Shown: positions 1 through 64,000 of the stretch, piece by piece
How the letters are laid out: the number at the start of each line of letters is the position of its first letter
Numbering within the stretch: the stretch's first letter is position 1
Assembly (NCBI RefSeq): GCF_014195535.1
Contig: NZ_JACIBY010000015.1
Location: forward strand, 1 to 64,000
Source of the DNA: Runella defluvii
Lineage (GTDB): Bacteria; Bacteroidota; Bacteroidia; Cytophagales; Spirosomataceae
Reading direction: 5' to 3'
Length of the DNA stretch: 64,000 nt
The notes under the pieces: generated by a model
Database searches by the model: none
Seen by the model: the letters and a program-made list of their open reading frames with translations, nothing else
Told to the model about the DNA's origin: nothing
Made by a program: the position numbers and the translations under genes

Positions 1-92
<92 letters not shown>

Positions 93-250
93 AATTCTAT
101 AAAAATTAAGACTTGCGTCTTTGTACTGTTACGCGTCCTGTCGTTTGTTTTCTTCTCACCATTCTGTCAAAGAACTTTTGCTCAAGTCGCTCTCAAGCAA
201 TGCGTTAACTCTCTTCGTTAACTTATCTCCTCTTTCTCTTTCCTCGTTTC
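93..250 (-). other. Leader of the rRNA operon precursor
   Basis: This is the transcribed spacer between the last rRNA promoter and the mature 16S 5' end. On the minus strand it contains AGTTCTTTGACA (about 164-175), a motif commonly seen just before 16S genes in Bacteroidota. It also has a short hairpin with GTTAAC arms at 204-209 and 217-222. Both fit a processing or antitermination leader. No open reading frame of note is present. Confidence 0.6.
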
Positions 251-255
251 GGGTT

Positions 256-288
256 GCAAAGGTCTGACTTTCTTTTTTAATTTCCAAA
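256..288 (-). promoter_or_regulatory. rRNA promoter, proximal copy
   Basis: On the minus strand a TTTG element (285-288) lies 20 nt before GACCTTTGC (256-264), close to the Bacteroidota consensus TTTG-N19/21-TAnnTTTG. The sequence just downstream reads AACCC, and the same arrangement recurs twice upstream. Start of transcription is predicted near 250. Confidence 0.75.
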
Positions 289-361
289 AAAATTTTGAAC
301 TTTTTTTTCAACCTTCAAAACCTCTTCTTCCTTATCAGCTCCCCTTCATTTCTTTCGGGTT

Positions 362-394
362 GCAAAAGTCTCACTTTTTATTTTAATATCCAAA
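362..394 (-). promoter_or_regulatory. rRNA promoter, middle copy
   Basis: This is the second copy of the same architecture on the minus strand: TTTG at 391-394, a 20-nt spacer rich in A and T, then GACTTTTGC at 362-370 and AACCCGAAAG downstream. It lies 106 bp upstream of the proximal copy. Confidence 0.75.
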
Positions 395-465
395 TTATTT
401 TTTGATTTTTTTTATTTCTCAAAATTTTATTTGGATTTTCTCGCCCGCCCTCGTTGTTTGGGGTT

Positions 466-498
466 GCAAAAGTCCCACTTTTTTCACCCCATTCCAAA
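466..498 (-). promoter_or_regulatory. rRNA promoter, distal copy
   Basis: This is the third copy on the minus strand: TTTG at 495-498, a 20-nt spacer, then GACTTTTGC at 466-474 and AACCCC downstream. It lies 104 bp upstream of the middle copy. The three copies share the spacing and the initial transcribed bases but differ in the surrounding sequence. Confidence 0.7.
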
Positions 499-557
499 TA
501 TTTACACAACTATTTTTGAAAATAATTTGCAACCGCCTAAAAACCAAACTATTACAC

Positions 558-917
558 CTACAAAAAAACACCCAACTCCTCACTAAAATATCGTAAAACG
601 TGCTCCCGCAAAACGTTTTCTTGGCTAATTAATGAGATTCGAGGCAGTTTTTCGTTCAATTTCCAGTGTGGCCAACCATCTTTATCGAGTCCTTCGAGGG
701 TATAAAAGCCCGATAAACTGAGAACTTTACAGGTAGCAATGTGCATTAAATCCTGTTTTTGTTCTTTTGTAAAGTGCAAAGGTCCCTTTCCCAGCTCTTG
801 AACTCCTATTAAAAATAGCACGCTGTTCAAATCTTCTGGTCTTTTACCCACCATTGACTGTAGCGTATCCAATAACTTTTCCCAATTCTGTTCCAGTTGT
901 TCGTTTACCTCTATCAT
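558..917 (-). CDS. Conserved hypothetical protein
   Basis: A 119-residue, mostly helical soluble protein with no signal peptide or membrane segment. I do not recognise a named family. The start at 917 is preferred because it is preceded by AAAGGAT and leaves the upstream gene intact. A longer reading frame from 974 would run into the end of the AhpD-like gene, which ends 22 nt upstream. The pair is probably co-transcribed. It lies between the rRNA promoter array and the AhpD-like gene. No catalytic motif is visible, so no function is assigned. Confidence 0.7.
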   Translation of the reverse strand: MIEVNEQLEQNWEKLLDTLQSMVGKRPEDLNSVLFLIGVQELGKGPLHFTKEQKQDLMHIATCKVLSLSGFYTLEGLDKDGWPHWKLNEKLPRISLISQENVLREHVLRYFSEELGVFL

Positions 918-939
918 ATCCTTTATATATATATAAGCA

Positions 940-1278
940 CTATTTAGAAAGTTCGTCCCAATACTCAACGGCACGACGTAGGTGTGGAATCACGATTGAA
1001 CCGCCGATGAGCGTGGCGATTGAAAACACTTCTTGAATTTGTGGTTCGGTAACGCCCAATTCTTTACATTTCCCTAAATGGTATTTTACACAATCGTCAC
1101 ACCGAAGTACCATCGAACACGCAAGCCCCAACATTTCTTTGGTTGCTTCATTGAGATGCCCTTCCGAATAACAATTTGTATCCAAATTGAAGAGACGTTT
1201 AATGATAAGATTGTCGGACGACATGATACGGTCGTTCATTTTGGTCCGATAGCTATTGAAATCTTCTACAAGTGACAT
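940..1278 (-). CDS. Carboxymuconolactone decarboxylase / AhpD-like protein
   Basis: A 112-residue protein of the AhpD-like carboxymuconolactone decarboxylase family. The family signature is visible as a CDDC pair (about residues 60-63) followed by a His three residues on, then ITEPQ/GGS-type segments in the C-terminal half. In this fold the CxxC-His triad usually supports peroxide reduction or disulfide exchange, so a thiol-based antioxidant role is likely. The length matches small single-domain members. It is followed by a small hypothetical gene on the same strand. The specific substrate cannot be told from sequence. Confidence 0.85.
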   Translation of the reverse strand: MSLVEDFNSYRTKMNDRIMSSDNLIIKRLFNLDTNCYSEGHLNEATKEMLGLACSMVLRCDDCVKYHLGKCKELGVTEPQIQEVFSIATLIGGSIVIPHLRRAVEYWDELSK

Positions 1279-1391
1279 ACGTATAAATAGTAAATGCTTT
1301 GGTCAATGATATGGTTAACAAAACTGAGGTTATGCCTATTTTGTTCCCTACCTTGACCAAAGCATTGATTCAACAATGAATTAATGAATGA

Positions 1392-4061
1392 TTAATGAGC
1401 TGATAGTTCGCTCATTTTCTGTTTATGAACCGAAGTAATTTCTATCAAATCAGCGACTAACCCCGTCCAGCCCATTTGGTGGGATGCCCCTAGCCCATCT
1501 CCGTTATCTCCATTAAAGTATTCATAGAATAAGTACAAATCTTTGAAGTGTTCGTCTTCTTGGAACAACTTCGATGAAGTATAAACTGGAATGTTGCCGT
1601 TTGCATCTCTACGGAAAATATTAATCAGTCGCTCTGCTACGCACATCGCTGCTTCTCGAACAGTCATAACATTGCCCGAATTGGTGGGGTATTCAATCTC
1701 ATAGTCGTCGCCGTAGTAGTTATAGAACTTCAACAGTGAATCGACGATTAGAAAGTTAAGCGGGAACCAAATGGGGCCACGCCAGTTGGAGTTTCCTCCG
1801 AAAATGCTGCTTTCGGATTCGGCAGGCGTATATTTCACTCGAAGTACTTCGCCATTTACGTAAAACTCGTACGGATGTTTTTCGTGGAACTTCGACAAAG
1901 CACGAATGCCATAGTCGGACAAAAACTCTGTTTCGTCAAACATTCGTTTGAGCAGCATTTTCATTCGGTGACCGCGAAGCAAAGCCAATAAGTGTGATTC
2001 TCCCTTGCCTGGTTCGTGCCAACGAGATACCAACGACGCCAAATCGGGGCGATTGGTGAGTACCCATTCTACCCTTCTTTTAAAGTCGGGGAGCTTTTCG
2101 AGCAAATCGTCGTCCAAAATCTCGACGGCAAACAGCGGAATCAGGCCGACCATAGACCGTACCTTTAACAACATTCCCTTTTTGTCGGGGGTATGAAGTA
2201 CATCATAATAGAACTGATCTTCTTCGTCCCAAAGACTGATTTTATCACCTCCCAACGATTTCATAGCCGCCGCAATGTGCAAGAAGTGTTCAAAAAACTT
2301 CGAGGCCATGTCTTGGTAGGCAGGTCGTACCAACGAAATTTCGCAGGCAATTCGAAGCATGTTCAGCGTGTACATGGCCATCCAGCCAGTTCCATCGGCT
2401 TGTTCCAAATACCCACCCGTTGGTAGCTCGGCACTTCTATCAAATACCCCAATGTTATCAAGCCCTAAGAAACCTCCCGAAAAAACGTTGTTTCCTTCGG
2501 CATCTTTGCGGTTGACCCACCACGTGAAGTTGAGCAATAGTTTATGAAAAACGCGTTCTAGGAAGGCCACATCGCCTTGTCCGTTCATTTCACGGTCAAT
2601 TTCATAGACTTTCCAAGTTGCCCACGCGTGTACGGGCGGGTTTACGTCCGAGAAGTTCCATTCGTAAGCAGGCAACTGACCATTGGGGTGCATGTAATAC
2701 TCCCGAAGCACTACCGCCAGTTGTCGTTTGGCAAAATAAGGATCAAGTCGAGCCAAAGTAACGGTATGAAATGCCAAGTCCCAAGCCGCAAACCAAGGAT
2801 ACTCCCATTTGTCGGGCATTGACAAAATATTGGCCGTGTACATGTGTTTCCACGTAAGGTTACGTGGATAGGCTCTTCCTTTGAACTCGAACGGCATCTT
2901 AGGATCGCCTTTGAGCCATTCGTTTACATTATAATAAAAGAACTGCTTGTTCCACAACATTCCCGCAAAGGCTTGACGCTGCACAGTACGAAGCTCGGGG
3001 TCAGTAACATTTTTTTGCAAGTCGTCGTAAAACTCGTCGGCTTCGGCTTTGCGTTGTTCAAAAATTTCGTCGAAATCCTCAAACGCGTTCGTCAAGTGAG
3101 TTTGATTTGAAAAGCGAAGGCGAATTTCTACGCTTCCGCCAGCGGGTACTATTTTTTTATAATGACCCGCCGCTTTCGAACCAATTTGATTTCGATTGAT
3201 GTACTGCTTTTTCCCCGTAACAATATAATTATTGATACCGTCTTTGGTGTAAGGGATGGCATTTGGTTTTCCAAACATCTTTTCTGTGTTGGTTTCGTTT
3301 TCACAGAAAATTAGCTCATCGGCTCCATCCAAATAAAACTTATACCGTCCCAGCAAGCGGTGGTTCACGTCAATTTGGCGATTGGCAATACCATTCAGAA
3401 TAGGTTTGTAATTAAACTGCTCGTATCCCCACGACCAGGTGTTGCGAAACCAAAGTGTGGGCAAAATGGTCAATGGTGCTTCTTTGGTGTAGCGGTTGTG
3501 GGCCGTAATTTTTACCAACAAGTCGTTTTCATCGGCTTTGGCATACTCTATATATATATCAAAGTAGCGATTATCATTAAAAACACCCGTATCCAAGATT
3601 TCATACTCGGGTTGAAGGCGGTTTCGTTTGCGGTTTTCCTCCGATAGTTTGGCGTAAGGAAACGCTTGCTGCGGGTATTTATACAGCAATTTCATGTACG
3701 AGTGCGTCGGTGTACTGTCGAGATAATAGTACAATTCCTTCACATCTTCCCCGTGGTTTCCTTCAGGTCCTGTTAGGCCAAACAAACGTTCTTTGATGAT
3801 GGGGTCATGGTGATTCCAAAACGCAAAAGCCAAACAGACATGGCCTTTATTGTCTGAAATACCACCGATACCATCTTCTCCCCAACGATACGCGTACGAA
3901 CGAGAAAGTTCGTGTGAGATGAATCCCCACGAATCGCCCCAGTAACTATAATCTTCGCGAACAGTTCCCCATTGGCGTTCAGCCAAGTAAGGCCCCCATT
4001 TTTTCCAGCCTTTGTTATCGGCACGCGCATGAATACGCTTTCTTTCGGCAGTATCTTTCAT
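1392..4061 (-). CDS. GH63-type glucosidase (MGH1-like glycoside hydrolase)
   Basis: An 889-residue protein resembling the bacterial 'glucosidase' branch of family GH63. It has an (alpha/alpha)6-barrel C-terminal half, with WDLAFH (an acidic residue in the region expected for the general acid) and GTGWMAMY in the barrel and MGWTGLVADLIE near the C-terminus. The N-terminal half is a beta-rich domain. There is no signal peptide, so it probably acts in the cytoplasm on alpha-glucosides or on imported or storage oligosaccharides. It stands alone on the minus strand and diverges from the nucleosidase gene. Exact linkage specificity cannot be inferred. Confidence 0.85.
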   Translation of the reverse strand: MKDTAERKRIHARADNKGWKKWGPYLAERQWGTVREDYSYWGDSWGFISHELSRSYAYRWGEDGIGGISDNKGHVCLAFAFWNHHDPIIKERLFGLTGPEGNHGEDVKELYYYLDSTPTHSYMKLLYKYPQQAFPYAKLSEENRKRNRLQPEYEILDTGVFNDNRYFDIYIEYAKADENDLLVKITAHNRYTKEAPLTILPTLWFRNTWSWGYEQFNYKPILNGIANRQIDVNHRLLGRYKFYLDGADELIFCENETNTEKMFGKPNAIPYTKDGINNYIVTGKKQYINRNQIGSKAAGHYKKIVPAGGSVEIRLRFSNQTHLTNAFEDFDEIFEQRKAEADEFYDDLQKNVTDPELRTVQRQAFAGMLWNKQFFYYNVNEWLKGDPKMPFEFKGRAYPRNLTWKHMYTANILSMPDKWEYPWFAAWDLAFHTVTLARLDPYFAKRQLAVVLREYYMHPNGQLPAYEWNFSDVNPPVHAWATWKVYEIDREMNGQGDVAFLERVFHKLLLNFTWWVNRKDAEGNNVFSGGFLGLDNIGVFDRSAELPTGGYLEQADGTGWMAMYTLNMLRIACEISLVRPAYQDMASKFFEHFLHIAAAMKSLGGDKISLWDEEDQFYYDVLHTPDKKGMLLKVRSMVGLIPLFAVEILDDDLLEKLPDFKRRVEWVLTNRPDLASLVSRWHEPGKGESHLLALLRGHRMKMLLKRMFDETEFLSDYGIRALSKFHEKHPYEFYVNGEVLRVKYTPAESESSIFGGNSNWRGPIWFPLNFLIVDSLLKFYNYYGDDYEIEYPTNSGNVMTVREAAMCVAERLINIFRRDANGNIPVYTSSKLFQEDEHFKDLYLFYEYFNGDNGDGLGASHQMGWTGLVADLIEITSVHKQKMSELSAH

Positions 4062-4175
4062 TGTGTATTAGAGTGGGTTATTACAAGGAATTACAAAAAT
4101 AGCGGAATCAGCGATAGGTTTTTCTGCAATTTTGCATCAAATAAGCATTTATTCCCATCTTCAACTATCTTTTTT

Positions 4176-5000
4176 ATGTATTTTTTACGCTGGAAACTAC
4201 TATTTATCTTTCTATGGGGCAACATTCCATTGCTTTTTTCTCAAGTTTATTCTCCTACCTCAACCATCGCACTCGTAGGAGCAATGGACGAAGAAATCGA
4301 ATTACTCCAACGTTCGTTGCAACATTCCAAAACAAAAATCATCCACGGCATTCCTTTTTATACGGGGAAAATTGGGAAACAAAAGGTCGTTATCCTCAAA
4401 ACAGGAATTGGAAAAGTAAATGCCTCGATGGCGGTGGCTTTTCTTCTCAGCGAATTTCGTCCTAAACAGCTAATTTTTACGGGAATTGCAGGAGGTTTAC
4501 GTCCCGATTTGGAGGCGGGAGATATTGTGATTGGCAAACAAACGCTCCAATACGATTATGGCCAAGCGACCAACGACAGTACATTCACCCGAAGTACCCG
4601 CAACCCGATGACGAAACAACTCAATCCTTTGTATTTTTTGGCTGACTCTCTTTTATTAACAACTGCTCAAGAAGCAGCCAAGCACACCGATTTTCAATCA
4701 TTGGGCACGACTCATCGTTCACCAAAAATTTTGACAGGAACCATTGTCACGGGCGATTTGCTCGTTACTTCTGAAAACAAGGCCAACGAACTACGCCGAA
4801 AGTTTGGGGCGGATGCCACCGAAATGGAAGGAGCAGCCGTGGCGCAAATTTGCTGGCAACAAAAAGTGCCTTGTTTGGTTATCAGAAGCATGAGCGATAA
4901 AGCCGATAGCAAAGCACGCGACAGCATCGAAAATTTTAAACAGGTGGCTTCTTACAATTCAGCGCACCTTTTACTAAATTTATTGGGGAAACTTCCCTAA
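4176..5000 (+). CDS. 5'-methylthioadenosine/S-adenosylhomocysteine nucleosidase, secreted form
   Basis: A 274-residue member of the MTA/SAH nucleosidase (purine phosphorylase-like) family, which cleaves the adenine off MTA or SAH. Family motifs are IALVGAMDEEIE at the core start, FTGIAGG, ATEMEGAAVAQ (catalytic-region Glu) and SMSDKAD (catalytic Asp). The core is preceded by about 25 hydrophobic residues ending in LLFSQ, a likely signal peptide. The start at 4176 is chosen because it begins exactly at this signal peptide, while the longer frame reads into the upstream divergent region. An exported MTAN is unusual, since most are cytoplasmic. The acyl-CoA carboxylase gene follows after 45 nt. 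Confidence 0.85.
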   Translation: MYFLRWKLLFIFLWGNIPLLFSQVYSPTSTIALVGAMDEEIELLQRSLQHSKTKIIHGIPFYTGKIGKQKVVILKTGIGKVNASMAVAFLLSEFRPKQLIFTGIAGGLRPDLEAGDIVIGKQTLQYDYGQATNDSTFTRSTRNPMTKQLNPLYFLADSLLLTTAQEAAKHTDFQSLGTTHRSPKILTGTIVTGDLLVTSENKANELRRKFGADATEMEGAAVAQICWQQKVPCLVIRSMSDKADSKARDSIENFKQVASYNSAHLLLNLLGKLP

Positions 5001-5045
5001 AAAGGTGCATTTTGTGACATCATTCATTCCCTAAATCAGGTCAAT

Positions 5046-6668
5046 ATGACTAACCGTGAATTTCATCAACAGCTTTTAGACGAATTGAACCGTCGTTACG
5101 AAAAAGTAAAATTAGGCGGTGGACTTAAAAACATCGAAAAACACAAAGCCAAGGGAAAACTGACCGCCCGCGAGCGCATCGACTATTTGGTGGATGCTCC
5201 CAACGATTTTGTGGAAGTGGGTGCATTTGTGGGTGACGGTATGTATCCCGATGAAGGCGGTTGCCCATCGGGCGGTGTGGTGATTGGTATCGGGAAAGTA
5301 TCGGGGCGGCAATGCGTGATTGTGGCCAACGATGCCACGGTAAAGGCGGGGGCTTGGTTTCCGATTACGGCCAAAAAGAACTTACGTGCCCAAGAAATCG
5401 CCATTGAGAACCAACTTCCTATTATTTACCTCGTCGATAGTGCAGGGATTTACTTGCCCCTTCAGGCAGATGTATTTGCTGATAAAGAGCACTTTGGACG
5501 AATTTTTCGTAACAATGCCGTGATGTCTTCCATGGGATTGCTGCAAGTAGCGGCCATTATGGGAAGCTGCGTTGCGGGTGGGGCTTACTTGCCTATTATG
5601 TCGGATGAAGCGCTGATTGTAGAAGGAACGGGTTCTATCTTTTTGGCGGGGCCTTATTTGGTAAAAGCCTCCATCGGTGAAGACGTAGATGCCGAAACCT
5701 TGGGTGGTGCCTCCACGCACTGTGAAATTTCGGGCGTTACCGACAATAAATATCCTGACGACCCTTCATGTTTGGACGCTATCAAACGAATTTTTGACCG
5801 ACTGGGGCATTCGCCTGAAGCTGGGTTTGACCGCATTGTACCCGCTCCACCCCAAAAAAGTCCTGAAGAAATTTTTGATTTGCTCCCCGCCGACCGCAAC
5901 AAACCCTACGATATGCGCGAAATCATTGAGCGAATTGTGGATAATTCTGAGTTTGAAGAATATAAACAATTGTACGGTCAAACCTTGCTCTGCGGTTATG
6001 CTCGAATTGACGGCTGGTCGGTAGGAATTGTGGCCAATCAGCGAAAAATGGTCAAAGCGAAAAAAGGAAGCGGTAACGAAATGCAAATGGGCGGCGTGAT
6101 TTACTCCGACTCAGCCGACAAAGCTGCCCGTTTTATCATGAACTGCAACCAAAAGAAAATTCCGCTGGTGTTTCTGCACGATGTGACGGGGTTCATGGTA
6201 GGCAGTCGTTCGGAACAAGGCGGGATTATTAAAGACGGCGCTAAGATGGTCAATACCGTAGCCAACTCGGTGGTGCCCAAGTTCACGTTTATTATCGGAA
6301 ACTCTTACGGCGCGGGCAATTATGCTATGTGCGGTAAAGCGTACGACCCACGCCTGATTTATGCCTGGCCAACGGCCCAATTGGCCGTTATGAGTGGGGC
6401 TTCGGCGGCCAAAACGTTACTCCAAATCCAAGTGGCTACACTTAAAGCAAAGGGGCAGACGATTGACCCCGAAGTTGAAAAAGAGCTTTTATCCGACATC
6501 ACCAACCGCTACAACGAGCAGCTTTCGCCGTACTATGCGGCTGCACACTTGTGGACCGACGGTATTGTCCATCCCTTAGACACGCGCCGCATCATTTCAG
6601 CAGGTATCGAAGCGGCCAACCACGCGCCCATTCAAAAGCCATTCAATGTAGGAGTGATTCAGACGTAA
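5046..6668 (+). CDS. Acyl-CoA carboxylase, carboxyltransferase (beta) subunit
   Basis: A 540-residue biotin-dependent carboxyltransferase of the PccB/MccB type. It contains the KGKLTARERI start region, the N-lobe oxyanion segment SGGVVIGIG...GACVA-like (CVAGGAYLPIMSDE), and the C-lobe segment GYGAGNYAMCGKAYDPR. The length (about 540) and sequence are nearer to methylcrotonyl-CoA carboxylase beta chains than to the shorter propionyl type. It would transfer carboxyl from carboxybiotin to an acyl-CoA in leucine or odd-chain acid breakdown. No biotin-carrier alpha subunit is nearby, so the partner is encoded elsewhere. Substrate identity is inferred from resemblance only. Confidence 0.88.
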   Translation: MTNREFHQQLLDELNRRYEKVKLGGGLKNIEKHKAKGKLTARERIDYLVDAPNDFVEVGAFVGDGMYPDEGGCPSGGVVIGIGKVSGRQCVIVANDATVKAGAWFPITAKKNLRAQEIAIENQLPIIYLVDSAGIYLPLQADVFADKEHFGRIFRNNAVMSSMGLLQVAAIMGSCVAGGAYLPIMSDEALIVEGTGSIFLAGPYLVKASIGEDVDAETLGGASTHCEISGVTDNKYPDDPSCLDAIKRIFDRLGHSPEAGFDRIVPAPPQKSPEEIFDLLPADRNKPYDMREIIERIVDNSEFEEYKQLYGQTLLCGYARIDGWSVGIVANQRKMVKAKKGSGNEMQMGGVIYSDSADKAARFIMNCNQKKIPLVFLHDVTGFMVGSRSEQGGIIKDGAKMVNTVANSVVPKFTFIIGNSYGAGNYAMCGKAYDPRLIYAWPTAQLAVMSGASAAKTLLQIQVATLKAKGQTIDPEVEKELLSDITNRYNEQLSPYYAAAHLWTDGIVHPLDTRRIISAGIEAANHAPIQKPFNVGVIQT

Positions 6669-6687
6669 CTTTCTCATTCTAAAGATT

Positions 6688-7380
6688 ATGAAAAATCTAC
6701 GTCGGGTTATTTTTTTACTTCTTTTACTGTCAAACCAAGTCATTGGGCAGGAGTTTTCGCCTTATTTCGAAGGGCTTACCAAGCAATTGCGTTTAAACAA
6801 GCCTAGATTGCCGCGAAACTCCTACCAAGTAAGGCTCTGGGTAAACCTTTCACTGGCGGTTGGGGAAGCCGAAGAATTGTACCTCATTACCCAAAAACGA
6901 AAAAAACTATCCCTCGAAAAACGTACTCTTTTTCACACCAAAGAAGGATTTCTACGTTCTACCGTTGATTTCAAAGTAAGTTTAAAAGAAACCACTTTCT
7001 TTAATGAACTGATTGCCAACGCTGTTTTATCAAGCCGCGACCAATCCATTATTACGGATTCGTTATACAATGTCTATCGTTCTTTTAAACAAACAACTCG
7101 GGTTGAAATACAAGATGGCGAAGTACAAGTGATTTCTAACAAACCTCCCAAATTGACCATGTTACTGGACGGAACTACCTATTATTTTGAGGTGATGGGA
7201 AACGGTTTTTTCAGAAAGTACAAGTTTCATTCGCCCAAAGCCTACGCGAAGATGTATCCTGAACTAGGAGAACTAAGTCGAAACGTAGATTTGGTTCGAC
7301 GCATTTTTATTGCTTTTTTAGAAAAACGGCGAGAAATATCTCTTGTCGAATGTGTAATTCAGCAAAATTCTTGGATTTAA
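6688..7380 (+). CDS. Hypothetical exported protein
   Basis: A 230-residue protein with a clear signal peptide (MKNLRRVIFLLLLLSNQVIGQ). The rest is a mixed alpha/beta sequence rich in Lys and Arg, with no recognised motif. It lies 19 nt after the carboxylase gene on the same strand, so it may be co-transcribed, though no functional link is evident. It is probably periplasmic or surface-exposed. I do not recognise the family. Confidence 0.7.
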   Translation: MKNLRRVIFLLLLLSNQVIGQEFSPYFEGLTKQLRLNKPRLPRNSYQVRLWVNLSLAVGEAEELYLITQKRKKLSLEKRTLFHTKEGFLRSTVDFKVSLKETTFFNELIANAVLSSRDQSIITDSLYNVYRSFKQTTRVEIQDGEVQVISNKPPKLTMLLDGTTYYFEVMGNGFFRKYKFHSPKAYAKMYPELGELSRNVDLVRRIFIAFLEKRREISLVECVIQQNSWI

Positions 7381-7425
7381 GTTTACTCATTATTAACTTA
7401 CTAACTAATCATACTTATTGGCCTA

Positions 7426-7686
7426 ATGACACAAGTAACCTATTCATTTGATAATACAATTAAACAGACGATTCAATTATTACGATTACAAAAGCATCAA
7501 GCAGGGTTTCCTTTTATGATTGAAAGTAGAGGTGAGTTAAATTCCAACCAAGCTTTTATGGAATATGCAAATGGAATCATTGAAGTAGTCGAATTTGATA
7601 AAGAATTTCGTAGCTACTCTTTTGTACGACGTCTCTCTTCTATTGAGGCAAGTGAGATACGTCAAAAATACCTATTTGGGGTATAA
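7426..7686 (+). CDS. Small hypothetical protein, possible antitoxin of the zeta-like gene
   Basis: An 86-residue soluble protein of unknown family. Its stop codon overlaps the start of the downstream P-loop gene by one base (TAATG at 7684-7688), the tight coupling typical of toxin-antitoxin pairs and of translationally coupled genes. It is small, without signal peptide, and its end (IEVVEFDKEF...RRLSSIEASEIRQKY) is charged. It would be the antitoxin if the pair is a toxin-antitoxin system, which is an inference from gene order only. Confidence 0.65.
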   Translation: MTQVTYSFDNTIKQTIQLLRLQKHQAGFPFMIESRGELNSNQAFMEYANGIIEVVEFDKEFRSYSFVRRLSSIEASEIRQKYLFGV

Positions 7687-8297
7687 TGAAAAACCTTTTT
7701 GTTATTACAGGCGCCAATGGTGCTGGAAAATCGACTCTTTCGCACTACTTACTCCCCACTCAATGGAAATCATTATCTGTTTTTGACGGAGATAAGTTTT
7801 TCGTTGAAGCATTAAAAAACATCTTTCCATCTCAAATCAAATCCCCCAAATACGCACGAGAAGAAGCATTCAAAAGAACAATTACTGAGTTCGAAAGCCT
7901 TGTGAGCGAAGCTATTCATAAGCATAAAGATTTTGCGTATGAAGGTCATTTTAGCAGTGATGTACCTTGGGATACCATCAAAAAATTCAAAAATGAAGGC
8001 TACCGAGTTACTATGTTCTTTTTAATGGTTGAAAACCTCAGTTTATCTCAAAAACGCGTTGTCGAACGTGTAAAAACTGGAGGTCATTATGTCACTCCCC
8101 AAGAAGTTGAAAAAAACTTTATTGGAAATCTCATTTTCCTCAATCAGTACCACTATTTGCTTGATGAATTAATTGTTGCAGACAATTCCTACATAAACCA
8201 ACCCAGTTTACTGTTACACCATTCTGACAAGGAGATACTTTACATTGCTTCACAAAGGCCACAATGGTTTGAGGTGTACTTGCCCAATCTTCTATAA
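7686..8297 (+). CDS. Zeta toxin-like P-loop kinase
   Basis: A 203-residue P-loop protein with Walker A GANGAGKS at residues 9-16. Downstream are a DGD motif after strand 2 (FDGDKFF), a YEGHFS segment, and a basic ERVKTGGHYV stretch resembling the lid of zeta-like UDP-N-acetylglucosamine kinases. Zeta toxins phosphorylate UDP-GlcNAc and block cell wall synthesis, but chromosomal relatives of this short type are poorly characterised and may have other substrates. The gene is fused by overlap to a small upstream gene and is followed after 10 nt by glycan genes. Family assignment is fairly firm; toxicity is not shown by sequence. Confidence 0.75.
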   Translation: MKNLFVITGANGAGKSTLSHYLLPTQWKSLSVFDGDKFFVEALKNIFPSQIKSPKYAREEAFKRTITEFESLVSEAIHKHKDFAYEGHFSSDVPWDTIKKFKNEGYRVTMFFLMVENLSLSQKRVVERVKTGGHYVTPQEVEKNFIGNLIFLNQYHYLLDELIVADNSYINQPSLLLHHSDKEILYIASQRPQWFEVYLPNLL

Positions 8298-8307
8298 GCA
8301 GTTTTTT

Positions 8308-9075
8308 ATGTCTGTGGCCCAAGTAACCGTCATTTTACCCGTTTTTAACGGCGAACTTACGCTCGCAAGGGCAGTAAAATCAATTCTACACCAGACCTAC
8401 CCACATTGGAAACTCCTCCTCCTCGACGATGGCTCAACCGATGCTACCTTGGAAATTGCACATTCATTTCAAGATTTTCGGACTACAGTCATCAGTGATG
8501 GACTGCACAAAGGCATCGTCGAACGACTTAATCAAGGCGTGGAACTCGCCGATACGCCCTACATTGCACGAATGGACGCCGATGATTTTTCTTTGCCCGA
8601 ACGGCTAGAACAACAAATTCATTTTTTGGAAAATGCTCCCCAAATTGACCTTGTAGGTACGGCAATTCACTTAGTTGGCCCGACTGGCGAAGTAATTGGA
8701 AAGCGTATATTTTCTACTTCACATTCGGGTATAGTTTCTAAGCCTTGGCTCAAAACCATTTCAATCGCGCATCCCACTTGGTGTGGACGTACCGCATGGT
8801 TTAAAAAATGGACGTATCACGATTTTTCCAGAAATGAAGACCAAGAACTTCTCCTGAGAGCAGCTGCTTCGAGCACATACTCAAATCTTTCAACTCCTTT
8901 GCTAGAATATACCTTTAAAAATAATTTCTACCAAAATTTTAAAACTCGTTTGAGTTGGCTAATCGTTTTGGTAAAACATTATCTAAAAAGAGGGCAGTTT
9001 ATTGAATTATTTTTAGGTATATCTGTATTTTTTGTTAAAATTTTTCTGGATTTTTTGCGAAAGCTCTTGCACTAA
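8308..9075 (+). CDS. Family 2 glycosyltransferase
   Basis: A 255-residue GT-A fold transferase. Visible motifs are VTVILPVFNGE at the N-terminus, LLLLDDGSTD (nucleotide binding), ARMDADD (the DxD-type metal site) and RNEDQELLLRA (catalytic-base region). A hydrophobic segment at the C-terminus (IELFLGISVFFVKIFL) may anchor it to the inner membrane. The start at 8308 is preferred over a longer frame at 8245, which would overlap the zeta-like gene. It opens a four-gene cassette for building a lipid-linked surface glycan. Confidence 0.88.
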   Translation: MSVAQVTVILPVFNGELTLARAVKSILHQTYPHWKLLLLDDGSTDATLEIAHSFQDFRTTVISDGLHKGIVERLNQGVELADTPYIARMDADDFSLPERLEQQIHFLENAPQIDLVGTAIHLVGPTGEVIGKRIFSTSHSGIVSKPWLKTISIAHPTWCGRTAWFKKWTYHDFSRNEDQELLLRAAASSTYSNLSTPLLEYTFKNNFYQNFKTRLSWLIVLVKHYLKRGQFIELFLGISVFFVKIFLDFLRKLLH

Positions 9076-9118
9076 TTACCTATTTTAATGTCACCAAGGT
9101 TTTAAAAAGTGACTCATT

Positions 9119-10321
9119 ATGAAGGTAATACACACATTTACCGTACCCATTTCGCTTTGTTTTTTAGAAAACCAATCGTCGTTTTGGGATACAAACCAGT
9201 ACAATCTGCACGTCCTTTCGTCAGAACACGGTGGACTTTTGAAGGAATTTGGTCAAAAGAACCGTCTTACCACTTTTGCGATTCCTTTTACTCGCAACAA
9301 AGACATTCTCCAGTCGCTCTCAAATGTAAGAATGCTTTACGCTTACTTCCGTAAGCATCGCCCTACCCTAGTTCACGGCAATACCCCCAAGGCCGCCTTT
9401 CTGAGCATGATGGCTGCGACGTTCGCCCGTGTGCCTGTTCGCGTGTATGAAATGCACGGGCTTCCACTCGAAACGGCTCGCTGGCCTTGGAAACTATTCT
9501 ACTGGGGAATAGAAAAAATGACGTGTGCGTTAGCTACCCACGTCATCGCGGTCAGTCCTTCCCTGCGACAAAGTGCCATCCAAAAACGGTTGATTTCTGC
9601 ACAGAAAATTTCGGTTATGCACCACGGCAGTTGCAACGGCGTAGATGCCAAACAGAAATTTAACCCTGCTTGTATCGACGTCCAAAAAGTAGAAAATTTA
9701 CGAAAAAAGTGGAATCTTAACCCAGCTCAGCCCATCGTCGGATTTGTAGGAAGACTCACCCCCGACAAAGGTATTCAAGAATTGTACGATGCTTGGCAAT
9801 GGGTAAAACAGGTCGTTCCTGCGGCTAAACTTTTGATGGTGGGTGACTGTGACGACCGACAGCCTATTTCCCATCGGCTGCTTTCACAATTGGAACACGA
9901 TGCTTCGATTATACACCTCAATCACCAATCAGACATTGCTTCCGTGTATGCACTGATTGATTTTTTGGTATTGCCCAGTCACCGCGAAGGACTCGGGAAT
10001 GTTGTCCTAGAAGCCGCTGCCATGAGCAAACCCGCTGTGGTAAGCAACGTCACGGGTTTGAAAGATGCCGTTGACGATAATCGCACAGGCACGTTTTGCG
10101 CGCCCCGCTCTGCCCAAGACCTTGCAGCGAAAATGATTGCTTACCTACAAAACCCACCGCTCGTCCAACAACATGGGCAGGCGGCCCAGCTCCGCATACG
10201 CAAACGGTTTGTTCCAGAAGACGTATGGCACGCAAAACTTATGCTTTATCGGCGTTTGGTAGCCGCTACCGAATCCGTAACTTTGCCGCATGTACCCACA
10301 ATTTTTCAAACCGCTGATTGA
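9119..10321 (+). CDS. Family 4 glycosyltransferase
   Basis: A 400-residue GT-B fold transferase. The C-terminal domain shows [12 protein letters not shown] at the start of the nucleotide-sugar domain and the GT4 signature [19 protein letters not shown] with its E-x7-E arrangement. The N-terminal domain contains [16 protein letters not shown] and VYEMHGL, as in PglA-like enzymes that add sugars to undecaprenyl-diphosphate-linked intermediates. It is followed by a 32-nt overlap with the initiating sugar transferase, so the two are translationally coupled. The donor sugar is unknown. Confidence 0.9.
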
Positions 10322-10895
10322 TAAAACCATCGCTGGTGTTTTACTGCTCCTTACTTTGCCTATTACGCTGTTAGTAAGTGGGTTGTTGTATTTTTATAAC
10401 GACGGGAAACCGTTCTTTTTTCAACTGCGGCCTGGGCTTCGTGGGCAAATTTTTAGGATTTGGAAGTTCAAAACCATGAACGACCGCAAAAATAAACAGG
10501 GTCAACTTTTACCCGACCACGAGCGCCTGACAGCGGTAGGGAAATGGGTACGAAAAACGTCGCTAGATGAATTACCTCAGCTTATCAATGTATTGAAGGG
10601 CGATATGTCGCTGGTGGGGCCTCGTCCGTTGCTGGTGGAATACTTACCATTGTACAATCTCCGTCAACAGCGCCGACATGAGGTCAAACCTGGGATTACG
10701 GGCTGGGCACAAGTCAATGGGCGTAATGCGATTTCGTGGCAGCAAAAATTTGAGTACGATGTTTGGTACGTAGAAAATCTTTCCTTCTTTCTCGACTTGA
10801 AGATTTTATGGCTAACGGCCATGAAAGTAGTTAAATCGGAAGGAATAAATGCTTCCCAAACAACGACAATGAAAAAATTTATGGGAAACAACTAA
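10290..10895 (+). CDS. Undecaprenyl-phosphate sugar phosphotransferase (PglC-like)
   Basis: A 201-residue small monotopic phosphoglycosyl transferase. It has one N-terminal hydrophobic hairpin ([21 protein letters not shown]), then IWKFKTMND, the catalytic DE pair in [10 protein letters not shown], and SLVGPRPLL and [14 protein letters not shown], all diagnostic of the bacterial sugar transferase family. It would transfer a sugar phosphate to undecaprenyl phosphate, the first committed step of glycan assembly. The length (about 200) fits the minimal PglC form. It overlaps the GT4 gene and is followed after 11 nt by the acyltransferase. Confidence 0.92.
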
Positions 10896-10906
10896 CTCCA
10901 ACGACT

Positions 10907-11506
10907 ATGCTTTTATACGGTGCAAGTGGTCACGCCAAGGTAATCATCAGTTGTTTGCGGGCCCAAAATGTAGCAATCAACGCCATTTTTGATGATGATT
11001 TATCGAAAAACGAACTTTGGGGAATTCCTGTCGTTGGAACGTATCGTGCCCAACAATCGCCGTCTCTTCCCCTCATTATTTCTATAGGCTACAATGCCAT
11101 ACGAAAAAAAGTAGCTTCAACCATCCAACATCGTTTTGGGAAAGTGGCTCATCCTACGGCTATCATTGACGAATCGGTGGTATGGGACGAAGGGACTGTT
11201 ATTTTTCATAATACGGTAATTCAAGCCGACGCTTACATTGGTAAGCACGTGATTGTCAACACCGCTGCCTCCATCGACCACGACTGTAGTATTGGAGACT
11301 TTGTCCACATTGCCCCCAAAGCTACCTTGTGTGGCAACGTTCGGGTGGGTGAATCGACGCTGATTGGCGCTGGTACGGTCGTCGCTCCTAACTTAACCAT
11401 TGGCAAAAACTGCATGATTGCAGCGGGAAGTGTCATTACCAAAAACATTCCTGACAACGCCATTGTACGCGGAAACCCTGCTCGGGTTATCAAAATAAGT
11501 ACTTGA
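10907..11506 (+). CDS. Sugar O/N-acetyltransferase, PglD/NeuD-like
   Basis: A 199-residue left-handed beta-helix acyltransferase. The N-terminus (LLYGASGHAKVI) is the Rossmann-like nucleotide-sugar binding part of PglD/NeuD enzymes. The C-terminal half shows hexapeptide repeats (VIQADAYIG..VIVNTAASID..CSIGDFVHIAP) and the terminal IVRGNPARVI. PglD acetylates UDP-4-amino sugars, so the cassette may make an N-acetylated bacillosamine-like sugar. The aminotransferase and dehydratase expected for that pathway are not adjacent, however. It is the last gene of the cassette. Confidence 0.88.
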   Translation: MLLYGASGHAKVIISCLRAQNVAINAIFDDDLSKNELWGIPVVGTYRAQQSPSLPLIISIGYNAIRKKVASTIQHRFGKVAHPTAIIDESVVWDEGTVIFHNTVIQADAYIGKHVIVNTAASIDHDCSIGDFVHIAPKATLCGNVRVGESTLIGAGTVVAPNLTIGKNCMIAAGSVITKNIPDNAIVRGNPARVIKIST

Positions 11507-11563
11507 TTACAAGTTAACTGTTATTTGAGTGTGCCGAGGGATGCTGACACCCCGATATTTAGC

Positions 11564-11896
11564 TTAGTTCTTCTTAAAGATATGGTATAAAAGCCGACGG
11601 ACAATGTTGTTGACCCAGCCTCCTGCCCGAATCCAAACAATTGTTTTTATCAAAAGGAGGCCAAACACAATGGCAAAGCCCCAATAGCGACTATCGAGCC
11701 ATTCGTTGAGTAAAACGGCCAACATTATAAAAACAAAAATGCCCGTTAGCGAAACTAGCAACAACAAAACCACCAAATAGATGATTTGAATAACAATGTT
11801 TTCAATCTGCTCTTGGGCTTCAGTTTTAAATAAATCTAGGCGGGCTTCGAGGTATTTGTACAAATAATCCCGAATTTCTTCGATTTTTTCTATCAT
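11564..11896 (-). CDS. Phage-holin-family (DUF1469-like) membrane protein
   Basis: A 110-residue protein: an N-terminal amphipathic helix (MIEKIEEIRDYLYKYLEARL), two closely spaced membrane segments (IIYLVVLLLLVSLTGIFVFIMLAVLL and WGFAIVFGLLLIKTIVWI), and a basic tail. This is the layout of the widespread 'phage holin family' proteins that occur in non-phage contexts. The ATG at 11896 is preferred to a TTG at 11926. No phage genes are nearby, so it is unlikely to be a lysis holin. It converges with the acetyltransferase gene and diverges from ubiE. Confidence 0.75.
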   Translation of the reverse strand: MIEKIEEIRDYLYKYLEARLDLFKTEAQEQIENIVIQIIYLVVLLLLVSLTGIFVFIMLAVLLNEWLDSRYWGFAIVFGLLLIKTIVWIRAGGWVNNIVRRLLYHIFKKN

Positions 11897-11958
11897 TCTG
11901 GGTAAGTATTTCGATACGGTGAACAATTTTACACAAAACTCTTTAGTCCTACAAAGCG

Positions 11959-11988
11959 TTTCACAAATGTCGTTCGTACCTTTGTGAA
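11959..11988 (+). promoter_or_regulatory. Putative promoter of ubiE with overlapping inverted repeat
   Basis: TACCTTTG at 11977-11984 matches the Bacteroidota -7 element TAnnTTTG and lies 22 nt before the ubiE start. The -33 region is weak. An inverted repeat TTCACAAA (11960-11967) / TTTGTGAA (11981-11988) overlaps the -7 element and could be an operator. Confidence 0.45.
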
Positions 11989-12006
11989 CTTTTTATTGAT
12001 ATTAAT

Positions 12007-12729
12007 ATGGCTGTAGTTCCTTATAAAGATAAAGACGCCTCTAAGCGTGAGCAAATTGCTGAAATGTTTGACAACGTATCGGCAAAGTATGATTTTTTAA
12101 ATCACTTCCTGAGCGCAGGAATTGATTTTTACTGGCGCAAACGTGCCATCAAACTTCTTCAGCCCGAAAAACCTCAAACGATTTTGGACATTGCTACGGG
12201 CACGGGCGACTTTGCCATTGAGGCCCTCAAGCTCAATCCCACCAAAATCATTGGCGTCGATATTTCGGAGGGGATGTTGGCGGTAGGTCGTGAGAAAATC
12301 AAAAAAATGGGCAAGGAAAACGTGATTGAACTTCGCAGTGGCGACTCGACCAACCTCATGCTTGAAACCAATTCGTTCGATGCAGTCATTGCTTCTTTCG
12401 GAGTCCGTAACTTTGAAAACCTATTAGCGGGCCTTACCGAAATGTGCCGCGTGACCAAACCAGGCGGAACTTGCGTTGTTTTGGAGTTTTCAAAACCGAA
12501 AACTTTCCCTTTCAAACAATTATACAACTTTTACTTTCGTTACATTTTACCAGTTATCGGACGAATGGTTTCCAAAGATGCCTCGGCCTACACCTATTTG
12601 CCCGAATCGGTACAGGCGTTTCCTGATGGAAACGACTTTTTGAAAGTTTACGAACAGGCAGGTTTTAAAAACACGAAATGCATACCACTCACTTTCGGAA
12701 TTTGCTCTATTTACGTTGGCAAAAAGTAA
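12007..12729 (+). CDS. ubiE: Demethylmenaquinone methyltransferase
   Basis: A 240-residue SAM-dependent methyltransferase of the UbiE/MenG family, performing the last step of menaquinone synthesis. Motifs are AEMFDNVSAKYDFLNHFLS at the N-terminus, ILDIATGTGDFAIEA (SAM-binding motif I), VIASFGVRNFENL and VLEFSKP. Because Bacteroidota use menaquinone, the MenG role is the likely one. The full length agrees with the family. The 3' end overlaps the PorT-like gene by 52 nt, so the two are probably translated in coupling. Confidence 0.93.
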   Translation: MAVVPYKDKDASKREQIAEMFDNVSAKYDFLNHFLSAGIDFYWRKRAIKLLQPEKPQTILDIATGTGDFAIEALKLNPTKIIGVDISEGMLAVGREKIKKMGKENVIELRSGDSTNLMLETNSFDAVIASFGVRNFENLLAGLTEMCRVTKPGGTCVVLEFSKPKTFPFKQLYNFYFRYILPVIGRMVSKDASAYTYLPESVQAFPDGNDFLKVYEQAGFKNTKCIPLTFGICSIYVGKK

Positions 12730-13418
12730 TTGTTGGCGCGTTGCTCCTTGGGCAAGCAATCTTGTTTTCGGCAAATGCCCAAACGTCAAGCTATTACCGT
12801 AAACATTTAGAACACTACGACGATAAGCCCGTACATTACGGCTTTTTGTTTGCCCTGCCCGTCACCCGTTTTGGAATCGTGCATAGCAATACGTTTTTAA
12901 CCCAAGATACCCTCAATCGCATTACGGCACCTGCTACCGCAGGTTTTCGCATGGGATTTGTGGTAAATGGCTACCTCAATGACAGTTGGGACATTCGTAC
13001 GACGCCCTCTGTATCGCTCTACGACCGCCGTGTTCAATACGAATATGCAAAAGGAAGTACGCGAAACGAGCTGCGTGAAGCCACTTGGATTGAAATTCCT
13101 GTCTTATTCAAATACAAATCCCAACGTCGTATGAACACCCGCATGTACATGCTTGGGGGTATGACGTTTGGTTTTGAAACCAACGTTCGGAAGCGTCTTC
13201 GCCAAGGTTCGGATTTTTTAAACACCCGTGGTTCGGATTTGACCGTGGACTACGGTTTTGGGCTTGAGCAATTCTTGGCCTACACAAAATTTTCTCCCGA
13301 AATTCGATTTTCGCACGGGATTCTTAACCTATTCCGTAGCAACGACCTCAATACCGTAAGTAACGGAATCCGTCGTTTGACTTCCCACTCCGTTACAATT
13401 TATTTGATGTTTGAATAA
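12678..13418 (+). CDS. porT: PorT-like outer membrane protein (type IX secretion/gliding family)
   Basis: A 246-residue exported protein with a signal peptide ending in ILFSANAQT (about residue 34), followed by a beta-strand-rich region typical of an eight-stranded outer membrane barrel (RMNTRMYMLGGMTFGFETN, LTVDYGFGLEQFL, FSPEIRFSHG). Size and pattern agree with PorT/SprT, required for type IX secretion in Bacteroidota. The neighbour order ubiE-porT is one I associate with this phylum. The start at 12678 lies inside ubiE and is chosen because the signal peptide begins there. Assignment rests on pattern and position, not on an alignment. Confidence 0.72.
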   Translation: MHTTHFRNLLYLRWQKVIVGALLLGQAILFSANAQTSSYYRKHLEHYDDKPVHYGFLFALPVTRFGIVHSNTFLTQDTLNRITAPATAGFRMGFVVNGYLNDSWDIRTTPSVSLYDRRVQYEYAKGSTRNELREATWIEIPVLFKYKSQRRMNTRMYMLGGMTFGFETNVRKRLRQGSDFLNTRGSDLTVDYGFGLEQFLAYTKFSPEIRFSHGILNLFRSNDLNTVSNGIRRLTSHSVTIYLMFE

Positions 13419-13466
13419 ACCGATTGTTTTTTCAAACTTTGTAGAAATGAATCCCAAATTGTTGGG

Positions 13467-13500
13467 ATATCCGCTATTTGACCAGTAGCGGATATTTTCT
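13467..13500 (+). terminator. Rho-independent terminator after ubiE-porT
   Basis: Perfect 10-bp inverted repeat ATATCCGCTA (13467-13476) / TAGCGGATAT (13486-13495), then TTTTCTTTTATT. A second small repeat ATCCCAA/TTGGGAT precedes it at 13451-13468. Confidence 0.65.
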
Positions 13501-13523
13501 TTTATTCCAAATCATCAACTATC

Positions 13524-14483
13524 ATGTCAGAAATTGCTCTTTTAGACGAAATCCCGTCTTTAGACTTATCCGATTTTACCTCGGGCAATCCTGAGCGCAA
13601 AGCCAAATTTGTCCAAGATTTAGGATCTGCTTTTAATACTATTGGCTTTGTAGCCATTTCTAACCACGGCCTGACGGAAGACATTCGGGTGAAACTTTAT
13701 GAAACAGTTCAGGCTTTTTTTAAACAACCAGACGAAGTCAAATACAAATACGAATTTCTTCAACTCAACGGTCAACGTGGCTACGTCAGTAAAGGGCGTG
13801 AAAAAGCGAAAGGGTTTAAAGTAGCTGATTTAAAGGAGTTTTACCACGTAGGACAGCCTACTCCCGAAGGCGAAATGCCTTCCAATGTTTTCCCCGGAGA
13901 AGTACCTAACTTTGAAGAATACACAACACTGGTTTTCAACACATTTGAAAATACGGGTAAAACCCTTCTTCGCGCCATTGCCCTGTATCTCGATTTGGAC
14001 GAAGATTATTTTGAAGACAAAGTGCGTAATGGAGATAGTATTCTGCGCGCCTTGCATTATTTTCCACTCGACCCCGAGACCGTACCCGAAGGAGCCGTTC
14101 GGGCGGCTGCCCACGGCGACATCAACCTGATTACGTTGTTGATGGGTGCTAGTGCCGAAGGATTAGAAGTACTCCGTCGCGATGGGGCTTGGATTGCCGC
14201 TACCCCTTCTCCCGACCAAATCATCATCAACGTTGGCGATATGCTCGACCGCCTCACCAACCATAAACTCAAGTCAACGATTCACCGCGTAGTCAATCCT
14301 CCACGTGAAAAGATGAATACGTCGCGGTACTCGATTCCGTTTTTTATGCACCCACGGGCCGAAATGAACTTGACGTGTTTGAGCAGTTGCGTTACGGCCG
14401 AACACCCCAAATTGTACGTTGACATGACTGCAGGCGAATTCCTAAACGAACGCCTCATTGAGCTTGGATTGAAAAAAGCCTAA
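13524..14483 (+). CDS. 2-oxoglutarate/Fe(II) oxygenase, isopenicillin-N-synthase family
   Basis: A 319-residue oxygenase of the isopenicillin N synthase-like group. The N-terminal DIOX_N part contains IPSLDLSDF and IGFVAISNHGL. The C-terminal core contains HGDINLITLL (the His-x-Asp iron ligands), the distal His in STIHRVVNPP and the RYSIPFF segment carrying the 2-oxoglutarate-binding Arg-x-Ser. All expected metal and cosubstrate residues appear present. Substrates of bacterial members are diverse, so none is proposed. It stands between two terminator-like hairpins, suggesting a single-gene unit. Confidence 0.85.
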   Translation: MSEIALLDEIPSLDLSDFTSGNPERKAKFVQDLGSAFNTIGFVAISNHGLTEDIRVKLYETVQAFFKQPDEVKYKYEFLQLNGQRGYVSKGREKAKGFKVADLKEFYHVGQPTPEGEMPSNVFPGEVPNFEEYTTLVFNTFENTGKTLLRAIALYLDLDEDYFEDKVRNGDSILRALHYFPLDPETVPEGAVRAAAHGDINLITLLMGASAEGLEVLRRDGAWIAATPSPDQIIINVGDMLDRLTNHKLKSTIHRVVNPPREKMNTSRYSIPFFMHPRAEMNLTCLSSCVTAEHPKLYVDMTAGEFLNERLIELGLKKA

Positions 14484-14491
14484 TAACCCAC

Positions 14492-14524
14492 CTCCTCACT
14501 GCTTTTTCGGAAGGTAGTGAGGAG
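14492..14524 (+). terminator. Inverted repeat between the oxygenase and chromate transporter genes
   Basis: Perfect 9-bp inverted repeat CTCCTCACT (14492-14500) / AGTGAGGAG (14516-14524) directly after the oxygenase stop. It has no long T tract, so termination would be weak. The right arm contains the GTG proposed as start of the next gene. Confidence 0.4.
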
Positions 14525-15743
14525 ACTAAGCCCACTTAATCACTTGTCGGAATCAGTTTTACACTCACACGTTAGGCAAATTCGCTACCTCATCTTTCTC
14601 AAAGATGTTCTCGTTCTTGCATTGACGTGTTTTGGAGGTCCACAAGTGCATTTGGTGATGTTTTTGGAACGTTTTGTTCAAAAAAGACGCTACATTACTG
14701 AAGCCGAACTTCTTGAATTACAGGCACTTTGCCAAGTACTTCCTGGTCCTACTTCTACTCAAACCATCACGGCTTTGGGCTTTAAAATCGGAGGTCCTAC
14801 CCTTGCCTATCTTACCGTACTGATTTGGTCGTTGCCTGCCGTACTTGTCATGACGTTGGCAGCATTGGGGATTTCTTACCTCCAGCAACACCACATTTCA
14901 TTGTCGTTCATGCGTTTTGTAGAGCCAATGGCCATTGGTTTTCTAGCGTACGGCGGCTATTCGATTGGCTCCAAAGTCATTCATAATCAGTCACATTGGA
15001 TTATTTTAGGAATATCGGCGGTCGTATCGTACATTTTTCCCTCACCCTACATGACACCCATTGTCGTGATTTTAGGTGGTGTCATTACATCTTTTCAATA
15101 CCAACGACTCCAAAAATTGGACAAAACGCCTATTCGCATCGAGTGGGCCAACTTCTTTCTTTGGCTTGGCGTACTCATTGCAGCAGCCCTTCTTGGGAAA
15201 ATTACCAACTGGCTCCCGATTCGCTTGTTTGAAAACTTTTACCGAAATGGCAGTTTGGTATTTGGCGGCGGGCAAGTACTTAATCCCATGCTTTACACGG
15301 AGTTTGTGGAGTTTAAACAATGGCTCTCACAGCAAGAGTTTTTAACAGGTATGGCCTTGGCTCAGATTGTCCCTGGCCCTGTTTTTTCGATAGCGTCTTA
15401 CATTGGCGCGCTTTCCATGCGTGACGATGGCGTTTTTGGGCAACTCATTGGCAGTACGGCCGCAAGTTTTGGTATTTTTCTCCCAGGTACGTTTTTAATT
15501 TTCTTTGTGTATCGTTTTTGGAACGAATTAAAAAAATACCGAGGCGTCAGAGCTTCGCTCGAAGGACTCAATGCCGCCAGTGTTGGCCTAACCATCGCGG
15601 CCGTCATTCGGATGTTTATGGCGACTGCTACCACTTCTACAGGTATTTTTAGTATTCTGCTCACAATTTGTTTACTTTACTTCACCAAAACGCCGCCTTA
15701 CATGATTGTTTTTGGTGGCATTTTGCTGGGAATTCTGCTTTAG
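14517..15743 (+). CDS. chrA: Chromate transporter (ChrA, CHR family)
   Basis: A 408-residue polytopic membrane protein with the two homologous halves of long-chain CHR transporters. Each half carries the family motif region: FGGPQVHLVMF...LCQVLPGPTSTQ in the first and FGGGQVLNPMLY...ALAQIVPGPVFS in the second. Such proteins export chromate, usually by antiport, although many homologues have untested substrates. The start is uncertain. The GTG at 14517 sits inside a hairpin stem; a TTG at 14544 would give 399 residues and leave the hairpin outside the gene. No chrB-type regulator is next to it. Confidence 0.87.
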   Translation: MRRLSPLNHLSESVLHSHVRQIRYLIFLKDVLVLALTCFGGPQVHLVMFLERFVQKRRYITEAELLELQALCQVLPGPTSTQTITALGFKIGGPTLAYLTVLIWSLPAVLVMTLAALGISYLQQHHISLSFMRFVEPMAIGFLAYGGYSIGSKVIHNQSHWIILGISAVVSYIFPSPYMTPIVVILGGVITSFQYQRLQKLDKTPIRIEWANFFLWLGVLIAAALLGKITNWLPIRLFENFYRNGSLVFGGGQVLNPMLYTEFVEFKQWLSQQEFLTGMALAQIVPGPVFSIASYIGALSMRDDGVFGQLIGSTAASFGIFLPGTFLIFFVYRFWNELKKYRGVRASLEGLNAASVGLTIAAVIRMFMATATTSTGIFSILLTICLLYFTKTPPYMIVFGGILLGILL

Positions 15744-15827
15744 AAGTAGCATTCCCCTTTCCAAAATCAGAAAAATCTACGTTCAACCAATAGTTACTTT
15801 TTATTACATTTCTGTTTTTAGCAAACC

Positions 15828-17975
15828 ATGAATAAACTTAAAACAACCCTGTGCGCCTTGTTGGCAAGCTCGCTGGCATGGGCTGGGAATCCCTCCGACG
15901 AAGGGATGTGGCTTCCGCTTTTGATTGGAAAAAATGAAGCCCAAATGAAAAAACAAGGCTTTAAACTCTCCGCAAAAGAGATTTATAACGTCAACAATGC
16001 CAGCTTAAAAGACGCCATCGTTCGCATGGGCGGCGGTTTTTGTACGGGCGAAATCGTTTCCGACCAAGGTCTTTTGTTTACCAACCACCACTGCGGCTAC
16101 GATGCCATCGCAACAAACTCCACTCCAGAGGACAACATTCTCGACAATGGTTTTTGGGCAAAATCTTCCAACGAAGAACGCCCCATCAAAGACCTTTACA
16201 TCGACATATTGGTACGAATGGAGGATGTGACAGACAAAGTTCTCCCTCAATTGGCAGGTCTTAACGAAAAAGCCCGCGCTGCCAAAGTCAACCAATTGGG
16301 CAATGAGCTTTCTCAAAAAGCCACCGAAGGCACCAATTACAACGCTTCCGTACGGGAGTTTGCCAAAGGGAACGCCTATTATTTGTTTGTTTTTGAAAAA
16401 TTCTCCGACATTCGTTTGGTAGGAACTCCCCCGCAAAGCATCGGAAAATACGGAGGTGATACCGATAACTGGGTTTGGCCTCGCCACACGGGTGATTTCT
16501 CGGTATTTCGTATTTATGCCAACAAAGACAACAAGGGAGCCGATTACTCCAAAGACAACGTTCCGTACCGTCCAAAAAAATTCTTACCTATTTCCCTAAA
16601 AGGCATCAAACCAGGCGATTTTTCAATGGTATTTGGGTTTCCAGGACGTACCAACCGCTACGAGACTTCTATGGGAATCAAATTGGCGATTGAAAAAGTA
16701 AACCCAGGCATTGTAAAAAACCGTGGGGTACGTTTGGAAGCGTGGAAAGAAGAAATGGATAAAGACGTGGCAGTTAAACTTGCTCTTGCATCTGAATATG
16801 CCAGCATTGCCAACTATTGGAAATATTTTATTGGTCAAACCGAACAACTCGTTCACCTCAAAGTGTATGACCAAAAAGTAGCCCTCGAAAACCAATTTAA
16901 AGAATGGGCCAAAGGGAAAGCCGAGTACGAAAGCATTTTTGAAGAATGGCAAAAAGCCTACGCGGCTTACGAACCTTACTCGACTCACTCCGTGTATCTT
17001 TCTCAGGGAATTTTTGGGGCTCATTTGGTCAATATCGCCCTTCCAGCAGTGATGAGTGCCAATGGATTTAAAGACGCTGCCACCACAAAAGCAGCTTCTG
17101 AGCGCTTAAAAACGGCAGGGGAGACTTTTTTCAAGTCGTTCAATTTACCTTCTGACCAGAAAATTGTCGCCCAAACACTCCTTGCTTTCTACAACGATAT
17201 TCCGAAAGACCAACATCCTGCCATCGTTGGGGAGATTTTATCGAAATTTTCGGCAGGAACACCTGAGGAGTCGTTCAAAAAATTTGCCCAAGACCTTTAC
17301 CTTACAAGCATTTTTACTGACAAAGGCCGATTTACGCAGTTCTTGGAAAACCCTAATTATGAGAAATTGACCAACGACTGGGCATTTAAGTATTTTTCTG
17401 ATTTTCAAAGAAACTACGTTGCAAAATACGCAAAGTATAGCACTGATTTTCAAGAAGTTGACAAACGATTGGCCCGTACCTATATCAAAGGGCTTGGCGA
17501 AATGAATCCAGCTTTGGTTCAATACCCTGATGCCAATAGCACCTTGCGTGTGAGCTACGGAAATGTGCAAGACTATGACCCACGCGACGGCGTTCACTAC
17601 AAATACCGCACGACGATTTCGGGGGTTATTGAAAAGTACAAACCAAAAGACGACGAATTTGATTTACCACAGAAGTTTCTTGACCTGTACAAAGCCAAAG
17701 ATTTTGGTCAATACACGGATAGCGACGGCGAAGTCAGTGTCGGTTTTATTACTAACAATGACATTACGGGTGGTAACTCGGGTAGCCCCGTGCTCAATGC
17801 CAAAGGCGAATTGATTGGTTTGGCTTTTGACGGCAACTGGGAAGCGATGTCGGGTGATATTGTCTTCGACCAAAAATTCAAACGTTGTATCAACGTTGAC
17901 ATCCGCTACGTGCTTTGGTGCATCGAAAAACTAGGCGGTTCTGATTTGGTAAAAGAGCTAAAAATTGTGAAGTAA
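15828..17975 (+). CDS. S46 family dipeptidyl-peptidase, DPP7-type
   Basis: A 715-residue secreted serine peptidase of family S46, with a signal peptide ending near AWAG (residue 20). The triad regions are visible: NHHC (residues 86-89) for the His, GDTDNWVWPRH for the Asp, and GGNSGSPV for the Ser. The residue 18 positions after the catalytic Ser is Gly. From what is known of the family this position is Gly in DPP7 (hydrophobic P1) and Arg in DPP11 (acidic P1), so DPP7-like specificity is inferred. It would release dipeptides from peptides in the periplasm. It converges with der across a repeat-bearing spacer. Confidence 0.9.
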   Translation: MNKLKTTLCALLASSLAWAGNPSDEGMWLPLLIGKNEAQMKKQGFKLSAKEIYNVNNASLKDAIVRMGGGFCTGEIVSDQGLLFTNHHCGYDAIATNSTPEDNILDNGFWAKSSNEERPIKDLYIDILVRMEDVTDKVLPQLAGLNEKARAAKVNQLGNELSQKATEGTNYNASVREFAKGNAYYLFVFEKFSDIRLVGTPPQSIGKYGGDTDNWVWPRHTGDFSVFRIYANKDNKGADYSKDNVPYRPKKFLPISLKGIKPGDFSMVFGFPGRTNRYETSMGIKLAIEKVNPGIVKNRGVRLEAWKEEMDKDVAVKLALASEYASIANYWKYFIGQTEQLVHLKVYDQKVALENQFKEWAKGKAEYESIFEEWQKAYAAYEPYSTHSVYLSQGIFGAHLVNIALPAVMSANGFKDAATTKAASERLKTAGETFFKSFNLPSDQKIVAQTLLAFYNDIPKDQHPAIVGEILSKFSAGTPEESFKKFAQDLYLTSIFTDKGRFTQFLENPNYEKLTNDWAFKYFSDFQRNYVAKYAKYSTDFQEVDKRLARTYIKGLGEMNPALVQYPDANSTLRVSYGNVQDYDPRDGVHYKYRTTISGVIEKYKPKDDEFDLPQKFLDLYKAKDFGQYTDSDGEVSVGFITNNDITGGNSGSPVLNAKGELIGLAFDGNWEAMSGDIVFDQKFKRCINVDIRYVLWCIEKLGGSDLVKELKIVK

Positions 17976-17981
17976 TGGCTG

Positions 17982-18067
17982 GTTGATAGTCAACGGTCGA
18001 TAGTCCACAGTCGATGGTATTGCATTTATACCTACAAACTGTTGACTATCGACCATGGACTATTGAC
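17982..18067. repeat. Intergenic repeat of GATAGTC-type units in inverted arrangement
   Basis: The left arm (17982-18017) contains tandem 14-bp units GATAGTCAACGGTC and GATAGTCCACAGTC. The right arm (18039-18067) carries similar units in the opposite orientation. It fills the spacer between the convergent S46 peptidase and der genes and can fold into a long imperfect hairpin, so it may also end transcription from both sides. Copy number in the genome cannot be judged here. Confidence 0.6.
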
Positions 18068-18073
18068 GAAACC

Positions 18074-19381
18074 CTATTTATCGCGGAAGAATATTGTAAT
18101 CGGAACTCCCTCAAAATCAAAGTTTTCTCGCATTCTATTCTCCAAATATCGGATATACGATTCTTTGATGTATTTAGGGTGGTTTGTGAAGAAAACAAAG
18201 GTTGGCGACGGCGTAGGCAATTGAATCATGTACTTGATTTTGATGTGCTTACCACGGTGTGCTGGTGGCGGATAACGCTCAATCTCCGCTTGCATTACTT
18301 CATTCAATTTAGAAGTCGTGATTTTCTTCGTTTTGTTTTCATACACCTCCATCACCTTTTCCATCACCTGGAAAATCCGCTGCTTTTCATGAACTGACGC
18401 AAAAATGATGGGCATATAGTCCATAGGCGCCAATCGTTCAATCATCTCTTTACGGAGTTTGTCCACTGTTTTTGAGTCTTTCTCAACCAAATCCCACTTA
18501 TTGACCATCACCACAATTCCTTTTTTGGCTTTGTGTGCCATTCCAATAATATGAAGATCTTGGGCTTCTAAACCACGCGAAGCATCTAACATCACAAGCA
18601 CAACGTCCGAATCCTCCATGGCTTTCACCGAACGCAGCGTTGAATAAAACTCAATGGCCTCTTTCACCCGTGATTTGCGACGAATACCTGCCGTGTCAAT
18701 CAAGATAAAATCTTTACCATAGGCTTTATAACGCGTGTTGATGGCATCGCGGGTGGTTCCAGCAATGTCGGTCACAATGCTTCGCTCCTTGCCCGTTAAA
18801 ACGTTCAAGAACGACGATTTTCCTACATTGGGGCGACCAAGGATTGAGATTTTAGGAATGCCTGCATCAGGATCCTCAATCCCTGCGTTTTTGAAATTTT
18901 TTACCACTTGGTCGAGCAAATCGCCCGTTCCAAAACCTGTTTGCGACGAAATAGCGTAAGGCTCGCCCAGACCCAGTTCGTAAAATTCGGCAGCGGCCAT
19001 TTCACGGTCACGGGTTTCGGCCTTATTAACAACCAGATACACTGGTTTTTTCGACTTACGTACCACATTCGCAAACTCTTTGTCTAGGTCCGTGAGCCCT
19101 GTCATGCTATCGACCATAAACAAAATCACGTCGGCTTCGTCCATTGCGATTTCAACTTGTTCACGAATGGCACCTTCAAAGACATCTTCCGAACCTACTA
19201 CGTATCCACCAGTGTCGATAACTGTAAAATACTGTTCTGTCCAAAATGAATTGCCGTAATGACGGTCGCGGGTCACCCCACTCTGGTCATCCATGATGGC
19301 TTGCCGTTGTTGAATCAACCTGTTAAACAGCGTTGATTTGCCCACGTTTGGGCGTCCTACTATTGCTACTATATTTGACAT
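18074..19381 (-). CDS. der: Ribosome assembly GTPase Der
   Basis: A 435-residue double-GTPase of the EngA/Der family, needed for 50S subunit assembly. Two G domains are present, each with GRPNVGKS (residues 9-16 and 182-189) and DTGG or DTAG switch II motifs, followed by a KH-like C-terminal domain rich in basic residues (HRGKHIKIKYM). The second domain has a standard NKWD. In the first the guanine-specificity motif reads NKAE (119-122) instead of NKxD. It lies 93 nt downstream of era on the same strand, so the two form a likely pair. Confidence 0.95.
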   Translation of the reverse strand: MSNIVAIVGRPNVGKSTLFNRLIQQRQAIMDDQSGVTRDRHYGNSFWTEQYFTVIDTGGYVVGSEDVFEGAIREQVEIAMDEADVILFMVDSMTGLTDLDKEFANVVRKSKKPVYLVVNKAETRDREMAAAEFYELGLGEPYAISSQTGFGTGDLLDQVVKNFKNAGIEDPDAGIPKISILGRPNVGKSSFLNVLTGKERSIVTDIAGTTRDAINTRYKAYGKDFILIDTAGIRRKSRVKEAIEFYSTLRSVKAMEDSDVVLVMLDASRGLEAQDLHIIGMAHKAKKGIVVMVNKWDLVEKDSKTVDKLRKEMIERLAPMDYMPIIFASVHEKQRIFQVMEKVMEVYENKTKKITTSKLNEVMQAEIERYPPPAHRGKHIKIKYMIQLPTPSPTFVFFTNHPKYIKESYIRYLENRMRENFDFEGVPITIFFRDK

Positions 19382-19474
19382 TGAAAAAAGTGTAAAATGT
19401 TGGTAATCAAGGCTCGGGTCAAACTATACCCCCTTTCGCACATTCGCTTGAGATGTGCCTACAGCCCTTTTCCC

Positions 19475-20398
19475 TTAGTTATCGTATCCAAACTGTTTCA
19501 AGCGTTGAATTTTGTTTCGCCAGTCGGGTTCTACTTTTACGTATTGTTCTAAGAACACCTTTTTACCAAAAAACTGTTCCATATCTTCCCGCGCTTGGGT
19601 TCCTATCTTTTTCAACATCGCGCCTTTGTCGCCGATGATAATTCCTTTTTGACTAGCACGTTCCACCAAAATTACCGCCCGAATGACGATGATTTCCTTT
19701 TTCTCCTTAAACTCCTCAATCAATACCTCCGTACTGTAGGGAACTTCTTTTTTGTAGTTCAAAAAAACTTTTTCTCGAATGATTTCCGAGGCAAAAAAGC
19801 GCTCTGGCTTGTCGGTAAGCTCATCTTTTGGGAAATACGGTGGGTGTATCGGCAAATACTCCATAATGGCCGTGAAGAGCTTGTCTATCCCCTCTTGCTG
19901 CAAAGCCGATACCGTCACGATGGCCGCCGTAAATAGCTTTTCTTTCCAATAGGCTATTTTTTCTTGAACTTGCTCTTCGGTGGCTAAGTCAATCTTATTG
20001 ATGACTAAAATTAGGGCGCCTTCCGTTCTTGAAAGTTGTTCTAGTACTTCACTTTCGTCGTGTTTTTCAAAAATATCAGTGACAAACAAAACGATGTCAG
20101 CATCTTCCAACGAGCCTTTTACAAACTCCATCATTGATTCGTGTAGTTTGTATTGGGGTTTTATGATGCCTGGGGTATCCGAATAAACCAATTGAAATTC
20201 GGTTTCTTCGTGAACTCCATTCAAAATCCCCATGATGCGGTGGCGGGTCGTTTGCGCTTTTGACGTAATAATAGAAAGCTTTTCTCCGACCAAAACGTTC
20301 ATTAGCGTCGATTTTCCTACGTTAGGTTTTCCAACAATACTAATAAACCCCGCCCGATGATTGGGATTGTTATACACCTCTTTATCTTCAATTGTCAT
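19475..20398 (-). CDS. era: Ribosome assembly GTPase Era
   Basis: A 307-residue GTPase. The N-terminal G domain has GKPNVGKS (23-30), DTPGI (switch II) and NKID. The C-terminal KH domain contains GIIIGDKGAMLKKIGTQAR, which binds the 3' end of 16S rRNA. All motifs and the length agree with the family; Era acts in 30S maturation. It precedes der and begins just left of a perfect palindrome and the initiator tRNA promoter. Confidence 0.95.
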   Translation of the reverse strand: MTIEDKEVYNNPNHRAGFISIVGKPNVGKSTLMNVLVGEKLSIITSKAQTTRHRIMGILNGVHEETEFQLVYSDTPGIIKPQYKLHESMMEFVKGSLEDADIVLFVTDIFEKHDESEVLEQLSRTEGALILVINKIDLATEEQVQEKIAYWKEKLFTAAIVTVSALQQEGIDKLFTAIMEYLPIHPPYFPKDELTDKPERFFASEIIREKVFLNYKKEVPYSTEVLIEEFKEKKEIIVIRAVILVERASQKGIIIGDKGAMLKKIGTQAREDMEQFFGKKVFLEQYVKVEPDWRNKIQRLKQFGYDN

Positions 20399-20413
20399 TG
20401 TTTTCGTATTAAT

Positions 20414-20452
20414 ACACCTAGCCCCTCTGGCACATGTAGAGGGGCTAGGTGT
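20414..20452. repeat. Perfect 15-bp inverted repeat upstream of era
   Basis: ACACCTAGCCCCTCT (20414-20428) pairs perfectly with AGAGGGGCTAGGTGT (20438-20452) around a 9-nt loop. On the plus strand it is followed by an A-rich then T-rich run. It sits between the era start (leftward) and the tRNA promoter (rightward), so it would lie in the era leader or between the two promoters. Its role is unknown; a dispersed repeat or leader hairpin is possible. Confidence 0.6.
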
Positions 20453-20483
20453 CGATAAAAAAAATATTTTTTTGCAAAGATAG

Positions 20484-20513
20484 TTGTTTTTTTGAAAATA
20501 GCTCTTACCTTTG
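20484..20513 (+). promoter_or_regulatory. Promoter of the initiator tRNA gene
   Basis: TTG (20484-20486), a 19-nt spacer, then TACCTTTG (20506-20513), a full match to the Bacteroidota vegetative promoter consensus. The tRNA begins 14 nt further on. Confidence 0.8.
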
Positions 20514-20527
20514 CAGTCCCATTATAT

Positions 20528-20600
<73 letters not shown>

Positions 20601-20606
20601 CAAAGT

Positions 20607-20647
20607 AAAAGTGCAACAAGTTGGTCATCAATCTGTTGCACTTTTTT
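20607..20647 (+). terminator. Terminator after the tRNA gene
   Basis: AAAAGTGCAACA (20607-20618) pairs with TGTTGCACTTTT (20634-20645), followed by further T residues. This is a strong intrinsic terminator for the single-gene tRNA transcript, and it can also act on the opposite strand. Confidence 0.85.
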
Positions 20648-20677
20648 GTTTTTCTACTGTGGACGGATTGGGGGACG

Positions 20678-21211
20678 TTATGGCAACGTCTGTGCCCCGT
20701 ATGTTTTTTCTTCCAATGTTTTACGGCTACCTCCTACTCCTTTTTTTACCGTAATCACAAACAAATTATCATAATCCGACGATTCTATTTTAGCTTTTGT
20801 TGGTGTTACGCCAAATCCCTTGACGATTTCTAACACCGTGTCGCTGTGGCCCACAATTACTACATTTTGCTTGCCTATTTTTTCCACTGTTTTTACAATC
20901 ACTTCGGTCGGATGGGGTTCGTACACCTCGTATCCTTTTCCTGTAACATCACAAAGTACTTGGGCTGTCTGTCGGTTTCGTTGGTATTTTGTTCCAAAGA
21001 TTCGGTCAATGTTTTTGTTTTTTAAGCTATCTGCTAAAGCTTGCGCCCGTTGTAAGCCCGCGCTAGACAACGGCGTATCGGCACTTTGGTCAAGCCGCTC
21101 GGCGTGGCGAACTACATATATTTTTGAGGTATAACAAGCCGACAAACTCAGCCATAAACCCACCATCAACAAACTATTTATTTTCCCTAACTTATTCACG
21201 TTTGTACACAT
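20678..21211 (-). CDS. Histidine phosphatase family lipoprotein
   Basis: A 177-residue protein with a lipoprotein signal (LSLSAC, lipid-bearing Cys26) followed by a small histidine-phosphatase domain. The catalytic RHAE motif lies at 35-38, a second basic segment is GTKYQRNRQTA, and a late VGHSD supplies the second active His. It would be anchored in the periplasm and act as a phosphatase; substrate unknown. The start at 21211 is chosen because the signal begins there and it avoids overlap with the TPR gene, which ends 22 nt upstream. A perfect DnaA-box-like nonamer lies in that gap (21215-21223). Confidence 0.82.
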   Translation of the reverse strand: MCTNVNKLGKINSLLMVGLWLSLSACYTSKIYVVRHAERLDQSADTPLSSAGLQRAQALADSLKNKNIDRIFGTKYQRNRQTAQVLCDVTGKGYEVYEPHPTEVIVKTVEKIGKQNVVIVGHSDTVLEIVKGFGVTPTKAKIESSDYDNLFVITVKKGVGGSRKTLEEKTYGAQTLP

Positions 21212-21233
21212 TATTGTGGATAACTGTTGATTC

Positions 21234-23072
21234 CTAAAGGTTGTCTCCCCGCAGTTGTCTAAATCGTTTTCGCGCATCAGCCGCGTAAATACTCGCTGGA
21301 TACTTTTCAAGCAATTTTTGATACAACTCCATTGATTTGTCTTTGTCCTTGAGTCGATTTTGGTACAAATCGGCCATCATGTAAAGTGCATCATCGCCAA
21401 GAATGTCCATTGCATACTTATCCACAATTACCTGCAAGTTTTCCACTGCTTTTACATTATCCCCCATTTTGGCGTAGGTTTTCGCTTTAAGCCACAAGAT
21501 TTCATCGGCCAATGTATGGTCTTTGTATTTTTTCAACATCTCGTCTAAGCGCCCTAGCGCAAGCTCTGGTTGATTCTGATACAAAAGCAGGTCAATCGAC
21601 GCATATTCCTTCATCGCGTCTTCTGAGGTATCTAACCCCGTATTATCTTGAATTAATAGACTCAACGAGCCTGCATCGTTGGCAATCTCTCGCGATGTGG
21701 CCATTTTCAGGATGTCCAGTAAGGCTTTCGACAATTCAAAATCGCCCGTATAATAGAATTGTCGTGCATTTCTAAGTTTGGCCTCATACCCTAGAGGGGT
21801 TTCTTTTTGTGACTTTTCCACTTGGGAGTACAGCAATGTGGATTCCCAAGGTTCATTTTTCAACAAATAAATATCTCCCAAGTCTAATTTACATTTGTCG
21901 ATAAAATCACTTTCAGCACGTCCAATTTTAACGGCGTCTTGAAGTACCACAATAGCCGAGTCTTTGTCATCCATGTAAAACGCGTACAAATTGGCCATAC
22001 TGCGCATTGCTTCTAAAGTGCGGTTGTTTTGTCCCAACTCTGATAATAATTTTCGATAATCATCAATCAGTTTACGCACACTTGGCTTTTCAATCGGAAA
22101 GGTATTCTTCACTTGTTCTTCTCTAGCCACAATCACCATACGGCGGGCATACGGATACAACTGCCCTTGCGGATATTCTTTGATCAGATAATCGAATGAT
22201 TGAATGGCTGCGTTGTAGTCTTTGTTTTGCAACGCCAAGTTGCCTAAGTCAAATACTTTTGTTCCGTTGTATTTGAGTCTTCTATCTAGCGCTCTTTCCT
22301 GGATGAATGCTTTTCCGAATTGTTTTTTCTGGGTAAAAAACCAAATCAGCATTTCAGCATAGAAAGTTTCATTGGGGTGTCGCTGAATTTTTTCATACAA
22401 CACTTTCTCAAATTTTGCTTGGTCTTTTTCTTCTTTGAGAAAATCTTGCAAATAGTTTTGAATAACTTCTTTGTTTTGAATGGCCAGTCCCAAACTCAAC
22501 AATTCTTCAATCATTTGTTCGGTCTTTCCTGTTTGTGCATACAATGACGCCAGCTCCATTTTGAAAATAGTTTCGTTGCCCGCCGCAGCACGCCCTTTCA
22601 GTAAGGCCCCTATCGCCGCTTCTGTGTTGTCTATTTCCCGAAACTCATCAGAGAGTTCTTTATACGCATTGATGTCCTTAGAAGGCACTTGTGCTAGGCT
22701 TTCATCATATTTCTGCATTGCTTGGGGCATTTGTCCCGTTTGTTCGAGCATTCTTCCCCAATAGAGCGTATATAAATAGCCAAACCGAGCGTCCGATTTT
22801 TGCTGGCGTTTGAAAAACTTTTCCGCTTCTTCAAAATCCTTCAATTTAATTGAACAGCTCACATACCTTCTCAGATAAATCTTGTTGAAGTCTTTGCGTA
22901 ATATTTTTTGATAAAGCGCAACGACTTTATCACACTCTCCTTTTTGAAAATAGGCATCCGCTAAGTCAGCGTCGCTTTGCGCATAAGCCACACTGGTCAT
23001 TAACCACAAGCCTAGCCCCACGAGTAGTATCCACACCCGATTTGGGGTTATACACACTTTTTCTTTTCCCAT
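21234..23072 (-). CDS. Exported tetratricopeptide-repeat protein
   Basis: A 612-residue protein with a signal peptide (VWILLVGLGLWLMTSVAYAQ) and repeated TPR-like helix pairs throughout. The repeats are clearest at the N-terminus (DLADAYFQKGECDKVVALYQ) and the C-terminus (AKMGDNVKAVENLQVI and DLYQNRLKDKDKSMELYQKL). It is probably a periplasmic scaffold for protein interactions; no enzymatic domain is seen. It is transcribed leftward away from the putative origin, and its first codons include a perfect DnaA-box-like nonamer (23048-23056). Confidence 0.82.
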   Translation of the reverse strand: MGKEKVCITPNRVWILLVGLGLWLMTSVAYAQSDADLADAYFQKGECDKVVALYQKILRKDFNKIYLRRYVSCSIKLKDFEEAEKFFKRQQKSDARFGYLYTLYWGRMLEQTGQMPQAMQKYDESLAQVPSKDINAYKELSDEFREIDNTEAAIGALLKGRAAAGNETIFKMELASLYAQTGKTEQMIEELLSLGLAIQNKEVIQNYLQDFLKEEKDQAKFEKVLYEKIQRHPNETFYAEMLIWFFTQKKQFGKAFIQERALDRRLKYNGTKVFDLGNLALQNKDYNAAIQSFDYLIKEYPQGQLYPYARRMVIVAREEQVKNTFPIEKPSVRKLIDDYRKLLSELGQNNRTLEAMRSMANLYAFYMDDKDSAIVVLQDAVKIGRAESDFIDKCKLDLGDIYLLKNEPWESTLLYSQVEKSQKETPLGYEAKLRNARQFYYTGDFELSKALLDILKMATSREIANDAGSLSLLIQDNTGLDTSEDAMKEYASIDLLLYQNQPELALGRLDEMLKKYKDHTLADEILWLKAKTYAKMGDNVKAVENLQVIVDKYAMDILGDDALYMMADLYQNRLKDKDKSMELYQKLLEKYPASIYAADARKRFRQLRGDNL

Positions 23073-23640
23073 TATAAAAACAATAAATATTAATTTTTAA
23101 AACTATTAAAGTTAATTAAGGCCGGGGATAAGTGGAAAACAAAACTATTCACAAGTTTTCCACTTTATTCTAAAACGCTTTTGTGAATAAAATATAAGGT
23201 TATCCACTTGTTTTTATTTTTTTCCACAACTGAAATTACTGTTTTTCAAGCAAATAAACAATTGTTCACATTTTGGCGTGGATTGTGGATAGTCTTATCA
23301 ACGATGTGGATGACTATTTGTCCACAAAAATCAGTGTGAAAAACACCTTGAAATGATGTGCAAAACTTGTGTAGATTCCCACACAGTGGATGTGGACAAA
23401 TAATTCTCCACAATTCAAAAAGGTTATCGACACCCTTATCCCCGGGTTATCCACTAAATTGTGAGAATGAAAACAGTTATCCACAATGTTGTTAACATTT
23501 TTTCCGCCAAATGTTCTTTTTTGTGAAAATGACGTTTCACAGAGTAAAACCTACCTACGCTTATTTTGAGTACGTACAAAAAATGCGCCAAGAGGCGCAT
23601 TAGCTTTTCCACATCGTATGTGAATTGTGAATTATTTTGT
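23073..23640. other. oriC: Putative chromosomal replication origin (oriC)
   Basis: This 560-bp gene-free stretch is densely packed with DnaA-box-like nonamers. Matches to TTWTNCACA are at 23182-23190(-), 23220-23228, 23335-23343(-), 23477-23485 and 23605-23613, plus flanking ones at 23048-23056 and 23638-23646(-). About a dozen one-mismatch boxes lie between them (for example 23200-23208, 23318-23326, 23391-23399, 23447-23455). A strongly A+T-rich run at 23071-23119 could be the unwinding element. Context supports this: mnmG is about 2 kb away, a parS-like site lies at 27373, and G/C strand bias differs on the two sides. Box density is direct; origin function is inferred. Confidence 0.78.
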
Positions 23641-25293
23641 GGATAAGTCTATATCTATACCACTCAAGACAAAATTTTTCTTGACTTTGATGACATCAGG
23701 ATAAAAAAGAATGGGTTCGGCCAATTTTCGGGTTTTAAAATCGCCTGCATCCCACTTCCCATTCTGATTTTCATCTACAATGACCCGAATATTATAGAGG
23801 GCTGGTTTCAAGTAACTGAATTGAAAGGATGGTTTTGTGGATGTTTTGACTACCTCGAACTTCTCGTCCAATAACTCTACAATAAAAGGTTGCTTAGCTC
23901 CCTTAATTTCTCCTTCTAACATTCCATACTCTTCTTCTTCCATGATGGGAAGTTTAAATATCCGCTCTGGAATGGTGTCATTTTCTACGCTAAAAAAAGT
24001 GCTTTTGGGAAGGACAACTTTCAACAACTTACGGGCTGAAATTTGGTGGGCAAGGGTGAGGATGGTTTTATTATTTTCCCATGTATAATCACCAGGCAGT
24101 AGTTGTTCGGTTTTAAGACTATCGCTCACCAACTGAATTTGGTTCAACCTAGCCTCTGCTAAGGGTTTATTGAATGTGAGCTTTAAAGTAAATAACCGAG
24201 GTTCGATTGGGTCATTGTCTTGGTGACTGACTTTCATATCAAACGGTTCTTTATTGCTATCACTATTTTTCCCTGCATTGCGAGCTTCTCGAAATTTGAT
24301 TTTTTGAACGTGTTCAAACATAATTCCTACCGAGTCCCGAATCATAATTTTTGCCACTAATGTGTCTTTCCTACTTTTGGTATTGAAGAATTTCAACTCG
24401 CTTGGACCGTTTTGAAGGTAGGGAATGGAGTCATTTGGATTATCAAATTTGACCTTATAATCGACAAACCCCTTGTCATAATTGATAGAATAATAATAGG
24501 TCCGAGGGATGGTTCCCTTCACTTTTGCGGGGGTAGTATTGGCTAAAAACAGTTTGAGGGAAGCGCCTGAGAATTGCGTAGAATCTTTAATGACGAGGCT
24601 ATCCCTTAAATAAGCGATTCTCTCTGTCTTCAAATTGTAGGTAAATGAACGGTTTTTGTCATCGAAAGCCACAAGACGATAAAGGTTGGACTGAATATTT
24701 TCGATACTAAACCTCCCCGAACTATCCGACCGTGTAAAATACATGGGCTTCATTTTTTCGATATTGAGCGTATCCGAATGTGGGTACAGCCCAACCAAGA
24801 CATCAAACATGGGCTTGTTGGTAAGCATGTCTTTCACCTCTCCCCTTACGAGGGCAGAGTCGATTCCAATCCCTGTGCTAAATACGAGTCGTAAATTTTT
24901 GGCAGGATTTTTTTCGCTAAAATCTTTGATTGCGTCTCCAAATGAAAACGAATATGTCTTGGCTGAATCCAGTGATTTTTTAAAGACAAGGCGAACACTC
25001 GTTGGTTTTGCTTTGTATTCATACTCGCCTGGGTCGGGTGTAACCAACAATTTTTGCTGTAGGTTTTCGGCTACAATGTACTCGTCAAATTCAAGTTCAA
25101 TGGTTTTCCCTTTGTAGTTGGTTTGCTTATTTTCAGGAATACTCTTTATCAACTTTGGCGGAATGGTATCTCGTTTTCCACCCGTTGGAGAAATGGGTTG
25201 AGAGCAACCTAGTAGTAAGAAGTAAAAAGCAGCCGTCAGCAGACTGTAAATGCGAAGCGTAATTACTAACTGTTTTATGTTGAAGGAACTCAT
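23632..25293 (-). CDS. Ig-like domain (SbsA-type) lipoprotein
   Basis: A 553-residue lipoprotein whose signal ends in FLLLGC (Cys30). It is followed by GGKRDTIPPKLIKSIPENKQTN, the typical opening of Bacteroidota proteins with a SbsA-like Ig domain. The middle part resembles carboxypeptidase-regulatory-like beta-sandwiches (VRGEVKDMLTNKPMFDVLVGLY...SDSSGRFSIENI). The C-terminus has DENQNGKWDAGDF, a calcium-binding-like acidic loop. It is likely outer-membrane anchored; function unknown. The start at 25293 is chosen to begin at the signal peptide. Its 3' end borders the putative origin and contains a perfect DnaA-box-like sequence. Confidence 0.8.
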   Translation of the reverse strand: MSSFNIKQLVITLRIYSLLTAAFYFLLLGCSQPISPTGGKRDTIPPKLIKSIPENKQTNYKGKTIELEFDEYIVAENLQQKLLVTPDPGEYEYKAKPTSVRLVFKKSLDSAKTYSFSFGDAIKDFSEKNPAKNLRLVFSTGIGIDSALVRGEVKDMLTNKPMFDVLVGLYPHSDTLNIEKMKPMYFTRSDSSGRFSIENIQSNLYRLVAFDDKNRSFTYNLKTERIAYLRDSLVIKDSTQFSGASLKLFLANTTPAKVKGTIPRTYYYSINYDKGFVDYKVKFDNPNDSIPYLQNGPSELKFFNTKSRKDTLVAKIMIRDSVGIMFEHVQKIKFREARNAGKNSDSNKEPFDMKVSHQDNDPIEPRLFTLKLTFNKPLAEARLNQIQLVSDSLKTEQLLPGDYTWENNKTILTLAHQISARKLLKVVLPKSTFFSVENDTIPERIFKLPIMEEEEYGMLEGEIKGAKQPFIVELLDEKFEVVKTSTKPSFQFSYLKPALYNIRVIVDENQNGKWDAGDFKTRKLAEPILFYPDVIKVKKNFVLSGIDIDLSTK

Positions 25294-25312
25294 GTGTTGG
25301 GCGAAATTTTTA

Positions 25313-25343
25313 ACAAAAATAAAAAGGGCTTTTGTTAGCCCTT
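25313..25343 (-). terminator. Intrinsic terminator upstream of the Ig-like gene
   Basis: On the minus strand AAGGGCT, a 6-nt loop, AGCCCTT (arms 25337-25343 and 25324-25330), then TTTTATTTTTG. It is a canonical terminator for leftward transcripts coming from mnmG, so the Ig-like gene probably has its own promoter between here and 25293, or depends on readthrough. Confidence 0.65.
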
Positions 25344-25388
25344 GCAAATTAACATCTTTTAAAATGAGTTTATTGTTTGATGACTTTC

Positions 25389-25434
25389 TACCAAAAGAAA
25401 AGGGAACTTTCAAAGCTCCCCTTTTCTTTTGGTA
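25389..25434 (-). terminator. Hairpin terminator after mnmG
   Basis: Perfect 16-bp inverted repeat TACCAAAAGAAAAGGG (25389-25404) / CCCTTTTCTTTTGGTA (25419-25434) starting 14 nt after the mnmG stop. The arms themselves provide the T-rich run in either direction. Confidence 0.6.
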
Positions 25435-25447
25435 ATCAATAAAAAAA

Positions 25448-27310
25448 TTAGCGTCCTATGTGGATTAATAAAACCGAAACATCTGAAGGACTAACTCCGC
25501 TGATTCTGGAGGCTTGCCCCAAGGTGTGCGGTCGAATGGTTTTTAACTTTTGTCGGCCTTCAAAAGAAAGTGCAGGGACTTTGTCATAATCGAAATTGGG
25601 GATGATTTCGAGGTCTTCCAATTTGTTCATTTTTTCGACCATTAATCTTTCCTTTTCAATGTAGCTTTCGTATTTCACTTTTATCATGGCCTGTTCTGCC
25701 GACTCTTCATTAAAGCCATTTAAAAATGTGGCAAAGCTTTCACTGAGTTTTTTGATGTCTTCGATTTCTACATCAGGCCGTTTTAGCAATTGATACAGGG
25801 GCTGTTTTTCTCGAATTGGAGACGTACCTATCTCTGCTAAAATCGGATTTACTTCATTGGGCGTTACTTTTACTTTTTGAAGTTCTTCTAAAATTACCTC
25901 GGTATTGGCAATTTTTTCTTGCACACGAACTAAACGTGCTTCGCTGGCCAACCCTATTTTATGCCCTAATGCCGTGAGTCGAATATCGGCATTGTCTTGG
26001 CGGAGTAAAGTACGGTACTCTGCTCTTGAGGTAAACATTCGGTAAGGTTCTTCCGTCCCTTTGTTGACGAGGTCATCAATCAATACACCAATGTATGCTT
26101 CGGATCTTTTTAAAATAAAAGCATCTAACTCGTGCGCATTTTGGTGCGCATTAATTCCTGCAATGAGTCCTTGACATGCTGCTTCTTCGTACCCTGTCGT
26201 TCCGTTGATTTGACCTGCAAAGAATAAATTACCAATCAAATGAGTTTCTAGGGTGAGCTTTAGTTGAGTTGGGGGGAAATAATCATACTCAATGGCGTAC
26301 CCTGGTCGGAACATTTTTGCATTTTCAAAACCTGGTATAAGTCGAATTGCTTTGTATTGAATATCCTCAGGAAGTGATGTCGAAAAACCGTTGATATACA
26401 TTTCTACGGTTGACCAGCCTTCGGGTTCTACAAAAATTTGGTGGCTGTCTTTGTCTGCAAAACGATTGATTTTATCTTCTACTGATGGACAATAACGTGG
26501 CCCAAGACCTTTAATCCGTCCCGTAAACATGGGTGATTTGTCGAATCCCGTTCTTAAAACGCCATGCACTTTTTCATTGGTATAGGTAATCCAGCAACTC
26601 CTTTGATGGGTAAGTGGTGGGGTATCGGTATATGAAAACTTGCTTGGGATTTCATCACCTGGCTGTTCTTCCATCTTTGTGTAGTCCAGTGAACGACCGT
26701 CTATGCGGGGTGGCGTACCTGTTTTCATTCTCCCTGACTCGAATCCCAATTGGATAAGTTGTTCGGTTATTCCAGTGGCAGCCTTCTCCCCCACCCTACC
26801 TCCTCCAAATTGTTTTTCGCCAATATGGATTAATCCGTTTAAGAATGTGCCGTTGGTTAGCACCACTGCCTTGGCGGTAATTTCCACACCGAGCGAAGTT
26901 TTTACCCCAACAGCCCTGTTATCTTTTACAATAATTTCTTTCGCTGTGTCTTGCCAGATGTCCACGTTTGGGGTTTGTTCTAATGTCATTCGCCATTCTT
27001 CCGCAAAACGCATACGGTCACTTTGGCATCTTGGCGACCACATTGCGGGACCTTTTGAGCGATTCAACATTCGGAATTGAATCATTGTTTTATCGCTAAT
27101 TATTCCTGACTGTCCTCCAAGTGCATCAATTTCTCGTACAATTTGCCCTTTCGCTACGCCGCCCATTGCTGGGTTGCACGACATCTGGGCAATCGTGTGC
27201 ATATTCATTGTGATGAGTAAAACGTGGGAGCCCATGTTTGCCGCCGCCGCCGCTGCCTCACAACCTGCGTGCCCCGCTCCTACTACAATCACGTCGTATT
27301 CTGGAAACAT
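25448..27310 (-). CDS. mnmG: tRNA uridine 5-carboxymethylaminomethyl modification enzyme MnmG (GidA)
   Basis: A 620-residue FAD enzyme that works with MnmE to modify U34 of certain tRNAs. It has the FAD-binding GAGHAG at residues 11-16, the conserved CNPAMGGVAKGQIVREIDAL block, GTPPRIDGRS, and INGTTGYEEAACQGLIAG with its catalytic-region Cys. Full length agrees with the family. In many bacteria mnmG lies beside oriC; here it is about 2 kb from the putative origin. It is followed by two hairpins, and preceded by a parS-like site. Confidence 0.96.
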   Translation of the reverse strand: MFPEYDVIVVGAGHAGCEAAAAAANMGSHVLLITMNMHTIAQMSCNPAMGGVAKGQIVREIDALGGQSGIISDKTMIQFRMLNRSKGPAMWSPRCQSDRMRFAEEWRMTLEQTPNVDIWQDTAKEIIVKDNRAVGVKTSLGVEITAKAVVLTNGTFLNGLIHIGEKQFGGGRVGEKAATGITEQLIQLGFESGRMKTGTPPRIDGRSLDYTKMEEQPGDEIPSKFSYTDTPPLTHQRSCWITYTNEKVHGVLRTGFDKSPMFTGRIKGLGPRYCPSVEDKINRFADKDSHQIFVEPEGWSTVEMYINGFSTSLPEDIQYKAIRLIPGFENAKMFRPGYAIEYDYFPPTQLKLTLETHLIGNLFFAGQINGTTGYEEAACQGLIAGINAHQNAHELDAFILKRSEAYIGVLIDDLVNKGTEEPYRMFTSRAEYRTLLRQDNADIRLTALGHKIGLASEARLVRVQEKIANTEVILEELQKVKVTPNEVNPILAEIGTSPIREKQPLYQLLKRPDVEIEDIKKLSESFATFLNGFNEESAEQAMIKVKYESYIEKERLMVEKMNKLEDLEIIPNFDYDKVPALSFEGRQKLKTIRPHTLGQASRISGVSPSDVSVLLIHIGR

Positions 27311-27372
27311 AAAGTTTTTGTTTAATTAATCAAATGTCGTGAAAATGTACTGTTTTGTGGAAAATTTAAAAA

Positions 27373-27388
27373 TGTTTCACATGAAACA
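27373..27388. other. parS-like centromere site
   Basis: TGTTTCACATGAAACA differs from the general parS consensus TGTTTCACGTGAAACA at one central base. It is extended by AAAAA on the left and TTTTT on the right. It lies in the 97-nt gap between ybeY and mnmG, about 4 kb from the putative origin, the usual location of ParB-binding sites. As a hairpin it would have only a 2-nt centre, so it is unlikely to be a terminator. Confidence 0.7.
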
Positions 27389-27407
27389 TTTTTGTAAAGA
27401 GTCAGAT

Positions 27408-27833
27408 TTAAGACTTCGGGAAGGTCGCAATGTATGTATCTTCCTTTTGTCTCATTACTAATTCGTCTTCATCTTCGTGGTCGTCATACCCTACTAAATG
27501 AAGAATACCGTGAGCAAGTACCCGTAACAATTCTTCTTTGAAAGTTTTTGATAATTCTTCGGCATTCTCTTTTACTCTGTCGATGCTGATAAAAATATCG
27601 CCTTCGACAATCCCTTCTATTTCTTCTGAATTATCAAAAGTGATAATATCTGTATAAAAATCATGATTAAGATATTGCTGATTTACGCTGAGCAAGTATT
27701 CGTCAGAACAAAAAATGTAATTTAATTGGTTCAGTTCAAACCCTTCGGACTCAATGATGTCTTTGAGCCACGTCTTTGTTTTACGCGGATTAGGAATTTT
27801 AAAATCCACGTCTTCGTTGAAAAATTGAATCAT
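27408..27833 (-). CDS. ybeY: Endoribonuclease YbeY (rRNA maturation factor)
   Basis: A 141-residue metalloprotein of the YbeY family, a single-strand-specific endoribonuclease in 16S 3'-end processing and ribosome quality control. The signature HGILHLVGYDDH is close to the family motif HGxLHLxGYDH with one extra Asp before the last metal-ligand His. The conserved TDIITFD strand is present. It lies 97 nt upstream of mnmG on the same strand. Confidence 0.92.
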   Translation of the reverse strand: MIQFFNEDVDFKIPNPRKTKTWLKDIIESEGFELNQLNYIFCSDEYLLSVNQQYLNHDFYTDIITFDNSEEIEGIVEGDIFISIDRVKENAEELSKTFKEELLRVLAHGILHLVGYDDHEDEDELVMRQKEDTYIATFPKS

Positions 27834-28088
27834 TGGGAGGATTGAGTATTGGTCGTAGTTCTACTAAAATATGCCCGATAATAACCAGATTTTGCCTGTA
27901 AATTGCTGAAAACCAGAGTATTTTGTTGCTACAATGGCTGGTTTTCCTAGACATTTGGGCAAAAATGAATAGCTAAAGCGGGGGGCTAAAACACTAAAAA
28001 TGTAGAGTAAAAGTAGCCTTACTTCCTCTAAATTAATGAGTTAGCTTCTAATAATATGAGGCAAAATTAAGGAAGAATAAGGGAAGTA

Positions 28089-29060
28089 TCAAAAGAGTTG
28101 TTTCCACGTCCCTTTGATTCTGTTGTATTTGAGGGTGCTCGGAAGCGCTTTCCACCAATATTTATTGATGGTCACGGCAAAAGATGGTTGCATGTAACAA
28201 TTGATAGCACAACCCTCGCAAGCAGGAAGACGGCCTTCTAGTGCGACTAGATTTTGAACTTCGTCTGAGAGGTATAGCTCATATAAATTATTCTCAATCG
28301 CAAATTCTTTCAGCCCTAAATGATAACAGGGGAGCACGAGTTTGTTTTCTGGTGAAATGACGATGGTGGTACTACCTGCAAGGCAAATGGGGGAATCTGT
28401 GTGGTTTCCGCCATCAAGACGTAACTGAATGAAGGCATCATTGAGATAGACATTGCTTTTTTTTCCCCACTGCCTAAGCTGCTGTAATGCCGCTGGAGAG
28501 AGCTGTGAGCCCACTTTATTGTACTCAAAGACGGGATTTAGGATAAGTACAAGGCCGTGAGGTTTGCATATTTCTTGCCAAACCTTTTTTATCTGGTGAA
28601 TATTCGACTCAAAAACGGTAAAAAGTATGTCTGGACGCTCTCCCAACGACTTTGCTATTTGGATAGACTCCATGACTTTGTCGAAACATTTTACCCCTCT
28701 GGACAAATCATGCTCTTCTGGTTCGGGAGAATCAAGGGAAAAATGAAGCATGTCAACCAACCCCCGAAGGCGATTGGCATATTTGGGGTAAAGCAAACAG
28801 TTGGTCGTAATGGTAGTCAAAAGACCCAGTCGTTTACATTCTTTTAACAGCTCATCAAGCTGACGATGTAATAATGGTTCTCCCCCTGTGAAATCAACGA
28901 CTTTCACCCCTAACTGTTTTAGGGCAGCGAGATTGGCTTTGGCTTCTTCGAGGGTTATGTATGGCGAAGGGCGTTCCCAAATGTCACAAAAACTACAAGC
29001 GGCGTTACAGCGATACGTCACATAGTAATTACATAAGACAGGGTGGGATACAAGACGCAT
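28089..29060 (-). CDS. Radical SAM protein with SPASM-like C-terminus
   Basis: A 323-residue radical SAM enzyme with the cluster-binding CNAACSFC motif (Cys18, 22, 25) and FTGGEPLL (SAM-binding GGE). The C-terminal region has CLAGS, LPCYH and CEGCAINC, a cysteine pattern like SPASM domains that hold auxiliary iron-sulfur clusters. Such proteins modify peptides or sugars or act in cofactor pathways; no peptide substrate gene is visible beside it. The start at 29060 is preferred since the longer frame runs into accD. It follows accD by 52 nt. Confidence 0.82.
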   Translation of the reverse strand: MRLVSHPVLCNYYVTYRCNAACSFCDIWERPSPYITLEEAKANLAALKQLGVKVVDFTGGEPLLHRQLDELLKECKRLGLLTTITTNCLLYPKYANRLRGLVDMLHFSLDSPEPEEHDLSRGVKCFDKVMESIQIAKSLGERPDILFTVFESNIHQIKKVWQEICKPHGLVLILNPVFEYNKVGSQLSPAALQQLRQWGKKSNVYLNDAFIQLRLDGGNHTDSPICLAGSTTIVISPENKLVLPCYHLGLKEFAIENNLYELYLSDEVQNLVALEGRLPACEGCAINCYMQPSFAVTINKYWWKALPSTLKYNRIKGTWKQLF

Positions 29061-29112
29061 AGGGGATAAAAAAACTTTCTGGAAAGTATGAAGCTTTCCA
29101 GAAAGTGGGAAT

Positions 29113-29955
29113 TTATTGAAGCATTCGTAGTAAACTCGCAAGCTTATCTTTTAAGTCTTTGCGATCGACGATAAAATCTAGGAAGCCGTGTTCTAAGACA
29201 AATTCTGCACTTTGAAAACCTTTGGGTAAGTCCTTACCAATGGTTTCGCGAATAACGCGTGGCCCCGCAAACCCAATAAGCGCGCCAGGTTCGGCAATAT
29301 TAAAATCACCTAACATGGCATAGGATGCCGTAACACCACCAGTGGTGGGATCTGTAAGTAAAGATATATACGGAATTTGTGCCTCCGACAAGAGCGCAAG
29401 CTTGGCCGAAGTTTTAGCCATTTGCATTAACGAATAGCCTGCTTCCATCATTCGTGCGCCACCAGAGCGAGAAATCATCAAAAACGGCATTTTGTTTTGC
29501 AATGCGTGGTCAATCCCTCTGGCTATCTTCTCCCCTACTACTGACCCCATAGAACCACCAATAAAGTTGAAATCCATGCAACTTACCACAATGTCGAGCT
29601 CATCCATTTTACCATAAGCGGTACGGACGGCATCTTTTAATCCTGTTTTCTTTACGGTGTCACGGATACGATCGGGATACTTCTTTGTATCTTCAAAATT
29701 GAGAGGATCTCCCGATAGCATATTAGCATCAAGTTCGGTGTATTCTGCATTGTCAAAAAGAACAGAGAAATAGGCTTCCGAACCAATTTTTTCGTGATAA
29801 TTACATTTTACGCACGTATAAGCATTGACTTTATGTTCGCGAGTGTGCATAACATGCTTGCAGCTAGGGCACTGATACCAAAGCCCATCAGGAGCTTCGC
29901 GTTTCATTTCGGTGGGCGTCTGAATGCCCCTTTCTTTTCTAGTAAACCAAGACAT
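29113..29955 (-). CDS. accD: Acetyl-CoA carboxylase carboxyltransferase subunit beta
   Basis: A 280-residue AccD, which transfers carboxyl from biotin to acetyl-CoA in the first step of fatty acid synthesis. The N-terminal zinc ribbon has Cys29/Cys32 (CPSC) and Cys48/Cys51 (CVKC). The core has [34 protein letters not shown] and [14 protein letters not shown]. Length agrees with the family. The partner accA is not in the window. Confidence 0.95.
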
Positions 29956-30078
29956 GAGTTAGATTCGAGTTTTGATTTGTGTACTTTGAGTTTAGATAAG
30001 ACGCTGATAATCAAACTCAATAGCGTTTTGAGCCTTTTAAAGGCCGCGCCAAAGATACGTAAGAAATCAATCTATGTG

Positions 30079-30786
30079 TCAAAGTGATAGATAATACTTA
30101 CGTTTTGACTCAGGAAAACGTTCAATGGCGTACCGTAATGCGGTTCGAGGCATTTGTTTGGTATGGGTGTCTAAAAACTCTTCCAAGACAAGTTCGTCGC
30201 GTTTTCCTACCTCGCGCAACATCCAGCCCACTGCTTTGTGGATAAGGTCGTGAGAATGAGTCAATAGAAGTTCTGCGATACGTAAGGTGTCACTAAATTG
30301 ATTGTGTTTGATAAAGTACCAAGTGGAGACCATTGCCACGCGTTGCGCCCAAAGATGAGGGCGTTGCGCCAAGTCATAGAGAATGTTGCGGTCTTGTTTC
30401 AATAAATAAGCACCAACAATATCGCGGCAGGTGACATCTACCAAATCCCAATTGTTGATGTAATCAAGATGCGAAAGGTAAAAATCAAAAATTTGCTTCT
30501 GAGCAGCGGGATCCTTTTTTGATTTCTGAAAATGCTTCATTAATCCAATCAAAGACGCCATTCTGATTTCATGGTAAGGGCTACTAAGTAGCGCTTGCCA
30601 TTCTAAAATAGATAGGTAGGCATATTTGGCGACTACAGACCGTATTTCGGGCATGGTAATGCCTAAAAACAAATCTCCTTCTCCATATTGGCCTTTTCCT
30701 GTTTTAAAAAAGCGCGAAAGAAAGGCAGCCTTTTCGGGGCTGCCTAGGGAGTATAACTCTTTTTGAATCGAATCAATTCCTGTCAT
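30079..30786 (-). CDS. DNA alkylation repair protein (AlkD-like)
   Basis: A 235-residue all-helical HEAT-like repeat protein of the AlkC/AlkD family of DNA glycosylases, which remove positively charged alkylated bases. Recognisable segments are FLGITMPEIRSVVAKY, NNWDLVDVTCRDIVG (containing the WD pair of the active-site region) and HKAVGWMLREVGKRD. It begins one nucleotide after the ftsZ stop, so it is probably the last gene of the division operon transcript. No functional link to division is implied. Confidence 0.88.
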   Translation of the reverse strand: MTGIDSIQKELYSLGSPEKAAFLSRFFKTGKGQYGEGDLFLGITMPEIRSVVAKYAYLSILEWQALLSSPYHEIRMASLIGLMKHFQKSKKDPAAQKQIFDFYLSHLDYINNWDLVDVTCRDIVGAYLLKQDRNILYDLAQRPHLWAQRVAMVSTWYFIKHNQFSDTLRIAELLLTHSHDLIHKAVGWMLREVGKRDELVLEEFLDTHTKQMPRTALRYAIERFPESKRKYYLSL

Positions 30787-30787
30787 C

Positions 30788-32311
30788 TTATCTTTTGTGC
30801 TTGTCTAAAACAATCTGAATGAACACTTCGTCAGGTGAATTAGGTTTCTGGAATAAAACAACGTTTTGACGCAAGAAAGCAGGTTTGTCGAGTTCTTTCT
30901 CCGAATATTTTCCATACGAAATATCGTGTACAAGACGGCGTAAAATCTCGGGGTCTTCTTGGGGCTCCTCGGGCGTTTTTTCAACTACTGGAGGTTGTGG
31001 TGGTTTCACAGGCTCCTCAAAAACAGGTTTTGGAGGCTGCGGCACTTCTACTTTTGGCGGTTCTTGTACAGGCTTTGTTACCTCAATCTTTGCCTCAGTT
31101 ACCTCTGGTTTTTGCGGAGAAACGGAGATGGGCGAATTGCTAGTGGTAGCAGTCGATTGTCTAGGATTATACTCTGTCTTCCGCTCTGGAGCAGGTGGTA
31201 ACGTGTTGTTTCTTTGGAGGGTGTCCGAAACCGATGGTAGTTGAACGGGCTCTTTTCGCTGCTTTACACTGGTGTCATAATTAAACGGCAAGTGGGAGTC
31301 TTCAAAACCCGCCGCAATGACTGTCACCAACAACTGATCACCAAGGGCATCATCAAAAATAATACCCACTTTACACATATCTGCTTCGTCTCCGATGAGT
31401 CCTTCGATGTAGTCAGTAATAATCATTTGCTCATCGAGCGTGGCCATGTGTTCTTCTTGCGTACTTGAAGCAAGCGTCACAAGGATACGTTTGGCTCCAC
31501 GAATGTCACGGTTGTTGAGAAGCGGAGAGTTAAGCGCCGCTTCAATCGCCAATTCAGCCCGATGCTCACCCGATGAAACCGCCGAACTCATCACAGATGT
31601 ACCAGCACCTTGAAGTACTTTTTTGACGTCCATAAAATCGGAGTTGACACTTCCGTGGACGGTGATAATTTCTGCGATACTTTTTACGGCGTTTGAAAGA
31701 ACGTTATCAGCGTGCTCGTATGCACGGAGAATCGGTAATTTTCCGTATAGCTTGGCCAATTCGTCGTTAAGAATCACCAGCACAGTGTCGCAATGCTCTT
31801 TGAGAGCATTGATACCATCAATGGCTTGATTTTTCTTAATACGGCCTTCGTGGCTATAGGGAGCTGTCACAACCGCAACGGTTAGCATCCCCATTTCCTT
31901 GGCCACCTTTGCAATGACAGGAGCAGCACCCGTTCCTGTTCCTCCCCCCATACCAGCGGTAATAAAAACCATCTGGGTAGGAGGTTGCATCAATTGACGA
32001 ATATATTCAATACTCTCTTCTGCAGCGCTGCGGCCAGTAGCAGAATCAGTTCCTGCTCCTAAGCCTTTGAGACTATCGGCTCCTAATTGAATTTTGTTAT
32101 TGATAGGACTACGCATCAACGCCTGCTTGTCGGTATTACATACCACAAACACCACATCTTTGATGCCTTTTTTATACATGTGGTTGACGGCATTGCTACC
32201 TCCCCCCCCTACACCAATTACTTTGATGATAGGGGCATCGTCTAAGTGGGTTGACTCTTCCATAACAAACTCGTAGTCGTGCTCAAAAACGTTTTTTCGT
32301 GCAAAAACCAT
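30788..32311 (-). CDS. ftsZ: Cell division protein FtsZ
   Basis: A 507-residue tubulin homologue forming the division ring. The GTP-binding signature [10 protein letters not shown], the N-terminal [13 protein letters not shown] and the T7 loop region are intact. After the globular part (about residue 340) follows a long Pro/Val/Glu/Lys-rich linker. A segment DKPAFLRQ (475-482) resembles the conserved C-terminal peptide that binds FtsA, but 26 further residues follow it, so the peptide is not at the extreme end. It is the distal gene of the murD-to-ftsZ cluster, 46 nt after ftsA. Confidence 0.96.
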
Positions 32312-32357
32312 ATTTTCTTAAAAATAAACAAACTAGGTAGGGATATTTTGGCCTTTA

Positions 32358-33722
32358 TTAATAATCGTCGTGTCCTTTGATGTCATCTTGGGTAAGACCT
32401 TTCCAAATAAAGGTACTTATTTCTTTGATGGTTGATTCCTGAGACGTGCTTTTACGAAAACCAGGGATAGACCAACTGCTGCTTGGTTTTTTTTGCTCTG
32501 GCTCAGGAGTAACCGTTGTTTTTTCGATTCGTTTATCGAGTGGTTTTACACTAGACCAGGCCAAGCCCAGGGCTGTAGTGTAAGATGGATCAGTGATAAG
32601 CGAATCGAGTGCGCTATTGCTTCGTTCGAGGTTTTTTGGCGAGCCAATCTGAACGTACATTCCTGTGATTTCCCGAAAAATGCTCTCAATCCCCTTAATT
32701 TTTGACGTTCCTCCCGTCAATATGATACCAGCACGTAATTTGTGCTCATATCCTGCTTTTTTGATTTCAGCCAGTACCAAAGCCGCGATTTCACGCAATC
32801 GTGCCCGGGCAATCAAGACGACGTTGCGCGCCACAATTTCAATGGGTGGAATGCCTTCGGCAGTTGGAATCACCAACAAGGTATTTAGCGAGCAATTTTT
32901 TGGGTTGGTTTCACCAAGGAATATTTTGGCTTCTTCAGCGCTTTCGTGGGTAAGATGGCAACCCTCACGAATATCGTTCGTGATATGATTACCCCCAAAA
33001 GGTAGCACTACAGTATGACATAATAACCCATCGTGATAAATGGCGATGTCGGTGGTTCCGCCGCCAATATCAACAAGTACAACCCCTAGGCTTTTGTGGT
33101 CTTCGGAAAGAATAGCCAAGCCAGAAGCCAGTGGAGAAGCCGAAAAACCATCTTCTTCATTGACCGAAAGGTTCGCTTTTTGTAACGAATCTTTGATTTG
33201 GTGCAACGCCGATTTTTTTGCGGTAATGATTTTAAAATCACCGCTTAATTTAAGCCCAGTATGCCCAACAGGGTCAATAATTTCGTGCTGTTCTCCAACC
33301 GAAAATTTGAGAGGGAGCAAGTGAATGATTTGATTCGTATCAGAATCAAACGTTTGCTGCATGGTTTCAAACAATGATTTTACATCTCTTCCTTGCACAC
33401 CAACGGCATGGCAGGCCACAGAGCCTGTTTCTGAGGTTGTTGCTAAGTGTGTCCCACTTACATTGACAGATGCGAATAGGTTATGAGATAACAAATCAAT
33501 GCGATCCGCTTTTTTTGCTGCCATTTCAAGCGCTTGACGAATGGCTTCTTTGGTTTTAATAGGGTTATTGATGTTCCCACGGTGAACACCTTCATTGCGG
33601 GCTGACCCCATCCCTATCACCTGAAGCATCGTATGGTTGCTTAGCTTTTTTGGTTTTGCTAAAACCGCAGCTACTTTGGTGCTACCAATGTCTATTCCTA
33701 AATAAATTTCGTGTTCTGACAT
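32358..33722 (-). CDS. ftsA: Cell division protein FtsA
   Basis: A 454-residue actin-like protein that tethers FtsZ filaments to the membrane. The ATPase-fold motifs IYLGIDIGSTKVAAV, VVLVDIGGGTTDIAIY and ILTGGTSKIKGI are present, as is the SHUT-like domain 1C in the first third. After the fold comes a Lys/Ser/Pro-rich linker and a short C-terminal stretch (STFIWKGLTQ) that may act as the membrane-binding helix. It lies between ftsQ and ftsZ. Confidence 0.95.
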   Translation of the reverse strand: MSEHEIYLGIDIGSTKVAAVLAKPKKLSNHTMLQVIGMGSARNEGVHRGNINNPIKTKEAIRQALEMAAKKADRIDLLSHNLFASVNVSGTHLATTSETGSVACHAVGVQGRDVKSLFETMQQTFDSDTNQIIHLLPLKFSVGEQHEIIDPVGHTGLKLSGDFKIITAKKSALHQIKDSLQKANLSVNEEDGFSASPLASGLAILSEDHKSLGVVLVDIGGGTTDIAIYHDGLLCHTVVLPFGGNHITNDIREGCHLTHESAEEAKIFLGETNPKNCSLNTLLVIPTAEGIPPIEIVARNVVLIARARLREIAALVLAEIKKAGYEHKLRAGIILTGGTSKIKGIESIFREITGMYVQIGSPKNLERSNSALDSLITDPSYTTALGLAWSSVKPLDKRIEKTTVTPEPEQKKPSSSWSIPGFRKSTSQESTIKEISTFIWKGLTQDDIKGHDDY

Positions 33723-33790
33723 GATGTGCTAAGGCTTTAATAAAAACTTATATATGTACTATTGATAGGGTAGTGATGAACAGAAAAGGG

Positions 33791-34555
33791 TTATTCACAC
33801 ACTATCTGATTTTTAAATTTGACACTTACTCGATGGTATTTTTCCCAACCACTGATGGGGAGGATGGTCTTGTAAAAGACCTTTAACTTCTCAAATTTGA
33901 CGTCTGCGTCCTCTGGAAAACCAAAATCAATTTGGTGTTGGCCCACTTGTGGGGTCAATGTTAGTTCTCCGTCTTCTGCCACAATGACTTCGGTTACTTG
34001 AGACTTCCAAAAAGAATTTTGCTGTAGCTGTTTTAAAAAATCTATCAGCTGTTCTCCTTTGGGAGATTTGATGGCTTTGGTATTTTTAAAAAAATCTCCT
34101 GAAAGAATAACCGTACGAGCGGCAAATCGTCCAGAAAGAGGAATAATATCCCCAGATTCCGTTAAGTACCCCCCTGATTCGGCCGTTATTGGTTGAGTTG
34201 CTTCGTTAAAGCTACCCATTATTCGACCGATGGGGCGTTGCTGTTCGATTGCTACGACCAAATTTCCTGATAAATCTCGAAAAACGTCACATTTTTTTAT
34301 CAAACGGTTTTTTAGGACTCTTTTTTCGAGCCCTTTAAAGTTAATATCCGAAAAATTCATCCCTTCAACCACATCAACTCCTTTCACAGTGAGTAGGTCT
34401 TTGATGTCTTGTTCGCTAAAAAATGGATACTCTGCTTTGTTATCGAGCCTCACCACGACGCTTTTACATCGTTTATTATTTTGTTGATACTCAACGTAAA
34501 AAAACATTGCACCAACGACTAATACCCCTAAAATGATCCAAATCCAGCGTTTCAT
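33791..34555 (-). CDS. ftsQ: Cell division protein FtsQ/DivIB
   Basis: A 254-residue bitopic protein with one N-terminal membrane helix (IWIILGVLVVGAMFFYV) followed by a periplasmic POTRA-like part (VVVRLDNKAEYPFFSEQDI). It resembles Bacteroidota FtsQ in length and in position between murC and ftsA. It would link the septal peptidoglycan synthase complex to the divisome. Sequence conservation in this family is low, so gene order is an important part of the assignment. It starts 5 nt after murC. Confidence 0.88.
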   Translation of the reverse strand: MKRWIWIILGVLVVGAMFFYVEYQQNNKRCKSVVVRLDNKAEYPFFSEQDIKDLLTVKGVDVVEGMNFSDINFKGLEKRVLKNRLIKKCDVFRDLSGNLVVAIEQQRPIGRIMGSFNEATQPITAESGGYLTESGDIIPLSGRFAARTVILSGDFFKNTKAIKSPKGEQLIDFLKQLQQNSFWKSQVTEVIVAEDGELTLTPQVGQHQIDFGFPEDADVKFEKLKVFYKTILPISGWEKYHRVSVKFKNQIVCE

Positions 34556-34560
34556 GGTCG

Positions 34561-35943
34561 TTAAGTTGTTTGCAACACGTCTTTGATGGGTAAAATGTAC
34601 CGATCAATATCCCCTGCTCCAATGGTTGTTACAACATCACATGTTTGTTGTTTAAGTACATCTATTAACTCCGACTTCAAACATTGTACTTTGTCACATG
34701 TTATCTTTTGGAATATTAAATCGGAGCTTACGCCTTCGATTGGTAGCTCACGAGCGGGATAAATATCCAATAAGATAACACGGTCTGCCAACGATAAACT
34801 TTCGGCAAACTCGTCGGCAAAATCACGCGTACGGCTGAACAAATGCGGTTGAAAAATAGCCGTTACGTGCCGATCGGGGTAAAGCGCCTTGGCTGATGAC
34901 AAAAATGCTTTTACCTCTGCTGGGTGATGGGCATAATCATCAATTAAGACTTTGGTGTCGGTTTTGAGGTAATATTCAAAACGTCGTTTTACACCTCCAA
35001 ACGATGCGATGGCTGCACGAATTTGGTCGTCCGAAAGACCTATTTCCAAACCTACGGCGATGGCAGCAATGGCATTTTCAACATTGTGAAAACCAGGAAC
35101 TTTGAGCGTTAGGTCTTTGATGATTCCGTTTGGATGTACAGCATCAAAGAGGAAACAAGCATTTTCGATACGCACGTTTTCGGCGTGGTAGTCGCCTTCG
35201 TCGATAGAATACTCAAAAACCTTGGCTTGAGTCTTTTCGGCTAATTGTAGCCCTTTGCGCATAAACAAGCGCCCTTGGGGCTTTATCTGACTTACATAAG
35301 CCGAAAAAGAAGCGAGTACCGAGTCGTGAGTGCCGTAAATATCCAAATGGTCGGCATCAGTGGAAGTAACTATCGCAATTTCGGGAAAAAGGGTCAAAAA
35401 CGACCGATCAAATTCGTCGGCTTCGACAACACATGGTACGTTTTTTAATTCGCCTGTTGGTTCATTTAGCAACATATTGGTACCATAATTTTGCGTGATT
35501 CCACCCAAAAAAGCGGCACAATTGATGCCCGAATGCCGCAAAATATGCGCTGTCATTGAAGAGGTCGTCGTTTTACCGTGGGTTCCCGCTACCCCAATCG
35601 TAAACATTCCACCCGCGATTAAACCCAAAACCTGAGAACGCTTTTGAAGGATAAACCCGTGCTGTTTAAGATAATTATACTCCGAATGATCGGCTGGTAT
35701 AGCAGGGGTAAATACAACCAATGTTTGAGCGGTGTCCTTCAAAAAATCCGCAGGAATGCGCGCAATATCGTCGTCGAAATGAACCGAAATTCCTTCTTCT
35801 TCCAAGGTGTTGGTAAGGGCAGTCGCAGTGCGGTCATAACCAGCTACTGCAAAGCCGTTGATGTTGAACCAACGCGCCAATGCACTCATACCAATGCCAC
35901 CGATGCCAAGAAAGTAGATATATTTGAAAGGTTGAATATTCAT
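34561..35943 (-). CDS. murC: UDP-N-acetylmuramate--L-alanine ligase
   Basis: A 460-residue Mur ligase adding L-Ala to UDP-MurNAc. Motifs are the N-terminal GIGGIGMSALAR, the ATP-binding GTHGKTTTSSM, EADEFDRSF and DDYAHHPAEV, the last characteristic of MurC. The length is normal. It is in the murein precursor operon, 1 nt after murG and 5 nt before ftsQ. Confidence 0.96.
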   Translation of the reverse strand: MNIQPFKYIYFLGIGGIGMSALARWFNINGFAVAGYDRTATALTNTLEEEGISVHFDDDIARIPADFLKDTAQTLVVFTPAIPADHSEYNYLKQHGFILQKRSQVLGLIAGGMFTIGVAGTHGKTTTSSMTAHILRHSGINCAAFLGGITQNYGTNMLLNEPTGELKNVPCVVEADEFDRSFLTLFPEIAIVTSTDADHLDIYGTHDSVLASFSAYVSQIKPQGRLFMRKGLQLAEKTQAKVFEYSIDEGDYHAENVRIENACFLFDAVHPNGIIKDLTLKVPGFHNVENAIAAIAVGLEIGLSDDQIRAAIASFGGVKRRFEYYLKTDTKVLIDDYAHHPAEVKAFLSSAKALYPDRHVTAIFQPHLFSRTRDFADEFAESLSLADRVILLDIYPARELPIEGVSSDLIFQKITCDKVQCLKSELIDVLKQQTCDVVTTIGAGDIDRYILPIKDVLQTT

Positions 35944-35944
35944 T

Positions 35945-37036
35945 TTAAATCAGACTTAGTACGGTTTCTGCAATTTCTTTTGCCGCGTTAGGTTTTGCTA
36001 GTTTCTTGATATGTTTGCTTAATTCTTGCTGTTTATCGACATCCTGTAACAACCGCAACGTGGTTTGAACAAGTTCGTCTTTGGCGTCTTTGTCCTTCAC
36101 CAAAAGTGCCGCGTTTTGTTCGACCAAGCTCATCGCATTTTTGGTTTGATGGTCCTCGGATGCGTAAGGGAAAGGAACCAAAATAGCTGGTTTCTCAACC
36201 AAACATAATTCTGATACCGACAAGGCCCCAGCCCTAGATACCACTACGTCGGCAAGGGCATAGGCCAAGTCCATTTCATAGATAAAATCAAAAGCCTGAG
36301 CATAGGGCGTTTTTAGGGCCTCTACTGCCGCTTTTGCGCGTTCTGCATAAGGCTTTCCTGTTTGCCAAAGCACTTGGTAGCCCGAATCTATGATCATTTT
36401 CAAGCCAGCTTCGATGCTTTCATTGATGGTTTTTGCTCCCAAACTTCCCCCAATGACGAGTAATGTCTTGTGGTTAGGTTGCAACCCAAAACGCTCATAG
36501 GCTAATTCGCGTTTATTGGTACTATTCACTATGTCGTTCCTAACGGGATTGCCTGTTAGTTTGAGCTTATTTTTTGGAAAGAAAGCCTCCATGTTGGGGT
36601 ACGCTACACAAATGGCTTTGGCACGTTTTGCCAAGAGTTTATTGGTAACTCCTGCGTACGAATTCTGCTCCTGAATAAGCGTCGGAATGCCCATCAAGGA
36701 AGCAACCATTAACAATGGCCCACTGGCAAACCCTCCCACGCCAATGGCAATGTCGGGCTGAAAGCTTTTGATAATGCTTCTGGCTTTCAACAAACTACGC
36801 GTTAGTTTGAAAGGAAACGAAAGATTATCGGCCGAAAGCTCGCGCTTTATGCCCGAAATAGGCAGGCCAATGATTTCATAACCTGCTTTGGGCACTTTTT
36901 CCATTTCCATCTTTCCCAATGCTCCCACAAACAAAATCTGTATGGTAGGATCAATGGCTTTTAGGGAATTGGCAATGGCGATGGCAGGGTAAATATGCCC
37001 TCCAGTACCTCCTCCGCTTATGATTACTTTCTTCAT
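35945..37036 (-). CDS. murG: UDP-GlcNAc--lipid I N-acetylglucosaminyltransferase MurG
   Basis: A 363-residue GT28 enzyme that makes lipid II at the inner face of the membrane. It shows SGGGTGGHIYPAIAIA at the N-terminus, GVGGFASGP, GGSLGAKTINES and SRAGALSVSELCLVEKPAILVPFP in the UDP-GlcNAc-binding domain. The length is normal. It overlaps neither neighbour: 8 nt separate it from ftsW and 1 nt from murC. Confidence 0.96.
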   Translation of the reverse strand: MKKVIISGGGTGGHIYPAIAIANSLKAIDPTIQILFVGALGKMEMEKVPKAGYEIIGLPISGIKRELSADNLSFPFKLTRSLLKARSIIKSFQPDIAIGVGGFASGPLLMVASLMGIPTLIQEQNSYAGVTNKLLAKRAKAICVAYPNMEAFFPKNKLKLTGNPVRNDIVNSTNKRELAYERFGLQPNHKTLLVIGGSLGAKTINESIEAGLKMIIDSGYQVLWQTGKPYAERAKAAVEALKTPYAQAFDFIYEMDLAYALADVVVSRAGALSVSELCLVEKPAILVPFPYASEDHQTKNAMSLVEQNAALLVKDKDAKDELVQTTLRLLQDVDKQQELSKHIKKLAKPNAAKEIAETVLSLI

Positions 37037-37044
37037 AGGTTTTC

Positions 37045-38214
37045 TTAAATAGCACTTTCGTCTGTTTCTCCTCTGCTTACACTGAGGATGATTCCGACCG
37101 AGATACAGGTAAAGAATACAGATGTTCCTCCCATACTGAGAAGAGGTAGTGGTTGGCCAGTGACTGGGAAGGCTCCCACGGCAACAGCCATATTAGTAAA
37201 TGCTTGTAAACCAATACTTAATGTGAGCCCTGCAGACAATAGCCCGCCGAAGGCTCGATTAGTACCTCCAATATTTTGGACGCCCCTCACGAGTAAAATG
37301 GCGTAGAGGAACATGATAAAAACCCCGCCGACAAGCCCATATTCTTCGATGATAATGGCATAAATAAAGTCAGAATAAGCTTGGGTAAGGTAATTGCGCT
37401 GGTGACTGTTGCCAAGCCCTTGGCCAAAAGTTCCCCCGTTGGCGATGGCAATAAACCCTTGTTTTGCTTGGTATTCGTCATTGTCGAGGAAACGCTCAAT
37501 ACGCCCAATCGCTGTTTCAAGCCGTTGACCAGCAACAAGTCCGAGTCCACCAGTGATGCCGATGGCAACAATCATGGCCATCAGATATTTACCAGGAACT
37601 CGTCCGATATAGAACATTAAAAAACAAGATAGCCCAAGCAAAACGGCAGTGGAGGTACTGGTAAGGGCAATGAAAAAACAAATAATCCCTACCCACAAAA
37701 TCATTTTACCAAAAACTTGCCAACTGTATTCCACGCGCTGGCGTTTGGCGAGCATCGCAGCGAGGTTCGCAATAAGGGCTAAACGGGCAAAATCGGCTGG
37801 CTGGACAGTAAAACCTGTTCCAGGAATGGCCAACCAACGCGTCGCGCCGTTGATGGTAACCCCTGCTACTTTTACCAAAATCAACAAAGGAATGGAAATG
37901 AGAAGTGCCGCTCGCGAAAGGCGAGAAAAGTAGGTGTAATTGACGCGGTGAACCCACCACATCACGAACAACCCCATGCTGGTATAAAAAATGTGTTTAA
38001 ACAAAAATGTTTCTGGATACCCACCCCCACGTTGGTAAGCGAGTGTACCCGTAGCGCTGTAAACAATCAATAAGCTCACAAGCGACAAAATGGCGACAAT
38101 GACCCAAATGACGACGTCGCCTTTGAGGTTTCTACTCAACCAATTTTTGATATTGTCCCAATGCTCTAATGTAGAAGGGCGAATCGTCCCCGTGTTCATC
38201 TCGTTCTTGTTCAT
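37045..38214 (-). CDS. ftsW: Septal peptidoglycan glycosyltransferase FtsW
   Basis: A 389-residue SEDS-family polytopic membrane protein with about ten hydrophobic segments. Conserved pieces include TRWLAIPGTGFTVQPADFARL (SEDS signature), the periplasmic NDEYQAKQGFIAIANGG with the GTFGQGLGNSHQRNYLTQAYSDFIYAI stretch, and LPLLSMGGTSVFFTC. It polymerises lipid II at the septum with a partner FtsI not in this window. The position between murD and murG supports FtsW rather than RodA. Confidence 0.94.
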   Translation of the reverse strand: MNKNEMNTGTIRPSTLEHWDNIKNWLSRNLKGDVVIWVIVAILSLVSLLIVYSATGTLAYQRGGGYPETFLFKHIFYTSMGLFVMWWVHRVNYTYFSRLSRAALLISIPLLILVKVAGVTINGATRWLAIPGTGFTVQPADFARLALIANLAAMLAKRQRVEYSWQVFGKMILWVGIICFFIALTSTSTAVLLGLSCFLMFYIGRVPGKYLMAMIVAIGITGGLGLVAGQRLETAIGRIERFLDNDEYQAKQGFIAIANGGTFGQGLGNSHQRNYLTQAYSDFIYAIIIEEYGLVGGVFIMFLYAILLVRGVQNIGGTNRAFGGLLSAGLTLSIGLQAFTNMAVAVGAFPVTGQPLPLLSMGGTSVFFTCISVGIILSVSRGETDESAI

Positions 38215-38229
38215 CTTTCTAAATGTGAG

Positions 38230-39588
38230 TTAGGAAATAAAACTTCGTACAGTCGCTTTGAACTGTTCACCACGGTCTTCGTAGTTGTTAAACAAATCAA
38301 AACTAGCGCATGCTGGAGATAGAAGGGCGACGTCATTTGGTTGACCAAACGACAAGGCATACTGCACCGCTTCTTTAACGTCCTGTGTCTCAATGACTAC
38401 GGGGACGATAGAAGCGAAAAACGAGAGAAGTTTGCTGTTATCTTTGCCCAGACAGATAAGGGCTTTTACTTTTTGGCGTACCAAAGGTTCGATTTGGGTA
38501 TAATCGTTGCCTTTGTCAAGTCCGCCAGCTATCCAAATTATAGGGGTATCAAAGCTATTTAACGCATAAAAAACGGAATCGACGTTGGTGGCCTTCGAAT
38601 CATTAACGAAACTGATTCCGTTGATTTCGGCTACGGGTTCCAAGCGGTGGGCCGCATTTTGGAATGTCAGCAATCCATTCTTGATTTGCTCATCGGTCAA
38701 TCCTACCGCCATAGACGCCAAGGTTGCGGCCATCGCGTTTATAGCATTGTGAGGTCCTTTGATGGGCAACTCGTTTGCGTTTATATCAAAAGTACGTGTA
38801 TTGCGAGTGAGATGCAAAATTCCTTCTTGAAAAAAACCGCCATTCTTTTCTTTTTTCAAGAAAGAAATAGGTAAGTGGTTGACATTGAATGATTTCTTGC
38901 CAAGTTCGAGGGCAATAGGTTCGTTGTCAATGAAATAAATGAAATCGTCGCTTGCTTCGAGATTTTGTAACAAACGAAATTTTGAATCGACGTACTTTTG
39001 GAAAGTATATTCGTAGCGGTCGAGGTGATCGGGCGTAATGTTGAGTAAAACCGCGACATCGGCTTTGAACTCGTACATGTTGTCCAACTGAAAGCTGCTA
39101 AGTTCGAGCACAAACCAGTCGAAGGTATCGTCGATGACTTGTTTGGCGAAACTCTCACCGATATTTCCTGCTAATCCAACATTGATGCCTGCTGATTTAA
39201 GAAGGTGATAAATCAATAAAGTCGTGGTGGTTTTACCATTGCTGCCCGTAATCGCAATTTTTTTCGCTTTTGTATAACGTGATGCAAACTCAATTTCAGA
39301 AATAACGGGTGTGCCTTGTTCATATAATTTTTTAATCAATAGCACTTTGTCAGGAATACCTGGACTTTTTATCACTTCTTTTGCCGAAAGAATAATAGTT
39401 TCGGTATGTTTACCTTCTTCAAATGGTATATTGTTCGCAGCCAAAATACCCCGATATTCCTCGGTAAGGGAGCCCTTATCCGATAAAAATACGTCAAAAC
39501 CTTTGGCTTGAGCCAATAAGGCCGCGCCAACGCCACTTTCGCCGCCACCTAAGACGACGATTCTGAACGAATCTTGGGGGTTCATCAA
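38230..39588 (-). CDS. murD: UDP-N-acetylmuramoylalanine--D-glutamate ligase
   Basis: A 452-residue Mur ligase adding D-Glu to UDP-MurNAc-L-Ala. It has VLGGGESGVGAALLA at the N-terminus, ITGSNGKTTTTLL (ATP site), ELSSFQLDNM and NDSKATNVDS, and ends with LLSPACASFDLFNNYEDRGEQF, which is typical of MurD. It is the first gene of the cluster here; mraY, which normally precedes it, is absent and the upstream gene is divergent, so a promoter must lie within 39589-39698. Confidence 0.96.
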   Translation of the reverse strand: MMNPQDSFRIVVLGGGESGVGAALLAQAKGFDVFLSDKGSLTEEYRGILAANNIPFEEGKHTETIILSAKEVIKSPGIPDKVLLIKKLYEQGTPVISEIEFASRYTKAKKIAITGSNGKTTTTLLIYHLLKSAGINVGLAGNIGESFAKQVIDDTFDWFVLELSSFQLDNMYEFKADVAVLLNITPDHLDRYEYTFQKYVDSKFRLLQNLEASDDFIYFIDNEPIALELGKKSFNVNHLPISFLKKEKNGGFFQEGILHLTRNTRTFDINANELPIKGPHNAINAMAATLASMAVGLTDEQIKNGLLTFQNAAHRLEPVAEINGISFVNDSKATNVDSVFYALNSFDTPIIWIAGGLDKGNDYTQIEPLVRQKVKALICLGKDNSKLLSFFASIVPVVIETQDVKEAVQYALSFGQPNDVALLSPACASFDLFNNYEDRGEQFKATVRSFIS

Positions 39589-39698
39589 TAAAAATGTAAG
39601 AGGTAAAGCAAAGAATGAAAACTCAACCCAAATTAAGGCTTTTTTATAGGAAATTGCAAAGAAATAAAAACGACTAATCTTTAAAAAAAACCTTAAAT

Positions 39699-40508
39699 AT
39701 GCTTAATATCGAACCCCAAAAAAACACGTTTCTCACTGATATGCCACGAATTATAGACCTTTCCAAACCAATTCGCTTTAATGCCGAAGACCCTTGGTTT
39801 ATGCGGGTAAAAATTAAACATAAACCTCATAAAGCCGCTCGGTGGCTCATTCGCTTTCTGGGTTTGCCTTTCCGACTGTTCCCCAAGGATTTTGTAGGCT
39901 GGGCAGATGACACTATTAAACATATGGGAGTTCATGCAACTACGCATCTTGATGCGCCTTGGCATTATTACCCAACCGTGGCGGGGCAGCCTGCCAAAAC
40001 CATTGATGAAATACCATTGGAATGGTGCTACGGCGACGGAGTGGTTATTGATATGACTCACAAAGCAGATTTTGAGGTCATTACATTACAGGATATACAA
40101 GAAAATTTGCAAAAAATGGGCGTTCGCTTACAAGCAGGAATGATTGTACTCATCCGAACAGGGCGCGATAAATTCAACGGAACGAAGCAATTTGCGGATG
40201 TAGGAACGGGCATGAGCAAAGAGGCGACCGAATGGCTTATTGACCAAGGAATCAAAGTAATGGGTATTGACCAATGGGGTTGGGATTTACCCATGCGTTA
40301 TATGATTCAGAAAGCAAAAGAATCGGGCAATCGTGATTTGTTTTGGCAAGCTCACCTTGTGGGACGTGAAAAGGAGTATTGCCACATTGAGCAATTGGTC
40401 AACTTGGGCACATTGCCGCCAACGGGCTTTAAAGTATGCGTTTTTCCGCTCAAAATTGTGGGGGCATCGGCCGCCCCCGCGCGTGTCGTGGCAATTTTAA
40501 ACGAATAA
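39699..40508 (+). CDS. Cyclase family protein (kynurenine formamidase-like hydrolase)
   Basis: A 269-residue metal-dependent hydrolase of the cyclase/kynurenine formamidase family. It carries the signature HATTHLDAPWHY with the metal-binding His and Asp residues, and IRTGRDKF plus GIDQWGWD in the later part. Homologues hydrolyse N-formylkynurenine or related amides, but this longer form (usual length about 210-220) may have another substrate. An internal start at 39741 (MPRIIDLS) is also possible. It diverges from murD and abuts the cytochrome-domain gene end to end without spacer. Confidence 0.8.
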   Translation: MLNIEPQKNTFLTDMPRIIDLSKPIRFNAEDPWFMRVKIKHKPHKAARWLIRFLGLPFRLFPKDFVGWADDTIKHMGVHATTHLDAPWHYYPTVAGQPAKTIDEIPLEWCYGDGVVIDMTHKADFEVITLQDIQENLQKMGVRLQAGMIVLIRTGRDKFNGTKQFADVGTGMSKEATEWLIDQGIKVMGIDQWGWDLPMRYMIQKAKESGNRDLFWQAHLVGREKEYCHIEQLVNLGTLPPTGFKVCVFPLKIVGASAAPARVVAILNE

Positions 40509-42014
40509 CTATTTTTTCTTGACCTCCTCGGGTTTGGGGGCGCTTTGACCCACTTTGACAAACTCAGCAATTTGTTGCTCGGTAATGCCTGTGGTGATTT
40601 CTAACGCAGCATTGGCTTGTTTCAAAGCGCTCACACCTGCTTCAGTTACGCTGGTTTTCCAAAGGTGAAGGCTGGTCAATTTTTTAGCAGCTGCGAGTTC
40701 TTTAAGTCCTTGGTCGGTGATTTTTGTGCCGACCAAATTGAGGTACGTTAGACGAGATAAGTCTTTGATTTTTTGAAGTAAAGCGTCTGAAATAGCGGTA
40801 TTTTCAAGGTGTAATTTTTGCAAATTTTTGAGTTGGCTGAGGGTGCTTGTGGCTTGGTCGGTGATGCGGGTATTGTTTAATTTTAACCAAACGATTTGTT
40901 CGCTAAGAGGTTCCAAAAGCGCAAGTTGGCTATCTGTTAGACCGCTGGCGTTGACGGCGTTGATGTCTAACAAATGGCTGCCTGTAGCAATGGGCGTAAC
41001 CAAAACGCCTACTTTTTTGAGGGCTTCGATGTCGTTGGCATTGGGAGCGGACACGTTAAGAGACGCTAATTCATCTTTTTGGCTAGAAGAAGACGCACTA
41101 CCTTCGGCAGACTGCGGTTTGCTGAGGGCTGCCAACGCGGGTTTAACGGCGTCGGTTGTTTTGAGTTCTGCCACTTTTTTGTCAACGGGTGCACCTTGGT
41201 CAATCCACCAAGATAAAATAGCCACTTGCCCTTCCGAAAGTTGGGTTTTTCCTTTGGGGGGCATGTGGTTTTCGTCTTCTAGTGGGAGCAAACAGCGCTT
41301 AATGAGTTCACTTTCGTCGGATTTCCCTGCAATAAAAGCTGGGCCATTTTCTCCCCCTTTTTTCAATAATTCTATTTCATCCATTCGCAAATCGCCCTTG
41401 GATTTTTTTGCGTTATGGCACTGAACACACCTTGCTTTTAGAATAGGGTTGACAATGTCTTGATAGACCAAGGCATTGTTGACGTCGGCGATGGGCTTAA
41501 TTTCATCGCCCCCTTTTTCAGTTTTGGGTTCCATGCCCGCCCACGCCCGAAAAGGTTCGGGCGTTTCTTGGGTGAGATAGCCTTCCCCGTGCGTCAGAGA
41601 ACCGCCATGATGCCCTGCGACCATTGTAAAAAGACCGCCTATTGCCAAGGCAGGAAGGTACAAAAGACCGCCAAATTTGAATTTTTGAAACAACAAATCG
41701 GTCTTAGAAACCCACGCAACCCACGAAGCAACGGCCACCCAAATCCCTTGCCATTTGTGTTCTTCGAGCAGTTCGGTTTCATAGCCTCCGCCCAACGACA
41801 ACAAATAGCCCGCAATGCAAGATGCCGTAGCTCCAATGGCTGACCAAAACAAAATAAATGAAATCGTCGAGTCTTTTACTTCTACCTTATTGGTCAAGCG
41901 CCCCAGTTCGAGCAGCCCCGCTAGGAGTAAAAATCCAATGGGTAAGTGTACCAATACAGGGTGAAAACGTCCAATAAAAGCGGCCCAATCGGAAGAAGCT
42001 TGTAACAAAATCAT
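40509..42014 (-). CDS. DUF2231 / planctomycete-type cytochrome c / leucine-rich-repeat fusion protein
   Basis: A 501-residue three-part protein. The N-terminal 140 residues form four hydrophobic helices of the DUF2231 type (HPVLVHLPIGFLLLAGLLEL). A cytochrome c domain of the planctomycete type follows, with one heme motif CVQCH (196-200) and the MPPKGKTQLS segment (Met ligand region). After a Ser/Ala-rich linker come about five leucine-rich repeats (about 360-480). It would sit in the inner membrane with heme and repeats in the periplasm, possibly in electron transfer to an oxidoreductase. Its start overlaps the stop of the upstream secreted gene by 4 nt. Confidence 0.8.
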   Translation of the reverse strand: MILLQASSDWAAFIGRFHPVLVHLPIGFLLLAGLLELGRLTNKVEVKDSTISFILFWSAIGATASCIAGYLLSLGGGYETELLEEHKWQGIWVAVASWVAWVSKTDLLFQKFKFGGLLYLPALAIGGLFTMVAGHHGGSLTHGEGYLTQETPEPFRAWAGMEPKTEKGGDEIKPIADVNNALVYQDIVNPILKARCVQCHNAKKSKGDLRMDEIELLKKGGENGPAFIAGKSDESELIKRCLLPLEDENHMPPKGKTQLSEGQVAILSWWIDQGAPVDKKVAELKTTDAVKPALAALSKPQSAEGSASSSSQKDELASLNVSAPNANDIEALKKVGVLVTPIATGSHLLDINAVNASGLTDSQLALLEPLSEQIVWLKLNNTRITDQATSTLSQLKNLQKLHLENTAISDALLQKIKDLSRLTYLNLVGTKITDQGLKELAAAKKLTSLHLWKTSVTEAGVSALKQANAALEITTGITEQQIAEFVKVGQSAPKPEEVKKK

Positions 42015-43999
42015 GGTTTGATGGCGACGATGGAGTGAATGTCTAATTTGCTTATGGTAAAGGTAATTTCTCCGTTTTTATACGCAAACGGAATCGGCTT
42101 ATTTTCGGGTTGAAGCGTTACTTGTTTGGGGCGCAAGGGCGCTTTTACGGCTATTTTTAAGTTCAATAACGGTGGAATTTCGTCACTAGCATGAATGGCT
42201 TTGTTGGCGTGGTTGCCTGCCATATTGATGAGGTTTACGTAAGTGGTTCCTTGTTTTTGGTTGAGGGCTACGTTTACGTACTTTGAGCCACTCACGGTCA
42301 CTTGGGGTTGAAACAATTGTTTGGCCAATGTACCTAAAAAGTCTCTTCCGACGTAGGTTTCGCGCTTAAAATGTTGTTCTCCAAAATTAAAATAAACGCC
42401 CGCGATTTTTCCCTTGCCAAATGAAGCAATGGATGCAACAGGGCCTTCTCCAAAACGGAGGTCGCCTCCCGAAAACCACTGTCCAAACGTCTGAGTACCT
42501 GAAAGTGGCTCAAAAGGTCGAAACGCCGCTTTGGTGCCCGTCAGAAGTTGGCCAAATCCCCAATTAGAAATGGTTTGGGTGGAAGCCCCAAGACGAACGC
42601 CCAGTGGGGCTTCAAACAATTTGACGGTTTCACTGCCAATAACGATCAAATTTCCACCTTGGCGCACGTACTCAATTAACTCCTCTTTGAGGGTTTCGTC
42701 GATTTTTTTCCATTCAGGAATGACGATAAGCGGATAGGCTTGCGTACGGCCACGGAGGTGATGTTCTTGTAAAATTTCGGTGGGTAATTGGCTGTATAGT
42801 AGTGCATTGAGGGTGCCAATCATGGGTTGTTGTTTGCCATCTCCAGTGTTATAAACAGTCGTTAGCTGACTTTTGTACCCCACGTTGGAGTAAAGCAAGG
42901 CCACCTGCGGGATGGGCTTGCTTTGCTGGGTAAAAGGCTGCCGTTGGCGGCAAAACTTTGCCAAATCGCTCATAGTTTGGTACGAAAAAGTAGGCAGACT
43001 TCCGTCTCGCTCTTGAGTCCAATAGGCTTGAAAACCGCCTCCCATCGAAATCACTTGGGCGGCTTCTTGCGAAAGTTGAATGGCGTTTTTGGGTGATTTT
43101 ACTTGGTCTTCCCATCCGTACCCAAAACTCCACGACATCAAGTCCCAGGGTTTGCCCTGAGGCGCTAGGCAACGCGCTTGGAAAGCCGATTGGTTGGCAC
43201 CGTTGAGGGGTTCGGTATCGCCCGACAAAAAATCGACGTTGATGTCCACTTTTTCGGGCATCATGGCCGAAAAAGACCAATTGCTTGCTACCTGAAAACG
43301 AGGATTGTAAGCGTGGAGCGCATCGGTGTATTTGCGGACGTACCGACGGAAGGCATCGCGGTGAAATTCCAGCCACTTGTCGTAATGCGGGTCGGTTTTT
43401 TTGCGGGGAATGTCTTGGATGCCTGTGATAAACCGAAACTCGTCGATAGCAGCTTGGCAATAATCGGGGTTGGTTGCCCAGCAGTCGCCATCGACCCATA
43501 CTCCGTTGACGCCATAATCGCAGATTTCTTTTAACTGTGGAATGAGCAAACTATCGGCGTAAGCGCTCCAGAGCGAGGCTTTTTGGCGGTCTGGTTTGCC
43601 TTCTGAATCAATCCGCGACCAATTGGGATGGTGTTTGACGGCTTCGTCGTCCCATACACCTGAATAATGAACGTACAATGCCACGCCTCGGCGCAGGGTA
43701 ACTTCTCGAAAGAGTTTTAAGATGTCTTTTTCGACCCGTTTGGGCGCGTTTCCCACCTTGGTCGGGTAGCTCGTCACCCCTGAGTGCCCCTTGCAATCTA
43801 CTTGAATAAAATCGGGCTTTACTTTTGTTAAAAGGGAGTCTATCATCTTATCGGTGAGGGTTTTACCGATGAGTGTGTCTTGCAAGGTGGCATGAAAATC
43901 AAAATGCAAGCCGAAATAACTTTCGGAGCGGCGCAAAGGTGTTTGGGCAAGGGCCGTACAGGAAAGCAGCCCGAATAGGAGGATGTATAACCGTTTCAT
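42011..43999 (-). CDS. Secreted glycoside-hydrolase-like TIM-barrel protein
   Basis: A 662-residue exported protein (signal peptide MKRLYILLFGLLSCTALAQ). The first half looks like an alpha/beta barrel of putative glycoside hydrolases, with acidic residues at strand ends (FIQVDCKGHSG, GVNGVWVDGDCW). The middle resembles the glutamine-amidotransferase-like trimerisation domain of GH42-type enzymes (LIEYVRQGGNLIVIGSE). The C-terminus is a beta-sandwich. Resemblance to alpha-L-fucosidase or beta-galactosidase-like proteins is general; no substrate is proposed. It overlaps the DUF2231-cytochrome gene by 4 nt, so both are probably made together. Confidence 0.68.
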   Translation of the reverse strand: MKRLYILLFGLLSCTALAQTPLRRSESYFGLHFDFHATLQDTLIGKTLTDKMIDSLLTKVKPDFIQVDCKGHSGVTSYPTKVGNAPKRVEKDILKLFREVTLRRGVALYVHYSGVWDDEAVKHHPNWSRIDSEGKPDRQKASLWSAYADSLLIPQLKEICDYGVNGVWVDGDCWATNPDYCQAAIDEFRFITGIQDIPRKKTDPHYDKWLEFHRDAFRRYVRKYTDALHAYNPRFQVASNWSFSAMMPEKVDINVDFLSGDTEPLNGANQSAFQARCLAPQGKPWDLMSWSFGYGWEDQVKSPKNAIQLSQEAAQVISMGGGFQAYWTQERDGSLPTFSYQTMSDLAKFCRQRQPFTQQSKPIPQVALLYSNVGYKSQLTTVYNTGDGKQQPMIGTLNALLYSQLPTEILQEHHLRGRTQAYPLIVIPEWKKIDETLKEELIEYVRQGGNLIVIGSETVKLFEAPLGVRLGASTQTISNWGFGQLLTGTKAAFRPFEPLSGTQTFGQWFSGGDLRFGEGPVASIASFGKGKIAGVYFNFGEQHFKRETYVGRDFLGTLAKQLFQPQVTVSGSKYVNVALNQKQGTTYVNLINMAGNHANKAIHASDEIPPLLNLKIAVKAPLRPKQVTLQPENKPIPFAYKNGEITFTISKLDIHSIVAIKP

Positions 44000-44078
44000 G
44001 GAAAAGGGAATTTAGTACCCATACTACCAAAGACAAGGAGTAGGCTATTCTCTTGTATCAGTTTCTGGCATCAGATTA

Positions 44079-44237
44079 AACGCATTAAAAAAATAGCCTC
44101 GGAGAGGCAAAACCTTTGTAGAAAAAGTAAACAAACCCCTCCCTAAAGCAGCCCCATCGGGGTGGCTAATTATTTCTTTCTACGAAGATTTAGCTCCTCT
44201 GGAGCAATAAATAGTCACTTTTTATTTTTAATGCGTT
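44079..44237. repeat. 159-bp element with terminal inverted repeats (MITE/REP-like)
   Basis: The ends are perfect 13-bp inverted repeats, AACGCATTAAAAA (44079-44091) and TTTTTAATGCGTT (44225-44237). Inside, each arm has a small hairpin (GCCTCGGAGAGGC; GCTCCTCTGGAGC) followed by related sequences ending CTTTGTAGAAA (left) and, in reverse, CTTCGTAGAAA (right). A third hairpin is at the centre (AGCCCCATCGGGGTGGCT). This fills most of the 360-bp gap between the glycoside-hydrolase-like gene and gcvH. There is no coding capacity. It looks like a non-autonomous mobile element or paired REP sequences. Confidence 0.7.
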
Positions 44238-44359
44238 CAACCTGAACAAAAAAACATTCGCTGGACGGAGTTAGAAAAACTGGTAAAGTAAGGGGGGGCT
44301 TTCGCAAAAGTTAGGTTTTCGTATTATCTTGCAGCCAAAACGAAAAGCCTCAACAAACC

Positions 44360-44737
44360 ATGACATTTCCAGCAGAGCTTAAGTACACCAAAGACCACGA
44401 GTGGATTCGCCTTGAAAGCGACGGTACTGCCGTTGTAGGTATTACTGATTTTGCCCAAAGAGAATTGGGTGATATTGTTTATGTTGACATTAACACCGTC
44501 GGCGAAACCATCAGCGAAGGTGAATTATTTGGAACAGTAGAAGCCGTAAAAACCGTTTCTGATCTTTATTTGCCCGTTTCAGGAGAAATTCTTGAATTTA
44601 ATGCAGCTTTGGAAGCTGATCCAGATTTGGTCAACTCTGATCCTTACGGTGAAGGTTGGATGATTCGTGTTAAAATAACTGGCTCAACCGATGACTTACT
44701 CTCTGTAGAAGCCTATAAAGAATTGATTGGCGAATAA
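44360..44737 (+). CDS. gcvH: Glycine cleavage system H protein
   Basis: A 125-residue lipoyl-carrier protein. The lipoylated lysine is Lys64 in the conserved [13 protein letters not shown], and the C-terminal EGWMIRVKI is also typical. It shuttles the methylamine group between the P, T and L proteins of glycine cleavage. The other gcv genes are not nearby, which is common. It is followed immediately by a short terminator. Confidence 0.97.
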
Positions 44738-44742
44738 GAACA

Positions 44743-44766
44743 AGCTCCGAAAGGGGCTTTTTTTTA
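44743..44766 (+). terminator. Terminator after gcvH
   Basis: AGCTCC (44743-44748), GAAA loop, GGGGCT (44753-44758), then a run of eight or more T residues. It is short but well formed, starting 6 nt after the gcvH stop. Confidence 0.75.
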
Positions 44767-44806
44767 GCCCTAATCCCAAGGGGGAGCCAAGAAAGTTGAT
44801 AAAAAA

Positions 44807-46078
44807 ATGTTACTGATTCGTTCTGTAAAAATTACTGATACTCACTCGCCTTATAATGGGCAACTAAAAGATATTTTGGTAGAAAATGGCCAAATATCCC
44901 AGATTGCTGACCACATTGAGGCGGCTAATGCCCAAGTACTTGAAGGCAAAAATTGGCATATTTCACCTGGTTGGGTGGATATGCGCGTTCATGCGTATGA
45001 CCCAGGGTATGAGCAAAAAGAAGACTTGCGCTCGGCTTGTGCAGCGGCGGCTGTTGGTGGCTTTACTGACATTGCCGTGTTACCCAACGCCAAACCCGCC
45101 CTCGACTCCAAAGATACCCTCGTTTACGTCAAACACAGGGCTTTGGGGCAAGTGGTGAATGTACACCCGATTGGCGCGGTTACAAAAAGTTGTGAAGGCA
45201 AAGATTTCACCGAAATGATTGACCTTTCGCACGCGGGGGCGGTGGCTTTTTCGGATGGTTCTCATCCTATTTACAATACGCACATTCTGTTGAAATCGTT
45301 ACAATATTTGCAGCAGGTTGACCGAGTATTGATGAATCGCCCCGAAGATTACGATTTGACCGTGTTTGGGCAAATGAACGAAGGCGAAGTGAGTACGTTG
45401 CTCGGAATGAGGGGGATTCCTACCATTGCGGAAGAACTTATGGTGATGCGCGACCTAAAAATGCTCGAATACATGGGCATTAAAAGTGAAACTCCCCTCC
45501 TACACTTCTCGACGATTTCGACGGCAACGACGGTGGAACTGATTCGGGCGGCGAAAGCCAAGGGGTATCCCGTGTCTTGCGACGTGGCAGCGCATCAAAT
45601 TGCGTTTGACGATTCGGCTTTGCTGAATTTTGATACGAATTATAAGGTCAACCCACCTTTTAGAGCACAATCTGACATCGAAGCAATTTGGGAAGGATTG
45701 GCCGATGGTACCATCGACGCCGTGGTGTCGGATCATAACCCTCAGGACGAAGAGTCTAAAAATTTGGAGTTTGATTTGGCCGAATTTGGAATTATCGGGT
45801 TAGAAACGGCTTTTGCAGTACTCAACACTCATAACACCCAATTACCGCTGGATCAACTGGTAGGAAAACTCACGCATCAGCCCCGTGCTATTCTACGTTT
45901 ACCTTCAGTAACGATTTCGGAAGCCAACGTGGCCAATTTTACCATTTTTAACCCCGATTTGGAATGGATTTTTAAGGAAACTCGTTCTAAATCAAAGAAT
46001 TCACCGTTTTTTGGTACTCAATTTAAAGGCAAAGCCGTCTATGTTATCAACCAAGGAATGGTGGAAAAATGTGGATAA
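44807..46078 (+). CDS. Dihydroorotase homologue lacking metal ligands (PyrC'-like)
   Basis: A 423-residue amidohydrolase of the type I dihydroorotase family. The metal-binding DxHxH motif reads DMRVH (58-62), so the first His is Arg. The later conserved His before the ED pair is replaced too (LMNRPEDYDL). The VSDHNPQ region keeps Asp and His. Loss of two metal ligands suggests a non-catalytic pseudo-dihydroorotase, like PyrC' proteins that only support aspartate transcarbamoylase in some bacteria. An active pyrC would then lie elsewhere. Two perfect DnaA-box-like nonamers overlap and follow its stop. A DUF4199 gene follows after 15 nt. Confidence 0.85.
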   Translation: MLLIRSVKITDTHSPYNGQLKDILVENGQISQIADHIEAANAQVLEGKNWHISPGWVDMRVHAYDPGYEQKEDLRSACAAAAVGGFTDIAVLPNAKPALDSKDTLVYVKHRALGQVVNVHPIGAVTKSCEGKDFTEMIDLSHAGAVAFSDGSHPIYNTHILLKSLQYLQQVDRVLMNRPEDYDLTVFGQMNEGEVSTLLGMRGIPTIAEELMVMRDLKMLEYMGIKSETPLLHFSTISTATTVELIRAAKAKGYPVSCDVAAHQIAFDDSALLNFDTNYKVNPPFRAQSDIEAIWEGLADGTIDAVVSDHNPQDEESKNLEFDLAEFGIIGLETAFAVLNTHNTQLPLDQLVGKLTHQPRAILRLPSVTISEANVANFTIFNPDLEWIFKETRSKSKNSPFFGTQFKGKAVYVINQGMVEKCG

Positions 46079-46093
46079 CTTTGTGGATAACCT

Positions 46094-46642
46094 ATGCAAA
46101 GTGTGATTAACTTCTTCAATAAGCCATTGCTCAAGCTCCCGTTATTCTTCGGAGTGATTGCTGGTGTGGTTTGCTTTTTGTTCTTTTTGCTCGTGCAGAG
46201 CCTAGAAAAATTCTCAAGCACAAGCCGAGCGCTCGACGTCGGTTTTTTTGCCATTATCATTGCGGCTGCCACTTGGTACTACCGTAAGAAGGTCGGGCAA
46301 GGCTACCTACACATGTGGGAAGGAATCTCGATTGGTTACGTAGTGTGGATCACGGGGGCCTTGGTGTGTGGTTATTTATCGAGCTTGTATTTTTACTTTT
46401 CTCCTAAAGCATTGACTCACTACCAAGGTATTTTGCGCCAATCATTGTTGGTCAACAAAGCGGAAGCGATAAAAGTATGGGGCAATGAAAGTTTTCAGCA
46501 AAAACTGGCCGACATAGATAAACTTGAGCCTTCAAGTTTTATTTTTGATGAGTTTCGGTTTACGTTGATGCTCGTCGTGATGCCTATTTTATTGATTTCG
46601 TTGGTGCTTCGTAAACAACACCCCAACAGTTTGAGTCGTTAA
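46094..46642 (+). CDS. DUF4199 domain membrane protein
   Basis: A 182-residue integral membrane protein with four hydrophobic segments: LPLFFGVIAGVVCFLFFLLV, ALDVGFFAIIIAAATWYY, ISIGYVVWITGALVCGYLSS and LMLVVMPILLISLVL. A hydrophilic stretch before the last holds about 60 residues. This matches DUF4199, a Bacteroidota family of unknown function. It follows the dihydroorotase homologue by 15 nt and is followed by the J-domain gene after 27 nt, so a three-gene operon is likely. Confidence 0.85.
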   Translation: MQSVINFFNKPLLKLPLFFGVIAGVVCFLFFLLVQSLEKFSSTSRALDVGFFAIIIAAATWYYRKKVGQGYLHMWEGISIGYVVWITGALVCGYLSSLYFYFSPKALTHYQGILRQSLLVNKAEAIKVWGNESFQQKLADIDKLEPSSFIFDEFRFTLMLVVMPILLISLVLRKQHPNSLSR

Positions 46643-46669
46643 AAATTTATCCCATTATTCCCTTGACTG

Positions 46670-47794
46670 ATGGCAAAGATTATCCAAATCACCAAAGAGA
46701 AAGCCGAACAATCAAAAGTTCAGAAGGAGTTTAACCGTCTCATCAAAAAGATAGAAAAGCTGGAACAAGAGATTGCCGAGTATCGTGCTGGTGTGGATGA
46801 AGTCAATCAACGTCTTCATAGCGCACTGACCCCCGTTCGGAAAGAATATTATGTCCAGAAAGCGGAATTGGTGAAGTGTTTTGACCGCGCGCATGACTCT
46901 GGTTATTTCAAAAAAAGGGAACAGAAAAAACTCACGTACCTCATTTGCGAACTTGCGCACGATGTGATTGAATACGGAGGCATGGAGGAGTTGATTCCGA
47001 TTTACAATAAATACAACGAGACATCGTACGAAGAAGAAAACGAACAAGTCAACGAATTAGCGGCCGAACAGCTAAAGGGGATTTTTTCAATGTTTGGCAT
47101 CGAAATCGATGAAGACGTTGATATAACCAATCCTGAAAAGCTTCAGGAGCTGATGAACAAAAAAATCGCTGAAAAACAAGACGAGTTTGAGCAAGAGCAG
47201 CGCCAAGCTGAAGAACGAAAAGCAAAACGCCCGAAGAGTAAAAAGCAGCAAGAGAAAGAAGAAAAGAAAGAGTTGGAAGCCCGTAACATTACCAAATCGG
47301 TGCGGACAATTTACATGGATTTGGTCAAAGCTTTTCACCCTGATCGTGAGCCGGATGAAGAAGAACGTGAGCGCAAGACTCAAATCATGCAGCGCGTGAC
47401 GGAAGCCTACGAAAAAAATGATTTATTGGGATTGTTGCGTTTGCAGTTGGAGTTTGACAGAATCGACCAAAAGCACATTGAAAATATGGCCGAAAGCCAC
47501 CTGAAAAATTACAATAAACTCTTGCGCGAACAGGCCGAAGAACTGAGTTATGAGCTAGAAAATATGGTTTCGCAGGTTGCTCAAATGAGCGGTAAACCTG
47601 ACTATATTGTGAGCAATATCCACCGACTCCGTCTATCGCTTGAGCAGGACATTAAAGAATTTAAAAGTGAGGCTGCCAGTATTAAAAATGACGTAAAAGC
47701 GTTTGGAAGTCAGTTGGTTCTGAAAGAATTTTTGAAAGGCTACAAAATTCCTAAGGCAGAGAAAGATATGGATTTTTTTGAAGGGCTGTTTTAA
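46670..47794 (+). CDS. J-domain protein with coiled coils
   Basis: A 374-residue soluble, highly charged protein. A J-like domain is centred on the HPD motif (223-225) within IYMDLVKAFHPDREPDEEERERK, preceded by a long Lys/Glu coiled coil (about 160-205) and an N-terminal coiled coil (about 10-50). J-domains stimulate Hsp70 ATPase, so this is probably a DnaK co-chaperone for a particular client. It does not have the zinc or substrate-binding domains of DnaJ. It is the last gene of the operon with the dihydroorotase homologue and DUF4199. Confidence 0.82.
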   Translation: MAKIIQITKEKAEQSKVQKEFNRLIKKIEKLEQEIAEYRAGVDEVNQRLHSALTPVRKEYYVQKAELVKCFDRAHDSGYFKKREQKKLTYLICELAHDVIEYGGMEELIPIYNKYNETSYEEENEQVNELAAEQLKGIFSMFGIEIDEDVDITNPEKLQELMNKKIAEKQDEFEQEQRQAEERKAKRPKSKKQQEKEEKKELEARNITKSVRTIYMDLVKAFHPDREPDEEERERKTQIMQRVTEAYEKNDLLGLLRLQLEFDRIDQKHIENMAESHLKNYNKLLREQAEELSYELENMVSQVAQMSGKPDYIVSNIHRLRLSLEQDIKEFKSEAASIKNDVKAFGSQLVLKEFLKGYKIPKAEKDMDFFEGLF

Positions 47795-47869
47795 CGAACA
47801 TCACCAAAAATTGTATAGTTTTGAAGAAAATTTGTCATTTCATCAATTATTTTATTGACTAGAATTACC

Positions 47870-48322
47870 ATGAAAAAAGTACTCTTAACAACCTTGTTTG
47901 CTGCATTTGCTTTGGGAGCGTTTGCGCAAAGTGATAGCTATTTTGGCGAAAAAATCAGCGATAAAGGAGCCGTAGCGGCTACTGAACTTCCTAAAAAAAT
48001 GGGAAGCAAAGAAAAAATGACGGCCAAAGTAACTGGTACGGTAGAATCGGTGTGCCAAGCAAAAGGCTGCTGGATGAAAGTAAAAACCGCCGACGGACAA
48101 ACCATGCGCGTGTCGTTCAAAGACTATGGTTTTTTTGTGCCTAAAGACATTGCGGGTAAAACTGTCGTGATTGACGGCGAAGCCAAAATGAAGACTACTT
48201 CGGTGGCTGAATTGCAGCACTATGCCGAAGATGCAGGAAAAAGTAAGGAAGAAATCGCGAAAATCACCGAAGCCAAGCGCGAGTTGACGTTTGTAGCGGA
48301 CGGGGTCATCGTGAAAAAATAA
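47870..48322 (+). CDS. DUF4920 exported protein
   Basis: A 150-residue protein with a signal peptide (MKKVLLTTLFAAFALGAFAQ) and an OB-like beta-barrel core (TAKVTGTVESVCQAKGCWMKVKT) carrying a Cys pair (CQAKGC) typical of DUF4920 proteins of Bacteroidota. The Cys pair may bind metal or form a disulfide; function is unknown. The ATG at 47870 is preferred over a TTG at 47855. A -7-like TAGTTTTG at 47816-47823 upstream suggests its own promoter. Confidence 0.82.
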   Translation: MKKVLLTTLFAAFALGAFAQSDSYFGEKISDKGAVAATELPKKMGSKEKMTAKVTGTVESVCQAKGCWMKVKTADGQTMRVSFKDYGFFVPKDIAGKTVVIDGEAKMKTTSVAELQHYAEDAGKSKEEIAKITEAKRELTFVADGVIVKK

Positions 48323-48336
48323 TAAACCAGATTCCT

Positions 48337-48377
48337 AAAAGCGGTCAGTTGGTTAATCACCAACCGACCGCTTTTTA
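48337..48377 (+). terminator. Terminator between DUF4920 gene and prfB
   Basis: AAAGCGGTC-A-GTTGGT pairs with ACCAAC-C-GACCGCTTT around TAATC, followed by TTTATTTG. Immediately after it, TACTTTTG (48382-48389) resembles a -7 element for prfB, although no clear -33 element is seen at the usual distance. Confidence 0.75.
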
Positions 48378-48421
48378 TTTGTACTTTTGCAATCCATTTA
48401 ACTTTTGAAATAAATAATTCG

Positions 48422-49499
48422 ATGACCACAGAACAGTTGAAAGACTTGAAAGCCCGCGTTTCGGCTTTGAGGGGGTATCTTTGACTACGATACTAAGAAA
48501 GAACGATTAACCGAATTACAACAAATTCAGAACCAACCTGAATTTTGGAACGACAATACCAAGGCCGAACAAACCATGAAGGAGGTTCGGGGCTTGAAAG
48601 GATGGACCGAAGGCTACGAATCGGTAGAAGAACGCCTTGGCGATTTGGAAACACTTCAAGAGTTTTTTGAACTAGGCGAAGCCACCGAAACGGAAGTTGA
48701 AGCCGAATACCAAGCCTTATTGAAGGTGTTGGAAGAGGTCGAGCTCAAAAAAATGCTCTCCAACGAAGAAGATCAGCTCAACGCCGTCCTCGAAATTAAC
48801 TCAGGTGCAGGTGGTACCGAAAGCCAAGATTGGGCAGATATGCTGTATCGAATGTATGTGCGATGGGCCGAAAAACACGGCTACAAAGTAACCCAAATCG
48901 ACTACCAAGAGGGAGACGGAGCAGGGATTAAATCGGCGTCGATTCAGATAGATGGGCCACAAGCCTATGGTTATTTGCAATCAGAAAACGGCGTACACCG
49001 TTTGGTACGTATTTCGCCGTTTGACTCCAACGCCCGCCGCCATACTTCGTTTGCTTCGGTGTATGCGTATCCGTTGATTGACGATAGCATCGAAATTGAG
49101 GTAAATCCTGCCGATATTGAATGGGATACGTATCGTTCGGGAGGAGCTGGTGGACAGAACGTCAACAAAGTGGAAACAGCCGTTCGGCTTCGCCACAAAC
49201 CTTCGGGCTTGATGATTGAGTGCCAACAAGAACGGAGTCAGCACCTCAACCGCGATTTGGCCATGCGTTTGTTGAAATCGAAATTGTACCAAATTGAGGT
49301 TGAAAAACGCAACGCAGCCCGCGCCGAAGTGGAAGCTTCTAAAAAGAAAATTGAGTGGGGTTCTCAAATTCGTAACTACGTCATGCACCCTTATAAATTG
49401 GTGAAAGACGTGCGAACAGGCGTAGAAACCTCTGACGTTCAGGGAGTAATGGACGGCGACTTGGACGAATTTATCAAAGCCTATTTGATGTTGCAGTAA
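48422..49499 (+). CDS. prfB: Peptide chain release factor 2 (programmed +1 frameshift)
   Basis: RF2 ends translation at UGA and UAA codons. Translation starts at 48422, reads 20 codons ([20 protein letters not shown]) and meets an in-frame TGA at 48482-48484. A +1 shift at CTT TGA then gives the main frame from 48483, making a 358-residue protein. The main part has the GGQ motif in [16 protein letters not shown] and all three following domains; the anticodon-like region lies before it. Without the frameshift the N-terminus would be lost, so the short first frame is real and the gene is not broken. Confidence 0.96.
48469..48485 (+). promoter_or_regulatory. prfB programmed +1 frameshift site
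   Basis: AGGGGGTATCTTTGAC: an internal Shine-Dalgarno-like AGGGGG, a short spacer, and the slippery CTT followed by TGA C. This is the autoregulatory site known from prfB genes: low RF2 causes pausing at the poorly terminated TGAC and a shift into the main frame. The stretch appears identical to the one I recall for Escherichia coli. Confidence 0.95.
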
Positions 49500-49520
49500 T
49501 TGAGTAGTTACTCGAAATAG

Positions 49521-49559
49521 CATAGAAAAGCCCTGACTCATCATCAGGGCTTTTCTATG
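49521..49559. terminator. Bidirectional terminator between prfB and susD
   Basis: Perfect 16-bp inverted repeat CATAGAAAAGCCCTGA (49521-49536) / TCAGGGCTTTTCTATG (49544-49559) around a 7-nt loop. It lies between the convergent ends of prfB and susD; A and T runs within the arms allow it to work on both strands. Confidence 0.85.
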
Positions 49560-49592
49560 CAGAGGTGTGCTCACAACCCGACCACTCTCCCA

Positions 49593-50918
49593 CTAAATAG
49601 CAGGGTCGGTAGGCGTGTTGGTGCGGTTATTATCTTTCTCAATCAACGGATACGGATAAAACGTACGGGTACGCTCTACTTGCGAAGCGGCATTGCCCGC
49701 CACGGGAGCCAAACGATTAAAACGACGGCTATCTTCCAATTTTAATCCTGACAAAAACAACTCTATGCAACGCTGACGGTAGATTTCGGTCAGTAGCGCA
49801 TCGGCGGTGTTGGCACCCGAGTAAGCAGGAAGTCCTGCTCCTATGCCCCACGCATCGGTTGTTTTGGTTAAAACGGCGTTCAAAGCGGTCGTTGCACCTA
49901 CCAAATCGTTGGTACGGGCACTTGCTTCCGCTCTAATCAACTGAATTTCCCCAGGTAAATACACAGGAATCGCGGCATTGTTGGCGGTAAAGAAACTAGC
50001 ACGGCCTAAGTTAATACCTCCGCTTGCTACGCCCGCAGGGTTTGACAAATAGAACGCCAAGCGCTTGTCGGCGGCAATGGGGCGAAGTGCTTCGGGTAAA
50101 CCAAGCGTAGCGTTGACAGGCTCAGTCACGTTGCGGTTTCCGAAGGTGTTGAAGAATAAGGGGTTCTGAGTGGCATCGTCAAAGTTGAACGATGATTTTT
50201 TGCTCAAATCCACTTTGTTAGCTGCGGCCAAGGCTTTGGCATTGTCGCCTACCATAAGGCTATAACGTGCAATCAACGCTTGAATGGTATTGGCTAAATC
50301 AATCCCTGCTACAATCCGCGTAGTGAAAGTAGAAGAAACGGGGGTAGCAGTAAGCGTAGTAGCGGCGGTTTCGAGCGTACGAATGGCTTCTTTTAACGCT
50401 TCATCCCGCGTGACAAACACGGCATTATCGCCTGTGGTAACGGGGAGTTTTTCCCAAAATTGAGCGATAGTCCCTAATGCCAAGGCCCTAAAAATAGAAG
50501 CATAGGCCGTAATGCCACTTTTGGTGCCTGCATCGCCAGCGACCGTAGCTACGCTTTTTAAGATAAGGTCAGCATTGGCTTTTACCAACTGGTTTTGTGC
50601 CCAAAGGTTACGCAAAATACCGTTGTTAGGGGTTATGCTGCCGCTGCCAATCCGAAGTTGTTCTTCGTCGCCGTTACCCGCATTCAATACCGTAAGTTCT
50701 TTGGTTGTAAGCCCACTAGCCGTAATGGCCGTGTAAAGAACCCCCGCACGGGTGCTTGAGTAGCGGTATTGGAGACCGTTGCAGAGCGTAATGAGCCCGT
50801 TGATGTCGGTCGTTACTTGGGTTTCGCTGGCGGCGCTTGGGTTGAGGTATTCTTGGTCGCAGGAAGTGGCCGTCAGCATCGTTCCCGCCAAAAGTGTATA
50901 TAATATCGTCTTTTTCAT
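49593..50918 (-). CDS. SusD/RagB-type outer membrane nutrient-binding lipoprotein
   Basis: A 441-residue lipoprotein with signal MKKTILYTLLAGTMLTATSC (lipidated Cys20), then the SusD-typical opening DQEYLNPSAASE. A helical TPR-like scaffold follows, and near the end comes the family segment TDALLTEIYRQRCIELFLSGLKLEDSRR, with a final FYPYPLIEKDNN. It binds a glycan or other nutrient at the cell surface together with its SusC partner, encoded 18 nt upstream. It is somewhat shorter than many SusD proteins (about 500). The ligand is unknown. Confidence 0.9.
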   Translation of the reverse strand: MKKTILYTLLAGTMLTATSCDQEYLNPSAASETQVTTDINGLITLCNGLQYRYSSTRAGVLYTAITASGLTTKELTVLNAGNGDEEQLRIGSGSITPNNGILRNLWAQNQLVKANADLILKSVATVAGDAGTKSGITAYASIFRALALGTIAQFWEKLPVTTGDNAVFVTRDEALKEAIRTLETAATTLTATPVSSTFTTRIVAGIDLANTIQALIARYSLMVGDNAKALAAANKVDLSKKSSFNFDDATQNPLFFNTFGNRNVTEPVNATLGLPEALRPIAADKRLAFYLSNPAGVASGGINLGRASFFTANNAAIPVYLPGEIQLIRAEASARTNDLVGATTALNAVLTKTTDAWGIGAGLPAYSGANTADALLTEIYRQRCIELFLSGLKLEDSRRFNRLAPVAGNAASQVERTRTFYPYPLIEKDNNRTNTPTDPAI

Positions 50919-50936
50919 TGCATTACAGGTTTCACG

Positions 50937-53900
50937 TTAGAAAGATAAATTCAACTGGAGCTGGTACGTGCGTGGAATAGGGACGTTTCCGAAGTCCACC
51001 CCGCGCAAAATGTCGCTGTTGTTACCTGCGTTTGTTTCAGGGTCAAAACCGTTGTATTTATCCCACGAAATCAAGTTACGACCCACGAGCGATACACTCC
51101 AATTGTTGATTCCCCTGAATTTAGGAAGCTGATACGTAAGGGCCAATTCGCGCAATTTGGTAAAGCCTCCTTCATCGACGCGGTATTCTTCGATGTTGAC
51201 CAACGAGAACACATAGCCACGCGGCAGTGTACCCAACATTTCGGCTTCGGCGATGTCGCCAATTCCTACGTTGTTGCGGGTACGCTTGTCAGCATTGAAC
51301 ACTTGGAAACCTTGCACGGCATCCAACAAGAAACGTAAACCAAGTTTTTTGTACGTCAAATTACCACTGAACGAACCTGTCCATTTTGGATTAGGATTGC
51401 CAATAACTTTACGGATAAAAGCACCACTCGGCTGGCCATCTACACGATCTCCTACGGTGTATTGCGTTGGGTCTGTCGTGTTTTGAGCACCCATTTCGCG
51501 TTGAGGAAGGTTTTGTTTGGTTAACAACAAGCTTCCGTCGGTATTACGAGCATAAGGAAAACCATAAAAAACGCTGGCAGGCTGGCCTTCAATCAAGAAA
51601 ACAGGAGCACCCGCTGAGTTGCCAATGGTGAGCGTTGAAATCAATGGATTCCCTTGGTCGATGTCCAATACTTTGTTGCGGTTTTGGTTGTAAAGAACAG
51701 TGAAATCGGCCGAGAAGTCTTTTTTCTTCACTGCTAAGGCGTTTAAGCTAATCTCAAAACCTTTGTTTTCCATCGTTCCTACGTTGTTCACGATTCCCGT
51801 TCCACCCGTAGAAGGGGCCAATTCGCGGTTGACAACCAAGTCTTTGATTTGCTGGTTATAGACCGAAATTCCCAAATTGAGTCGGCTTTTTAAGAAAGAA
51901 AGGTCGGCACCCACTTCGATTTCGTCCATGCGTTCAGGACGTACGCGAGGGTTGGCCAAGGTAGCGCCAGGAATGATGGTGTTTTTGCCAAGGAAAGGCA
52001 CTGGGCTAAACTGCCAGAAACGGCTGTAACTTCCAATTCCCGTCAAGTTACCCGCTTGTCCGTACGACGCACGTACTTTAAAACCGTCCCAAACGTTGGC
52101 CAAACTGCTATTTTTCCAACTATCAAGGTCTGAAACCACAAAGCTACCGCTCAACTTAGGATACGTTTGGTTGGTTTCGCTCGGAGAAAACTTCGACGAA
52201 CGGTCGCGGCGAACGGCAGCCGTAACGAAGGCTAGATTTTTGTAACCCAAGGTCGCTTGTACAAAAAATCCACTCAAATTGTAACGGTCGAGGCCGTAAC
52301 CTGCCGTAACGGTCGTACTTGCCGTACCGCTTACGGTTTCGATAAAAGGTGCGGTGTTCAAACCACTGGCACGGGTAAAATCTGACTGGTAGAATTGGTA
52401 ATTGAAACCAGCGGCGGCATTTAATTTGAGCGAACTGCTAAGTTCGGTTTCGTAGGTAGCATTGATGTCGCTGTTAAACTGCGTGACGTTGTTGTTGGCG
52501 TTGGCCGCAAAACCATCAGGATAACGCTCCGCAGGAAGACCCGCCACGGCTTGGTAAGGATACGGCGGAATGTAGTTTTTACCCAACTGCCCGTACGTAT
52601 CCACCCCAACAACCCAGTCGATGCCAAGACCTTTGACAGGCGTAAGGTTTAATTGCGCATCAGCGATGGTGCGGCTTACAGCTTGCGTAAACTTCATGGT
52701 TTCCACGGTTGTGAGTGGATTGACGCGGGTAGGCTCAACCGCCAACAAGTTACCTGCGGCGTCGCGCTGGGTGATGTCGTAGATGTTGTTGGTGATTGTT
52801 ACCGAGTTTATCGGGCTGTAAAACACGTTTCCGTTGGCTTTTTCGTTGGAAAAGCTATTTGAATAATTCAAGCCCGCCGATAGTTTTGCCCAATTGTTAA
52901 GACGTTGGTCAACGCGCGCCCGCAAACTCGCCCGACGAAAATCGACGCCCTTGACAATCCCTTCGTTTTTCATGTAAGAAGCCGACACAAAATACTGCGT
53001 ACGGTCAGTTCCACCCGAAATCGAAAGCGTATTGTCGTTGCCAAAACCTGTACGGAAGATTTGGTCAAAATAATTGTAGCGAGTCACGTCCACCAGGTTA
53101 GAGGCCAGCAAAGAAGTGGCTCCGTCGCGAACGATGCCCGTGGTCGTCATGGTAGGGTTGGCGGCGCTTTGAGCAGCACTAATTACCCCGATGGTGTGAA
53201 GACGCAAGTCTTTGAAACCAAATTGTTTCCCCAAGGTAGAAATGAAAACACCTTTGCGAAGTTCGTTGGAAGAAAAACTGGTCGTAAAGTTGATTTTTGG
53301 CGCGCCTGATTTTCCGCGTTTGGTCGTGATAATAACCACCCCGTTGGCAGCCCTTGAACCGTATTGAGCGGCGGCAGCGGCACCGTTGATAACGTTTAAA
53401 GACTCAATGTCACTGGGGTTAATATCGGCCAAACGGTTGGTTCCGAGCGCAGTACTTGGCGCTTGGTTGCCGAGCGAAAGGGCCAACTGAGAAGCAGGTG
53501 ACGTTTCGTTGTTAATGATTACACCGTCAATGACATACAGCGGGTCAGAGCTTCCTTGGATGGATTTTACCCCGCGCAAACGTACCGTAATTCCTCCTGC
53601 GGGGTCACCTGAGTTTTGGGTGATTTGAGCACCTGGGATTTTTCCTTGCAGGGCGCTCACGAGGTTGGGGGAGCCTGTTTTTTCGAGGTTATCCGCCTTA
53701 ATCGTCGTAATTGCGTTTCCAAGTTGTCGGCGTTCGGCCCGAATGGTAGAACCCGTCACGACGACTTCGTCGAGGTTCATTTGGTCTTCTCGAAGCGAAA
53801 CATTGACAATCGACTGGCTCGAAGAAACCTCCCGTGTAACTGTGCTGTAGCCTACCGCGCTGAACGTAATTTTAACATTACCACTTAGATTAAGCGAAAA

Positions 53901-54122
53901 ATCTCCTTCTACATTGGCAGTTGTTCCGAGCGAAGTTCCTGCTACTTGTACCGTAGCACCAGGGATAGGCTGACCGTTGTTGTCGGTTACTTTCCCTTTG
54001 ACGGCGTACGATTGGGCCCAGCCATTTAGCGAAAAACAAATCGCTAAAATTGCCACAATCGTCCGCATGAGTTCAGAACGAAAACGGTTCTGAATAATTT
54101 GGCCGTAATTGTTGTGAAGCAT
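50937..54122 (-). CDS. SusC/RagA-type TonB-linked outer membrane transporter
   Basis: A 1061-residue TonB-dependent transporter. After the signal region (MRTIVAILAICFSLNGWAQ) comes a carboxypeptidase-regulatory-like domain (KGKVTDNNGQPIPGATVQVAG), then the plug with LDEVVVTGS and the SusC signature DPLYVIDGVIINNE, and a long 22-strand barrel ending in IPRTYQLQLNLSF. It imports large nutrients captured by the SusD lipoprotein. The start may be 54122 (18 extra residues) or 54068, where the signal peptide begins. The divergent DeoR-type gene may regulate the pair. Confidence 0.93.
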   Translation of the reverse strand: MLHNNYGQIIQNRFRSELMRTIVAILAICFSLNGWAQSYAVKGKVTDNNGQPIPGATVQVAGTSLGTTANVEGDFSLNLSGNVKITFSAVGYSTVTREVSSSQSIVNVSLREDQMNLDEVVVTGSTIRAERRQLGNAITTIKADNLEKTGSPNLVSALQGKIPGAQITQNSGDPAGGITVRLRGVKSIQGSSDPLYVIDGVIINNETSPASQLALSLGNQAPSTALGTNRLADINPSDIESLNVINGAAAAAQYGSRAANGVVIITTKRGKSGAPKINFTTSFSSNELRKGVFISTLGKQFGFKDLRLHTIGVISAAQSAANPTMTTTGIVRDGATSLLASNLVDVTRYNYFDQIFRTGFGNDNTLSISGGTDRTQYFVSASYMKNEGIVKGVDFRRASLRARVDQRLNNWAKLSAGLNYSNSFSNEKANGNVFYSPINSVTITNNIYDITQRDAAGNLLAVEPTRVNPLTTVETMKFTQAVSRTIADAQLNLTPVKGLGIDWVVGVDTYGQLGKNYIPPYPYQAVAGLPAERYPDGFAANANNNVTQFNSDINATYETELSSSLKLNAAAGFNYQFYQSDFTRASGLNTAPFIETVSGTASTTVTAGYGLDRYNLSGFFVQATLGYKNLAFVTAAVRRDRSSKFSPSETNQTYPKLSGSFVVSDLDSWKNSSLANVWDGFKVRASYGQAGNLTGIGSYSRFWQFSPVPFLGKNTIIPGATLANPRVRPERMDEIEVGADLSFLKSRLNLGISVYNQQIKDLVVNRELAPSTGGTGIVNNVGTMENKGFEISLNALAVKKKDFSADFTVLYNQNRNKVLDIDQGNPLISTLTIGNSAGAPVFLIEGQPASVFYGFPYARNTDGSLLLTKQNLPQREMGAQNTTDPTQYTVGDRVDGQPSGAFIRKVIGNPNPKWTGSFSGNLTYKKLGLRFLLDAVQGFQVFNADKRTRNNVGIGDIAEAEMLGTLPRGYVFSLVNIEEYRVDEGGFTKLRELALTYQLPKFRGINNWSVSLVGRNLISWDKYNGFDPETNAGNNSDILRGVDFGNVPIPRTYQLQLNLSF

Positions 54123-54344
54123 AAGTTATTAATTAAAAGTTTATTTTTAAAATCGGCATAAAACCGCAATAAATAAACAATAAAAACAGCAAACTCCGTC
54201 ATTTGTTTGGTTAAAATTATTTGTATCAGTAGAATAAAATGAAAAAAAATTAAGATTTTGGCGAAAATTTGAGCTGAATCAAAAAATGTCTCTAATTTTA
54301 TTGCAACTTTTTGCGGATTTGATTTTATATTTTTTTGAACCATT

Positions 54345-55109
54345 ATGCACCCAATTCAAACCCAAATGCTAAAGCGAGAACGACAGGCATTCATTATGAA
54401 ACAAATCAATCTTCACAATCGGATATTGTCTGCCGATTTGGGATTGATGTTGAACGTTTCGGAGGATACCATCCGCCGTGACCTTAATGAACTGGCGGAG
54501 GCGGGTGAACTGGTGAAGGTTCACGGTGGAGCCTTGTCAAAATCGTACCATTACGATTATGCACCGAGTACGACTTATGCTTTATCGGAAAAAACGGTCA
54601 TTGCGCAAAAAGCCGCTACCCTCATCGAAGACGGAATGTTTGTTATTCTAGGTGGCGGAACGACCGTTAGGGAGTTGGCGAGGTTATTGCCTGTCGATTT
54701 AAAAGCTACTTTTTTTACCATAAGCCTGACAACTGCCCTTCAGTTGTGCGACCACCCGACGATTGACGTGATATTTTTGGGGGGAACGCTGGTCAAAAAT
54801 TCGCAGATTAGCGTGGGAGGCGAAGTCATTAGCCGTCTCAATGAAATCAAGGCTGATTTGTGCATCATGGGTACCAATGCCATTGATACCGAATGTATTA
54901 CGGATACAGATTTAGAGGCAGTTCAGGTGAAAAAAGCCATGATCAAAGCGTCTAAACGAAGCGCGGTGGTGACCATTAGTGAAAAACTAGGCAGTACCCA
55001 AAAACTTCAAGTATGTGAATTATCAGATATTGATTATTTGGTGACTGATTTGCCTGCCGATGCACCGCAGTTTTTAGGCTACCGCCGTGAGGGTCTAGTT
55101 ATATTGTAG
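54345..55109 (+). CDS. DeoR/GlpR family transcriptional regulator
   Basis: A 254-residue regulator. The N-terminal winged helix-turn-helix contains LNVSEDTIRRDLNELAEAGELVKVHGGAL, typical of DeoR proteins. The C-terminal sensor domain shows ILGGGTTVRELARLLP and FLGGTLVKNSQISVGG, as in the phosphosugar-binding, isomerase-like fold. It probably represses sugar uptake or use genes until a sugar phosphate appears. The 222-bp divergent gap to susC makes that pair a likely target, although no operator repeats are obvious there. Confidence 0.9.
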   Translation: MHPIQTQMLKRERQAFIMKQINLHNRILSADLGLMLNVSEDTIRRDLNELAEAGELVKVHGGALSKSYHYDYAPSTTYALSEKTVIAQKAATLIEDGMFVILGGGTTVRELARLLPVDLKATFFTISLTTALQLCDHPTIDVIFLGGTLVKNSQISVGGEVISRLNEIKADLCIMGTNAIDTECITDTDLEAVQVKKAMIKASKRSAVVTISEKLGSTQKLQVCELSDIDYLVTDLPADAPQFLGYRREGLVIL

Positions 55110-55120
55110 AAATAATAAAA

Positions 55121-55146
55121 AAAGCGGAGGTTAATCCCTCCGCTTT
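55121..55146. terminator. Bidirectional terminator between the DeoR and TPR genes
   Basis: AAAGCGGAGG (55121-55130) pairs with CCTCCGCTTT (55137-55146) around TTAATC. It serves the convergent deoR-type gene and the TPR gene; the right arm contains the last codons of the TPR gene. Confidence 0.8.
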
Positions 55147-56369
55147 CTTCGTTCTTCCCTTCGTGATTTGTTGAGTTGGCTAATGGCGTCTTTGGCTTCT
55201 TTGACTTGGCTCGATTTTTTCTCCCCTCGGTCAATCACCGTTTTGTAATACTCTCTTGCCGCTTCGTAGTCTTTTTCAGTTTCCGACATTTTTCCCAAGG
55301 CAATCAACGACGACAAATAATAGCCCGACGTAAACGCTTTGGCTTGAATTGAATAATTGACAGCCTGCAAGTAATACTCTTTGGCTTTTGGAATATCGCG
55401 GTGATAGTTGTTGTAGTAATACGCCAAAACGTAAGCCGCATTTCGCCCGCTTACAGCTTCGTAGCCTGCCATTCCTTTGTCGATTTTGGACAAAATGCTG
55501 TTGGCGGATTTTTCCGCTTCGGCTGTATTTCCTCGTACAAAAGCCGAGCGGAGGTAATAACGTTCAAAATAGGGGTTGTCAGGATACGTTTCCCACGAGT
55601 ACTTTGCTAAATCATACGCTTTGGCGTACTGATTTTCGTAGCTGTAAATCTGTAGTAAGAAATACCGTGCCTCGGTTCGGGTGTAAAAAGCGTTGTTTCC
55701 TACTTTTTCAAGTTGCTGAATACCAAGCTGTTTGTTGCCTTTCGGGAAGAGCCAAAGGATAGGTTTGAGCAACGGATAGTTGTCTGGAATCCATTGGGCA
55801 AAGTAATTGAACAACCCATCGCCAAACAGTAATTCTGGACTTAGATCGCTTTTTCCTTCACATTTTTCCATGTATTTCAAGGCATTCTTCCCCGCGAAAG
55901 TCGCCCGTGACCAGTGTTTCCGTTCCGAGTGAATCCGTCCTTTGAAGGCATAGGCCGCGGCCAAGAAAAACGAAGGTTCGATTTTGTTTTCGCGCGCATC
56001 ATACAGTTTTTCCGCCAACGTAATGCAAGTATCCATCAACGCCAAGCAGCGGTCATCGTAGCGAGTGTCTTCGGTATTAGGCACAATTTTCCACCACTCG
56101 GCCAACCCCATCAAAAAATAAGGCATGGGATGGTACGGATAGCGGTAGCGCAGCCAACGAAATTCGGCGTCGGCTTCGGCAAATTTGAAGTTATAAAGTT
56201 TGTTAATCGCCTCAGTGGCTTCGATTTGTACGCCTGGATTGGAGAGCAACATATCGTACTTGCCATCAAAGTCGGAGGAGGCATAAAGTTGGGCATTGGC
56301 GGTAGTCGTACCTAAAAGTACCCAGCCAACGATGCTGAATATCCAATATTTTAAGATGTTCTTTTCCAT
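55131..56369 (-). CDS. Exported tetratricopeptide-repeat protein
   Basis: A 412-residue protein with a signal peptide (IFSIVGWVLLGTTTANAQ). Helical TPR-like repeats follow throughout, for example INKLYNFKFAEADAEFRWLR, the IYSYENQYAKAYDLAKYSW segment and KMSETEKDYEAAREYYKTVI. The tail is basic (SRREERRKRRD). It is probably periplasmic and may help in assembling envelope complexes; no catalytic residues are seen. The terminator hairpin overlaps its last codons. It diverges from hpt. Confidence 0.8.
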   Translation of the reverse strand: MEKNILKYWIFSIVGWVLLGTTTANAQLYASSDFDGKYDMLLSNPGVQIEATEAINKLYNFKFAEADAEFRWLRYRYPYHPMPYFLMGLAEWWKIVPNTEDTRYDDRCLALMDTCITLAEKLYDARENKIEPSFFLAAAYAFKGRIHSERKHWSRATFAGKNALKYMEKCEGKSDLSPELLFGDGLFNYFAQWIPDNYPLLKPILWLFPKGNKQLGIQQLEKVGNNAFYTRTEARYFLLQIYSYENQYAKAYDLAKYSWETYPDNPYFERYYLRSAFVRGNTAEAEKSANSILSKIDKGMAGYEAVSGRNAAYVLAYYYNNYHRDIPKAKEYYLQAVNYSIQAKAFTSGYYLSSLIALGKMSETEKDYEAAREYYKTVIDRGEKKSSQVKEAKDAISQLNKSRREERRKRRD

Positions 56370-56464
56370 GGTCTATTATCTTTGCTGTGGATATTAACGT
56401 ACAACTTCTCGTTACAGTTTATTCGTAGCTTCATTTTTTAAGTTTTTTTTAATATTTTTTCATC

Positions 56465-56995
56465 ATGCTGACGGTCAAAGACAAAAAGTTTGTTCCATTT
56501 ATCGAAAAACAACCACTCGAAGAGCGAATTGCGCAACTGGGGCGCGAAATTAACGAAGATTACCGAGACAAGAACCCTCTTTTTGTGGTCGTCCTCAATG
56601 GAGCATTTATGTTTGCGGCCGAGCTAATGAAAAGCGTGACGATTCCGTGCGAAATAACGTTCGTGCGCGTGTCTTCCTATTCCAAAACGCAATCGACGGG
56701 CGAAGTAACGGAGGTTCTTGGACTGAAAGAACCCATTCGCGACCGCCACGTGATAATCGTCGAAGATATTGTCGATACGGGACTTACGATGAACAAGCTT
56801 CTTTTTCAGCTTTCGGCCCAGCGACCCGAGTCAATTCAGGTAGCTACCATGCTCTTTAAACCCAAAGCCCTCAAAACGCCGCTGAGCGTCAAGTACGCCG
56901 CTTTTGAAATCGAAAACCGTTTTGTGCTTGGCTATGGCCTTGATTATGAAGGATATGGTCGAAATGTGGACGGAGTTTATGTACTAGCGCCGTAG
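56465..56995 (+). CDS. hpt: Hypoxanthine phosphoribosyltransferase
   Basis: A 176-residue purine salvage enzyme making IMP or GMP from the free base and PRPP. The PRPP-binding loop VIIVEDIVDTGLTM is at residues 96-109. The flexible-loop region VRVSSYSKTQSTGE and the C-terminal FVLGYGLDYEGYGRNVDGVYVL are standard for the family. The length is normal. It is followed by a HupE-like gene after 55 nt. Confidence 0.95.
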   Translation: MLTVKDKKFVPFIEKQPLEERIAQLGREINEDYRDKNPLFVVVLNGAFMFAAELMKSVTIPCEITFVRVSSYSKTQSTGEVTEVLGLKEPIRDRHVIIVEDIVDTGLTMNKLLFQLSAQRPESIQVATMLFKPKALKTPLSVKYAAFEIENRFVLGYGLDYEGYGRNVDGVYVLAP

Positions 56996-57050
56996 TCCGA
57001 TTAGCCTTTCATTCAGTTTCTTTATCAACACCTAACCAACCATTTTCTTC

Positions 57051-57659
57051 ATGTCTGATTTCCAAATTTACCTTGGATTGGGGTTTGACCACATCACCGA
57101 CCCCAACGGTTATGACCACATTTTGTTTGTAGTGGCTTTGTGCGCTATTTACGCTTTTCGCGATTGGAAAAAAGTATTGGTACTTATTACGGCATTTACG
57201 CTAGGCCACTCGGTAACGTTGGCATTGGCAACATTAAAGCTGATTACGTACCGTTCTGACGTCATTGAATTGCTGATTCCGATCACAATTTTTGCCACAG
57301 CCGTTGCTAATTTTTCAGATACCAGCACGGGCGAACCAAAATCCCCCAAATTGCGGTACATCTTCGCGGCTTGTTTTGGCTTAATTCACGGCATGGGATT
57401 TTCCAACTATTTACGAAGCTTATTGGGAGAGCAAGAAAGCATTATTATGCCCTTGTTTTCGTTCAACGTGGGCTTGGAGTTGGGGCAATTGGTCATTGTG
57501 GCCATTGCATTGGGGATTGCCTCTTTGTTTATCGAAATCATTAAGTTGAAACGACTCACGTGGAATCACCTGATTTCGGGGATTGTGGCGGGAATGGCTT
57601 TGTCGTTGATTCTTAACAATGAGCTATTTCGTACGCTGATGGGGCTTCCAGTGGAATAA
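57051..57659 (+). CDS. HupE/UreJ family membrane protein
   Basis: A 202-residue protein with about six membrane segments. The family pattern is clear: GFDHITDPNGYDHILFVVALCA near the N-terminus, ITAFTLGHSVTLALA, FGLIHGMGFSNYL and FNVGLELGQLVIV. The conserved His residues suggest binding of nickel or another divalent metal, as proposed for HupE in hydrogenase loci. Here no hydrogenase or urease genes are nearby, so the role may be different in Bacteroidota. It is probably co-transcribed with hpt. Confidence 0.87.
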   Translation: MSDFQIYLGLGFDHITDPNGYDHILFVVALCAIYAFRDWKKVLVLITAFTLGHSVTLALATLKLITYRSDVIELLIPITIFATAVANFSDTSTGEPKSPKLRYIFAACFGLIHGMGFSNYLRSLLGEQESIIMPLFSFNVGLELGQLVIVAIALGIASLFIEIIKLKRLTWNHLISGIVAGMALSLILNNELFRTLMGLPVE

Positions 57660-57749
57660 TGTCGCAAAAAAGGCCGTACGCGTCTATGCCTTGACCTAAT
57701 TTTGATTGATTTACCTTATTTTTACTATTCAACTAACAACCAAGTACCA

Positions 57750-60137
57750 ATGAGAAAACAGTTTATTTTTTACTGGCTTATGCTCAGTACGGGCTTACTA
57801 TTTGCCCAGCCCCCTGCTGCCAACTACCATGCCAATTCGCGTTTTGAGCAATTAGGCGCTCAACTCCCTACTCCAAATACGACCCGTACGGCTTCGGGAG
57901 CGCCTGGAAAAGACTTTTGGCAACAACGCGCCGATTACGACATCAAAGCGGAATTGGACGATGAACAACGCAAAATCACGGGAACCGAAACCATTACGTA
58001 CCACAACTACTCACCCGATGAGTTAAAATTTGTGTGGTTGCAACTTGACCAAAATTTGTTTGCCAAAGGCTCAATCAATGCCCTTTCGCAGCACAATAGC
58101 ATTCAGCCACAAATGTCGTCAAACGCTGTGCGTGGTTTAAACGCCCCAAGTTCAGTACGGACGAGCATTACTGGTGACAAAGAATATGATTTCAAAATCA
58201 CGGCTGTGAAGGATGCAAAAACGGGTAAGCCGTTGGCATATACCATCAACAACACCATGATGCGCGTTGAGTTGCCTGCGAGCATCAAAACAGGGCAATC
58301 GTACGCGTTTTCGGTTGATTGGAATTACTTTATCAACGAATACTACGGCCGTGCGGGCTATGAGTTTTTTCCAAAAGATGGAAACTCTAACTACTTCATC
58401 GCGCACTGGTTTCCGCGTATGTGCGTCTATGACGACGTAAACGGATGGCAACACAAGCAGTTTTTGGGTCAAGGTGAATTTACCTTGACATTTGGAAACT
58501 ATAAAGTGGCCTTGACGGTGCCTAATGACCACATCGTAGGAGCTACGGGAGAATTGCAAAACGCGGCTCAAGTGTTGACTTCTGAGCAACAAAAGCGGTT
58601 GGAACAAGCTAAAACAGCTACTCGCCCTGTGTTGATTGTGAGCCAAGAAGAAGCTGAAAAAGCAGAAAAGGGAAAGCCAACAGGCAAGAAAACGTGGGTT
58701 TTCAAGGCCGATAACGTTCGTGACTTTGCGTTTTCTACGAGCCGCAAATTCATTTGGGATGCGATGCAAATTGACCAAGCGGGCAAGAAAGTAATGTGTA
58801 TGTCGCTCTATTCAAAAGAAGGAAACCCATTGTGGGGTAAATACTCGACGATGGTGGTAGCGCATACGATTAAGTCGTACTCAAAATACACAATTGACTA
58901 CCCTTATCCAGTAGCGTACTCGTGCCACGCGAGCGGTGGCGGGATGGAGTACCCGATGATTTCGTTCAACGGTGGCCGTCCCGAACCCGATGGTACGTAT
59001 TCGGAAGGTGTTAAGTATGGGATGATTGGGGTAATTATCCACGAAGTAGGCCACAATTTTTTCCCAATGATTGTGAACTCTGATGAGCGTCAGTGGGGAT
59101 GGATGGACGAAGGTTTGAATACATTCGTGCAGTACTTGACCGAAAAAGAGTGGGACAAAGACTATCCAACGCGTCGCGGTGAGCCTCAGTACATTACTGA
59201 TTACATGAAGCAAGGAACCGAAAATTTGGTACCAATCATGACGAGCTCGGACAACATTATGCAATACGGCCCTAACGCCTACGCTAAACCTGCGACGGGC
59301 TTAAATATCTTGCGTGAAACCGTCATGGGACGCGAATTGTTTGATTATGCGTTCAAAGAATACGCACGTCGTTGGGCGTTTAAAAACCCAACTCCTGCCG
59401 ATTTCTTCCGTACGATGGAAGATGCCTCAGGTGTGGATTTGGATTGGTTCTGGAAAGGCTGGTTCTACGGCGTTGAGCCTGTTGACCAAGACTTAGTGGA
59501 AGTTGAATGGTTTGCCCTAGACACGCAAAATCCTGAAATTACTAAATCAAGCGCTAAGAAAGAAGCAGACGACAAGCGTAATACCGTGGCTCGTCAGCGC
59601 GATAAAGATTTTATCAAAGAATCGGTGGTAGAGAAAAATCCTGACATGAAGGATTTCTACAACTCGTATGACCCTTACAAAGTGACGGACGCTGATAAGA
59701 AAAAATACGAAACCTACTTGGCAAGCTTAACGCCCGACGAGCGTAAATTGGTAGAGTCAGGGATGAACTTCTATACGTTGAAAGTGAAGAACAAAGGAGG
59801 TTTGCCAATGCCCGTAATTGTGAAGATGCAGTTTGAAGACGGCACCGACTCAGTAGCGCGCTTCCCAGCGGAAATCTGGCGTTTGAACGACCAACAAGTA
59901 TCTAAAGTCGTAACGACGAAGAAAAAAGTGGTGCAGTGGACGTTAGATCCATACCGTGAGATTGCCGACATCGACGAAGAGAGCAACAGTTTCCCACGTC
60001 AGCCAGCACAACCAACGCGTTTCCAGATGTTTAAAGGCGGAGGTTTTCAACGTGGTGGTGGTACTAACCCAATGCGTGAAGCTCAGCAGGCGCAACCTCC
60101 CAAAGCAGGTCAGCAAGGCGGCGCTAAAAACGACTAA
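57750..60137 (+). CDS. M1 family metallopeptidase
   Basis: A 795-residue exported zinc peptidase. The signal peptide (QFIFYWLMLSTGLLFAQ) follows the ATG at 57750, preferred to a TTG at 57702. The active site HEVGH is at 431-435, with the third ligand Glu 19 residues after the second His (WMDEGLNTF). A GGGMEYP segment before it is the M1 substrate-binding GxMEN equivalent. The C-terminal extension ends in Gln/Pro/Gly-rich sequence (FQRGGGTNPMREAQQAQPP). It would trim peptides in the periplasm or at the surface. Confidence 0.9.
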   Translation: MRKQFIFYWLMLSTGLLFAQPPAANYHANSRFEQLGAQLPTPNTTRTASGAPGKDFWQQRADYDIKAELDDEQRKITGTETITYHNYSPDELKFVWLQLDQNLFAKGSINALSQHNSIQPQMSSNAVRGLNAPSSVRTSITGDKEYDFKITAVKDAKTGKPLAYTINNTMMRVELPASIKTGQSYAFSVDWNYFINEYYGRAGYEFFPKDGNSNYFIAHWFPRMCVYDDVNGWQHKQFLGQGEFTLTFGNYKVALTVPNDHIVGATGELQNAAQVLTSEQQKRLEQAKTATRPVLIVSQEEAEKAEKGKPTGKKTWVFKADNVRDFAFSTSRKFIWDAMQIDQAGKKVMCMSLYSKEGNPLWGKYSTMVVAHTIKSYSKYTIDYPYPVAYSCHASGGGMEYPMISFNGGRPEPDGTYSEGVKYGMIGVIIHEVGHNFFPMIVNSDERQWGWMDEGLNTFVQYLTEKEWDKDYPTRRGEPQYITDYMKQGTENLVPIMTSSDNIMQYGPNAYAKPATGLNILRETVMGRELFDYAFKEYARRWAFKNPTPADFFRTMEDASGVDLDWFWKGWFYGVEPVDQDLVEVEWFALDTQNPEITKSSAKKEADDKRNTVARQRDKDFIKESVVEKNPDMKDFYNSYDPYKVTDADKKKYETYLASLTPDERKLVESGMNFYTLKVKNKGGLPMPVIVKMQFEDGTDSVARFPAEIWRLNDQQVSKVVTTKKKVVQWTLDPYREIADIDEESNSFPRQPAQPTRFQMFKGGGFQRGGGTNPMREAQQAQPPKAGQQGGAKND

Positions 60138-60152
60138 TATTTTTCAGATCTT

Positions 60153-60212
60153 AGACCTTCCAAGTTTTTGAAACTTGCCAGACCTTCCAAGTTTCAAAAA
60201 CTTGGAAGGTCT
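60153..60212. repeat. AGACCTTCCAAGTTT repeat, direct and inverted copies
   Basis: AGACCTTCCAAGTTT occurs at 60153-60167 and 60180-60194, and its inverse AACTTGGAAGGTCT at 60199-60212. The last two form a tight hairpin, the first and last a longer one. It follows the M1 peptidase stop and may end its transcript. The sequence has the look of a dispersed palindromic repeat. Confidence 0.65.
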
Positions 60213-60310
60213 AGTCAAACTCAAGCGGGGAATAGCGGGTTTTCAATAACCTGTTGTTCCCCGCTTTTTTGTGGCACAACATTTGCGTTTATTTTTCAAA
60301 ACTCAAAAAT

Positions 60311-61687
60311 ATGCCGAATAAACGCTGGATTCTTTGTGCTTGTATTGTCATTCTGGCAAGTTGGAAACCTTCTTTTGCTCAAAAAAAACTACGAATTGAA
60401 GCTAAAATTGCCAATATAAAACCCATGCGGCTGATTTTGGCGCAGTATTTTGCAGGGCAACAAATGCCCGTAGATACCGCTATTTTGGGCGCCGACGGCC
60501 GTGTAGTTTGGCAGACCGATGCCATTCCCGAAGGCGTTTGTCGGATTGTAGGGTTAGGAAAAGGGCTTGATATTTTTGTGACGGGTTCGCAACAGTTTTC
60601 CTTTGAAGCCGATTACAAAGACCTGATTGCTAGTATTCGTTTCAAAAACTCCCCCGAAAATACCCTGTTTTTTGATTACCAACGAGAACTACGGCGGCGC
60701 TACCAAGCGGCATTGGCGGAGCGTCAGCGGATGGGGATAAAAGAGGACTCAGACCCGCGCTGGAAAAATCGTTTTCAAGAACTCAATCAACAAGTGAAGA
60801 AGTTTGTTGACTCACTTTATCAAAAACACCCTACCTACTTGAGCACGCGTTTTTTGAAAAGTTACCAAGAACCTAACTTGCCCATTTTGCCCGTTCAGAA
60901 ATTATCGGCCAAAGATTCTCTGTATTTGCGAAACTACGCGTGGGAGCATTTCTTTGATAACGCTTTTCTTTCCGACGAACGAATGGTTTATACCTCCACC
61001 GTTCCCGCGCGCTTTGAACGCTTTTTGAAAGCGCTGCCTCAATTTGAAAAAGAGCATCGCCGCAAGTTAGTAGAGGGGCTTATTCAGAAAACCAAAGGAA
61101 CGACCGAACTTCGCAAATACATCATTGGAGGGCTTGCCCAAAGGGTTGAATTAACATCTAATCCAGATTTTGACCAGCTTTTTGAGCAAATTGTGGATAA
61201 CTATGTGGAAAACGATACAAAATTGTGGGATGCGAGTACTTTGCAGCGATTAAAAGAACTAAAAACCATAAAGGCCAATGTTGCTATTGGAAACACATTT
61301 CCTAAAATACCTCTCTCGACGGTGGACGGAAAGGCGTTTCATTGGGAAGATATCCACAGCGATTACACCCTTCTTTTCTTTTTTGACCCAGGGTGCACAC
61401 ATTGCCGAGAGGCTACGCCAGCGTTGGTGACAATGGCCAAACAATACGCCAATAAAATGAATGTAGTAGCCATTACGCTCGACCCCAACGAGGCGCAATG
61501 GAAGGCGTTTATCAATCAATTCCAAACCGAAGACTTTGTCAACGTCAGGGATTCAGCTCGCTCGATTGAGTTTCATAAACTAGGGGTCATAGAATACCCC
61601 ACTATTTATCTGCTCGACCGAGACAAAAAAATAGTGGGGCGTTGGTTGAAAGTAGAAGAACTTCCGTCTTATCTGGTCAGTCGGTAA
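60311..61687 (+). CDS. Exported thioredoxin-fold protein (DUF5106/TlpA-like)
   Basis: A 458-residue exported protein: signal peptide (RWILCACIVILASWKPSFAQ), a beta-rich N-terminal domain (DUF4369-like), a helical middle, and a C-terminal thioredoxin-like domain with CTHC (Cys362, Cys365) in LLFFFDPGCTHCREATP. The cis-Pro region EYPTIYLLDRDKKIVGRW is present. It probably acts as a periplasmic thiol-disulfide reductase, as do many TlpA/ResA-like Bacteroidota proteins. The ATG at 60311 is chosen because the signal begins there. Its 3' end overlaps the convergent barrel gene by 19 nt. Confidence 0.85.
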   Translation: MPNKRWILCACIVILASWKPSFAQKKLRIEAKIANIKPMRLILAQYFAGQQMPVDTAILGADGRVVWQTDAIPEGVCRIVGLGKGLDIFVTGSQQFSFEADYKDLIASIRFKNSPENTLFFDYQRELRRRYQAALAERQRMGIKEDSDPRWKNRFQELNQQVKKFVDSLYQKHPTYLSTRFLKSYQEPNLPILPVQKLSAKDSLYLRNYAWEHFFDNAFLSDERMVYTSTVPARFERFLKALPQFEKEHRRKLVEGLIQKTKGTTELRKYIIGGLAQRVELTSNPDFDQLFEQIVDNYVENDTKLWDASTLQRLKELKTIKANVAIGNTFPKIPLSTVDGKAFHWEDIHSDYTLLFFFDPGCTHCREATPALVTMAKQYANKMNVVAITLDPNEAQWKAFINQFQTEDFVNVRDSARSIEFHKLGVIEYPTIYLLDRDKKIVGRWLKVEELPSYLVSR

Positions 61688-62340
61688 GAAGCCGTGAGTT
61701 GAAGGCCGCTAAAACGTTGTTGAAAACGACTATCTCGTAATTGTGCTTCGCCAGGCACCGCATACGCAATGTACATATCGCTTACGCCTTGAATGCTGGC
61801 CAAATAACGTACGCCAATGGAAAGCTTGTTCAGATTGAGCGCGACCCCTGCATGGTAGCCAAACGCATAGGTACGATAGGGCGAAAAAGTAAGGGGTGTT
61901 GAAGAATATTGCGACAAGAAATTCTTGAGGTTGCTGTCGTCAAACAATTGCAACGAAATGAGCGGCCCGCCCGTAAATTCCAAACGTTTGTGTTTGTAGC
62001 CTAACGAAAGCGGAATGTCTAACTGCCCATATTGAATGGACGTTTTATTCGTGCTTCCTGTCGATTCTAGTTCCCCTCCCTTAACAGAAAGTAAAGCTTC
62101 GGCCTGTAAAAAAACATTTTCTGTGCTGCGCACATACGCACCTATTACGTAGCCTGCCTTGCTACTTCCTTGGGTGGTTATGGTTTCGGGTGTGGCCGAG
62201 CTTGACGTCGCCCGACGCCCAAGAAAATCATCTCCTCTGAGCTGCGAAATCTGTAATCCCGCCTTTAACCCCCACTCTGCTCGTTGGGCGTTTGCCCCCA
62301 AGGCCGTCAAAACACAAAAAGCGGCAAGTAATCGTTTCAT
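61669..62340 (-). CDS. Small outer membrane beta-barrel protein (PorT/OMP_b-brl-like)
   Basis: A 223-residue protein with signal peptide MKRLLAAFCVLTALGANAQ followed by alternating polar/hydrophobic strands (EWGLKAGLQISQL, AGYVIGAYVRST, FLQAEALLSVKGG) and a last strand LQLTASYRLTR. This is the layout of the 'porin family / outer membrane beta-barrel' proteins common in Bacteroidota. The function is unknown. It is convergent with and overlaps the thioredoxin-fold gene by 19 nt, and diverges from the FAD oxidoreductase gene. Confidence 0.8.
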   Translation of the reverse strand: MKRLLAAFCVLTALGANAQRAEWGLKAGLQISQLRGDDFLGRRATSSSATPETITTQGSSKAGYVIGAYVRSTENVFLQAEALLSVKGGELESTGSTNKTSIQYGQLDIPLSLGYKHKRLEFTGGPLISLQLFDDSNLKNFLSQYSSTPLTFSPYRTYAFGYHAGVALNLNKLSIGVRYLASIQGVSDMYIAYAVPGEAQLRDSRFQQRFSGLQLTASYRLTR

Positions 62341-62426
62341 AAAACTCCTTTTTATAGTTTTAAAATAGATAAGTAATTTTCTAGTTTCAAAGTTCACTAT
62401 CTTTTGCCCATAAATCCAACAAACGA

Positions 62427-64000
62427 ATGAAAAAACACCTATTGGTTTTACTTAGCGTTCTTATTCAGTATGCGTATCAAAGCCATGCGCAAGAGGTAGA
62501 TGTCTGTGTATATGGCGGAACATCGGCGGGCGTCATTGCTGCTTATACTGCGGCCAAATCAGGAAAAAAAGTCCTTTTGATTGAGCCTAGTCGGCATTTT
62601 GGCGGCCTTAGTTCGGGTGGACTGGGACAAACCGATATCGGAAATAAGTACGCAATTACGGGCGTGGCCCGCGATTTTTACCGTCGCATTGGCCAGCATT
62701 ACGGCAAATTTGAACAATGGACGTTTGAGCCACACGTTGCTGAGCAATTATTTAATGACTACATCAAAAAAGCTAACGTATCCGTTTGGCTCGAACATCG
62801 TTTGGTAAGAGTTCAAAAACAAGGAGAAAAAATTCAGGCCATTGAAGTAACTGCTTCCGAATCAAAAGGGGAAAAAGTACGTCTCGTAAAAGCTAAAATG
62901 TTTATCGACTGTACCTATGAAGGCGATTTGATGGCCCAAGCTGGAGTTAGTTACATCGTTGGACGTGAAGCCAATAGCCAATACAACGAAACTTGGAATG
63001 GGGTACAAATGCACGACAAGCACCAATTCCCCGAAGGTATTGACCCGTACAAAACTCCCAGTGATCCTTCAAGCGGATTGCTTTGGGGAATTTCCACGGC
63101 AGCGCTAGCCCCAACAGGTTCGGGTGATAAGCTATTGCAAGCCTATAATTTTCGGTTGTGTTTGACAAAAGACCCTGCCAATCGAATTCCGATTACCAAG
63201 CCAGCGCGCTATGATTCAACGATGTATGAATTGTTGTTGCGTCAAGTGGCCGTCGAGAAACCTGCGCACATCAACTGGGGGGTATTGCACATTGCTGATA
63301 TGCCCAATTCAAAGACGGATATTAACAACAAAGGAGGTCTTTCAACGGATATGATTGGTATGAATCATTCGTTTGCCGAAGCGGATTTCCAAACCCGAAA
63401 AAAAATCATCAAAGAGCACGAAGACTATACCAAGGGCTTTTTGTATTTCGTAGGTCACGACCCTAGAATGCCCCAACATTTGCGCCAACAAATGCTCGAA
63501 TGGGGATACCCCAAAGATGAGTACCTTGACAATAACCACTTTTCGCACCAAATCTACGTCCGTGAAGCGCGCCGAATGGTGGGAGAATACGTGATGACGC
63601 AGCATAATTGTGAAGGCCGAGAAATTGTAAAAGATGGTATCGGAATGGCGGCCTACACCATGGATTCGCACAACTGCCAGCGGATACTTTTCAAAAACCC
63701 TACTACGGGAAAAATGGAGGTTCGTAACGAGGGAGATGTGCAAGTGGGCGGTTTTCCCCCCTACCCGATTAGCTATCGGTCGTTGATTCCTCGCAAGGCG
63801 GAATGTCAAAATTTGTTTGTCCCCGTATGCTTGTCAGCGACGCACATTGCTTATGGCTCTATTCGGATGGAACCTGTATTTATGGCACTTGGGCAAGCGG
63901 CGGCGGTGGCGGCAGTTCAGGCCATCAACAGTAAAAAAGCTGTTCAAGAAATAGACATTGAAACACTTCAAAGAACGCTAAAAATCAATCCACTCGTGGA
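62427..64000 (+). CDS. FAD-dependent oxidoreductase, exported (partial at right edge)
   Basis: At least 524 residues are visible before the window ends. A signal peptide (HLLVLLSVLIQYAYQSHAQ) is followed by the dinucleotide-binding VYGGTSAGVIAAYTAAKSGK and PSRHFGGLSSGGLG, typical of the FAD_oxidored family of secreted Bacteroidota proteins often annotated as xanthan lyase-like. The segment MFIDCTYEGDLMAQAGV and the later EPVFMALGQAAAVAAVQA are also typical. It is probably a periplasmic sugar- or polyol-acting oxidase. The C-terminus is missing, so extra carbohydrate-binding parts cannot be judged. Confidence 0.87.
   Translation, partial: MKKHLLVLLSVLIQYAYQSHAQEVDVCVYGGTSAGVIAAYTAAKSGKKVLLIEPSRHFGGLSSGGLGQTDIGNKYAITGVARDFYRRIGQHYGKFEQWTFEPHVAEQLFNDYIKKANVSVWLEHRLVRVQKQGEKIQAIEVTASESKGEKVRLVKAKMFIDCTYEGDLMAQAGVSYIVGREANSQYNETWNGVQMHDKHQFPEGIDPYKTPSDPSSGLLWGISTAALAPTGSGDKLLQAYNFRLCLTKDPANRIPITKPARYDSTMYELLLRQVAVEKPAHINWGVLHIADMPNSKTDINNKGGLSTDMIGMNHSFAEADFQTRKKIIKEHEDYTKGFLYFVGHDPRMPQHLRQQMLEWGYPKDEYLDNNHFSHQIYVREARRMVGEYVMTQHNCEGREIVKDGIGMAAYTMDSHNCQRILFKNPTTGKMEVRNEGDVQVGGFPPYPISYRSLIPRKAECQNLFVPVCLSATHIAYGSIRMEPVFMALGQAAAVAAVQAINSKKAVQEIDIETLQRTLKINPLV

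Follow-up and report, generated by a model that had tools for sequence, protein, structure and literature searches.

The replication origin of Escherichia coli lies near mnmG and combines TTATCCACA boxes with an AT-rich region; dnaA is elsewhere, and E. coli is not known to have a parS-like site close to the origin. The Runella locus described here has the same kind of boxes, an AT-rich region near mnmG and a distant dnaA, but it differs in its other neighbours, in having tandem boxes that overlap where the AT-rich region begins, and in the nearby parS-like site. The E. coli oriC corresponds to the gidA/mnmG-mioC interval (PMC10225481). In the same phylum as Runella, origins at mnmG have already been predicted with skew support for the Flavobacteriaceae Mariniflexile litorale (PMC11278836) and Algorimicrobium strain KMM 8389 (PMC12843772), and in the former dnaA was inconsistent with the skew plot (PMC11278836). 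Those predictions concern another order and are based on Ori-Finder, and the accounts compared, as far as they go, do not give a box layout, a core or a parS site. In Runella, unlike in those predictions, an Ig-like gene lies between the cluster and mnmG, and a TPR gene adjoins the cluster. The basal unwinding system, a DnaA-box pair with DnaA-trios, resembles the Runella core in having tandem boxes, a short spacer and an AT-rich tract in the same order (PMC8287927). However, the search described for that system allows up to 3 bp between the boxes (PMC8287927), whereas the Runella boxes overlap by one base and trio-like triplets are not above chance.

We analysed a window of 64,000 nt, and judging from its sequence and that of relatives, the interval at 23.05-23.65 kb is very probably the chromosomal replication origin (oriC) of the Runella genome. 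In kind the locus is a bacterial oriC and no new type of system. The features of the locus are collected in Table 1.

Table 1. Features of the putative origin and its surroundings (window positions).
Feature	Position	Strand	Basis
TPR-repeat protein gene, origin neighbour	21234..23072	-	ORF; Pfam TPR families
Putative oriC, DnaA-binding part (DnaA-box cluster)	23048..23646		box density against shuffles
A+T-rich tract, putative DNA unwinding element	23071..23119		94% A+T (composition)
Ig-like/TPR intergenic interval	23073..23631		ORFs; 67% A+T
Origin core by sequence profile R1	23099..23136	-	profile match, E = 5.4e-6
Tandem DnaA boxes, one-base overlap (8-bp pitch), facing the AT-rich tract	23123..23139	-	sites 23123-23131 and 23131-23139
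Ig-like (Big_5) protein gene, origin neighbour	23632..25413	-	ORF; Pfam PF13205
mnmG (gidA)	25448..27310	-	Pfam PF01134
parS-like palindrome, mnmG-ybeY spacer	27373..27388		TGTTTCACATGAAACA, one mismatch to TGTTNCACGTGNAACA
ybeY (presumed)	27408..27833	-	ORF; conserved neighbour order

The box cluster and its conserved core

The window contains 22 matches to the motif TTWTNCACA, compared to a mean of 9.1 and a largest count of 17 in 100 shuffles, and eight of the 22 fall inside the cluster. Six of them start strictly within the intergenic interval (23182, 23220, 23335, 23357, 23477 and 23605), and the other two (23048 and 23638) lie just within the flanking genes. The first-pass annotation had placed the two genic sites correctly but had counted five intergenic ones. 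Boxes with at most one mismatch to TTATCCACA number 42 in the window, 14 of them in the cluster. This density of 14 per 600 nt is well above chance, with a maximum of 4 per 600 nt in 200 dinucleotide-preserving shuffles, and any other 600-nt stretch of the window holds at most 3. The annotation was thus right that the box density is far above that of the remaining window. Its A+T-rich run is borne out by the computed composition, mnmG does lie nearby, and dnaA is away from the cluster, as the single dnaA match of the genome sits on contig C7. An Rfam scan of the intergenic interval gave no match at the gathering score.

All 53 named loci with neighbouring Ig-like and TPR genes have 5-20 boxes between the two, versus a box cluster at that place in none of the 20 named loci where these genes are not adjacent. 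Four of the 77 loci were left out of this contrast because they stop too soon after the Ig-like gene. One locus classed among the 20 (L161) has its TPR gene at a distance of 4.4 kb, and its box maximum overlaps the start of the TPR match. In G016 the two genes are 2.3 Mb apart; the cluster accompanies the TPR gene, and skew switches on the TPR side. Among 20 further relatives, the 800 nt preceding the TPR gene hold at most 3 boxes in 12. A rule placing the cluster beside the TPR gene in other orders was rejected, as in each of 13 loci outside the order (L182-L191 and L193-L195, of 30) the 1.5 kb preceding the TPR match contains at most 2 boxes.

At the TPR-side end of the cluster the order of elements is conserved: an overlapping box pair, then a short step, then an AT-rich tract. 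In Runella defluvii each of the tandem boxes carries two mismatches, and a one-base-overlapping pair, defined as one box with at most two mismatches and the other with at most three, is found in 52 of 54 regions versus 1.5% of shuffled regions. The TAATAGTTT portion of the tract is identical in all 14 aligned sequences. We described the core by a 42-position profile (R1), with the window absent from its training set. A search of the 8-Mb Runella genome at E ≤ 10, with scores computed for 150 of the 2704 first-look candidates, gave two matches, of which only the core is strong; the other has an E-value of 0.56. Across 59 genomes, this one included, 30 have a match at E ≤ 0.05, exactly one each, and 29 have none at that threshold. 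In all 24 genomes with a match at E ≤ 1e-3, 22-73 nt separate the core from the TPR match downstream of it; at least 7 of these strong matches fall in genomes that supplied training sequences, while the match in the window does not.

Other descriptions of the core were dropped. A loose regular expression hit 58 of 64 upstream regions; because 49% of shuffles matched it as well, the profile was used instead. TAATAGT as a signature was present in just 16 of 68 upstream regions. The published DnaA-trio rule (at least three consecutive trios no more than 16 nt from the boxes) was not used as evidence because it held in 30 of 52 cases versus 24.8 expected from shuffles, which is not above chance.

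The AT-rich part of the core could instead serve chiefly as a promoter for the TPR gene, with unwinding elsewhere in the cluster, which we consider unlikely. In the Runella genome only about 36 nt lie between the end of the core and the TPR match, and TAGTTTTA looks similar to TANNTTTG, the Bacteroidota -7 promoter element. However, the conserved part takes in the DnaA-box pair at its fixed pitch in nearly all regions, and in 28 genomes the spacing between core and TPR match ranges from 22 to 172 nt. It may also be that a promoter and an unwinding element exist side by side.

Additional support for an origin, not foreseen in the annotation, comes from the parS-like palindrome 3.7 kb from the box cluster. 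We take TGTTNCACGTGNAACA to be the parS consensus. A match to it at up to two mismatches also arises in 24 of 100 shuffled windows; in the whole Runella genome this is the sole place within one mismatch of TGTTTCACRTGAAACA, and all 53 related spacers have a counterpart beside mnmG (up to 3 mismatches). The genome also has one match to the ParB model TIGR00180, a ParB-family gene. A palindrome near the consensus by the origin, together with a ParB-family gene, is what likens this arrangement to the parS centromere sites of ParABS systems, but the best putative copy is 1-3 bases off the consensus in 49 of the 53 related spacers.

Strand skew and other possible positions

Since the Runella genome consists of 50 contigs, skew was sampled in relatives. 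In a close relative (G010, with a flanking protein 97% identical to that of Runella), the switch from negative to positive skew coincides with the box cluster and is far from dnaA. Between 5666 and 5846 kb its 10-kb bins are negative in 18 of 18 cases; two bins of -0.027 and 0.0005 come next, and the following 16 are all positive. The cluster gap, at 5848.2-5848.7 kb, has up to 14 boxes per 600 nt, with a next best of 4 in 360 kb. Skew changes sign a second time somewhere from 1.88 to 2.23 Mb. In G002 the sign changes between 1.97 and 2.02 Mb (samples of -0.047 at 1.95 Mb and +0.057 at 2.02 Mb) and the core is at 2.001 Mb. The switch also falls at the cluster or core in G016 and, coarsely, in G009. 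There are mismatches as well. In G040 skew turns at about 2.7-2.9 Mb, 0.9 Mb away from a 13-box cluster at 3.67 Mb. G033 changes sign between 3.6 and 4.5 Mb, around its core at 4.16 Mb, but is a poor fit in that three of its six samples (0, 0.9 and 1.8 Mb) conflict with two equal arms from the core. Single outliers occur in G010 (6.3 Mb), G009 (4.42 Mb, weakly negative) and G016 (4.9 Mb).

The raw cumulative skew minimum of the contig itself is at 38.2 kb, outside the cluster, and that of G010 is at 5863.3 kb, about 15 kb to the right of its cluster. Both would fit an origin at 37-39 kb, where the run of minus-strand genes starting with mnmG has its far end, in which case the 23-kb cluster would merely bind or titrate DnaA, as the datA locus of E. 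coli does. This we find quite improbable. As raw cumulative skew resolves the switch to about 15 kb at best, we applied a third-position skew test. For minus-strand genes of G010 this skew is -0.088 on the left of the cluster (11 genes in 50 kb) and +0.118 on the right (11 genes). The corresponding values in the contig are -0.047 (4 genes) and +0.110 (11 genes), and there the 11 minus-strand genes at 23.6-39 kb already show the right-hand skew. The strand-corrected changepoints of the contig at 37.0 and 23.35 kb are level, with 37.0 kb marginally best, and skew alone allows 23-37 kb. In G010, changepoints at 5848.5 and 5857.4 kb are inseparable, but the best falls inside the cluster gap. The stretch from 33.8 to 46.0 kb contains no TTWTNCACA, no other part of the window comes near the box density of the cluster, and it is the 23-kb cluster and core that are conserved in relatives.

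An origin at dnaA is suggested by where the assemblies of some relatives begin: in G002, G013 and G033 the main contig starts roughly 0.5 kb ahead of the conserved dnaA domain, which looks chosen. Such an origin is hardly credible, as the 3,486 bases around the Runella dnaA contain no box at up to one mismatch, the 40 kb by dnaA in G010 have at most 2 boxes per 600 nt and positive skew in all eight 5-kb bins, and the G002 samples are negative on either side of dnaA.

The reading of the 23-kb cluster as an origin, already put forward in the first-pass annotation, is therefore supported by the skew switch in relatives, the conserved boxes and core and the nearby parS-like site. Of the checks proposed there, the comparison with related genomes found boxes and core conserved in syntenic relatives, and the skew check placed the switch at the cluster in G010 and G002 but not the raw minimum in the contig itself. 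The expectation that a gene-based search would miss this origin applies to a search anchored on dnaA but not to searches using other indicator genes; Ori-Finder 2022 scores lineage-dependent indicator genes (PMC10225481).

Proposed function and significance

We propose that DnaA would occupy the box array in 23.05-23.65 kb and that the oligomer would extend to the TPR-proximal overlapping pair, which faces a short step rich in GC, followed by the tract of 94% A+T at 23071-23119. This tract would then melt, allowing helicase loading and the departure of two forks, and the parS-like site 3.7 kb off could let ParB organise and segregate the new origins. More tentatively, Spirosomataceae and other Cytophagales might possess a common oriC-parS module that lacks canonical DnaA-trios and whose core consists of one-base-overlap boxes at 8-bp pitch, then a GC step, then a TAAT..TAATA tract. 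Simultaneous occupancy of both overlapping boxes in the usual way may not be possible, and thus such a core could represent a distinct mode of DnaA handover from double- to single-stranded DNA.

Bacteroidota origins seem to be little studied, and among the literature matches listed there is no experimental origin mapping in Cytophagales. The locus and the 42-position profile can be used to place oriC in draft genomes of these bacteria, as well as to help correct assemblies that begin at dnaA. The locus also provides a defined DNA on which origin opening by DnaA can be studied for this phylum.

Box cluster and gene layout

The 23048-23646 region, which spans the gap between genes for a TPR-repeat protein and an Ig-like (Big_5) protein, is very probably the Runella oriC. 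The first-pass annotation described there a dense DnaA-box cluster far above the rest of the window, with an A+T-rich run and mnmG nearby, and all three hold up. The region contains 8 of the 22 TTWTNCACA sites of the window. The window also has 42 sites that differ from TTATCCACA by at most one base, 14 of them in this region, and 200 dinucleotide-preserving shuffles gave at most 4 such sites per 600 nt. The minus strand carries all long ORFs as far as 39.6 kb, and the ORF next after mnmG is one we take to be ybeY.

Features at the putative origin
Feature	Positions	Strand	Remark
TPR-protein gene	21234-23072	minus	
A+T-rich run	23071-23119		94% A+T
Conserved core	23099-23136	minus	
Tandem box pair	23123-23131, 23131-23139	minus	two mismatches in each box
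Ig-like protein gene	23632-25413	minus	
mnmG	25448-27310		beyond Ig-like gene
parS-like palindrome TGTTTCACATGAAACA	27373-27388		mnmG-ybeY spacer; one mismatch to parS consensus used

The window opens contig 15 of an 8.0-Mb genome assembled in 50 contigs; among named genomes the nearest Ig-like protein is from Runella (R. limosa DSM 17973, 96%). As the annotation supposed, dnaA is not adjacent: the single match of the DnaA model lies on contig 7, and the 3,486 bases around the gene contain no box with one mismatch or fewer. In the relative G010 dnaA is 4.5 Mb from the cluster along the contig (2.9 Mb the other way if the contig is circular) and sits in positive skew, in 40 kb of DNA where no 600 nt have more than 2 boxes. 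Within these stretches neither genome has a better cluster near dnaA.

Two DnaA-box pairs with a 12-bp pitch lie outside the origin, at 46070-46090 and 61192-61212, and are possible minor DnaA-binding sites. Positions 1-91 (minus) are part of a 16S rRNA gene. Since the contig starts inside this gene, there is an rRNA operon some 23 kb away from the origin; that operon may be the cause of the assembly break.

Conservation of the cluster, its core and a parS-like site

Comparison of the interval in related genomes, named in the annotation as a check, came out in favor of the cluster. The set was 77 named loci that carry the Ig-like gene, of which 4 were too short, and boxes were counted in 860 nt starting 60 nt before the end of that gene. 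The TPR gene lies 0.3-0.8 kb from the Ig-like gene in 53 of the 77, and all 53 have boxes (5-20, median 11), versus none in the corresponding 860 nt of all 20 loci without an adjacent TPR gene (19 lack a TPR match in the DNA examined, and in one it is 4.4 kb off). The two genes are 2.3 Mb apart in G016, and there the cluster is found at the TPR gene; in locus L161 the box maximum overlaps the start of the TPR match. This rule weakens in farther relatives: of 20 sampled (5 from the family and 15 from the order), 8 show at least 5 boxes in the 800 nt upstream of the TPR match, and the other 12 show 3 or fewer. Across the window region and the 53 syntenic gaps, 406 boxes with at most one mismatch face away from the TPR gene and 195 face toward it; those facing away favor pitches of 20 and 12 bp.

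At the TPR-proximal end, two boxes that share one base (8-bp pitch) face the AT-rich tract in 52 of 54 regions (the window plus 53 loci; up to two mismatches in one box and three in the other), compared with 1.5% of shuffled regions. The first TA falls four bases past the pair in 31 of the 52. Of the 52 regions, 30 fit the DnaA-trio rule (PMC8287927), where shuffling predicts 24.8.

The core consensus from 18 training sequences is TTATnCACATATCCACAGnnCTAATGAATnATAATAAnTAAA. Searched against the window's own genome at E<=10, the profile gave two matches, one at the core in the window (5.4e-6) and a second with E 0.56. At E<=0.05 there is exactly one match each in 30 of 59 genomes, this one included, and none in 29. 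Of the 30 matches, 28 lie 22-172 nt upstream of a TPR match on the same strand; in G026 the match is 344 nt past the Ig-like gene with the TPR gene on a different contig, and G057 has no TPR match. Matches in a class-wide sample (119 genomes, E<=1e-3) were limited to the own genome, G131 of the same order, and G217. The G131 locus has a core match (E 1.3e-4) plus boxes, beside an ORF judged by eye to be the Ig-like gene and another neighbor that looks like an AMP-binding ligase; TPR matches in G131 are only weak (best E 2.7e-6). In the same class, loci L254, L257 and L277 (genomes G195, G165 and G224) have 14, 17 and 14 boxes at up to one mismatch, beside partial core-profile matches of E 0.005, 0.009 and 0.16 respectively; the adjoining gene in L257 and L277 looks like nadA. 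Other orders may have an origin with different neighbors.

A candidate centromere (parS) appears from its sequence to adjoin the origin. The palindrome at 27373-27388 differs from the parS consensus used by one base, and it is the only place in the own genome that matches TGTTTCACRTGAAACA with one mismatch or fewer. Counterparts occur in 53 of 53 related spacers at up to three mismatches and in 48 at up to two, where shuffling predicts 0.35 and 0.0. Of the loci that have the TPR gene, 12 of 54 carry a site within one mismatch of the consensus, versus 0 of 23 that lack the gene. Such sites also occur in only two of 120 sampled 20-kb stretches, those holding the G010 and G040 clusters. One gene in the own genome matches the ParB model TIGR00180.

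GC skew around the cluster

A skew minimum at 23.1-23.6 kb, named in the annotation as a check, is borne out only in part. The raw minimum is about 15 kb right of the cluster, at 38.2 kb on the own contig and 5863.3 kb in G010. All long ORFs in this part are minus-strand, and for that reason we compared third-position skew among genes of a single strand. For minus-strand genes on the own contig it is -0.047 left of the cluster (4 genes) and +0.110 right of it (11 genes). The corresponding values in G010 are -0.088 (11 genes, up to 50 kb left) and +0.118 (11 genes), with -0.027 in 42 genes further left. Further right the values are near +0.20. The best single changepoint in G010 is the cluster gap, with a point 9 kb rightward level with it. 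On the own contig it is 37.0 kb with 23.35 kb level, so the skew permits about 23-37 kb, within which the boxes choose 23 kb.

Skew was read from 20-kb samples of relatives that have long contigs; G010, G002, G016 and, coarsely, G009 agree with an origin at the cluster. On the 7.43-Mb contig of G010 (18 neighboring stretches at the cluster plus 20 sparse samples), all 18 of the 10-kb bins left of the cluster are negative, the next two are -0.027 and 0.0005, and the following 16 are all positive. The sparse samples form one negative and one positive arm with a single outlier at 6.3 Mb, and the second sign change lies between 1.88 and 2.23 Mb. The sign changes at 1.97-2.02 Mb in G002 (core at 2.001 Mb) and somewhere past 6.32 Mb in G016 (cluster at 6.624 Mb; one of 10 samples off, at 4.9 Mb). 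G009 is negative over 1.02-4.10 Mb except for one sample close to zero; the sample at 4.42 Mb is weakly negative, those from 4.76 Mb onward are positive, and the core is at 4.227 Mb. In G033 the change between 3.6 and 4.5 Mb brackets the core at 4.16 Mb, but 3 of 6 samples (0, 0.9 and 1.8 Mb) misfit two equal arms. G040 does not fit. Skew there switches near 2.7-2.9 Mb and is negative once more in the samples at 3.12 and 3.80 Mb, while a single stretch at 3.66-3.68 Mb contains both the 13-box cluster and two parS-like sites. The switch and the cluster are separated by about 0.9 Mb (contig C1, 2.7-3.7 Mb, L279-L298), which a rearrangement could explain.

Precedent and implications

The likeness to earlier work lies in origin location at mnmG, for which there is precedent within the phylum: PMC11278836 and PMC12843772 predict oriC there with Ori-Finder in two Flavobacteriaceae, and the former finds dnaA inconsistent with skew. 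In PMC11278836 the Figure 3 legend swaps the oriC and ter genes relative to the text. Ori-Finder 2022 uses lineage-dependent indicator genes (PMC10225481). Among the papers listed we found no origin mapping in Cytophagales, and no description of the core or its pairing with parS; a predicted Runella entry may exist in DoriC or in subscription journals. The proposed Runella oriC is well delimited, and it raises the question of how two boxes that share a base would guide DnaA to the AT-rich strand.
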